28,967 nt of DNA from a virus. Both the position numbers and the translations under genes were made by a program. Below, piece by piece: positions 1 through 28,967 of this stretch (position 1 is the stretch's first letter; each line of letters opens with the position of its first letter). The stretch lies in IMG/VR virus record IMGVR_UViG_3300025009_000320, positions 1 to 28,967 of that record. One strand, 5' to 3'. Under the pieces are notes generated by a model. That model saw only the letters and a list, made by a program, of their open reading frames with translations, was not told where the DNA came from and did no database searches.

Positions 1-68
1 TCATACCCCATGTGTGCCTGTAATCCAGCCGTGCCTATCTCCGTCCATTTTTTCTCGTTGTCGCTCAT
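1..68 (-). CDS. probable portal protein, N-terminal fragment
   Basis: Only the first 22 codons are present; the gene runs off the left edge. It starts at an ATG 23 bases after the terminase stop. An in-frame TTG lies five codons upstream and cannot be excluded. The fragment carries EIGTAGL followed by a Gly-Tyr. I recognise this pattern from the start of many phage portal proteins, which begin with a Trp-Thr-Glu-Ile/Leu-Gly stretch. Position directly after the terminase large subunit is the classical place for the portal, the dodecameric head vertex through which DNA is packaged. The call rests on that context and a very short motif, so it is moderate. Confidence 0.5.
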   Translation of the reverse strand, partial: MSDNEKKWTEIGTAGLQAHMGY

Positions 69-90
69 TGGTATGTCGCTCAATGTGTCC

Positions 91-1377
91 TCACTTCCAT
101 TTCGATTCGTAATCATCTACACTGCCAAGACTTTCAATGTCCGCCCAGGTTGAACCACCGCCCGCCGTCATTGCATGTCGTAAAATTGCAAGCATGATTA
201 CCCAATCATCATGCCTTCCATCAGGTGCGCTGAATCTCGGATGCCCGCTTGCCATTGTCAATACTTCAAATGACCGCAGCTCGTCACTGGCTTCTTTCGG
301 CACCTGGAAGTTATCATGCTCAAATGACACTGCCAGCCCTTGAATCAATGGCGGCTTATTCGATGCCGTCATGTTAAAACCTGGCAATCCATCTGTGCCA
401 GACAGAACCCTTAACCCATCCTGTGCCAGTATTTCAATATTCGGAACGCCCATGCTGTTGCGCTCAGGCATTACGCCTTCACAATCCCAACGGTGGTACA
501 TGGTCTTTACCTTTTCGCGCTGGTAGGTGTAATCCATCTGATTGAATCGCTCCCAATCCACCACCTTGTTGCACTCCCGGCACCCTACCCCTTGCACGGT
601 GAAGTCGTTACTTTGTCCCCAGTCAAGCGCCATGACCTTGCGGTGTCCTCTGTGATTTAGCGGACTGTCAACCTCTTCCAAAATAGCGCATTGGTCGATG
701 TTCTGGAAGAAACCACCATCCTCAACAAAGTCCGCCATGATCTCTTGTTGGTAAACTCTTCCCGGTAATTCCTTTTTCAGGTCGTCAATTTCGTCCCTGG
801 GGATGTGTGGGTTGTCATAGGTCGAATATTTCCACCGCGCCCAATTCTCTTTATTCTCTGCCATGGAATACAGTTTGTAAAAGTCATTAAGTCCCTTTGG
901 TGTGCCTGAGAATATTGCCCCGCCCCTCATGTCCGCTAAGGTTGCCCGGATAGACGTGTTCCATATTTCCATCAACCTTGACACTAATCCGGCTTCGTTG
1001 ACAATCGCCAGCTTGTACTTTCGTGACCTGCCAGCGTCGGGGTTGCTGTCGAATGACCACATCTCCAGAACGCCCCCGGTGATTATCTCAATCCGGCGCT
1101 CCTGCTCGCTGCGGTCTTTGGTTATCGGCGCTAATATATTGCGTATCTCACGCCATGAAGGAGCCATGTACTTATAGGTCGGTTCAAACCAGCCAACCGG
1201 ATAGCCTTCTAACATGGTCTTTATGGCTATGTCTTCGTCAAGTATGTTCTTGCCAAATCTACGTCCGCAATCCAGAACATTGAAACGCTTTAGTCCACCC
1301 TTAATCTTCAACTGCGCTTCATGCAAGCGTGGGAGTGTGATCACTTTTGTCGCGTCACTCGCCGATTGGTTTGTCAT
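91..1377 (-). CDS. terL: terminase large subunit (TerL)
   Basis: ATPase-nuclease motor that pumps DNA into the prohead and cuts it at the portal. From the ATG at 1377 the protein has 428 residues. The ATPase has a Walker A-like CGRRFGKN at residues 37-44 and a hydrophobic strand ending in VNEAG at 126-130. The usual Walker B is a hydrophobic strand followed by Asp-Glu; here the first acid is Asn (codon AAC). The RNase H-like nuclease shows an Asp in MALDWG (D252), an acidic residue near E305 and the GRHDDW pair (D390, D391). A TTG three codons upstream would give 431 residues, but AAAGG spaced about nine bases before the ATG favours 1377. It overlaps the end of the upstream small-subunit-like gene by 23 bases. 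Confidence 0.93.
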   Translation of the reverse strand: MTNQSASDATKVITLPRLHEAQLKIKGGLKRFNVLDCGRRFGKNILDEDIAIKTMLEGYPVGWFEPTYKYMAPSWREIRNILAPITKDRSEQERRIEIITGGVLEMWSFDSNPDAGRSRKYKLAIVNEAGLVSRLMEIWNTSIRATLADMRGGAIFSGTPKGLNDFYKLYSMAENKENWARWKYSTYDNPHIPRDEIDDLKKELPGRVYQQEIMADFVEDGGFFQNIDQCAILEEVDSPLNHRGHRKVMALDWGQSNDFTVQGVGCRECNKVVDWERFNQMDYTYQREKVKTMYHRWDCEGVMPERNSMGVPNIEILAQDGLRVLSGTDGLPGFNMTASNKPPLIQGLAVSFEHDNFQVPKEASDELRSFEVLTMASGHPRFSAPDGRHDDWVIMLAILRHAMTAGGGSTWADIESLGSVDDYESKWK

Positions 1378-1696
1378 CGTATACAACCTTTACTATCAGC
1401 GGTTTATCGTTATCAGTTGCCAGTGTCACCGGATTCGGCACCTTGCCATAACCGTATTCGATGAAGTTGACCTGATGCTTATTGTCCTTCGCCCACGAGC
1501 GGACTATCATCTCCGCAACCGTTGCCACGTGCCCGTCAATGACAATAGGGTTTCCATCCTTGTCCTTCGCTATCTCATTGCCAACGGATTGCACCAGTTT
1601 ACGTAGCGCGTCAAAGGATTTAGGACGCCCGTTGCGGTTGATACGCGGGTCGCCTTTCTTGAACGGGGGTTGTAAATTCTGTTCGTTTGCCATCAT
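1355..1696 (-). CDS. probable terminase small subunit / DUF5681-like DNA-binding protein
   Basis: 113 residues. The N-terminus has a basic, Gly/Asn-rich signature (FKKGDPRINRNGRPK), which is typical of the DUF5681 family found just upstream of phage large terminases. That family is generally thought to recognise DNA for packaging. The remaining chain is mixed helix and strand with no other motif I know. The start lies in ATGATGG at 1696-1690, overlapping the TGA of the methyltransferase gene, so either of two consecutive ATGs may be used. The next gene is TerL, overlapping by 23 bases. The function is inferred from the signature and from gene order. Confidence 0.7.
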   Translation of the reverse strand: MMANEQNLQPPFKKGDPRINRNGRPKSFDALRKLVQSVGNEIAKDKDGNPIVIDGHVATVAEMIVRSWAKDNKHQVNFIEYGYGKVPNPVTLATDNDKPLIVKVVYDDKPIGE

Positions 1697-2787
1697 CTCT
1701 CGGTGTTATCTCGGTGTATGTCGAGTTCTGGAAACGCGGTTGCCATGCGCTCTAATATATTTGTCCTGATATGTTTTGCAATTGAACGCATAAAAAGAGG
1801 CATGACCGCATTTCCAATACGCGACAAAATAACTGGAAGATCTCCAATGAACTCATAACTATCTGGAAATGAGGCTATTCGTTTTATCTCTGCTTCAGAC
1901 AAATATCTATTTTCTTCTGGGTGTATTTGTCCTGATAATATTGACTTCACGAGTGTCTTCGCTGGTTTATCAAACCGCAGTCGCTTCAGTCCAAACCACC
2001 GCCAGGCGGTGGTTTGGTTTATTCTCTGAAAAGCATCACACCCGTCTTCACCAGGTTTCATTTCGGCAACAATCTTTTTACAGTCACCAGTAGGATACTG
2101 TACCTTCCCGTGATTACTAATATTCTTAAATGCATCGTTTATTACAATCGGCAAACTCTCTGCCTCTGGATAACTTAGCTCTATTCCTAAATCGTCCCTC
2201 ACGCCAATAAATATCATCCGTTGCCTGGATTGCGGGACATTGAAATACATAGCATTGAGTAAACGAGCGGACACTTTATATCCGCTTGCCTTTAACTCTT
2301 TGAGTATTTCAACAAACACAAGTTTCATAATTCCTTTGACCATGCCGGATACATTTTCCATGACAAATACTTTAGGTTTTAGTCCTCTCAACAATCTGAC
2401 ATACTCTTTAAATAACGAATTGCGAGGGTCATCTATTTGTCTTTTGCCTGCTGTGCTAAATCCCTGACAAGGCGGTGACCCGTCAAGAATATCCAACTCG
2501 CCAACTTTTAATCCCGTCTTTTCAAGTATCCAATCAGTTGAACATTCTGCAATATCACCGTGATAAACAGGCACATCAGGAAAATTCAACTTGAATGTTT
2601 CAACTGCGTTATTGTCCCACTCGACTGCTAACAATTCCTTGAATCCTGCCATTGAGTAACCCAGGCTTGACCCGCCACACCCTGCGAATAAACTGATGAC
2701 AGTTGGCGCATTATCCGACTTCGGTTGTAAATGCTCCCGCCAGCAACTTTCAAGAAATGGAAGATAATCAATCTTTTTTAGCGGCAT
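1693..2787 (-). CDS. DNA (cytosine-5) methyltransferase, first copy
   Basis: Transfers a methyl group from S-adenosylmethionine to C5 of cytosine. All main C5 motifs are visible in 364 residues: motif I LFAGCGG (34-39), motif IV SPPCQGFS with catalytic Cys107, motif VI ENV (E144), motif VIII QSRQR (186-190) and motif X IGNAVMP near the end. A target-recognition region lies between VIII and X. An upstream in-frame GTG at 2799 would add four residues; I prefer the ATG at 2787. The gene overlaps the end of the ParB-like gene by 20 bases and overlaps the terminase small subunit start. It is the first of four methyltransferases here, with no restriction enzyme beside it, so protection of phage DNA is the likely role. 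Confidence 0.93.
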   Translation of the reverse strand: MPLKKIDYLPFLESCWREHLQPKSDNAPTVISLFAGCGGSSLGYSMAGFKELLAVEWDNNAVETFKLNFPDVPVYHGDIAECSTDWILEKTGLKVGELDILDGSPPCQGFSTAGKRQIDDPRNSLFKEYVRLLRGLKPKVFVMENVSGMVKGIMKLVFVEILKELKASGYKVSARLLNAMYFNVPQSRQRMIFIGVRDDLGIELSYPEAESLPIVINDAFKNISNHGKVQYPTGDCKKIVAEMKPGEDGCDAFQRINQTTAWRWFGLKRLRFDKPAKTLVKSILSGQIHPEENRYLSEAEIKRIASFPDSYEFIGDLPVILSRIGNAVMPLFMRSIAKHIRTNILERMATAFPELDIHRDNTER

Positions 2788-3322
2788 GTTCGTGTCCACA
2801 AGTCGGGCATTTACAAACTTGAATACCGTCTGCTAAATCTTCCCCGTATTCCTTGAATTCTGGCGCATCCTGTTCGCTATTCAGCATTGATTCGACTGCT
2901 ACAATATCCCGTTTCCAATCCTTCAGCGCGGTATCATCCATGCCCCACGCGATCAACTCCGGCGCATCCCACTCATTCGCTAATACTTCCCAATCCCAAT
3001 CACCACCGCTGATGTTCGCGGCAATGTTAGCCTCTGCGCTTGTCGCCTCATCCCACTTGACTTGACGGTATGCGTACTTATGACCCTTCCAAACAATAAA
3101 GCCGTGTGCAATCGTTCCTTGTTCATCCGGCTTATCATAGGTTTCAACTATTTCAGGAATTCCATCTGTGAACACGGTCATGCGCTGATTACCGCCGATA
3201 ACCTCATCAGTATTCAGGTTATGCACAATACCACTCAAATCGCCCAACCGCTTTAATGTGTCGGTCAGGCGCTCATAATCCTTTTTACTGATTTGTCGCG
3301 GGTTACGATGGTATGGCTTCAA
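2768..3322 (-). CDS. ParB-like (ParB/Srx) domain protein with C-terminal zinc motif
   Basis: The open frame reaches 3418, but that region overlaps the HNH gene by 100 bases. A TTG at 3322, preceded by GGAAAGG and overlapping the HNH stop as TTGA, is the best start and gives 184 residues. The N-terminus contains KPYHRNPRQ, then a helix, then EVIGGNQRM. This is the usual arrangement of ParB/Srx-type domains found next to phage DNA methylases. The C-terminus ends in CKCPTCGHEH, a probable zinc site. ParB folds in phages may bind or cut DNA or hydrolyse NTP; which applies here is not visible. The gene overlaps the C5 methyltransferase, suggesting a joint role. Confidence 0.72.
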   Translation of the reverse strand: MKPYHRNPRQISKKDYERLTDTLKRLGDLSGIVHNLNTDEVIGGNQRMTVFTDGIPEIVETYDKPDEQGTIAHGFIVWKGHKYAYRQVKWDEATSAEANIAANISGGDWDWEVLANEWDAPELIAWGMDDTALKDWKRDIVAVESMLNSEQDAPEFKEYGEDLADGIQVCKCPTCGHEHAAKKD

Positions 3323-3615
3323 AAAAACCTTTCCTTCACTACCAGCGGCGCATTCCGCCAGTATTCCATCATGCTGTCCTTGCCGTACCGCTTGCATTGC
3401 CTTGCCCAAAACACACACTTCAGCTTGTACCCGTTTATCACCGCTTTTTCGACATGGCAGTATGCACAGACAAGCATCAGGTTGCGGTCATCGTCAAAGT
3501 ATGCTTCACCCTTTTTTGTGCCAAAAAATACGTGATGCCGTTGTGTCCCCTGCCTGAAGTTACAATGTTCGCAGTAGTTGCCGCGCTTTTCTCGCAACTC
3601 AGGTACGGTAATCAA
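3319..3615 (-). CDS. HNH-type nuclease-like protein
   Basis: 98 residues. It has the layout of a compact beta-beta-alpha metal finger: CEHC, a central HH pair (RHHVFFG), a DDRNLM segment supplying the Asn, and CAYCHVEK with a second Cys-X2-Cys-His. The two CxxC pairs would hold a structural zinc, and the His/Asn residues would form the HNH active site. It sits a few genes upstream of the terminase genes, as many phage HNH proteins do, where they assist DNA cutting during packaging. The ATG overlaps the next upstream gene by four bases. Nuclease activity is inferred from the motif only. Confidence 0.75.
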   Translation of the reverse strand: MITVPELREKRGNYCEHCNFRQGTQRHHVFFGTKKGEAYFDDDRNLMLVCAYCHVEKAVINGYKLKCVFWARQCKRYGKDSMMEYWRNAPLVVKERFF

Positions 3616-3821
3616 AATGGAATATCCTCATCAATCACATTTGCAGGCTTGCCCCACATTACCGTCGCTTCCTGATCAGCCCATAAATGGCCGTAGTGCC
3701 TGCCCTCGTGCCCATGTGTCAACTCGCAAAGGATAACCATGCCGGGGATGGCGAGGATCTTGTCACAGCGGACGGTTGCCCTCATCAGGTCTAATACTTC
3801 GTAATCGGCTTCAGTTTCCAT
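3612..3821 (-). CDS. small Cys/His protein of unknown function
   Basis: 69 residues, starting with an ATG after GGAG. The central part is LCELTHGHEGRHYGHLW, a Cys followed by spaced His residues. I have seen this pattern in small phage and actinobacterial proteins with a Gly-His-Glu-Gly-x-His core, probably a metal site. A further Cys lies upstream (RCDK). No enzyme motif is visible. The stop overlaps the HNH start by four bases, so the two are probably co-translated. This is the first gene after a 141-base gap. Confidence 0.62.
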   Translation of the reverse strand: METEADYEVLDLMRATVRCDKILAIPGMVILCELTHGHEGRHYGHLWADQEATVMWGKPANVIDEDIPF

Positions 3822-3962
3822 GTCACTCCATCCCTCTAATCCGGCAACTACGTACAGGGTAATAATAAAGTTGGTGGCAAGGCACGCGGGAGGAGACCGC
3901 TTGCACTATGCGGATACCGATAAATAGTGTTTGCCTGGTAGCCGCCGGACTGGAGAGGAGGA
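3822..3962 (-). other. intergenic gap with short hairpins
   Basis: 141 bases without a convincing gene. The minus strand holds a six-base-pair stem (CACTAT/ATAGTG, 14-base loop) around 3906-3931 and, near 3847-3855, a TACGTAGTT block that matches the core of the two 19-base repeats at 4250 and 11595. A 27-codon GTG-initiated frame ends at the next gene's ribosome binding site but has no Shine-Dalgarno site of its own. Confidence 0.4.
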
Positions 3963-4196
3963 TTACTGCTCTAATGACTTTGCGGCTTCAGCGCTTGAAA
4001 GGCTGCCTTTGAGGGCGCTATCTTCCATTGCCACTCCGATAACGTATGAAACGATAACGGGCTGCCACAATGCAATTAGAATCAATATTTGATCTAATTT
4101 CTCGGGGGCAAAAAACCATCCTAATACGATTGCTATTGTTGAAAATCCAGCGTCACAAATCATGGTACGAAATTTACGAGATTGCCACATATTCAC
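3963..4196 (-). CDS. small two-helix membrane protein, holin-like
   Basis: 77 residues; AAGGAG precedes the ATG. A short basic N-terminus (WQSRKFR) is followed by two hydrophobic segments, roughly residues 15-30 and 37-56. A Pro-Glu-Lys turn separates them, and the tail is acidic and Ala/Ser-rich. Two short transmembrane helices with a charged tail fit a class II holin or another small phage membrane protein. The gene is far from the endolysin, so a holin role is not supported by position. It stands alone behind a hairpin and a copy of the 19-base repeat. Confidence 0.65.
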   Translation of the reverse strand: MNMWQSRKFRTMICDAGFSTIAIVLGWFFAPEKLDQILILIALWQPVIVSYVIGVAMEDSALKGSLSSAEAAKSLEQ

Positions 4197-4206
4197 TCCT
4201 TAAACA

Positions 4207-4237
4207 AAAATAGACTAGATATACACTAATCTATTTT
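4207..4237 (-). terminator. AT-rich hairpin with U-run, possible terminator
   Basis: Two 12-base arms (4207-4218 and 4226-4237) pair in the minus-strand RNA with a single U-G wobble around a seven-base loop, and the second arm runs into UUUUUG. It lies between the HslV-like gene and the small membrane-protein gene. The low GC content makes it a weak terminator; a protein-binding dyad is the alternative. Confidence 0.4.
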
Positions 4238-4249
4238 CAGCTAAAAGTA

Positions 4250-4268
4250 AACTACGTATTTAAGGCAA
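4250..4268 (-). repeat. 19-bp intergenic repeat, copy 1
   Basis: AACTACGTATTTAAGGCAA (plus strand) is identical to 11595-11613. It spans the stop codon of the HslV-like gene and lies upstream of the hairpin and of the small membrane-protein gene. A TATATC sequence, a poor -10 candidate, lies 26 bases downstream on the minus strand. The role is probably regulatory and is unproven. Confidence 0.6.
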
Positions 4269-4763
4269 GTTTTTCCTAATTGTTACAATCGGCTTTTCGC
4301 AGTAGATATTTAATTCAATCGCCGCTTCAACCGCCTTTTCTGTTGGGGCGCCATAATATAAAACTGCAAGCGCATAATCCGCCCCACTGCCAATCGCTGC
4401 ATACTTCTTGACTTCGCTAATCAGCCATTGGTGAATAAGAAATACCTTTCCTTTGTATCCGATAAGGTAGGTATTGTTTATTTTTGGATCGTCTGTTTTT
4501 TCCTTTTTCCAATCAACAAATTCACCCAATAATTCAAGTATGCCTCTTTCGTCTGCTGTTGCTATTCCATGCGTTTCAAGGAATAGTTGCATAAGCGCGT
4601 TGTCCTGTGCTATGCCAACCCCACCAACAACAATATCTTTCACTTCGAACATTTTAGCCCACTTGTTGGTTTCATTACCGTGCTGCGTTTCGCCCCATGT
4701 GACTTGTGAATCCGCCGACATTTCAAATCCGTCCTTCAGTATTCTGCAAGCAACTACGCTCAT
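4260..4763 (-). CDS. HslV/proteasome-like N-terminal nucleophile hydrolase
   Basis: 167 residues, close to bacterial HslV in length and layout. The N-terminus MSVVACRILKDGFEMSADSQ resembles the HslV start, but the residue after Met is Ser instead of Thr. If Met is removed, Ser1, Asp17 (MSADS) and Lys33 (ETNKW) fall at exactly the positions of the catalytic Thr1, Asp17 and Lys33 of HslV and proteasome beta subunits. Further matches are a hydrophobic strand followed by a Gly pair (DIVVGGVG, residues 43-50), and AAIGSGADYAL near residue 122. The final segment resembles the last helix and strand of the fold. HslV is a cytosolic compartment protease driven by HslU; no HslU ATPase is visible here. 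It may use a host unfoldase or act as a self-processing Ntn hydrolase. It overlaps the upstream gene by four bases. Confidence 0.8.
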   Translation of the reverse strand: MSVVACRILKDGFEMSADSQVTWGETQHGNETNKWAKMFEVKDIVVGGVGIAQDNALMQLFLETHGIATADERGILELLGEFVDWKKEKTDDPKINNTYLIGYKGKVFLIHQWLISEVKKYAAIGSGADYALAVLYYGAPTEKAVEAAIELNIYCEKPIVTIRKNLP

Positions 4764-5230
4764 TTACTCCTCAATTCTGGATACTTTTTGAATAGCGCGT
4801 CAAATAACGCCTTTGTGGATTCTTTTGTCAAATTGCCCCGTACTGTGTTTTCAATAGCAACAATCACGCCTGTTTTCCAGTTGTATGTGTCTTTTGGGTT
4901 TTGTCTTGAAATGCCAGTAAAGACGAATTGCCCCTCTTCCCATTTACACCATGTTATCGGCTTGCCCATGAGAATCTCGACATGCGCCGCTCCATAGTGG
5001 AACCGTAGGCGGGCGGGTACGGTATTCGGCTTTATAGTTCCAATACGCGCCCATCCATTTTGTGTATCAATAAATAACTTGCCAATTCCTACCATCAATT
5101 GTTCGCGCGCCATAATCAAACCAGCCATTGCTTCGGAATAATCCTGACTACGGTTAGCGTATCTTTTCAGCGCCTTGACATATTCCCGCCTATCCTCTAT
5201 TGATTGTCCAATTCTCAAAAATATATTCAT
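4760..5230 (-). CDS. protein of unknown function upstream of the HslV-like gene
   Basis: 156 residues, unrecognised. The first 50 residues look helical and basic (RREYVKALKRYANRSQDY). The middle is beta-rich with aromatic residues (WARIG, RLRFHYGAAHVEIL, WCKWEEGQFVFTG), and the C-terminus is helical again. No catalytic motif, membrane helix or Cys cluster is visible. It overlaps the HslV-like start by four bases, so the two are translated together and it is a candidate partner or substrate. The start at 5230 is directly adjacent to the LuxR-like stop and follows GGAG. Confidence 0.6.
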   Translation of the reverse strand: MNIFLRIGQSIEDRREYVKALKRYANRSQDYSEAMAGLIMAREQLMVGIGKLFIDTQNGWARIGTIKPNTVPARLRFHYGAAHVEILMGKPITWCKWEEGQFVFTGISRQNPKDTYNWKTGVIVAIENTVRGNLTKESTKALFDALFKKYPELRSK

Positions 5231-5488
5231 CTACTCCTCCAATAATCCTAATGATACCACCAGAGCCATTGCAGCCGTGATGGATGAACACTCTGTTTTG
5301 CACATCACGCGCCGTTTGTAATATTCAACAGTCCGGGGGGATATGCCCATCTCATTTGCTATCTTGGGGACTTTGTACCCTTTAGCCAAGTAGCGCATGA
5401 CTTGCTTCTCCTGGCGAGTTAAATCTATCTTATCAGGGTTGTCGATGGCCGTTAGTTCGAATGCGCAGTTGTTGGTGGTATCAAGCAT
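5231..5488 (-). CDS. LuxR/GerE-type helix-turn-helix protein
   Basis: 85 residues from the ATG at 5488, which follows AGGGGG at good spacing; a GTG two codons earlier is less likely. Residues from about 23 to the end form a LuxR-type HTH: LTRQEKQVMRYLAKGYKVPK, then IANEMGISPRTVEYYKRRVM, with the usual Thr-Val-x-x-Tyr recognition helix. There is no receiver or autoinducer domain, so it is a stand-alone DNA-binding unit. It may act as a transcription regulator of middle or late genes. It overlaps the zinc-ribbon gene upstream by eight bases. Confidence 0.8.
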   Translation of the reverse strand: MLDTTNNCAFELTAIDNPDKIDLTRQEKQVMRYLAKGYKVPKIANEMGISPRTVEYYKRRVMCKTECSSITAAMALVVSLGLLEE

Positions 5489-5732
5489 CAGCACCCCCTA
5501 GTATTGCCTCTCCTATCGACTTCTGTAATGATGCGTACACATCTGCTAAACCGCGCATTGCCTCAACCGCCGTTACTGGTTTCACGTATTCCGACATATC
5601 AACCGCCGTTCCCTCGCAACTTTCCCAGGGGATTAATTCTTCATCGTCCTCAAACGGCGCTCCGCACGCCCCGCAGTTACCGCGCGCATCCTCACAGCGG
5701 GAACCGCAATAGTGACATTGTTGTTTAGTCAT
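5481..5732 (-). CDS. small zinc-ribbon protein
   Basis: 83 residues. The N-terminus holds two Cys-X2-Cys knuckles (CHYCGSRC and CGACGAPF), a zinc-ribbon of the type used in small adaptor proteins. An acidic linker follows and then a helical C-terminus ending in Ala/Gly. No enzyme motif is visible. The ATG overlaps the upstream gene's TGA by four bases. It is one of at least seven short Cys-rich proteins in this operon, and its partner is unknown. Confidence 0.65.
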   Translation of the reverse strand: MTKQQCHYCGSRCEDARGNCGACGAPFEDDEELIPWESCEGTAVDMSEYVKPVTAVEAMRGLADVYASLQKSIGEAILGGADA

Positions 5733-6175
5733 TCAGCACCCCTTCCCTCATACATCCGCCAAATATCCTTATGTTTCACAGTGCGCTTTTTGCCTATCCA
5801 GAATAATCTATCTTTCATGTTGTCATCCACGTCAACGCCTGCTAACTTCAGGTACAACTCCGCGCCATCATCAGCACGCAGGAATTGCCGCGCTTCATCA
5901 TCCCCGCTTCTCGCGTCCAGGATGGATTGCCGGATTACAGCAGTAACCAGGTCAATGCCGGGGATGCCAGTGACAGGCGGCTCGTCATGGTCAACCTTGT
6001 AATATGGCTCACCTTTGCGCTTATGCTCAAGCGTGCAATCCGGGCAGCGTTTAGTCCGCCATGCTGTGAGTTTGGGAGCTTCGAATTGATCACCGCAACC
6101 TATGCACAACTTCTCGACCATGTCCGGCTCTGCATCAAACCAGCGCATCATTACGGGCAGCGGAGTGGCGGTCAT
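5729..6175 (-). CDS. zinc-finger protein of unknown function
   Basis: 148 residues. Residues 24-51 carry CIGCGDQF and, after about 20 residues, CPDCTLEHKRK, which together would bind one zinc. The rest is rich in charged residues, with a helical stretch around VTAVIRQSILDARSG and a basic segment near the end (WIGKKRTVKHKDIW). No catalytic motif is seen. It is coupled by ATGA to the VRR-NUC gene upstream and to the zinc-ribbon gene downstream, so a DNA-related function is plausible but unproven. Confidence 0.6.
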   Translation of the reverse strand: MTATPLPVMMRWFDAEPDMVEKLCIGCGDQFEAPKLTAWRTKRCPDCTLEHKRKGEPYYKVDHDEPPVTGIPGIDLVTAVIRQSILDARSGDDEARQFLRADDGAELYLKLAGVDVDDNMKDRLFWIGKKRTVKHKDIWRMYEGRGAE

Positions 6176-6543
6176 TTTGTCCTCTCCAAATACTGCTCAA
6201 TCTCATCTAGCACCCAATCAATGTTGGCAAGGTTTCTTGCCACGACAAACCATCCACCTGCCTTATCAACCTTATTCCCGAACTCTTGTTGCTTCTCTGA
6301 TACTTTTTCTTCAAGATACTTCACCTCTATCGCTAGATACTGCCCTCGATAGCAGGCTATGATGTCGGATGTCCCTGCCTCTGCTAACTTGATGCGTCCA
6401 CCTCGTTTTGAGATTGCACCGCCTGAATTGACACGGGTTGCCACTCCGCCCCTGTCGGTTATTATCTGGATAATCCGCGTCTGCAAGTCGTGTTCATTCT
6501 CGATCCCCACAGCGCGGAGTGTGTCGGCAAGGTCAGGGGTCAC
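6172..6543 (-). CDS. VRR-NUC domain nuclease
   Basis: 123 residues starting at a GTG that overlaps the upstream TGA (GTGA). The protein is essentially one VRR-NUC domain of the PD-(D/E)XK fold. It shows an early helix Glu (E17), the SGG-rich strand around residue 40, GTSD with the metal-binding Asp60, a strand ending in AIEVK (E73, K75), and Gln in EKQQEF near 85. Phage VRR-NUC proteins act on branched or flapped DNA, probably as Holliday junction resolvases during replication and packaging. Stand-alone domains of this size are typical. Confidence 0.87.
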   Translation of the reverse strand: MTPDLADTLRAVGIENEHDLQTRIIQIITDRGGVATRVNSGGAISKRGGRIKLAEAGTSDIIACYRGQYLAIEVKYLEEKVSEKQQEFGNKVDKAGGWFVVARNLANIDWVLDEIEQYLERTK

Positions 6544-6752
6544 GCTATTCTCACTTGTGGAATTGGGTCGTTTTCACCGGCATTGCGTTTACTTCTGAAA
6601 TCAACCGCAAATGTTGAGTTATCGCCTTGTGTTGCTGTCACGGGGGCAATGATTGTTATCCCATAAACATATTGACCGTTTCTACCTGCGCTTTGGGATA
6701 ATTCTATTAATCTTTGTATATCGTGTATGTTCAGGCTAACTCTATTGTTCAT
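6540..6752 (-). CDS. small protein of unknown function
   Basis: 70 residues, unrecognised. An amphipathic N-terminal helix (IHDIQRLIELSQSAG) is followed by a beta-rich segment (YVYGITIIAPVTAT) and a charged tail. The ATG lies inside GGATGA, overlapping the previous stop by four bases, with a GGAGGAGG Shine-Dalgarno site inside the upstream gene. Its position directly before the VRR-NUC gene, with a GTGA overlap, suggests joint translation. There are no Cys clusters or membrane helices. Confidence 0.55.
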   Translation of the reverse strand: MNNRVSLNIHDIQRLIELSQSAGRNGQYVYGITIIAPVTATQGDNSTFAVDFRSKRNAGENDPIPQVRIA

Positions 6753-6979
6753 CCCTCCTCCTCCTTCATCTTCCGCAACTGCTCAATGGGGCAGTCGGGA
6801 GAGTGGACTACTTCTCCCTCGCATTCCGCTTTTTCGCTACTTCCGCAAAACGCGCACAAAATAACTTCACCGTCAAACTCTTTCAGCACCCAAAACGCTG
6901 CCATGTCCTCTGCCAATTTCTTCCATGCGTCACGGGATTTCACCAATTTATCCCACGCTTCTTTGCTAATCGCTATCAT
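6749..6979 (-). CDS. small zinc-knuckle protein
   Basis: The open frame extends to 7009, but the ATG at 6979 overlaps the TGA of the 46-residue gene upstream and follows GGGAGTGAGG, so I choose it; this gives 76 residues. The first 45 residues look helical (WDKLVKSRDAWKKLAEDM). Then come CAFCGS and HSPDCP, a split Cys/His set for one zinc. The end is acidic. This architecture, a helix followed by CxxC and HxxxC, is common among small phage proteins of unknown role. Confidence 0.6.
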   Translation of the reverse strand: MIAISKEAWDKLVKSRDAWKKLAEDMAAFWVLKEFDGEVILCAFCGSSEKAECEGEVVHSPDCPIEQLRKMKEEEG

Positions 6980-7116
6980 TTCCTCACTCCCATCTTTGCC
7001 AGTATCCATCTCAACAGTGTGACGCGACCTGTGCCGTGACAGACTTCACACTCACAAGTTCGATATGGCGGATAAGTAAAGAATCCTAAATAACAACCAT
7101 TCGGGCAAGTTATCAT
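6976..7116 (-). CDS. 46-residue Cys-rich protein (DnaJ-like zinc knuckle)
   Basis: This short gene has ATGA overlaps on both sides, at 7113-7116 and 6976-6979, which is strong evidence that it is translated. The product has an N-terminal Cys pair (TCPNGC), a central CECEVCHGTGR resembling one DnaJ CxxCxGxG zinc repeat, and a basic, hydrophobic end. The single knuckle may bind zinc with the N-terminal Cys residues. Its function is unknown. It is one of the chain of coupled small genes between the N6 methyltransferase and the VRR-NUC gene. Confidence 0.65.
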   Translation of the reverse strand: MITCPNGCYLGFFTYPPYRTCECEVCHGTGRVTLLRWILAKMGVRK

Positions 7117-7295
7117 TTGGAATCATTCTCACATTCTGACTTGCTTCTGTGGCAAACAGGACACTCGGTTTTATCCTTACCAATATAAAACGTCCAGTTT
7201 TTATTTGAACAATACCTACATTGCCAGTCGCCAGTTTTTATTAATTGCGCCATGATTGCGTCAATTTCAGCCTGTCGTTTTGCTGTTCGCGTCAT
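7113..7295 (-). CDS. 60-residue zinc-ribbon protein
   Basis: 60 residues with a basic helical N-terminus (RTAKRQAEIDAIMAQLIK), then CRYCSN and, 20 residues later, CPVCHRSK, a complete four-Cys zinc ribbon with an aromatic strand between the knuckles. The ATG follows GAGGAG and begins 14 bases after the methyltransferase stop; the end overlaps the 46-residue gene by ATGA. It looks like a small nucleic-acid or protein adaptor; nothing more specific can be said. Confidence 0.62.
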   Translation of the reverse strand: MTRTAKRQAEIDAIMAQLIKTGDWQCRYCSNKNWTFYIGKDKTECPVCHRSKSECENDSK

Positions 7296-7308
7296 TTCTT
7301 CTCCTCTT

Positions 7309-7737
7309 CTAATTTAGCCAACTCCGCCGGAATACAACAATAGCAGATGGAAACGGTGCGGGGTTATTCCCGTCTCCAAACTTCAACCGTCCACGAATAA
7401 AGCGGATCTGCCCTTTCATAACGTAGTCATGCCAGTATGCAGTGTCAGTTCGCGAGGGTATCAAACAAACCACTGTCGCCCCTTTTTGCGATTCGTCATA
7501 AGCCTTTTTAATCCACTTACCTATTTCGCGTCCGTAGGGTGGATTTACGAATACCGTACCTTGCCAGTCTTTTGTTAATCCGTCATCATCCCGCGTGAAA
7601 TGACGCGCACATTTTGCGTTCTCGTGAGTTGAACACGGATCTAATGTGAATTTAAATTCCAGATTCAACTCGTCAAACAACTTTTGCGGAGTAGTCCATT
7701 CGTTTGACAAACTACTCATCATTCCAGGGGTTATCAC
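7309..7737 (-). CDS. dam: phage DNA N6-adenine methyltransferase, first copy
   Basis: 142 residues of the phage Dam-like family. Residues 14-35 have EWTTPQKLFDELNLEF, then the LDPCST segment typical of this family. The VNPPYG motif, the NPPY catalytic tetrad, follows, and then a C-terminal strand with IRFIRGRLKFGDGNNPAPFP, where such enzymes carry a conserved FxxP-type ending. It methylates the exocyclic N6 of adenine in phage DNA. The first start is a GTG overlapping the upstream TGA; ATGs at codons 6 and 7 are possible alternatives. A second paralogue lies at 11767-12216. Confidence 0.88.
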   Translation of the reverse strand: MITPGMMSSLSNEWTTPQKLFDELNLEFKFTLDPCSTHENAKCARHFTRDDDGLTKDWQGTVFVNPPYGREIGKWIKKAYDESQKGATVVCLIPSRTDTAYWHDYVMKGQIRFIRGRLKFGDGNNPAPFPSAIVVFRRSWLN

Positions 7738-7913
7738 TTTGCTTCCTCCAGTTTCTTCAACTCCGCCATAACCTCATCACGGTGCGCCTTCCACCATGCG
7801 CTATCATGTTTCAGTATCATGTTGCGCCGGATCACTGCAATCTCATTCGCAGTCGTGCCATTCCGTACCGCTACCAAGTAGTCTCTACGCTGTGCAGGGG
7901 TGAGGTGGGTCAT
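7734..7913 (-). CDS. 59-residue basic protein, possible HTH
   Basis: 59 residues, with an ATG overlapping the upstream TGA (ATGA) and a TGA overlapping the next GTG. The sequence LTPAQRRDYLVAVRNGTTAN, then EIAVIRRNM, has the spacing of a small helix-turn-helix: helix, Gly turn, second helix with a Glu-Ile-Ala start. The C-terminal half is a charged helix (WWKAHRDEVMAELKKLEEAK). It may be a small DNA-binding protein. There is no Cys and no membrane segment. Confidence 0.62.
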   Translation of the reverse strand: MTHLTPAQRRDYLVAVRNGTTANEIAVIRRNMILKHDSAWWKAHRDEVMAELKKLEEAK

Positions 7914-8095
7914 GCTGTAAATCCACCTTCCTTGAGTATTTTCAATAATTCAATCATTTCCTCTGCCAATAGCGTGAACTTTTCACCGTCTTTATTTGAT
8001 AACCAAAAACATGCGGACAATTCAGAATATTCCAACTTGTTTTCTTGTTCCGGCTTTCCAAATTCAAATGTTTTCATGTATATGTCTTTACTCAC
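7910..8095 (-). CDS. small protein of unknown function
   Basis: 61 residues. The first start is a GTG overlapping the stop of a 17-codon frame upstream; an ATG at codon 7 is an alternative. The N-terminal half is polar and aromatic (FEFGKPEQENKLEYSELS, ACFWL). The C-terminal half is a clear amphipathic acidic helix (LAEEMIELLKILKEGG). No metal site is visible. The stop overlaps the next gene by four bases. Small acidic phage proteins of this kind are sometimes inhibitors of host proteins; no evidence for that is present here. Confidence 0.55.
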   Translation of the reverse strand: MSKDIYMKTFEFGKPEQENKLEYSELSACFWLSNKDGEKFTLLAEEMIELLKILKEGGFTA

Positions 8096-8145
8096 CTCTC
8101 CACCTCATTCAGCGGTTTGGCTATCCGATTCCAGGCGATTCTCAT
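8092..8145 (-). CDS. possible 17-residue leader peptide
   Basis: A 17-codon frame begins with ATG after GAGGAGAGAG, an excellent Shine-Dalgarno site, and ends in AGGTGAG, where its TGA overlaps the GTG start of the following gene. The peptide is basic with two Trp/Ile-rich turns and has no known motif. The good ribosome binding site may serve mainly to bring ribosomes to the GTG start by coupling. Because it is so short, the call is uncertain. Confidence 0.4.
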   Translation of the reverse strand: MRIAWNRIAKPLNEVER

Positions 8146-8157
8146 TTTCTCTCTCCT

Positions 8158-8466
8158 CTATTCCTTCAACTCTGCTTGGATACGCCTCATTAATTCCTTG
8201 TGCGCTTGATAGTCTATTTCCTCGTAACGCAATTCCGGTTTAACGAATGGGTTTATGTTAAGCGCGTCTCGGTGAACCTCCCGAAGCAGTTCACGCAGGC
8301 GGGCGAGGTCGGAGGACTGATTGGCAACAGTTTGATTGGCAACGTCTTTGCGGATATACTCGTGACTGACAATGCCGTTTTCCTTATCGGTAATTTCATC
8401 AGCACACCAGGTTATCTCGTCACCAACGTCTTGCAGGTAGATTATCTTTGGATATTTGTCACTCAT
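8158..8466 (-). CDS. unknown phage protein with C-terminal helices
   Basis: 102 residues. The first 45 residues are a small mixed domain with aromatic residues (KIIYLQDVGDEITWC, EYIRKD). Similar starts occur in many short phage early proteins of unknown role. A near-duplicate VANQTVANQ follows. The C-terminal half is helical and charged (LARLRELLREVHRDAL, HKELMRRIQAELKE), probably a coiled coil. It overlaps the previous gene by eight bases. No function can be assigned. Confidence 0.58.
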   Translation of the reverse strand: MSDKYPKIIYLQDVGDEITWCADEITDKENGIVSHEYIRKDVANQTVANQSSDLARLRELLREVHRDALNINPFVKPELRYEEIDYQAHKELMRRIQAELKE

Positions 8467-8674
8467 TTTTCAACGCCTCCTGTGCTATCTTTTTCATAGC
8501 ATCAATTTGTGATTGATGTTTCCACAATCCTGTTGCAATCGGGTCATTGCTGAATTTCGCAATCCTTTCCAGCGCCTCCCGCAACTTCACATTCTCGGCG
8601 CGGAGGGAATCAATCTCATCGTCTGGATTCGGATACTTCGAGTACACCGTGTAAGTACATTTCAATTCACTCAT
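8459..8674 (-). CDS. small coiled-coil protein of unknown function
   Basis: 71 residues. After a beta-like start (LKCTYTVYSKYP) there is a classical leucine-zipper stretch, DEIDSLRAENVKLREALERI, and then a segment with WKHQSQIDAMKKIAQEAL. Such short coiled-coil proteins with IDxLRAENxxLREAL heptads are frequent in phage early regions and probably dimerise. The ATG is preceded by GAGGAG, and the gene starts 54 bases downstream of the helicase stop. Confidence 0.6.
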   Translation of the reverse strand: MSELKCTYTVYSKYPNPDDEIDSLRAENVKLREALERIAKFSNDPIATGLWKHQSQIDAMKKIAQEALKNE

Positions 8675-8728
8675 ATCATTCTCCTCTCAATTATCATACA
8701 ACTTTTGCACACTGATTTCAAGTGGCAA

Positions 8729-10000
8729 TTATCTAAATTGGCTGGTTGACTTCTCCAGTTCACCAAACGCCGGGAATCCTGGTTTTTTGACAAGCGTTAT
8801 CATCCTGGCATCCCCGTCACCTTCTCGCAACTTGTCGAATAAAAGGGTAATCAGGTTAGGATTCTTGTTGTCCTTCATCATCACGGCTATTGTGTCAACG
8901 TCATAACTAATTTGCCCGGATCCTGATAATGTGGCCATGCCAGACCCGCCGCCTATTCCCTGCTTATTCATGGAATGTATTGTCAAACAGGCTAGGTTCA
9001 GGTCTTTGGCTATGTCGTGTAATGACGACCCGATATAGGCTAATCTTTCGTGATCGTCCTTTCCATAGCGGTCCTTCAGGAGCCTTAAATAATCGACAAT
9101 GAAAAATTCTATACCGTTTAGCGTTTTTCTCTTTACCAAATCAGCTCTCATTGAGGCGGTTGTCCATTGAGTAGAATCCGAAAAGTAAACGGGTAGATGT
9201 TCAAGCCTTCCTATCGCAGCGTTTATTTTTGTTTGCTCATGATCCTCTAGCCTGCCTGATTTCATGCTTGACACTTGCACACTACTTTCAACCGATAATG
9301 TCCGGCGCAGCGTCTGGTGACTTGACATTTCCATTTCGTAAATAACGCCCGGATGGTCAAATTTTGCCATTGAGAAGCCAATCTGCATAGCCAGTAAAGA
9401 CTTTCCTAATCCCGGCTCGCCTGATAGTAAAAACACCTCACCTTTTTGCAATCCCCCAGCAATCTTGTCAAGCCCTGGTATACCAGTTGCCAATCCGTAA
9501 ATATCCTTCGGGTCGGCAATCCTTACCTGTATATCATCATATAAAGTTGATAATATCTCTGAAACGGGTTTGCTCTCTTTGTCCGGTGAAGCGTTAGTTA
9601 CCATTCTCGTAACAAATCCCGGTATACTATCCTGTAAATCTTTACTTTCGTCAAATGCGCTTGTGGCAAGGTCACCTGACAGTTTTATGTAATCCCTCCG
9701 TCTTGCTTTGTCTTTGACAATGGATACATAAGAATCCCAATTCATACTAGACGGGGTAATATAGGTTGTGTTGGTTAAGAATGACGCGTCAACCTTCCCG
9801 ACTAATTTCTGCATTACCGTGAGATAGTCTATGTCATGGTGCTCAATGGATAACTCTTGAAACGCTATCCAGGTTGCTTTTGTATCCCCAAAATAGAAGT
9901 CATCGGCGGACAAATCAATCTCGCGAAAACATGACGGGTTGACTAAAACGGATCCGATTACCGCCATTTCGGCTTCTTTACTGCAAGGAAGTTGATTCAT
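8729..10000 (-). CDS. dnaB: DnaB-like replicative helicase
   Basis: 423 residues. The N-terminal domain (about 1-110) begins CSKEAEMAVIGSVLVNP, the DnaB N-domain signature that contacts primase. A linker leads to the RecA-like motor at about 170: GIPGLDKIAGGLQKGEVFLL, Walker A SGEPGLGKS (193-201), a Glu-rich H1a-like EMEMS, Walker B FFIVDYLRLL near 300, and the SGSGQISYDVDTI region with the arginine-finger-proximal H4. It unwinds phage DNA at the fork as a hexamer. It lies downstream of the replication initiator and a C5 methyltransferase, and its start overlaps the methyltransferase end by 23 bases. Confidence 0.93.
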   Translation of the reverse strand: MNQLPCSKEAEMAVIGSVLVNPSCFREIDLSADDFYFGDTKATWIAFQELSIEHHDIDYLTVMQKLVGKVDASFLTNTTYITPSSMNWDSYVSIVKDKARRRDYIKLSGDLATSAFDESKDLQDSIPGFVTRMVTNASPDKESKPVSEILSTLYDDIQVRIADPKDIYGLATGIPGLDKIAGGLQKGEVFLLSGEPGLGKSLLAMQIGFSMAKFDHPGVIYEMEMSSHQTLRRTLSVESSVQVSSMKSGRLEDHEQTKINAAIGRLEHLPVYFSDSTQWTTASMRADLVKRKTLNGIEFFIVDYLRLLKDRYGKDDHERLAYIGSSLHDIAKDLNLACLTIHSMNKQGIGGGSGMATLSGSGQISYDVDTIAVMMKDNKNPNLITLLFDKLREGDGDARMITLVKKPGFPAFGELEKSTSQFR

Positions 10001-10703
10001 TTATAATCCTTTTCCCGATCCACTCTGCTATTTGTGGCACTACTGCATTGCCCATTTGTTTTACTCTACGTTTGTCCAATTCAATGGGTATCCCATTATC
10101 CATTCGTATAATTGGGGGTTGGGTATTCCCCCATATTTGTTTTGAACAATCCAACCTATGCCGTGATAATGATCTCCAGGACTCTTTGAAGTCATATACT
10201 TCTCTTCCCAAACCGTTGGGGTAGGCCACAATGTAGATTCTTTCCCTTCTGTGCGGTGCGCCAAATTTTTGCGCCGGTAGCACTTGCCATTCTGCATCAA
10301 ACCCGATTGTGGCCAAATCTCCAAGTATGTTTCCAAAGAATTTTCCATTGTCGCTTGAGAGTAACCCAAATACATTTTCTGCCACAACCCACTTTGGGTT
10401 AATTTCGCAAATGATTCTGAAAAATTCCGACCAAAGCGTCGATCTCTTTCCGTTAAGCCCAAGTCTATCCCCTGCAAGACTGACATCCTGGCATGGGAAT
10501 CCCCCACAAATAACGTCAACTGGTTCAAGGTTGTGTTTTCCAACTTCTCTGACATCTTTATACCTCTTTACTAATGGCCAATGTTTTTCTAATACCTTAT
10601 TGCAGGCATCATCAATTTCGACTTGCCAGGAGCATTCCATTCCTGCCCTCTCAAAGCCCAAGTCGAACCCGCCAATCCCCGAAAATAAGCTGCCAAATTT
10701 CAT
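9978..10703 (-). CDS. DNA (cytosine-5) methyltransferase, second copy
   Basis: 241 residues, short for the family but with every core motif. Motif I is SLFSGIGGFDLGFERAG (5-21), motif IV GGFPCQDVS with catalytic Cys71, motif VI AENV (109-111), motif VIII APHRRERIYIV and motif X QMGNAVVP near the C-terminus. The target-recognition region between VIII and X is only about 50 residues, so the enzyme is compact. It differs clearly from the first copy (SPPCQGFS), so the two probably recognise different sites. The gene follows the replication initiator by seven bases and contains a second reading frame at 10061-10555. Confidence 0.93.
   Translation of the reverse strand: MKFGSLFSGIGGFDLGFERAGMECSWQVEIDDACNKVLEKHWPLVKRYKDVREVGKHNLEPVDVICGGFPCQDVSLAGDRLGLNGKRSTLWSEFFRIICEINPKWVVAENVFGLLSSDNGKFFGNILGDLATIGFDAEWQVLPAQKFGAPHRRERIYIVAYPNGLGREVYDFKESWRSLSRHRLDCSKQIWGNTQPPIIRMDNGIPIELDKRRVKQMGNAVVPQIAEWIGKRIINESTSLQ
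10061..10555 (-). CDS. ORF nested in the C5 methyltransferase gene (+1 frame)
   Basis: 164 codons lie wholly inside the methyltransferase gene on the same strand, offset by +1. The ATG follows GAGG with a seven-base gap, a better ribosome binding site than chance would usually give. The product contains SHARMSVLQG, a SFAKL...SGLWQK stretch, LEIWPQSGLMQNGKCYRR, LWPTPT, and, at the end, YEWIMGYPLNWT. From memory, proteins with this order of motifs (a W/PRSGMM-like block, WPTPT, and EWLMGYPxGWT) occur widely beside phage C5 methyltransferases, often annotated as methylase-related. That makes translation plausible. The biochemical role is unknown. It could also be an accident of the conserved methyltransferase sequence. 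Confidence 0.6.
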   Translation of the reverse strand: MSEKLENTTLNQLTLFVGDSHARMSVLQGIDLGLTERDRRFGRNFSESFAKLTQSGLWQKMYLGYSQATMENSLETYLEIWPQSGLMQNGKCYRRKNLAHRTEGKESTLWPTPTVWEEKYMTSKSPGDHYHGIGWIVQNKYGGIPNPQLYEWIMGYPLNWTNVE

Positions 10704-10710
10704 ACTCCTC

Positions 10711-11442
10711 CTAAATCATAACCACATTGCCGTCAGGGTCTTTGTACATTCTTTTGGGAGCGGACTCTTTAGGTATTGCCGTTGTCCAGGTAGGTAACGC
10801 CGTCCTCAAACTAGACAACGCCTTTTTAATATTCGTTATCTTTTTATCTTTTATCCATAAAGCAGCGGACATTACTTTATCCGCACCGTATGTATCCCTG
10901 AATTCAATAATCTCATAGCCTTGATCGTTGCTTGCTAATGATTTTAGACCTGACTTTTCTAGGAATTCACCAACAAATGCTATGTTATCAGTAGGTTGCG
11001 CGTTATTCTTAGTCTTTTCTTTATCTATATCTTTATCTATATCTGCATCACGAACCGTTGCACTATCGTTACGCTCTCGTTTCACTTTCGTATCAGTTTC
11101 GTAATATTCTCGTTTCTGTTGCGTTTCACGATAGCGCATTGACCGTTCGTTTGTATCCATTGCGGATTGTCGGTCATGCCAGTTTGTTATTGAGTAAACG
11201 CCGTCCCGATATGTAAGCAATCCGGGCGATACCAACTCTTCTAATTCTTTGATAAGTTGGTCCTCTGGAATACGGAATACATAAAGCATGTGTTCAATCG
11301 GTGGGAGTTCTCCGTCCTTGTCATAATCCCCTGCAAGGCACAAACATTCATACCATCGAAGTCTAGCACCTGGCGACCTCATCATTATTTTTGGGTCATA
11401 GATAGTTTCGTGAAACAACTTTAGCCAATACTTACTCGCCAT
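10711..11442 (-). CDS. phage replication initiator / replisome organiser
   Basis: 243 residues. The N-terminus (KYWLKLFHETIYDPKI, then an RLRWYECLCLAGDYDKDGEL segment) matches the winged-helix domain of phage replisome-organiser proteins that bind origin DNA. The middle (about 90-145) is charged and low in complexity, and the C-terminal part (GYEIIEFRDTYGADKVMSAA) resembles a DnaD-like helical region. Such proteins bind the origin and load the helicase, which is encoded two genes downstream. The gene has its own promoter-like sequence and a long structured leader. GGGAG lies six bases before the ATG. Confidence 0.78.
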   Translation of the reverse strand: MASKYWLKLFHETIYDPKIMMRSPGARLRWYECLCLAGDYDKDGELPPIEHMLYVFRIPEDQLIKELEELVSPGLLTYRDGVYSITNWHDRQSAMDTNERSMRYRETQQKREYYETDTKVKRERNDSATVRDADIDKDIDKEKTKNNAQPTDNIAFVGEFLEKSGLKSLASNDQGYEIIEFRDTYGADKVMSAALWIKDKKITNIKKALSSLRTALPTWTTAIPKESAPKRMYKDPDGNVVMI

Positions 11443-11460
11443 GTTTACTCCCTGTGTAAC

Positions 11461-11560
11461 AAAAATCCGTCCTCATACCTTTTGCCTATCCTGTCAGAGA
11501 GTGGGCGGTGATATAAGAACGGATATTTGTCGGCAAAATAAAACGCCTCAACTCTCTGAC
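11461..11560 (-). promoter_or_regulatory. structured 5' leader of the replication initiator (pseudoknot / attenuator candidate)
   Basis: On the minus-strand RNA a ten-base-pair perfect stem is formed by 11551-11560 with 11493-11502, extended by GGCG/CGCC. Its loop contains two segments that pair further downstream. 11532-11538 pairs with 11480-11486 (UUUUGCC/GGCAAAA). 11513-11524 pairs with 11465-11476 over 12 positions, with five more pairs after one U-U mismatch. The last helix is followed by UUUUUG, as in an intrinsic terminator. The pairings cross each other, so they are either a pseudoknot or alternative states of a switch. Confidence 0.6.
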
Positions 11561-11566
11561 TTACTC

Positions 11567-11596
11567 ATTATACACCACAACCACCGCAAACTACAA
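11567..11596 (-). promoter_or_regulatory. putative promoter of the replication initiator operon
   Basis: A consensus TATAAT (-10) at 11567-11572 is preceded at 18 bases by TTGTAG (11591-11596), a weak -35. The -35 overlaps the end of the 19-base repeat by two bases, which suggests that the repeat is an activator or operator site. The predicted RNA start, near 11560, lies exactly at the base of the leader stem. Confidence 0.55.
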
Positions 11597-11613
11597 CTAC
11601 GTATTTAAGGCAA
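11595..11613 (-). repeat. 19-bp intergenic repeat, copy 2
   Basis: AACTACGTATTTAAGGCAA, identical to 4250-4268. It lies immediately upstream of the TATAAT of the replication initiator promoter and nine bases beyond the stop of the upstream gene. In both copies a structured RNA element follows in the direction of transcription. Confidence 0.62.
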
Positions 11614-11621
11614 TCGGTCAT

Positions 11622-11780
11622 TTACGCCTGCTCGCACGCTTCGATGTATTGCAGACATGAATCGCATATTCCGTCATTCAGATCGTCCGCGTGAAACTTG
11701 TCGTGGCATTTGTCGCACGTGGTATATTTTGGAATACCAGGCGGGTTCAATCTGCTATCCATGAAGTCAACTGATTCCAT
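11622..11780 (-). CDS. small zinc-finger protein
   Basis: The frame is open to 11864, but the ATG at 11780 follows AGAGG and overlaps the methyltransferase end by 14 bases, so I choose it: 52 residues. Residues 21-44 hold CDKCHDKFHADD and CDSC, a four-ligand zinc site (CxxC ... CxxC with nearby His). It is the last gene before the intergenic regulatory region of the replication genes. The function is unknown. Confidence 0.62.
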   Translation of the reverse strand: MESVDFMDSRLNPPGIPKYTTCDKCHDKFHADDLNDGICDSCLQYIEACEQA

Positions 11781-12216
11781 CGTTAATCCTCTTTTCTGGA
11801 TCCAAAACGAACGCGGCAACCCATCTGCCAGTACCTTTACCTTGTTGTCGATCCTCAATTGCAAGCCAGCGAATATCTTTTAGGTTGCGAATTTCAGCGC
11901 CTTGTTCAATCAGCATGTGGATCCATTTGTCAATTGGGTAAAGCAACACAACTTTTTTACCTTTTTGGAATTCCTTAATTGATTTTCTAGCCCATGCTGT
12001 AGGACCATATTTTTTACCATCAACTTCAATTGCTCCGAATGGTGGGTTGACATAATTTGAGGATCCCCACTCCGCCACTAATCCGTCAAAGTCATCAGGT
12101 TTTGGGAATGGGCAAGGGTCAAATGTAAACGCGAATTCTTGATCTAACTCCTCATAAACATCATCAGGAATAAGCCAGTAGTGTTTGCCGTCTTTAGCGC
12201 CTTCTGTAAATGTCAC
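11767..12216 (-). CDS. phage DNA N6-adenine methyltransferase-like, second copy
   Basis: 149 residues, a distant paralogue of 7309-7737. It starts YWLIPDDVYEELDQEFAFTF, then DPCPFP where the other copy has LDPCST, then YVNPPFG, the catalytic NPPF. A strand VVLLYPIDKW follows, then the C-terminal GRWVAAFVLDP. The order of motifs is that of the phage Dam-like N6A methyltransferase family. NPPF instead of NPPY is common in active N6 enzymes. It overlaps both neighbours by a few bases. With its paralogue it probably marks phage DNA against host restriction. Confidence 0.8.
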   Translation of the reverse strand: MTFTEGAKDGKHYWLIPDDVYEELDQEFAFTFDPCPFPKPDDFDGLVAEWGSSNYVNPPFGAIEVDGKKYGPTAWARKSIKEFQKGKKVVLLYPIDKWIHMLIEQGAEIRNLKDIRWLAIEDRQQGKGTGRWVAAFVLDPEKRINDGIS

Positions 12217-12446
12217 TTGAAAAACTCCTCTACTGGATTTTCTTCTTCCGACCCTTGTAAATACTCGAATGTTTCCAAGAGAAAATGAAGCATCTTGTTT
12301 TTATCCTCACTTCGTAAGGTCATAGGATTTTCAGTTTCATCAACTAAGAATTCATATATTGACAACGCCCTATCGTGAACAGCGTCAGGACTATTGCAAT
12401 TTGATTCCAAGTGTATTTCAGATCCACATATTGTACAATCACTCAT
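12213..12446 (-). CDS. small protein with N-terminal Cys knuckle
   Basis: 77 residues. The start CTICGSEIHLESNC contains a CxxC knuckle and a third Cys; a metal site would need one more ligand, perhaps the His. The rest is acidic and helical (YEFLVDETENP, MLHFLLETFEYLQG). The gene follows GAGGAG, downstream of the GC-rich hairpin, and overlaps the N6 methyltransferase start by four bases. Its function is unknown. Confidence 0.58.
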   Translation of the reverse strand: MSDCTICGSEIHLESNCNSPDAVHDRALSIYEFLVDETENPMTLRSEDKNKMLHFLLETFEYLQGSEEENPVEEFFK

Positions 12447-12463
12447 CGTTATCTCCTCTGTAA

Positions 12464-12496
12464 CTCCCGGCTTTAATTCCCCGTATTAGCCGGGAG
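12464..12496 (-). repeat. GC-rich intergenic hairpin
   Basis: CTCCCGGC at 12464-12471 pairs with GCCGGGAG at 12489-12496, and TAAT/ATTA extends the stem inside. There is no U-run after it on the minus strand, so it is not a typical terminator. It sits between the recombinase stop and the next ribosome binding site and may protect or process the mRNA. Confidence 0.5.
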
Positions 12497-12506
12497 ATTG
12501 AAACGG

Positions 12507-13304
12507 TTATTTGATCGCGTTCTCGAATGTTTCCATAATCCCTTCAGCGGGGATCTTGCCAGCCTTGAACATCTCTTCGATTGCCTTTGCAGCGTCGGAT
12601 GTGCTCAAACCTTTAGCGTTGGCAACCATCTTGACCACCTCGGCGGATAACCGCTTGTATTTCTTGTCCTGGTCGATTTCCTTGACAGTGGCGGGTAAAC
12701 TCGATTGGTCTATCGGGGTTACGTCTACAATTTCTTCGTGGGTTGATTGTCCCATTTCTTCTGTGGTGTATAAGCCGGATAGTTCTTGTGGGAACGCCTT
12801 GCGGAGTGCTAAACTTTCAGCACACTTTGCAATCATAATATCAGGCATTTTATTCCACATGTGCATCAGTTCACCGTCTTTTTTGCGCTGTGCATAAGCC
12901 TCAAACCTGGCAACTGCCCATAACGGTTCTTTGAAGTCGGACCGCAACACACCAACTTTAGCGGCGGCGGGGGATTCTGATTCTAACCAGACTTCTTTCC
13001 ATGCGCCGTCTTTACCACACCAGTATGGTCCTAATTGACCCGCGTATTTCTCGGAGCGTTCGGCAACCAACCGGAAGCCGTCAATGGATACCTGTACCAC
13101 CATTTTTTCAATATAGGCGTTGGTATCCTTGTCCCACTCTTTGCGCTTGATTGCATAAATCTGGCGGGCAAACGGGTCAAGTCCAGTCCGCTGTGATTGT
13201 TGGATGAATAATTGCAATTCATCATCCGTTGCACCTTTTGCTATGGTGCGCTTGATTAGGTCAATCTGTTCGCGTCCGAATTCCATTGTTACGATTTCAT
13301 TCAT
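12507..13304 (-). CDS. bet: Bet/RecT-family single-strand annealing recombinase
   Basis: Anneals complementary single strands during phage recombination and replication. From the ATG at 13304, after GAGGAG, the protein has 265 residues, close to lambda Bet; the longer frame to 13352 is unlikely. The first 190 residues carry the family pattern: [20 protein letters not shown], then [15 protein letters not shown], then [20 protein letters not shown], then [22 protein letters not shown] polar linker and a helical C-terminal region (about 200-265) follow, a probable contact for single-strand binding protein or exonuclease. No partner exonuclease or SSB is recognisable next to it. Confidence 0.9.
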
Positions 13305-13317
13305 TGTTTCATCTCCT

Positions 13318-13548
13318 CTAAATTGGTAATTCTGGTGTGTCAAGTGACACAATAACTTTTAGCGAATCCCAATATGCCTGCGGGATGTCAGCGCGTTCGA
13401 TCTCCGCGCCGCACCTTCGGCAAAAGTAGAATATCCCTCCGCCGTGATAGCATATCTCGCCTGACGCACCGTCAAAGTATTCCGTTGGTTCAACATAGTC
13501 AGCGCATATCAGGTCTACAGGGTGCTTGCATCGGATGTAAAACATCAT
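13318..13548 (-). CDS. small zinc-ribbon-like protein
   Basis: 76 residues. Cys8 and His9 ([13 protein letters not shown]) near the N-terminus and [15 protein letters not shown] near residue 42 form a split four-ligand zinc site. Between them lies a Gly-rich YHGGGIFYF strand. The tail is hydrophobic and acidic. The start overlaps the upstream gene by four bases. The next gene downstream is the recombinase, starting 14 bases after this stop. Function unknown. Confidence 0.6.
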
Positions 13549-13817
13549 TCACCGTCCTCTACATTTATGCCGTTCAACTTGACATACATCATGTGGGCTT
13601 TGAGGTCAGCCTGCTTGCACAGCTCCTCAAATTCTTCCATGGCGTTATACATTCCGCGTTCCACCCACATGTCAACCGACTGGCAGTAGATTTTCCACAG
13701 TCTGTCAGCTCTAGCCCTCGCGTGGATGTATACAACCTCCATAAGGGAGCGTTTCTTCGGCTTCAGGTCAGCCCAGGTGTACGTGCGGTCGCGGTCAGAA
13801 CAGCCTACGCAGGTCAT
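13545..13817 (-). CDS. small basic-acidic helical protein, unknown
   Basis: 90 residues, with an N-terminal CVGC pair (TCVGCSDRDRTYTW), then a mostly helical body: MEVVYIHARARADRLW and MWVERGMYNAMEEFEELCK. No catalytic motif is visible. ATGA overlaps join it to both neighbours. It may be a small structural partner of the repeat protein encoded directly upstream, an inference from the coupling only. Confidence 0.55.
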   Translation of the reverse strand: MTCVGCSDRDRTYTWADLKPKKRSLMEVVYIHARARADRLWKIYCQSVDMWVERGMYNAMEEFEELCKQADLKAHMMYVKLNGINVEDGE

Positions 13818-14344
13818 AATTCCCTCACATATCCGTCAATGGTAGATATTTTGGTTATAAATTCAGCCCGCGCGGCATCGCACACCTTCTGGTATTCAGC
13901 CCACGCGGCATCGCACACCTTCTCGTATTCAGCCCGCGCGGGAGCGCACACCTTCTGGTATTCAGCCCACGCGGCATCGCACACCTTCTGGTATTCAGCC
14001 CACGCGGCATCGCACACCTTCTCGTATTCAGCCCGCGCGGGAGCGCACACCTTCTCGTATTCAGCCCGCGCGGGAGCGACACGTTTCAACAATTTATCGC
14101 ACCTTGTTTTTACCGCATCCTCGTCTGCCCATCCCGGAAGCGTTGACTCTTCGTCAAAGCGAAAACTACCAATCTTCCATGTAGGAATTTCAACCCTTAC
14201 GAAGTTGCGGACAAAATGATCTGTATTGTCCTTGATTCCCGCGCGTCTTAGTATCTCTGAATGAGAAACATTGCCATCTGCATCAGGCTCGCAAAACAAG
14301 TATCTTCCGTCTTTCGTTACGATAACGCCAAATCCTTCACACAT
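13814..14344 (-). CDS. protein with seven 11-residue (hendecad) tandem repeats
   Basis: 176 residues. The first 90 form a compact domain (GFGVIVTKDGRYLFCEPD, then VRNFVRVEIPTWKIG) unlike anything I can name. From about residue 90, seven copies of an 11-residue unit such as APARAEYEKVC or DAAWAEYQKVC follow, ending in a degenerate copy and a short tail. Eleven-residue periodicity fits a right-handed hendecad coiled coil. Six units end in Cys, so a line of Cys residues would lie along one face. The ATG follows GAGGAG inside the upstream 25-residue gene, and the two overlap by one base (TAATG). Confidence 0.7.
   Translation of the reverse strand: MCEGFGVIVTKDGRYLFCEPDADGNVSHSEILRRAGIKDNTDHFVRNFVRVEIPTWKIGSFRFDEESTLPGWADEDAVKTRCDKLLKRVAPARAEYEKVCAPARAEYEKVCDAAWAEYQKVCDAAWAEYQKVCAPARAEYEKVCDAAWAEYQKVCDAARAEFITKISTIDGYVREL
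13861..14091 (-). repeat. seven tandem 33-bp repeats inside a coding region
   Basis: Units start at 13861, 13894, 13927, 13960, 13993, 14026 and 14059, each 33 bp. The first six are nearly identical, with only a few alternative positions (gcggcat or gcgggag; ctggt or ctcgt), and the seventh decays after about 20 bases. The mosaic of variants suggests unequal recombination between copies. The length being divisible by three keeps the frame open and also leaves other frames open by chance. Confidence 0.92.
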
Positions 14345-14421
14345 TATTTTCTCCTCTCAATTATCGCGGATATAACACATGCCAGTAGTATCAGAACGTA
14401 GCCTAATACGATTGCGCCCAT
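14344..14421 (-). CDS. 25-residue single-span membrane peptide
   Basis: It has a perfectly tiled position: its ATG overlaps the upstream TGA (TGATG) and its TAA overlaps the next ATG (TAATG). GGGAG precedes the start. The peptide is one hydrophobic helix of about 19 residues (AIVLGYVLILLACVISAII) with a basic end (ERRK). Small single-span phage peptides can be holins, superinfection-exclusion factors or regulators of host membrane enzymes; which applies is unknown. The second gene of the early operon is a typical place for a host-takeover peptide. Confidence 0.65.
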   Translation of the reverse strand: MGAIVLGYVLILLACVISAIIERRK

Positions 14422-14675
14422 CACTCCCGTCCGTTGTCGTGTCCGACTATTTCAATGTCACCGTCATTGTGGATAAGTTTGGCGTGCATTGTATCCAGTC
14501 GGTCATACATCTCTAATCCGCTGGAGGGTATCTTGCCGATGATTTTCACCTTCAGCGTTTCAACTCCCTGCCGTAAGACTTCTGACATGCTTACGTGTAG
14601 GATAGAGGACAGTTCCTCCATGTCAGACCTTGTTTCATTGTCGTGCGCGAATAAGAATCTATTTTCTTTCGTCAT
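14421..14675 (-). CDS. ribbon-helix-helix-like protein, first gene of the early operon
   Basis: The frame is open to 14792, but the promoter and the ribosome binding site (GAGAGGAG) are inside it, so the ATG at 14675 is the start: 84 residues. The N-terminal RFLFAHDNETRSDMEELSSI, followed by LHVSMSEVLRQGVETLKVK, has the spacing of a ribbon-helix-helix fold: a strand, then helices with a Ser-x-Ser-Glu-Val-Leu-Arg turn. These proteins bind DNA as dimers and often repress their own promoter. A dyad flanking the -10 box of this gene is a natural candidate site. The C-terminal part is unknown. Confidence 0.65.
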   Translation of the reverse strand: MTKENRFLFAHDNETRSDMEELSSILHVSMSEVLRQGVETLKVKIIGKIPSSGLEMYDRLDTMHAKLIHNDGDIEIVGHDNGRE

Positions 14676-14694
14676 ATTACTCCTCTCTTTGTAT

Positions 14695-14728
14695 ACTATC
14701 ATTATAGCGATAGTTATATAAAAGTCAA
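14695..14728 (-). promoter_or_regulatory. early promoter with operator-like dyad
   Basis: TTGACT (14723-14728, five of six to consensus), 16-base spacer and perfect TATAAT (14701-14706), ending about 25 bases before the RHH gene start. The -10 box is framed by ACTATC (14709-14714) and GATAGT (14695-14700), a six-base inverted repeat with an eight-base centre. A dimeric repressor bound there would block the promoter. This would be the main early promoter reading left through the replication genes. Confidence 0.78.
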
Positions 14729-14908
14729 TACCCCAATTCCCACCAGTTTCCACTATCCCCCGCCGTGTTCTCGGAATGCTATGCGCTATCATAGAGGATT
14801 GAAAATTTGCCCTGTAGAATCAACGGAATAGCATAATGTGGTGTTATATACCTAAAATATCGGTCATATAACCTATAATGTAGGTGGTAGCTCCCGCGTG
14901 CATAGACG

Positions 14909-14971
14909 ATTGTAAAGTATTTGTGAATTATTGTTAAGTTTTACTGATTTATTGTAAAGTTTGTTTCATTA
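14909..14971. repeat. three 21-bp iterons
   Basis: The sequence attgtaaagt occurs at 14909 and 14951, with attgttaagt at 14930. The starts are exactly 21 bases apart, two helical turns, so bound proteins would sit on the same face. The bases following each core also agree partly. A perfect palindrome follows without a gap. This arrangement is typical of initiator binding sites at phage and plasmid origins. Confidence 0.72.
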
Positions 14972-14991
14972 TGTTATCAATAATGATAACA
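14972..14991. promoter_or_regulatory. perfect palindrome next to the iterons
   Basis: TGTTATC (14972-14978), six bases, GATAACA (14985-14991): seven-base arms of a 20-bp dyad. Length and symmetry fit an operator for a dimeric HTH regulator. It begins at the position where a fourth iteron would start. Confidence 0.65.
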
Positions 14992-15193
14992 AAGTACAAT
15001 GGATTATCAATTATCGTATTGAAATGATACTAAGGTATAAAATATTGATCGTTATTGTCATGTCTTGAAAACTCAATTTTTAATACACGATACCAACATC
15101 ATGTAAGATTTTTGCCATTTTTAATACATGACGAACTGATCGGGATTACCGAATAGTTGAGCAACTGACAAAGGATATTTGACGGTTGAAATG

Positions 15194-15216
15194 TCGGAAT
15201 CTCATTCCGAGTTTTT
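15194..15216 (+). terminator. plus-strand terminator-like hairpin
   Basis: TCGGAAT/ATTCCGA (15194-15200 and 15204-15210) with a CTC loop is followed by GTTTTT. This is a good intrinsic terminator form in the plus direction, but no plus-strand gene precedes it. It may stop antisense transcription, or be a protein-binding dyad. Confidence 0.4.
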
Positions 15217-15302
15217 AATAGTTATTAAAATAATCCAAATTATTATAATCAGGATTATTATAATTCTCGTAAACCGTCTTATTTGCGAGAATTAGACGAT
15301 TC

Positions 15303-16073
15303 GGGAACGCGTCATTTTAAGCGACAAACTGACGGGTTCCCACATTTATCATACATAGATCCGCGTCAACCCTCACATTTATCAAAGGAAACTTTTGCTG
15401 AAAGTGTACGTCAGTGACGGAAAATGTGTGACATTTGCGGTACAAATATGCAGTTGGATTGCACAAGCTCCGCGAATTGACAAGTTTGTGCGCTGGAAAC
15501 AAACTCCCCTCAACAAGACGCTATGCGACTCATCAGGGGAGGTTGCGGTAGCCAGTGGCCACCCATGCAGCATTAAGGCAACTGCCCGCCGGAAGCATGT
15601 GGTCAGGTCGCTAAACTTGGCAATGGAATTGCGGTCAATGACCTCCCCTACCATACGTCTTAGTGACGCGTTCCCCTCACTGCACATACTAATTGCTCCG
15701 GTGGGGAATTGCACCCTCTGATTTACCTTATCAAGATCTACGCCTATTACGCTCGGAGCATCTCGTTCTAACACGGATGACATTTGAGCACTAAGGCTTC
15801 ATCCGTTTACTAATTCATGCGTCAGGATTTGAACCTGAAACCGTTATAGACTGGTCGTTTGGTTTACTTCTTGCGTTTACCCATCATTGAGAGGATCTTG
15901 ACCAATTTCCCTACAATCAATCCTGAAAACGTACCTCCGCCAGCCACGATACAAAGTCTTTACGAGTACCGTTTTTCAGGGTGTAGATGGTGGGTTCGCT
16001 CCCTCCTCTAGGGTATTCACCGCGTGTCTCACCACGCCGCGCATGAAATGTTAAAGAGCATACTTAGCATTCA
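15303..16073 (-). ncRNA. candidate large structured non-coding RNA
   Basis: About 770 bases with no believable protein, transcribed from a near-consensus promoter at 16079-16107. The minus-strand RNA can form many perfect stems. Examples are 16022-16026/16033-16037; 15911-15934/15966-15986 (17 pairs in three blocks); a UUCAAAU loop on a five-base stem at 15832-15848; 15774-15780/15799-15805; a six-base stem around 15535/15506; a seven-base stem near 15482-15504; and 15303-15314/15330-15341. A seven-base helix closes 15825-15831 with 16040-16046. Size, phage setting and density of stems recall the large ornate RNA classes GOLLD and ROOL, which occur in phages. I cannot confirm membership. The 3' end is a guess at the last strong stem. 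Confidence 0.6.
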
Positions 16074-16078
16074 CTAAT

Positions 16079-16107
16079 ATTATTGCACGACATTTTTCAT
16101 TTGTCAA
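16079..16107 (-). promoter_or_regulatory. strong promoter of the structured RNA
   Basis: TTGACA, a perfect -35, at 16102-16107, a 17-base spacer and AATAAT (-10, five of six) at 16079-16084. No start codon with a ribosome binding site follows within several hundred bases. The promoter therefore points to an RNA product or a long leader. Confidence 0.8.
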
Positions 16108-16115
16108 GTAGCTGC

Positions 16116-16187
16116 GGAGCGCCGCCCGTTAGGGATACAGCGCTCCATTTTGCCGGGCTTTGCCGGAGCGTGCAACTGGGAGCTACC
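16116..16187 (-). repeat. GC-rich hairpin cluster after the metallophosphoesterase
   Basis: The 97 bases between the metallophosphoesterase stop and the RNA promoter hold GGAGCGC/GCGCTCC (16116-16122 with 16140-16146) with an inner CCC/GGG, a CCGG/CCGG stem near 16152-16165 and a gggagctaccc element near 16178. No U-run follows. It could end late transcription by another mechanism or be an RNA element in itself. Confidence 0.45.
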
Positions 16188-16204
16188 CAGGTGGTGCATG
16201 TTTA

Positions 16205-17251
16205 TTATACCGCTGGAACTCCCATTCTCTTATACAATCCCCAGGGAGTAGACGGGTCAAGGTCAAATGGATGCCCGCCCCTTACGATTGTCGCGCCTGT
16301 GCTGTGCTGTTCAGCCCCCCGGGTGCGTTGCCCGACATAGGCCATTCTTTCTTCGTCACAGCACATTCCCATTTGGATAGCCCAGAATTGATTGGATGGA
16401 TCACGCGCCCTCAAATATCTGTGTGAATGCCCCATGAGGACGTGACATAGTTTTTTACTCGCGATCTGGATTGCTGCGGACTTACTCGCACTCACGGGAT
16501 GCTCGATACTATAATCACCCTTTTCAGTGTGCAAGGTTGAAAAATAATACGGCGCTATCCTGTATTTCGGATTATCGCCAACTGTAAACTGCTTCAGTTG
16601 ATCTGCAAACATGGGGGAATTCAGCGCGGACAGTAACCGCCCATCATGGTTGCCTATGACATAGACAATATCATCAAAGGCAGTAGACAGGTTGGTGAGC
16701 GCGTCCTTTGCTACCCTAACTTCACCCCCCACATCATCATCATGGTTAGGCTCAAATTGTTCAATGGTATTCAGGTATTCTTGTTGTAGTTTTGCGGGGA
16801 GTTTAGGTAGTAAGTCCATCAGCGCGGCGTGTGCTTTGTCGGATATGTCCCCTTGATTCTCCGACTTCCAATTAGCCTCCCAATGACTTATGGAATTGAA
16901 ATGCAGCGCGTCCCCTGCGATATTACACTGCGTTATGCCCCACGACATTGCCAACTCAATACACCTGTTTACGAAGTCCGCGTTATGGAACGGGACTTCC
17001 AAATCAGGTATCACCAGGCAGTCGCCTGATTGTTCTAACGGTTTGTCGTATTTCGGGTAGGGGGATTCAAGAATAGGGGTAAAAGCGTATGAAGTACCTT
17101 TGTTGCCTGTTATGTCTCTGTAATGTGTCCTTGCTGCTTCACCGCCAACGCCAAACTCTTTTCCAATTTCATCATATATCAGGGTGGTATTTTCAACTAG
17201 ATTTATTAACTTCGCGTTATCCTCATCGCTCCATATCTTTTTTCGTCTCAA
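16205..17251 (-). CDS. metallophosphoesterase with N-terminal Myb/HTH-like segment
   Basis: 348 residues. The start is a TTG after GAGGAG. Residues 6-45 (WSDEDNAKLINLVENTTLIY ... EIGKEFGVGGEAARTHY) look like a SANT/Myb or HTH DNA-binding unit. The calcineurin-like domain follows, with IPDLEVPFHN (D83, H89), IAGDAL (D114), VIGNHDGR (N201, H202) and LMGHSHR (H275, H277), a complete two-metal site. Such phage enzymes hydrolyse phosphoesters of nucleic acid, nucleotides or protein; the DNA-binding-like N-terminus favours a nucleic-acid substrate. It stands alone between the lysis genes and the structured RNA, with its own promoter-like sequence and a hairpin leader. Confidence 0.85.
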   Translation of the reverse strand: MRRKKIWSDEDNAKLINLVENTTLIYDEIGKEFGVGGEAARTHYRDITGNKGTSYAFTPILESPYPKYDKPLEQSGDCLVIPDLEVPFHNADFVNRCIELAMSWGITQCNIAGDALHFNSISHWEANWKSENQGDISDKAHAALMDLLPKLPAKLQQEYLNTIEQFEPNHDDDVGGEVRVAKDALTNLSTAFDDIVYVIGNHDGRLLSALNSPMFADQLKQFTVGDNPKYRIAPYYFSTLHTEKGDYSIEHPVSASKSAAIQIASKKLCHVLMGHSHRYLRARDPSNQFWAIQMGMCCDEERMAYVGQRTRGAEQHSTGATIVRGGHPFDLDPSTPWGLYKRMGVPAV

Positions 17252-17271
17252 TTTCCACTCCTCACAAATAT

Positions 17272-17287
17272 GCCCCGCTCACGGGGC
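17272..17287 (-). promoter_or_regulatory. leader hairpin before the metallophosphoesterase
   Basis: GCCCCG/CGGGGC, a perfect six-pair GC stem with a TGAG loop, ends just upstream of the ribosome binding site. No U-run follows. It may stabilise the 5' end or tune translation of the TTG-started gene. Confidence 0.5.
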
Positions 17288-17299
17288 AAGCATAGTAAT

Positions 17300-17328
17300 A
17301 TAATACAACAAATATTGTCCGATTGCAA
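17300..17328 (-). promoter_or_regulatory. putative promoter of the metallophosphoesterase
   Basis: TTGCAA (17323-17328), a 17-base spacer and TATTAT (17300-17305, five of six). The predicted start lies just before the GC hairpin. The -35 matches only four of six positions. Confidence 0.45.
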
Positions 17329-17335
17329 CAAGCAA

Positions 17336-17431
17336 TTATCTCTTCGCCTTGATTAGAAACAATGGCCAGATAATTTCAAGGTTGTCCCTCACAATTTCCA
17401 GTATCCTGGCGGTCTTCTGCTCTTCGCTCAA
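17336..17431 (-). CDS. possible 31-residue peptide in the lysis region
   Basis: A TTG follows directly after the TAG of the 34-residue gene, with GAGGATGG upstream. The peptide has a charged start, a short hydrophobic centre (IIWPLFLI) and a basic end (KAKR), suggesting a membrane-interacting peptide. Such tiny proteins occur beside holins. The unusual start codon and the small size keep the confidence low. Confidence 0.38.
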   Translation of the reverse strand: MSEEQKTARILEIVRDNLEIIWPLFLIKAKR

Positions 17432-17536
17432 CTACTCGCCATCCTCTATAAAGTGTTCGTAATCTATGGCTTTGTCATTCATGTATGCTGTGATGGATGT
17501 ATAAATTTTGTTGCCAATTTCGAGCGGGTTACTCAT
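17432..17536 (-). CDS. small 34-residue protein in the lysis region
   Basis: A 34-codon frame with ATG, preceded by AAAGGATGG, just downstream of the coiled-coil membrane-anchor gene (16-base gap). The product is polar and acidic at the end (DYEHFIEDGE), with one weakly amphipathic helix. No motif is known. Good ribosome binding and tight packing between neighbours support translation. Confidence 0.5.
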   Translation of the reverse strand: MSNPLEIGNKIYTSITAYMNDKAIDYEHFIEDGE

Positions 17537-17552
17537 GTTACACCATCCTTTA

Positions 17553-17891
17553 TTACGATCCTTTCATAAACAACGCGGTCACAAACGCGCCTATTGCAAC
17601 AAGGCTATTTGTGAGTGACCAGGTATTTACCTTCTTTTCCAGGCTATCAATCTTTTCATCATGGCGGGTCAGGGTAGACAAGTTTGCTTGCAAGTTGGTA
17701 TCGTGTTCTTTAATCCACGCTTCCCACTTGTCGATAACCTTCAGCACGGTCTCGCGATCCTCACACTGTGATTCTGCAATCTCTTCCAGTTTGGCGGCGG
17801 TTGCTTTGCGGTCATTCCAGTACAAGACGTAAAAATCCCTCATATTGGTGGGTACTTCTGGATTGCTAAAATCATTCGGTGAAGATGCCAT
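17553..17891 (-). CDS. coiled-coil protein with C-terminal membrane anchor (XhlA-like / holin accessory)
   Basis: 112 residues. Residues 25-85 are a long charged coiled coil (ATAAKLEEIAESQCEDRETV, HDTNLQANLSTLTRHDEKID, SLEKKVNTW), followed by a hydrophobic tail (LTNSLVAIGAFVTALFMKG). This build, with heptads and then one membrane span at the end, is that of XhlA/haemolysin-type proteins encoded next to endolysins. They act in the membrane together with or instead of a holin to release the lysin. AGGAG precedes the ATG, ten bases after the lysozyme stop. Confidence 0.72.
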   Translation of the reverse strand: MASSPNDFSNPEVPTNMRDFYVLYWNDRKATAAKLEEIAESQCEDRETVLKVIDKWEAWIKEHDTNLQANLSTLTRHDEKIDSLEKKVNTWSLTNSLVAIGAFVTALFMKGS

Positions 17892-17900
17892 GTTTAACTC

Positions 17901-18620
17901 CTAGTGTAGATCGGGGTGATGTTGCCAAAGTTTTGCCAGCTTTTCCGCGTCCGTCAATACAACGGGTACGGGGATAACTTCGTCTTCAGGGGTGATGCCT
18001 GGCTTCAGCAGTGCTTGGAGATTGAATACGCGGTTGAGATCGATGTATTTATTTCCAGTCGAGTTACCGTAAAGGATACCATCACCCGTACTGGAATACT
18101 GCCATAACGCGGCTTCAGCCCATGCACCTGTTATCGGTGATGGGTAGTTGGTGTAGTGTGCAACCCACAGCGGACATTCTAAAAAGTTTCGGAATATGTA
18201 GCGATTGAGATAATCCTTTTGTCTGCATAGCCCTGAATTGAGGTACATTACCGGATTATGCCCGGTTTCCAGTTTATAGGTATTCACCCACGACAAGGCT
18301 TCTTTCAAGGCTTGCCCGTACATACTGTCAAGGCGTGGCCAGCCATTGGCGGAGTTATCCTCTAAATCCAATACCCCGCGCATGTTGCCCCATGAGCCAA
18401 CAGTATCCAGAAACTTCTTGCATTGATCTGCGCCATTGCCCCTGTAATCAAAGTAGTGGTACGCGCCTGAATAATCAAGGGTGCAATTCTGCCTGTTAGT
18501 GCCGTATTTGGAATCAACCGACAAGCCGAAGTTTGAACGCATATACACACCAATCACGCCAGCCGCTTTAGCTTTGTCGAAATTGAAGTTGCCATTCCAC
18601 GCTGAAATGTCTATAATCAT
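17901..18620 (-). CDS. GH25 lysozyme (endolysin)
   Basis: 239 residues. It opens with IIDISAWNGNFNFDKAKAAG, the GH25 hallmark with Asp4, then AYHYFDY, then GVLDLED with the catalytic Asp85 and Glu87, and near the end of the barrel ALWQYSSTG and YIDLNRVF. The enzyme cleaves the beta-1,4 bond between N-acetylmuramic acid and N-acetylglucosamine. After about residue 200 the tail is short and has no recognisable wall-binding repeat. There is no signal peptide, so release needs a holin-type protein, probably the neighbour downstream. It overlaps the upstream gene by ATGA. Confidence 0.92.
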   Translation of the reverse strand: MIIDISAWNGNFNFDKAKAAGVIGVYMRSNFGLSVDSKYGTNRQNCTLDYSGAYHYFDYRGNGADQCKKFLDTVGSWGNMRGVLDLEDNSANGWPRLDSMYGQALKEALSWVNTYKLETGHNPVMYLNSGLCRQKDYLNRYIFRNFLECPLWVAHYTNYPSPITGAWAEAALWQYSSTGDGILYGNSTGNKYIDLNRVFNLQALLKPGITPEDEVIPVPVVLTDAEKLAKLWQHHPDLH

Positions 18621-19180
18621 TCGCTACTCCATATCATCACTTGACCGCCAAGTAAATATTCGATAACCAGTATCGGCTCGGTATAGGTTACATTGTCGTA
18701 GGATGCAACTGTGCGCTGTGAACCAGACGACCCGGCGTTTTCGTGAATCAGCACAGCCATTGTGTTACCGCTAGCCCACCCTGCGCGGTTTAGTATTTCC
18801 TGAACAGCCGTTGTAATATTCCATGTGTACTCAGTCCCGGCGGTCTGCGCTGCCACGTTGTTGTCATCGGTGTATGCTGCTGACATGGTTCGTGAGTTTA
18901 GCGTAGCCCAGGTGGACGGTGCGCTCGGGTTATCTGCTGCCTCACACCCGAACCTCAACTTACACGTTGCACCTGACCTGGTATTGTTAGCAATAAGTTT
19001 TATAGTCGCTGTTAGAACGGTCGTGTTTTTCAGAATAGGAACGACAAAAGGGATCCATGCCTTACACGGGTCGTCTGAAATCTTACCAAGTTCCAATACC
19101 GTGCCTGCAATATCGAATACAGAACCGGATGCCCGTCCGTAGCAATCGTTTGTTGTTGTCGATAAGGTTGAAGTCGCCAT
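18617..19180 (-). CDS. tail-tip or fibre protein with DNRLRE/CBM-like beta domain
   Basis: 187 residues. The layout, with early beta strands, TATIKLIANNTRSGATCKLR, a Trp-containing middle and a closing segment (TTAVQEILNRAGWASGNTM, then VLIHENAGSSGSQRTVAS, then ILVIEYL), matches the jelly-roll domains annotated as DNRLRE or disaggregatase-related, which bind glycans. On a phage this would be an exposed tail-tip adhesin. The start overlaps the upstream stop (TAATG). The next gene is the endolysin. Confidence 0.6.
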   Translation of the reverse strand: MATSTLSTTTNDCYGRASGSVFDIAGTVLELGKISDDPCKAWIPFVVPILKNTTVLTATIKLIANNTRSGATCKLRFGCEAADNPSAPSTWATLNSRTMSAAYTDDNNVAAQTAGTEYTWNITTAVQEILNRAGWASGNTMAVLIHENAGSSGSQRTVASYDNVTYTEPILVIEYLLGGQVMIWSSE

Positions 19181-19734
19181 TATACGTCCACCGTGTTCAA
19201 TATCTGAACGAATATGTCTTTTATGTCGGTGTGAGGGGATGAATCAAACTGAATGTAGACAAACTTCCCCGCCGGAATAGTTGCGTCTGTGAACGCGCTT
19301 GTTTTAGTCAGCGCACCTGCTGTTGTATCCAGCGCGTTTACCAGCGTGGCATTGGCTAGACTGGCAGTGAAAATATCATCTGCAAACTTTAGATCGGCTG
19401 CGAGTTCAGCGCCAGCGGTTGCCGTATTTAGCCTAACAATTATCGATGTGATTGTGATTGCGGCGGTTGTATATCCAATCGGAAGTTGCGCTCGCTGTGC
19501 GTAAACAGCCTGGGGATTGGAGATTGTGGCTTCCCACTTTTTAGTCAATGACCCGAGTAGTGTTTTTGTCTCCGCCAGCGTTTTAGCCGTCAATCCATCC
19601 GAGCCGTCACCAACCATGAACCCGTTTGCGGCTAGTCCAGCGAATTTATGCTCCGCGTTCCAATGCCCCGGTTGAATGTCATAGTTGGGGTCGTCCGCTA
19701 TGATGCTTACTTTTGCGTGTGTTATTCCTGCCAT
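19180..19734 (-). CDS. probable tail fibre protein
   Basis: 184 residues, ATG after AAGGAG. The N-terminus contains ITHAKVSIIADDPNYDIQPG followed by HWNAEH, a stretch common near the start of phage fibre proteins. The remainder is rich in Ala, Thr and Gly, with many beta strands (TAAITITSIIVRLNTATAG, IPAGKFVYIQFDSS), as in trimeric or jelly-roll tail-tip proteins. There is no enzymatic motif. It belongs to the run of small tail-tip genes between the hub and the lysis genes. Confidence 0.6.
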   Translation of the reverse strand: MAGITHAKVSIIADDPNYDIQPGHWNAEHKFAGLAANGFMVGDGSDGLTAKTLAETKTLLGSLTKKWEATISNPQAVYAQRAQLPIGYTTAAITITSIIVRLNTATAGAELAADLKFADDIFTASLANATLVNALDTTAGALTKTSAFTDATIPAGKFVYIQFDSSPHTDIKDIFVQILNTVDV

Positions 19735-19743
19735 ATTTGCTCC

Positions 19744-20295
19744 TTACCACCAATGCGATTTTGATACAAATTTTTTCTCTCGGATGCTTGCAAATGCGCC
19801 GTACGTTGTCTGCCCGCCCGGTGGTTCCGGCGCTGAAACAACACACGCCATTGACAGATCCGCCGCTGTTTTATGCGCCCTGAAATAATTGTCTAAATAA
19901 GTCATTGCACCGCCATCCCCGGTAATGCCAGTAATAGCCCCCGTTCCGCCGTCGGCACAAGTTGCAATGCCAACTACTAAACCATCAATAACAGTATCAA
20001 CATTAATAGTTAATGAGCCACTGGCGTGAGAATTTGCTTCACTATCCATTACGGTCGCAGTAACGTTTACATAAACAAATCTGGTAGCCTGCGAGATTAC
20101 GCACGCAACAGTTCCAGTAGTTGGTCTTTCCTTGATACTAATGGACACGCCATTAGAGCAGATTTGGCTCATGGCAACTCCGCCCAAAGTCGGGTTTGTT
20201 GTTCCTGCTACCAGAGCCACAACCAACCTACAACTACTTGGTATTGTTAGGTCTCCACTTGATGCCTTCAGTTCGCTGGTAAATGAAATTGCCAT
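19744..20295 (-). CDS. beta-rich tail-tip protein, unknown
   Basis: 183 residues, rich in Ala, Gly, Thr, Ser and Val. It contains many short beta strands (CRLVVALVAGTTNP, RFVYVNVTATVM, GLVVGIATCADGG) and the end APEPPGGQTTYGAFASIREK. This composition and position fit a virion surface protein of the tail tip. Ribosome binding is weak (GGCGAG about 11 bases before the ATG). I do not recognise the family. Confidence 0.5.
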   Translation of the reverse strand: MAISFTSELKASSGDLTIPSSCRLVVALVAGTTNPTLGGVAMSQICSNGVSISIKERPTTGTVACVISQATRFVYVNVTATVMDSEANSHASGSLTINVDTVIDGLVVGIATCADGGTGAITGITGDGGAMTYLDNYFRAHKTAADLSMACVVSAPEPPGGQTTYGAFASIREKKFVSKSHWW

Positions 20296-20622
20296 TTATA
20301 TGTTTTCTCGCCTTCGTACAATCCTGTGTATCTGAATAGGCTTCTTGTCATTACCTTTTTTGTCAGTTCCGCGTTTGCCAATCTGAGCGCTTGCACCATT
20401 TGGAACCGTGTAAATTGGGCTTAGATCACCGTCAATCTTTTTACCCTTTGTGATTGGTATCAAGTGCTGCTGCGAACCATGATCACCTGGTAAAGACGGT
20501 CTTGCTGGCACCCAAACAGGACGGTTTTTTGTAACTCCCTGTTTTACCGCGTTTTTAGGTGCAGTGGGTGGCTTTGCGACTGGTTTAGGTGAAACTGGTT
20601 TTATCAATACTGGTTTAGGCAT
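20296..20622 (-). CDS. Pro/Lys-rich basic protein, unknown, in the tail-tip region
   Basis: The ATG at 20622, after AGAGAGGTGAAT, gives 108 residues; a longer frame to 20706 overlaps the previous gene and is not preferred. The first 50 residues are low-complexity Pro-Lys-Val (KPVLIKPVSPKPVAKPPTAP), a rigid extended linker, and the rest is basic with Gly and Ser. No enzymatic motif is visible. It may connect or decorate tail-tip proteins. It stops one base before the next gene begins. Confidence 0.5.
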   Translation of the reverse strand: MPKPVLIKPVSPKPVAKPPTAPKNAVKQGVTKNRPVWVPARPSLPGDHGSQQHLIPITKGKKIDGDLSPIYTVPNGASAQIGKRGTDKKGNDKKPIQIHRIVRRRENI

Positions 20623-20632
20623 ATTCACCTCT

Positions 20633-21046
20633 CTATGGTTTTGTAAAGGTAAGTTGAGCGCCGCAATTAAGAACGCCAGTACCAGAACCTGAGTTAGATA
20701 CTTCAATTTCGTCTCCTGTTGCTACATCATCCTGCGCGGTATCTATCACGGGTTGAGTTGTTGCATCCCTGCTGGATGTTTCACTGGCTTCTATGGTTAT
20801 ATTTGTAGACAACAAGCTCGTGCCGTTCTTCTTTACCAATATCGTTACATTGCCACTGGATGAACCGTCAGAACACAAGCCAACCGCGCTTGTCAGCACC
20901 CACCCATTACATGTTTCTGGTATCCAGTCATAACCCACATCGGCGGTTGTCAAAGAATCCGCGCCGTTCATAAATATCGTTACGGTCTTTGCCGCAATCT
21001 CTTTTACATCCGCTGCTAAAATTTCACTGTCTGTTTGTATCGCCAT
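20633..21046 (-). CDS. beta-rich tail-tip protein, unknown
   Basis: 137 residues, start after TTGAGG. Thr, Ser, Gly and Asp dominate, with alternating beta strands (VTIFMNG, VTILVKKNGTSLLSTNIT, DEIEVSNSGSGTG). Two segments, WIPETCNGWVLTSAV and NVTILVKKNGTSLL, resemble single-domain jelly-roll virion proteins. A structural role near the tail tip is inferred from position only. Confidence 0.5.
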   Translation of the reverse strand: MAIQTDSEILAADVKEIAAKTVTIFMNGADSLTTADVGYDWIPETCNGWVLTSAVGLCSDGSSSGNVTILVKKNGTSLLSTNITIEASETSSRDATTQPVIDTAQDDVATGDEIEVSNSGSGTGVLNCGAQLTFTKP

Positions 21047-21048
21047 AT

Positions 21049-21564
21049 TTACCTCAAAAGTAGTTCGTAATCAAACGTCAGGTCATTTTCGCCTGCGCTG
21101 TTATCCTCTGCCTGCGAGAAGTGACTGAACAACGTGCCTGAATCAGCCGCCGCCGTAGCGCCGTTGCCAAATATGCCACCCTCTTTGATGTTGAATGTAC
21201 TTTGCGCGGCGGTGTAAAACACACTCACTACCACGCTTGTGCTTGACCTCGCAATAGACGTGAATGCTTTACGCGCTGTCTCAGTCCCTAATTGTGTATC
21301 GCCAGCAGCGGGCGCGGTTGTGTTGGTTCCAATAGCATGATAGTTCAATCCTGTTCTAGTCTCACCAACAAGGAAATCCGCTACCAGTACCTTCCCGGCT
21401 GTCACGACCAGGTTATCGACAATATTCTCATGCACACAGAATCCGGCGTGTTTTGCAAACTCAACCGCTTCTTGCAGTGTCATTCCGGTGCTCATAAGAT
21501 AGGGAATGACCCCTGCTCGGAATGCCCTTACAGTTGAACGCCCCTTGAATTTCATTTTATCCAT
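21049..21564 (-). CDS. tail-tip protein, unknown
   Basis: 171 residues from the ATG at 21564, which follows GGGG; the frame is open nine codons further, overlapping the hub gene. The N-terminus is helical and basic (MKFKGRSTVRAFRAGVIPYL, then MTLQEAVEFAKHAG). From about residue 40 it is beta-rich (NLVVTAGKVLVADFLVG), and the centre has STSVVVSVFYTAAQSTFNIKEGG, followed by IFGNGATAAADSGTLFSHF. A short helical N-terminus before a virion beta domain suggests attachment to the hub encoded just upstream. Confidence 0.55.
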   Translation of the reverse strand: MDKMKFKGRSTVRAFRAGVIPYLMSTGMTLQEAVEFAKHAGFCVHENIVDNLVVTAGKVLVADFLVGETRTGLNYHAIGTNTTAPAAGDTQLGTETARKAFTSIARSSTSVVVSVFYTAAQSTFNIKEGGIFGNGATAAADSGTLFSHFSQAEDNSAGENDLTFDYELLLR

Positions 21565-21566
21565 AT

Positions 21567-23120
21567 CTAGCCCCATTTCGCGTATCCCCATTTACAACCA
21601 TCATCCCACTGGTAAGCCCCGGTGTGGGTAGTGACGGTATTGACATCCTCGAATAATTCCAATTCTTCTGAATCTGTGAGCAGCACGTCAGTAACTTCAT
21701 CCTCGCGGTACGGCATCCCTGGATTAGAAGCGCGTTTCAATGCCAGTAAAACATCCACCAAATCAGGATTGTATTTCCCGGCTTCTACAAACACTTCAAC
21801 CGCTCCGGCTATTCCTATATTAGTCGTCACCTTTTGTATCAAATAGGATGTGTCGATAATCAGCGCGTCATTTTTCATTCCAACGGTCATACCAGCGCGG
21901 AGCCGTCTCTTTTGGCAGTACCATGAATACGATTGTCTGCCTAACGCGGATTCGATCAACAATTGACTGCCTTTCAACCTGGCAACTGTTTTGTCAACAA
22001 TGGAGCTGTCTGTGTAAACGTAGTAAATCTCTCGCCCGTAAAGGTCAATAGATGGTTGATTCCTTGCCCGCGTCCTCAATGGAATTTCATATTGTCCGGT
22101 CAATTTCACGGCGTTGGTCAATGCTGGCCACACTGCTGTTTGTTCGATTACCGCTTCCTGATAGTAGTAAAGCACATCATCAGCGCCCGAGAGTTCACCG
22201 ATATAACCAACCTTCACCGTCATGGGTGTCCAAACAGGTGTACCCTCTGTCCCGTCATTCCGCCATATCAGCACGGATGTTTCACCGTCCGGTGCTTGAT
22301 ATTTGAAGGGTAATAGAATCCGGCTGCTCTTGCCAGTTCCGGGGAGGTATATTGTTTCGTCAGCGGAGCGGTAATTACCACCAACAACTTCAACCACATT
22401 GAATGTACCTGAACCGTCGTCTGTCTTTACCAGTCCATAATAGGGGAACGTGGTAGACAAGTTGGGTGTGTCAGAGAAACTATAAGGCGCGGCGCTATCC
22501 TCTGATTTGAAATAGTGCAACTTCTTGTCGTAATCCACGTACCAATCAGCGCCCGTCAACCCACAGATGAAATCAAGCGCGTCCTTCAGCGTCTTACGGC
22601 TAAATTGAATATTGGTTAGTGTGGATAATGCGGTTACATACGTTGTCGTGTTTATCTCTGAAAGGTAATCCGTGAACAGGTCATTGATGATATAGGCATC
22701 TGTTTTATCGGTGTACCTTGTCGCCTGCACAACAACGGTTTCAAGCAGTTTGGAGTAATCGACACACGAGATAGTGTAATCCAGGTCATAAGTCAAGGCG
22801 GATTCCGTTGGAACGACCTGAGTGATCAACCCCGCGAATATCCGCTGTTCGTTGTCTGTGATAATAACTTCCTGCCAGTTCTGAATTGTTACCGTGTTCG
22901 GGACATTGAATAACTGGATGGTGCAAACGTCATACTGTCTGGTCAGGATGCTTTGAATAATGGTCTGTGCTATTTCCAGGTCAAGGTAGTTTTTCATCTC
23001 AACCGCGTTTATCGTTAGGCTTAGGAATACAAGCTCATTCGGATAAACGTAAGGCGATTCTTCGGTCTGAAAAGCCGTTGGTTGAAATACATCAGCCTGA
23101 AATGGAAGGGTTGCGGTCAT
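21567..23120 (-). CDS. tail hub / tail-associated protein
   Basis: 517 residues from the ATG at 23120, which overlaps the tape measure TAA (TAATG); the frame upstream lies in the tape measure gene. The N-terminal 200 residues contain IFAGLITQVVPTESALTYDL, DYTISCVDYSKLL and LKDALDFICGLTGADWYVDY, the pattern of phage hub proteins of the gp27/late-control-D type. The middle is a beta-rich insertion, and the C-terminus has SYLIQKVTTNIGIAGAVEVF. It should form the ring at the tail tip on which the adhesin-like proteins are mounted. Its place directly after the tape measure supports this. Confidence 0.75.
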   Translation of the reverse strand: MTATLPFQADVFQPTAFQTEESPYVYPNELVFLSLTINAVEMKNYLDLEIAQTIIQSILTRQYDVCTIQLFNVPNTVTIQNWQEVIITDNEQRIFAGLITQVVPTESALTYDLDYTISCVDYSKLLETVVVQATRYTDKTDAYIINDLFTDYLSEINTTTYVTALSTLTNIQFSRKTLKDALDFICGLTGADWYVDYDKKLHYFKSEDSAAPYSFSDTPNLSTTFPYYGLVKTDDGSGTFNVVEVVGGNYRSADETIYLPGTGKSSRILLPFKYQAPDGETSVLIWRNDGTEGTPVWTPMTVKVGYIGELSGADDVLYYYQEAVIEQTAVWPALTNAVKLTGQYEIPLRTRARNQPSIDLYGREIYYVYTDSSIVDKTVARLKGSQLLIESALGRQSYSWYCQKRRLRAGMTVGMKNDALIIDTSYLIQKVTTNIGIAGAVEVFVEAGKYNPDLVDVLLALKRASNPGMPYREDEVTDVLLTDSEELELFEDVNTVTTHTGAYQWDDGCKWGYAKWG

Positions 23121-24673
23121 TATTGTGGCAAGCCCCCTTGCTGCTTCACCTTTTGCCCCGCCCAACGCAGGAATTCATCCGGGTTAGTTATTCCATTAGC
23201 CACAAATGTGTAACTATTGCCGCCCCCGCCCTCGCCGCCTTTTTCAGAAGCACCAACGCGAGATGAAGGAGTAACGCTATACTTTTCACCTGAAGACAAT
23301 CCAACTAAGAAGTTGTCGTGCGTAAACCCAGCAGGTACAATACCTGAACCACCAGCGGCTTGTGTTTCGTTGGTATTAACGTCCGCGCTACCACCACCGC
23401 CGCTATTCACGTAAACGGTTGTAATGGTTATCGTATGATCTGTGGGAATATCGTTAATTGCATCAGCTACTAATCCGGCTTCTGTTATTACCGATTGCAT
23501 TTCCTCAACTGCGGTCTCTGAATAAATACCCCACTCAACGCCCTTTTGTAATAAAAACTCCGCTTCTTCTTGAGTTAATCCGTCTGCTGCCAATAATTGT
23601 TGTGCATAACTCAATACAATGCGTCTGGTTGCCAGTTCGTGAGCGTCAGCATTTTCACCCGCTTTTTGGGCGTTTATATCCAACTTTGCGTCAATATCGC
23701 GTATCTGTTGGCTTTCCTCTGTGTACCCGAGACGCTTTAACCGCGCCCGCTCTTCCATGAGAGTGAGAAGTTCAGCGTTATTCGCTTCGACATTTGTTTG
23801 ATAGGAGTTTTCGGCGGTTGTCAGGGACGATGTAATTGAGATCATGTCCTGAAAAGCAATTGCAGCCTTCGCTGTTTCTAGTGCCAATTCTTTATTCTCA
23901 AAGGCAGTTCTTTTAGCCGCGTCCTTTGCCTTCATCAATTCTTCTGCATAATCCGTTACCAAAGGCGTGCCGCGAAGCATACGGTTGATAAAATCAGCGG
24001 CGCTTCTTGATGCGGTTTGATCGGCTTCTGCAAAGTCGGTTGTTAGTTGAATTAGTGCGGTTAGTTTTTCTGTTAGTCCTGGTCCAACTCTATATACAAA
24101 CGCTTGCCAGGTATCATTAAGATTATCTTGTGCAATTTCTAGATCACGCGCCTGCTGTAATTGTTCATCACCTAAAATAAGATACTCATTGATTGCGTTT
24201 GCCTGGTCTCGAATTGCGCCGCTGCCCTGTCTTAATATTTCGGCATAATCAGCACCCTCGCGTCCGAGGTTTTTAGTTAGGTATAGTTGTCTTTCCGTGC
24301 CTGAATTGAGTGCCAGGTATTCGTCTGACATCTGGGCAAGCATGTTGATATTCAATGACTTGCCCTGTGCTGCGAGGGTCTTTTGAACCATTGTCAATTT
24401 TTCAGATGATATTTTGTAATCATCTGTTAACTGAATGACGCGGCTCATTTCTTCCGAACTCTCGCCAGTAATATCCCTTAGCGTTCTTACCTGGTCGGCA
24501 TACTTGACAAAGGTTTCAATGGTCGCCTTGTAAATATCATTAGCGCCCTGCCATACCTTACTTCCAATTTCAATGGCGGAATTAAGCTCAGTAAAACGCA
24601 TGGTAGCGCTTTTGGTCGCCTGCCCGGTCTTATCCTCTGCTTCAATGTCATAAACTACTTTACGATTTGCCAT
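23120..24673 (-). CDS. tape measure protein
   Basis: 517 residues. The N-terminal half is predicted helical with long alternating segments (KSATMRFTELNSAIEIGSK, AKDAAKRTAFENKELALETA). Around 85-150 are the KTLAAQGKSLNINMLAQMSD and LGREGADYAEILRQGS blocks typical of small tape measures, and near the end are a Gly-rich stretch and GITNPDEFLRWAGQKVKQQG. It sets the tail length; at about 0.15 nm per residue it predicts a short tail near 75-80 nm. Its start overlaps the end of the frameshift partner by 14 bases, as in lambda G-T-H. Confidence 0.87.
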   Translation of the reverse strand: MANRKVVYDIEAEDKTGQATKSATMRFTELNSAIEIGSKVWQGANDIYKATIETFVKYADQVRTLRDITGESSEEMSRVIQLTDDYKISSEKLTMVQKTLAAQGKSLNINMLAQMSDEYLALNSGTERQLYLTKNLGREGADYAEILRQGSGAIRDQANAINEYLILGDEQLQQARDLEIAQDNLNDTWQAFVYRVGPGLTEKLTALIQLTTDFAEADQTASRSAADFINRMLRGTPLVTDYAEELMKAKDAAKRTAFENKELALETAKAAIAFQDMISITSSLTTAENSYQTNVEANNAELLTLMEERARLKRLGYTEESQQIRDIDAKLDINAQKAGENADAHELATRRIVLSYAQQLLAADGLTQEEAEFLLQKGVEWGIYSETAVEEMQSVITEAGLVADAINDIPTDHTITITTVYVNSGGGGSADVNTNETQAAGGSGIVPAGFTHDNFLVGLSSGEKYSVTPSSRVGASEKGGEGGGGNSYTFVANGITNPDEFLRWAGQKVKQQGGLPQ

Positions 24674-25252
24674 TGGTCTCTCTCAACTCTTTTATGTCAC
24701 GCCATATTGCCGCGTAGTGCGGGTAGTTTTTCCTGAATTCGGCGTCTGTTTTTCCACCGACTAAAACATAGTCAACCCTTGCTTTTACGGCATCGTAGGT
24801 GTTCAAACAGGCGGTCATTTTTCGCAGTAACCCGGCTTCCATGTCCATTACCGGAAATGTCAATCCAAAGTTTTTCCACTGCCAGGCTAATTTCAATTCC
24901 CTCGGAGCGTCCTTGCGTTCGGTTTTCTTGCGTTCGCTCTCTGCAAACTCCGCCGCCGCAAGGATCAGTCGTTTGGGATTACACTCGCCTCTTGATATTC
25001 CTTGACAAGCTGCTCACCGATCAACGCAACAATACGGGGATCGAGCGCGGCAATCTGGTCATCGTTGTACATGGGTTTCTTCACCCATCCTATTTTGATC
25101 GCCGCTCTCAAATACTTCCCGTAAATTGTTTTTATTCCCCTACCCTCGGATTCATCTTTCACCAATGCCGCTTCAAACTTTTCAAGCATTCCCTGGGTAA
25201 TGGTGTCGACCAGTTCAAACTCAACCTGCAAGGTCTTGTTTTCTAATTTCAT
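24660..25252 (-). CDS. tail assembly chaperone, long -1 frameshift product (GT-like)
   Basis: The upstream frame (25252-24965) is shifted at CCCAAAC (24977-24971) into the -1 frame, which is open from there to the TAA at 24660. The joined protein has about 197 residues: 94 from the first frame, then a segment beginning RLILAAAEFAESERKK and ending IKELRETNGKS. The second part alone would need a TTG start without a good ribosome site. In many siphoviruses G and GT chaperones coat the tape measure, and the ratio is fixed by the slip. Gene order (major tail protein, chaperones, tape measure) is the classical one. Confidence 0.85.
24965..25252 (-). CDS. tail assembly chaperone, short product (G-like)
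   Basis: The frame is open to 25288, but the ATG at 25252, after AGGCGG, avoids a long overlap with the major tail protein and gives 95 residues. It starts with a beta pattern (LENKTLQVEFELVDTITQG), then a helical acidic segment, then DPRIVALIGEQLVKEYQEAS, ending VIPND. It binds the tape measure before tube polymerisation. The stop lies just after the slippery site. Confidence 0.78.
   Translation of the reverse strand: MKLENKTLQVEFELVDTITQGMLEKFEAALVKDESEGRGIKTIYGKYLRAAIKIGWVKKPMYNDDQIAALDPRIVALIGEQLVKEYQEASVIPND
24971..24977 (-). promoter_or_regulatory. -1 programmed frameshift site CCCAAAC
   Basis: The zero frame reads C CCA AAC GAC TGA. After a slip by one, the two tRNAs pair with CCC and AAA. 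About eight bases later CTTGCG pairs with CGCAAG (and CCTTGCG with a further CGCAAGG), a stem of the kind that stimulates slipping. Confidence 0.8.
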
Positions 25253-25259
25253 AAGCCGC

Positions 25260-26513
25260 CTAAAGTAATGTAGAAAGTTCATTGACAACCAGTATCCGGG
25301 GATTCAAGGCTGCGGTTGCGTTGTATTTACAGCGGAATGTGCCGCGTACAATATCGCCGCCCTCCACATCCTCTAAGCCGTCAAAGGATTCCCATTTACC
25401 GGGCATATCAACAATGACTGTCTTTTTGGAGTACACAGTGCCGGGGGTTGTCACTGAAGCGCCGTTCAAGGTCAAACGCATTTTGCGCGCTGTCTGTGCT
25501 CTCCAGTATCCAATTTCAGCCTGAGCAACGGTGTCATAAGGTAAGCCAACGGTAAAGACCATTTCAGGACCGCCGCGAAGTAAAGCAGAATCGTAGTTCT
25601 TGCTGTTATTCGCGCCGTAGCGTTTCTTGATGCCCGTGTTGTATTTCAGGTTGAAATCGGTGAACACACCAGCAGTCGTTGCTCCCAAAGTACCACCAAC
25701 TGCGTCAATTGCCAGTTGCGATTCCGGGAACATGAATTCACCCACACTCGGGATTGCTAAACTCGCGGTAAATGAATCGGCTATCCACTGTCTCACTTCG
25801 AAATTAGCAGACATCATTATCGCGTCCGAATCAGATCCACCGCTGCCTGAAATCTCGAAGTCTTTACAGTAGCCGTATGACCCTTTTTCAGCCAGTGAGT
25901 TGTCTCCACCCCGGAAGGTGTAAGTTTGCCTTACAACTTCGATGGTGATTGTTGGGGTTGCGGAGCCGTCTGTCAACGTTTCACTCACCACTAACTCAGC
26001 AGCCACGCCGCCAGTTGTTACCAGGTGATAGCCGTTATTCCCGGCAGCCACAGCTCCGGCAACTTTGATCAAATCGCCAGTTTTGATGAATGCCAGTCCG
26101 TTACCGGAATCGGTTATCTTTTTGGTCGATGCGACAAACGCAATAGTTGCGGCGGATATGACCATTGTTGCCGAGGTCATGGGTACGATGTAGTCATACA
26201 GGTAATCACTACCCGCGCCGTCTACTGTGCCAGTCTCAACCGCCCGGATTGCGCTACGAAGTATCCAGGGTAATTGTTCAGCGGTCAGTGGTGTTTGCGC
26301 CAGTGACAAACTTCCCAAGTTGTAGGGTAGTTTTGTCCTGTCATAGCCCACAAGGTTTTGTACCTGTTCGGGTACGAACTGGATCGGTGTTTCATCCTTG
26401 TAAGTGGCTTCGCCTCTCCAGGGGGCGGTACAAGCAACAGCAGTACCGGACGCGCCGCCGTTCTTTAGCTCTGCACCAATTTGTAAAAGCCGTAGATCTT
26501 TTATGCCTTCCAT
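25260..26513 (-). CDS. major tail protein (tail tube)
   Basis: 417 residues, directly after the TAA of the gene upstream. The core is a beta-rich tube-protein pattern: a first segment with TPIQFVPEQVQNLVGYDRTK and later KDFEISGSGGSDSDAIMMSA, SLAIPSVGEFMFPESQLAID and KKTVIVDMPGKWESFDGLED. Between about 123 and 192 lies an extra domain (TIAFVASTKKITDSGNGLAF, VVSETLTDGSATPTITIEV), also present in the protein at 26720-27397. The position before the chaperones and tape measure is the usual one for the tube subunit. Confidence 0.8.
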   Translation of the reverse strand: MEGIKDLRLLQIGAELKNGGASGTAVACTAPWRGEATYKDETPIQFVPEQVQNLVGYDRTKLPYNLGSLSLAQTPLTAEQLPWILRSAIRAVETGTVDGAGSDYLYDYIVPMTSATMVISAATIAFVASTKKITDSGNGLAFIKTGDLIKVAGAVAAGNNGYHLVTTGGVAAELVVSETLTDGSATPTITIEVVRQTYTFRGGDNSLAEKGSYGYCKDFEISGSGGSDSDAIMMSANFEVRQWIADSFTASLAIPSVGEFMFPESQLAIDAVGGTLGATTAGVFTDFNLKYNTGIKKRYGANNSKNYDSALLRGGPEMVFTVGLPYDTVAQAEIGYWRAQTARKMRLTLNGASVTTPGTVYSKKTVIVDMPGKWESFDGLEDVEGGDIVRGTFRCKYNATAALNPRILVVNELSTLL

Positions 26514-26723
26514 TTATGCCTCTTCCTTCTCAACAATTACTCGTTGATGTTTTGCTTGCGTTGGTGCAAGCTCGTAAAGTTCTGATTGGATTAGCGTTTC
26601 AAATAACACGCCCTCTTTTTCCAATTTCTCAACATCTGATTTGGTTAGGTCACGAGCGGGCCAGCCTGAAATGGAGCCGCCGAACCCTCCGCCCGTGTAG
26701 TTCAATACCACGTTATCTTTCAT
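26514..26723 (-). CDS. small protein between tail completion and tail tube genes
   Basis: 69 residues, joined upstream by ATGA and ending right before the tube start. It begins with YTGGGFGGSISGWPARDLTK, then VEKLEKEGVLFETLIQSELY, and ends in Lys/Glu. I do not recognise it. The Gly-rich start and the WPARDL segment are common in small phage head- or tail-completion proteins. Confidence 0.5.
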   Translation of the reverse strand: MKDNVVLNYTGGGFGGSISGWPARDLTKSDVEKLEKEGVLFETLIQSELYELAPTQAKHQRVIVEKEEA

Positions 26724-27397
26724 GCGAAATCACCTCCACTTAATGCTGCCCGTTCTGTTATGTCAACCGTAAATCGTTGCGTAAACCACATCGGCCCCGC
26801 GCCTTGAGAATCAAACACGCCCTGGGGATCGTCATTCGCGGACACTGATATTTTCAATACCCCACTGGAGTTATTCAGCATGGGGTATTTCTCCAGTTGA
26901 TCGATCACTGAGGAACGCAACGTTACAAACGCTAACCAGGATGATGTATCATTTGCGAACCTCACGAACATATCCATGTAAATAGTCCACGTCCTGATTG
27001 AGGAGCGCGCTTGATTGACCGATTCACTTACCGGACCCGGAACTAAAACGATGAAGTTACCCACGCCTTTGTCAAATGGAGAATAATCCCCATGTGTGAC
27101 GTGCGTTGGTAACGCCAGTGTTATACTCGCTGTTGCCGCTTCATTGACCAACGTTTCTTCTACGGTAAAACTCGCGGCGCTTCCACCTGTGGCAACCCTG
27201 TACACCCCGTTATTGGATACCGACCCGGTAATGGTGACGTTATCCCCGGCTGTGATGAATGCCAGTCCACCAGCGGAATCAGCTATCGTTTTTGTGGCCG
27301 CCGTGAAACTTATTGTTGACGCGGTATAACTATCCTTGAAGTCTGTTATGCCCTTCAGAATACCGATTAGTTTATCTTTTACGCTGATATAGCTCAT
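26720..27397 (-). CDS. probable tail terminator-like protein with inserted beta domain
   Basis: 225 residues. The N-terminus (MSYISVKDKLIGILKGITDF) and the C-terminal part (VNQARSSIRTWTIYMDMFVR and WLAFVTLRSSVIDQLEKYP, then VSANDDPQGVFDSQGAGPMW, then FTQRFTVDITERA) fit a tail terminator, which caps the tube at the head-proximal end. Residues 28-95 are a separate beta domain (ISFTAATKTIADSAGGLAFI, SFTVEETLVNEAATASITL), homologous to the insertion in the major tail protein. ATGA overlaps join both neighbours. Confidence 0.62.
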   Translation of the reverse strand: MSYISVKDKLIGILKGITDFKDSYTASTISFTAATKTIADSAGGLAFITAGDNVTITGSVSNNGVYRVATGGSAASFTVEETLVNEAATASITLALPTHVTHGDYSPFDKGVGNFIVLVPGPVSESVNQARSSIRTWTIYMDMFVRFANDTSSWLAFVTLRSSVIDQLEKYPMLNNSSGVLKISVSANDDPQGVFDSQGAGPMWFTQRFTVDITERAALSGGDFA

Positions 27398-27825
27398 GTG
27401 ACATCAAACCCTTCACGCCTTGCTACCATGACTATTTCCTGCTCTAAGGCTTTTGGTAAAGCTTCTAACTCTTTTTCAGTAACTTCTCTGAAAAGTGGCC
27501 ATCTGCCTTTGTGCATCCATGCCTGGCTTGTTCCGTATGCGTCACCCACTACGAACTGCGGGTACGCGTTCCCTTTGAACTTCGCAACGTTGCCCAGTGA
27601 ATAACCCTTGTTGTTGCTAAGTTTTTCAAGCCGCCAGCTTCTGAATAAACGCCCGCTTCTGACGTACTTTTGCCCTGGTCTTTCGGACGGATATGCTTCC
27701 ATGATTCTTTTGACGCGCTCCAGGATGGTACGCATTCTCCGCCGTCCGATTGCTGGCATTTCAGCGGACAGTTTTTCTAGTCCCTGTCTGACAAGTTCAT
27801 CCCTCACACGGATGGATAACTTCAC
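27394..27825 (-). CDS. head-tail completion protein (HK97 gp10-like)
   Basis: 143 residues, starting at a GTG overlapping the TGA upstream (GTGA). The N-terminal half has RDELVRQGLEKLSAEMPAIG, RRRMRTILERVKRIMEAYP and a YVRSGRLFRSWRLEKL stretch, which is the signature of HK97 gp10/minor tail completion proteins. The C-terminus has HKGRWPLFREVTEKELEALP. It joins the tail to the head. Confidence 0.72.
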   Translation of the reverse strand: MKLSIRVRDELVRQGLEKLSAEMPAIGRRRMRTILERVKRIMEAYPSERPGQKYVRSGRLFRSWRLEKLSNNKGYSLGNVAKFKGNAYPQFVVGDAYGTSQAWMHKGRWPLFREVTEKELEALPKALEQEIVMVARREGFDVT

Positions 27826-28337
27826 TCTTCCGATTCTCCCAGGCTGGTGTTAACTCCACCAAATCCCCTACGTGTAAACAAGGGACTGACTTCGTTACCG
27901 TCTTCGTCTGAATCTCTGCTCAAAATGCCTGAACTCGTGCCACCACTCCGGCTTACGCCCAGCGCCGCGAATCCTGCTATTTGCTCTTCGATCCATTCAG
28001 ACATTTCACGCCTGATTGCCCTCATTGGTGATACGCCGCGTTCAATGGCTTTATCTGTGAAGAATCTACCAGTTGAATTAGCGGCTTGCACCAGGTCAGA
28101 CACGGCTTCAGTGACAACCCCGTCAAGAGCGGCTTTTGCGTCCGCCTGTGTTACCGGGATGGTGAACCCTTCACCTGATAACGCGATATTCAATGACCCC
28201 GAGACAACATCTATAAACCGTTCCACTTGCGTAAGCGTAGGAACAGTCGTAGTGTCAAATGATCCGTTATTAGTGAAGCGCCTGACAAGAGCCGCAACCT
28301 CAGCAACAGAGCCGTATGAATTAGCTCCGATGGTCAT
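27822..28337 (-). CDS. probable head-tail connector protein
   Basis: 171 residues from the ATG at 28337, which overlaps the upstream TAA (TAATG) and follows GGAG. The N-terminal third (SYGSVAEVAALVRRFTNNG, TVPTLTQVERFIDVVSGSLN) is helical, as in gp6-type connectors that sit below the portal. The C-terminus is polar, Ser/Gly/Asp-rich and probably disordered. It is followed by the gp10-like gene, the order usual for head-completion genes. Confidence 0.6.
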   Translation of the reverse strand: MTIGANSYGSVAEVAALVRRFTNNGSFDTTTVPTLTQVERFIDVVSGSLNIALSGEGFTIPVTQADAKAALDGVVTEAVSDLVQAANSTGRFFTDKAIERGVSPMRAIRREMSEWIEEQIAGFAALGVSRSGGTSSGILSRDSDEDGNEVSPLFTRRGFGGVNTSLGESEE

Positions 28338-28711
28338 TAGAGTGTCTCCACCCAAACGTCAACTGTGTCATCTGTATTAGCCTGAGCAACCACGATCTTG
28401 AGGAAATCTGAAATGGGGATGTGCTTATCCCCGCTGGTATCCACTACGCCCAAAACTGAGTGAGCATTGATGCGCGGTAAAAACAATCCGTCTGTGTTTT
28501 TGTCAGTCAAGGTGAGGATTGCAATACTCGGAACTTTCGGTGACGTGCCTTTGGTTGAGATCGTTACGTCCGTTGACGCTGGTTTATCTCCGTTGTATTT
28601 CACGTACACCGCGTAGATCAACCCGCGTATTTCAGTGGTTGAGTAAGCAGTTACGGTTGCGGAGCCATCAGCACCAACAGCCGCGCCGGAATTGATTGGT
28701 CCATATAGCAT
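28337..28711 (-). CDS. head protein of unknown role
   Basis: 124 residues, starting after AAGGCGG and two bases after the upstream stop. It is all-beta in appearance (SATVTAYSTTEIRGLIYAVY, VTISTKGTSPKVPSIAILTL, VVAQANTDDTVDVWVETL), like single-domain capsid decoration or head-completion proteins. The position between a probable capsid region and the connector gene agrees with this. No motif is decisive. Confidence 0.52.
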   Translation of the reverse strand: MLYGPINSGAAVGADGSATVTAYSTTEIRGLIYAVYVKYNGDKPASTDVTISTKGTSPKVPSIAILTLTDKNTDGLFLPRINAHSVLGVVDTSGDKHIPISDFLKIVVAQANTDDTVDVWVETL

Positions 28712-28713
28712 AG

Positions 28714-28950
28714 TTAGCCGCCTTTCTTGGCTTTTTTATCGGCGCGTGCTTGCACCATCTTGGCTGCCCATGCCGCTTTTTCTTCGGATGTCTTTTCAGC
28801 CTTTACCGTACCAATTTCAAGAAAGGGGTGTGCTTGCGCTTCTTTCTCAAAACCTTTAGGCACTTCACGGTATTCAGTCTTTACAAATTCAACCCCACTA
28901 AAGGCGGTGACTGACTTCCATCGATGGTCTTCTTTTACTCTCGCGTCCAT
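28714..28950 (-). CDS. small basic protein at the capsid-tail boundary
   Basis: 78 residues; AAGGAG precedes the ATG. The first half is mixed (DHRWKSVTAFSGVEFVKTEY, REVPKGFEKEAQAHPFLEIG). The tail is helical and ends in a run of Lys (RADKKAKKGG). It is unrecognised. The window ends just upstream; the major capsid gene should lie beyond the right edge. Confidence 0.52.
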   Translation of the reverse strand: MDARVKEDHRWKSVTAFSGVEFVKTEYREVPKGFEKEAQAHPFLEIGTVKAEKTSEEKAAWAAKMVQARADKKAKKGG

Positions 28951-28967
28951 AAGTTACTCCTTAAGGG

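Follow-up and report, generated by a model that had tools for sequence, protein, structure and literature searches.

A modular array of small RNAs with an abiF-RNA-like hairpin in a viral genome, and abiF RNAs lacking a toxin gene in phages

The window, i.e., the whole stretch of DNA analyzed here, comprises 28,967 nt and corresponds to a virus record of IMG/VR. Between a metallophosphoesterase gene and a small gene at positions 14421-14792 it contains a gap of ~1.4 kb (14793-16204), in which no plausible gene was seen; a Pfam search of the open reading frames inside the gap gave no match. The gap is entered from the right by the near-consensus promoter given in the preliminary description, which we confirmed on the minus strand (Table 1) and which has an equally good counterpart, TTGACA-17-TATACT, at the matching place of the relative L002. 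When the segment 15500-15290 was aligned with two relatives, indels of 1, 1, 2, 2, and 1 nt were found in comparison to L014 and of 1, 1, 1, 1, and 6 nt in comparison to L002. Because of these indel sizes, no reading frame is conserved across the relatives, which agrees with the earlier statement that the region encodes no protein.

The minus-strand RNA folded better than shuffled sequences (z = -3.0, none of 20 shuffles being as good). The plus strand, however, folded at least equally well (z = -3.85), and folding energy alone thus leaves the strand unfixed. A terminator-like hairpin, CUCCCC..GGGGAG, with a G+C-rich stem followed by UUUGUUU (TTTGTTT in the DNA), is located downstream of the promoter and went unreported in our terminator scan, which admits loops of at most 8 nt, since its loop is longer. 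Hairpins with T-rich tails occupy the equivalent terminator role in L002, L014, L009, and L003. As a consequence of this hairpin, the predicted transcript is ~575 nt long rather than the ~770 nt assumed initially, while its description as a non-coding, structured, and promoter-driven phage RNA of the minus strand was retained.

Table 1. Positions of the array modules, control elements, and neighboring features in the window
Feature	Coordinates	Strand	Basis or remarks
Metallophosphoesterase gene	16205-17251	-	Neighbor outside the RNA array; phrog_221, 6.6e-20
Sigma-70-type promoter, TTGACA-17-AATAAT	16079-16107	-	TG before the -10 element; 11 of 12 consensus matches
Predicted transcript, array of RNA modules (~575 nt)	15497-16072	-	Inferred from promoter and terminator-like hairpin
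W1, tRNA-like element	15814-16047	-	Sequence and fold
W2, abiF-RNA-like hairpin with internal bulge	15773-15806	-	Covariance model, homology, fold z -3.2
W3, cloverleaf-like element, UGCUCCG..CGGAGCA, with D-arm-like and T-arm-like hairpins	15694-15760	-	Folds, homologues
W4, structured stretch	15546-15690	-	Fold only, z -1.9 including the terminator
Terminator-like hairpin	15497-15541	-	Fold z -3.4
Conserved non-coding block beyond the terminator	15300-15500		78-87% identity to L014 and L002

The conserved block beyond the terminator contains two GATAAATGTGRGG repeats and a hairpin GGGAACNCGTCA..TGACGNGTTCCC. The remaining part of the gap (14793-15290) is strongly AT-rich, carries several promoter-like sites and inverted repeats, and lies upstream of early genes; it is possibly an origin or an early control region. 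A small protein containing repeated units of the form PARAEYEKVCDAAWAEYQKVC is encoded nearby (13814-14344, minus strand).

The preliminary description had suggested one large RNA of the GOLLD or ROOL kind. Length, structure, phage origin, and closeness to tRNA-like sequence do resemble these RNAs (PMC12286853), which, like the array described here, are phage non-coding RNAs near tRNA islands. In a cmscan of the window against Rfam, including GOLLD, ROOL, tmRNA, and the group I and II introns, no family was matched at curated thresholds, and only chance-level matches appeared at E values up to 5; GOLLD and ROOL matched the window neither in sequence nor in structure. Moreover, the ~770-nt region is not conserved as a unit in any relative; only modules are common to them, these recombine independently of each other, and the corresponding slots of the relatives hold separate small RNAs, among them autonomous known ones. 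A single large ornate RNA of a novel class, possibly multimeric like GOLLD or ROOL, is strongly disfavored by these results, and we consider it highly improbable. A tmRNA and a group I or II intron were likewise rejected as candidates for the window in the absence of a match to the Rfam models. ARAGORN found neither a tRNA nor a tmRNA at default settings and nothing at normal score when introns were allowed; its tmRNA calls, many and overlapping, appeared only at relaxed thresholds.

The transcript instead comprises a series of small modules, with spacers of 7 nt between W1 and W2 and of 12 nt between W2 and W3. W1 has an 8-bp acceptor-like stem (UUCAUGCG/CGCAUGAA), a D-arm-like hairpin (GCGUG..CACGC), a T-arm-like hairpin (UCAGG-UUCAAAU-CCUGA), and an insert of ~150 nt at the position of the anticodon arm. 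An element of L002 (5302-5410) has the same kind of ends (UCAUGUG..CACAUGA; T-arm UCGAG-UUCGACU-CUCGA) and a different, shorter middle part. In W3 the T-arm-like stem consists of 3 bp only, and the middle hairpin is short, varies between alternative folds and between relatives, and has no recognizable anticodon. The acceptor-like stems of both elements are perfect, and neither has an anticodon arm with a 7-nt loop. As the tRNA covariance model RF00005 matched neither W1 nor W3 nor anything else in the window, we call them tRNA-like elements and not tRNAs. For W4 no relative was found. The folding energies of W1, W3, and W4 were modestly below those of shuffled sequences.

W2 has the layout ACGGAUGA-AGC-CUUAGU-GCU-CAAAUG-UCAUCCGU and retains the elements AAGCCU..GCUCAAAU, a perfect outer stem, an inner AGC/GCU stem, and a CAAAU bulge. 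W2 shares its outer stem, its AAGCC..GCUCAAAU core, and its bulge with abiF RNA (RF03085), the RNA of the type III-like toxin-antitoxin system AbiF. The identity of W2 to the corresponding module of L014 is 82% over 68 nt, and that to L055, an otherwise unrelated phage contig, is 85% over 47 nt. W2 was also the top match in the window of R1, a covariance model that we built from 52 abiF RNAs (20.9 bits; E = 1.6e-4, a flattering value because the training set included the two W2 homologues of L014 and L055). RF03085 itself did not match W2; membership needs at least 37 bits, and by the threshold of Rfam W2 is not filed as an abiF RNA. The terminal loop of W2 is 5 nt shorter than in L014 and L055, where it reads CUCUNNACNAU, and the missing nucleotides include the region of a covarying loop pair. 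The homology thus gives good support to a descent of the W2 hairpin from abiF RNA; with the 5 loop nucleotides lost, W2 may be altered or decaying, and the shortened loop makes the activity of this hairpin uncertain. In the published structure the inhibitory nucleotides are placed in a single-stranded bulge (PMC12737573), for which the CAAAU bulge kept by W2 is a possible counterpart. The toxin gene is not adjacent to W2, and a search with PF07751 (Abi_2) found no such gene in the window record.

We then compared the window with related phage sequences. Relatives of the metallophosphoesterase were L002 (92%), L003 (66%), and L016 (63%; the same contig as L009), and L009, L014, and L017 were reached by sequence patterns. 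Among isolated phages no relative of the metallophosphoesterase was found, and a search of isolated phages and plasmids gave no DNA relative. In a first pattern search for W3, eight of 10 stretches were chance matches in unrelated DNA, the real ones being L009 and L008 (the same phage as L003); L017 was the sole find of a stricter second pattern. Folding of the W3 copies of the window, L009, and L017 gave much the same general shape.

The slot has a fixed position between late and early genes, and its content differs among these phages. L002 contains a tRNA-Glu, the W1-like element, a third tRNA-like element, and a 150-nt module; L014 contains a W2-like element, tRNA-Glu, tRNA-Met, the 150-nt module, and a DUF3800-VII RNA. 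In L017 a W3-like element, tRNA-Glu, and a weak DUF3800-VII-like RNA were found, in L009 two tRNA-like elements, and in L003 one W3-like element. The tRNA-Glu is identical in L002, L014, and L017 (RF00005, 38.2 bits). The abiF module of L014, which has the full loop, agrees with RF03085 at its conserved bases (27.7 bits, E = 3.6e-5 for the L014 record). L055 carries a lone 44-nt abiF module with 97.7% identity to that of L014, followed by its own terminator-like hairpin. Neither an Abi_2 nor a DUF3800 gene was present in the six records (the window and five relatives, which are partial records). It is well supported that the slot is a modular RNA array whose parts are exchanged between related phages.

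Two further features of the slots were noted. The 150-nt structured module (L002 5480-5629, L014 8410-8261) shows 93% identity between the two phages and includes a hairpin whose changes are all compensated (GUGUGUACACAC in L002, GGGCGCGCGCCC in L014). Between the two tRNA-like elements of L009 (1235-1290, plus strand) there is a hammerhead-ribozyme-like motif, CUGAUGA-GGAGUAAUCC-GAAA, with a stem III ACGC/GCGU and a UA cleavage site; it was the sole such match in 2.1 Mb of sequence and is not reported by Rfam.

The array might also be a decaying cluster, in which tRNA genes (tRNA-Glu-like and others) and an abiF RNA survive only as worn, inactive remnants. The partial loss of the W2 loop, the lack of relatives of W4, and the lack of a recognizable tRNA in the window, in contrast to the one or two retained by relatives, agree with decay. 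On the other hand, the promoter is near consensus, and no mismatch interrupts the outer stem of W2 or the acceptor-like stems of W1 and W3. Furthermore, L009, L017, and L003 contain W3-type elements that likewise lack a normal anticodon loop and have an identical acceptor-like stem; decay would not produce such a recurrence, which argues against it. We regard this explanation as doubtful, albeit as one to be taken seriously. The presence of two such elements in the window and of others in L002, L009, L017, and L003 could also mean that W1 and W3 are tRNA mimics without a decoding role, which would sequester tRNA-cleaving toxins or tRNA-processing enzymes of the host, W2 being only a passenger. 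Phage copies of tRNAs do defeat a tRNA-cleaving defense (PMC13096335), but the relatives bear ordinary tRNAs as well. We judge this possibility to be quite improbable, and we know of no decoy activity of tRNA-like elements of this family.

The exact core of abiF RNA was counted in 85 IMG/VR stretches, and 80 records were among the matches listed. In 77 of 79 core-bearing records (L014 excluded) Abi_2 was absent anywhere in the record; many of these records are fragments, so that an abiF gene could lie elsewhere in the case of the short ones. Among the core-bearing viral records of at least 40 kb, 31 of 33 had no Abi_2. Using a profile built from the AbiF of L054, an adjacent AbiF ORF was scored at only 2 of 71 evaluable viral loci, versus 47 of 69 bacterial ones (Fisher P = 1e-17). 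The bacterial loci L108-L187 also included abiF cores without an adjacent AbiF ORF by this profile (22 of the 69 evaluable). The stems of the abiF RNAs showed strong covariation (0.457 compared to 0.160 after shuffling), with 86 double-change cells compared to 27.7, and the loop pair was UA in 27, CG in 24, and AU in one sequence. Compensatory changes, which the preliminary description had named as decisive for its stems, are therefore present in homologues of the abiF-type module.

The viral copies were often located close to tRNAs. At 18 of 74 distinct viral loci a tRNA was found within 100 nt of the abiF core, on the same strand in all cases, whereas random placement within the same loci would give 4.9 (at most 11 in 2,000 draws). 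In four IMG/VR loci tRNAs flank the abiF RNA on both sides within ~150 nt, and in L035 it lies clearly inside a long tRNA array. The Rfam cut-off for abiF was exceeded by 16 of 20 tRNA-array loci, with phage scores of 39 to 59 bits. No other Rfam defense RNA was detected in the 20 array loci, in which only abiF, tRNAs, and one tmRNA were matched. A separate observation concerns L025 (7826-8219) and the matching places of L069 and L080, where an orphan abiF RNA directly precedes a permuted two-piece tmRNA gene; the tag of this tmRNA in the three viral contigs is A(A)NDDVYTEDFALAA.

Isolated phages carry the RNA as well, namely ~53 Mycobacterium phage records (Thibault and relatives), Aeromonas T7-like phages such as T7-Ah, Acinetobacter phage Acj61, CRP-143, CGphi29, and the Synechococcus phages S-SZBM1 and S-CREM1. 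Eight isolated phages, T7-like ones included, scored 32 to 60 bits with R1, and none of them has an Abi_2 gene. In some Mycobacterium phage records (L261, position 1501, among the abiF loci) the RNA lies beneath a small hypothetical ORF, which may be a mis-annotation. It is situated between connector and capsid assembly genes in the Aeromonas T7-like phages (L263 and L267, position 1501) and between scaffolding and capsid genes in Roseobacter phage CRP-143 (L266, position 1501). A region of Lactococcus phage sk1 is reported to protect from AbiF; a search of sk1 for abiF RNA gave no convincing match (13.5 bits, E = 0.09).

A hidden AbiF downstream of the orphan loci was considered and rejected, since the next ORFs are phage-like (capsid type, RtcB-like, radical SAM-like). 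The orphan RNAs could instead regulate phage genes in cis and not act on a host AbiF. The abiF RNA has such a second role in Clostridioides difficile, where it governs read-through into the gene that follows (PMC12373285), and several phage copies precede capsid-type genes, those of the Aeromonas T7-like phages lying just before a capsid assembly gene. Regulation in cis is hard to reconcile with downstream genes that are mutually unrelated (capsid type, RtcB-like, radical SAM-like, terminase, tRNA) and with the position of a quarter of the copies within 100 nt of tRNAs, and we consider it unlikely.

A second orphan RNA was found in L014, where a DUF3800-VII RNA (8263-8178, minus strand) scored 58.3 bits at a cut-off of 36.2 bits; the match in L017 was weaker. 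In a pattern scan for DUF3800-VII, 10 of 33 matches were real, of which four lie beside a DUF3800 gene and six have none in the record. As just 10 of the 33 matches were real, this part of the analysis is weaker than that on abiF RNA. The viral records with DUF3800-VII include G090, G100, G113, G115, and six more, and seven are without the gene when L014 is counted. For DUF3800 an RNase H fold and an association with non-coding RNAs have been predicted (PMC10910872). It is a possible defense system, and we treat the DUF3800-VII RNA as a lead. The window also encodes DNA methyltransferase-like proteins without an evident restriction partner (1693-2799, 7309-7737, 9978-10703, and 11767-12216; minus strand); they would fit a phage invested in counter-defense and prove nothing.

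AbiF has been proposed as an ancestor of Cas13. It has been established experimentally that abiF RNA is the antitoxin of the AbiF RNase and is effective in trans (PMC12373285; reviewed in PMC12737573). In contrast to these bacterial systems, the phage copies have no nearby abiF gene and usually occur singly in RNA or tRNA arrays. The full core is present in L014, L055, and dozens of other phages, whereas the copy of the window, with its shortened loop, falls below Rfam detection. One report mentions a cyanophage abiF RNA, that of S-CREM1 (PMC9964418; repeated in PMC12197685). This toxin-free copy lies between tRNA-Asn and tRNA-Gly, 29 and 4 nt away, in a cluster with manA and wcaG RNAs. This cluster differs from the window in its RNA companions, and its annotation includes no counter-defense reading. 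In the open-licence literature no paper was found that puts forward the orphan abiF RNAs as elements directed against AbiF. The counter-defense concept as such has close precedents in RNA anti-CRISPRs and phage tRNAs. In the case of RNA anti-CRISPRs (Racrs), a solitary phage copy of a defense RNA disables the defense protein (PMC10651486); by analogy the orphan abiF RNAs would differ in the target, which would be AbiF-type RNases instead of CRISPR-Cas. The tRNA-Tyr of phage T6, which acts against Septu (PMC13096335), resembles the window in that phage-encoded tRNAs or tRNA-like RNAs possibly give relief from an RNA-cleaving defense; the elements of the window differ from it by lacking a normal anticodon loop.

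We propose that the array is a phage RNA cassette, a one-promoter array of exchangeable modules, of which the antitoxin-like ones neutralize host RNases, and we give this reading about an even chance of being correct. The promoter in front of W1 would drive a short non-coding transcript ending near position 15497, and independent structured modules would be gained, lost, and swapped between phages in the fixed slot. W1 and W3 could be cut out by host tRNA-processing enzymes, which would release W2, and in other phages true tRNAs would likewise free the abiF RNAs located within tRNA arrays. Once released, the abiF-type RNA would bind an AbiF-family HEPN RNase of the host, an abortive-infection toxin that its own abiF RNA normally restrains, and hold it inactive during infection, as is suggested by the proven ability of abiF RNA to act in trans. 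The additional tRNA-Glu, tRNA-Met, and DUF3800-VII RNA in the slot of the relatives would be consistent with a cassette of general use against host defenses that target RNA or are controlled by RNA. The presence of abiF RNA without the toxin in many unrelated phages is expected if this RNA disarms a bacterial anti-phage system.

More tentatively, and with somewhat less confidence than an even chance would warrant, we suggest that phages of many families carry RNA counter-defense islands, i.e., transcripts with orphan antitoxin RNAs of the abiF, DUF3800-VII, and unassigned kinds that are set apart by tRNAs or tRNA-like elements. Each antitoxin RNA would neutralize a different RNA-controlled host RNase, and the modules would be traded between phages. 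If true, this would provide a function for some of the non-coding sequence in the tRNA arrays of phages. If phages widely carry abiF RNA without the toxin, AbiF is possibly defeated by its own antitoxin, which would be a counterpart of the RNA anti-CRISPRs.
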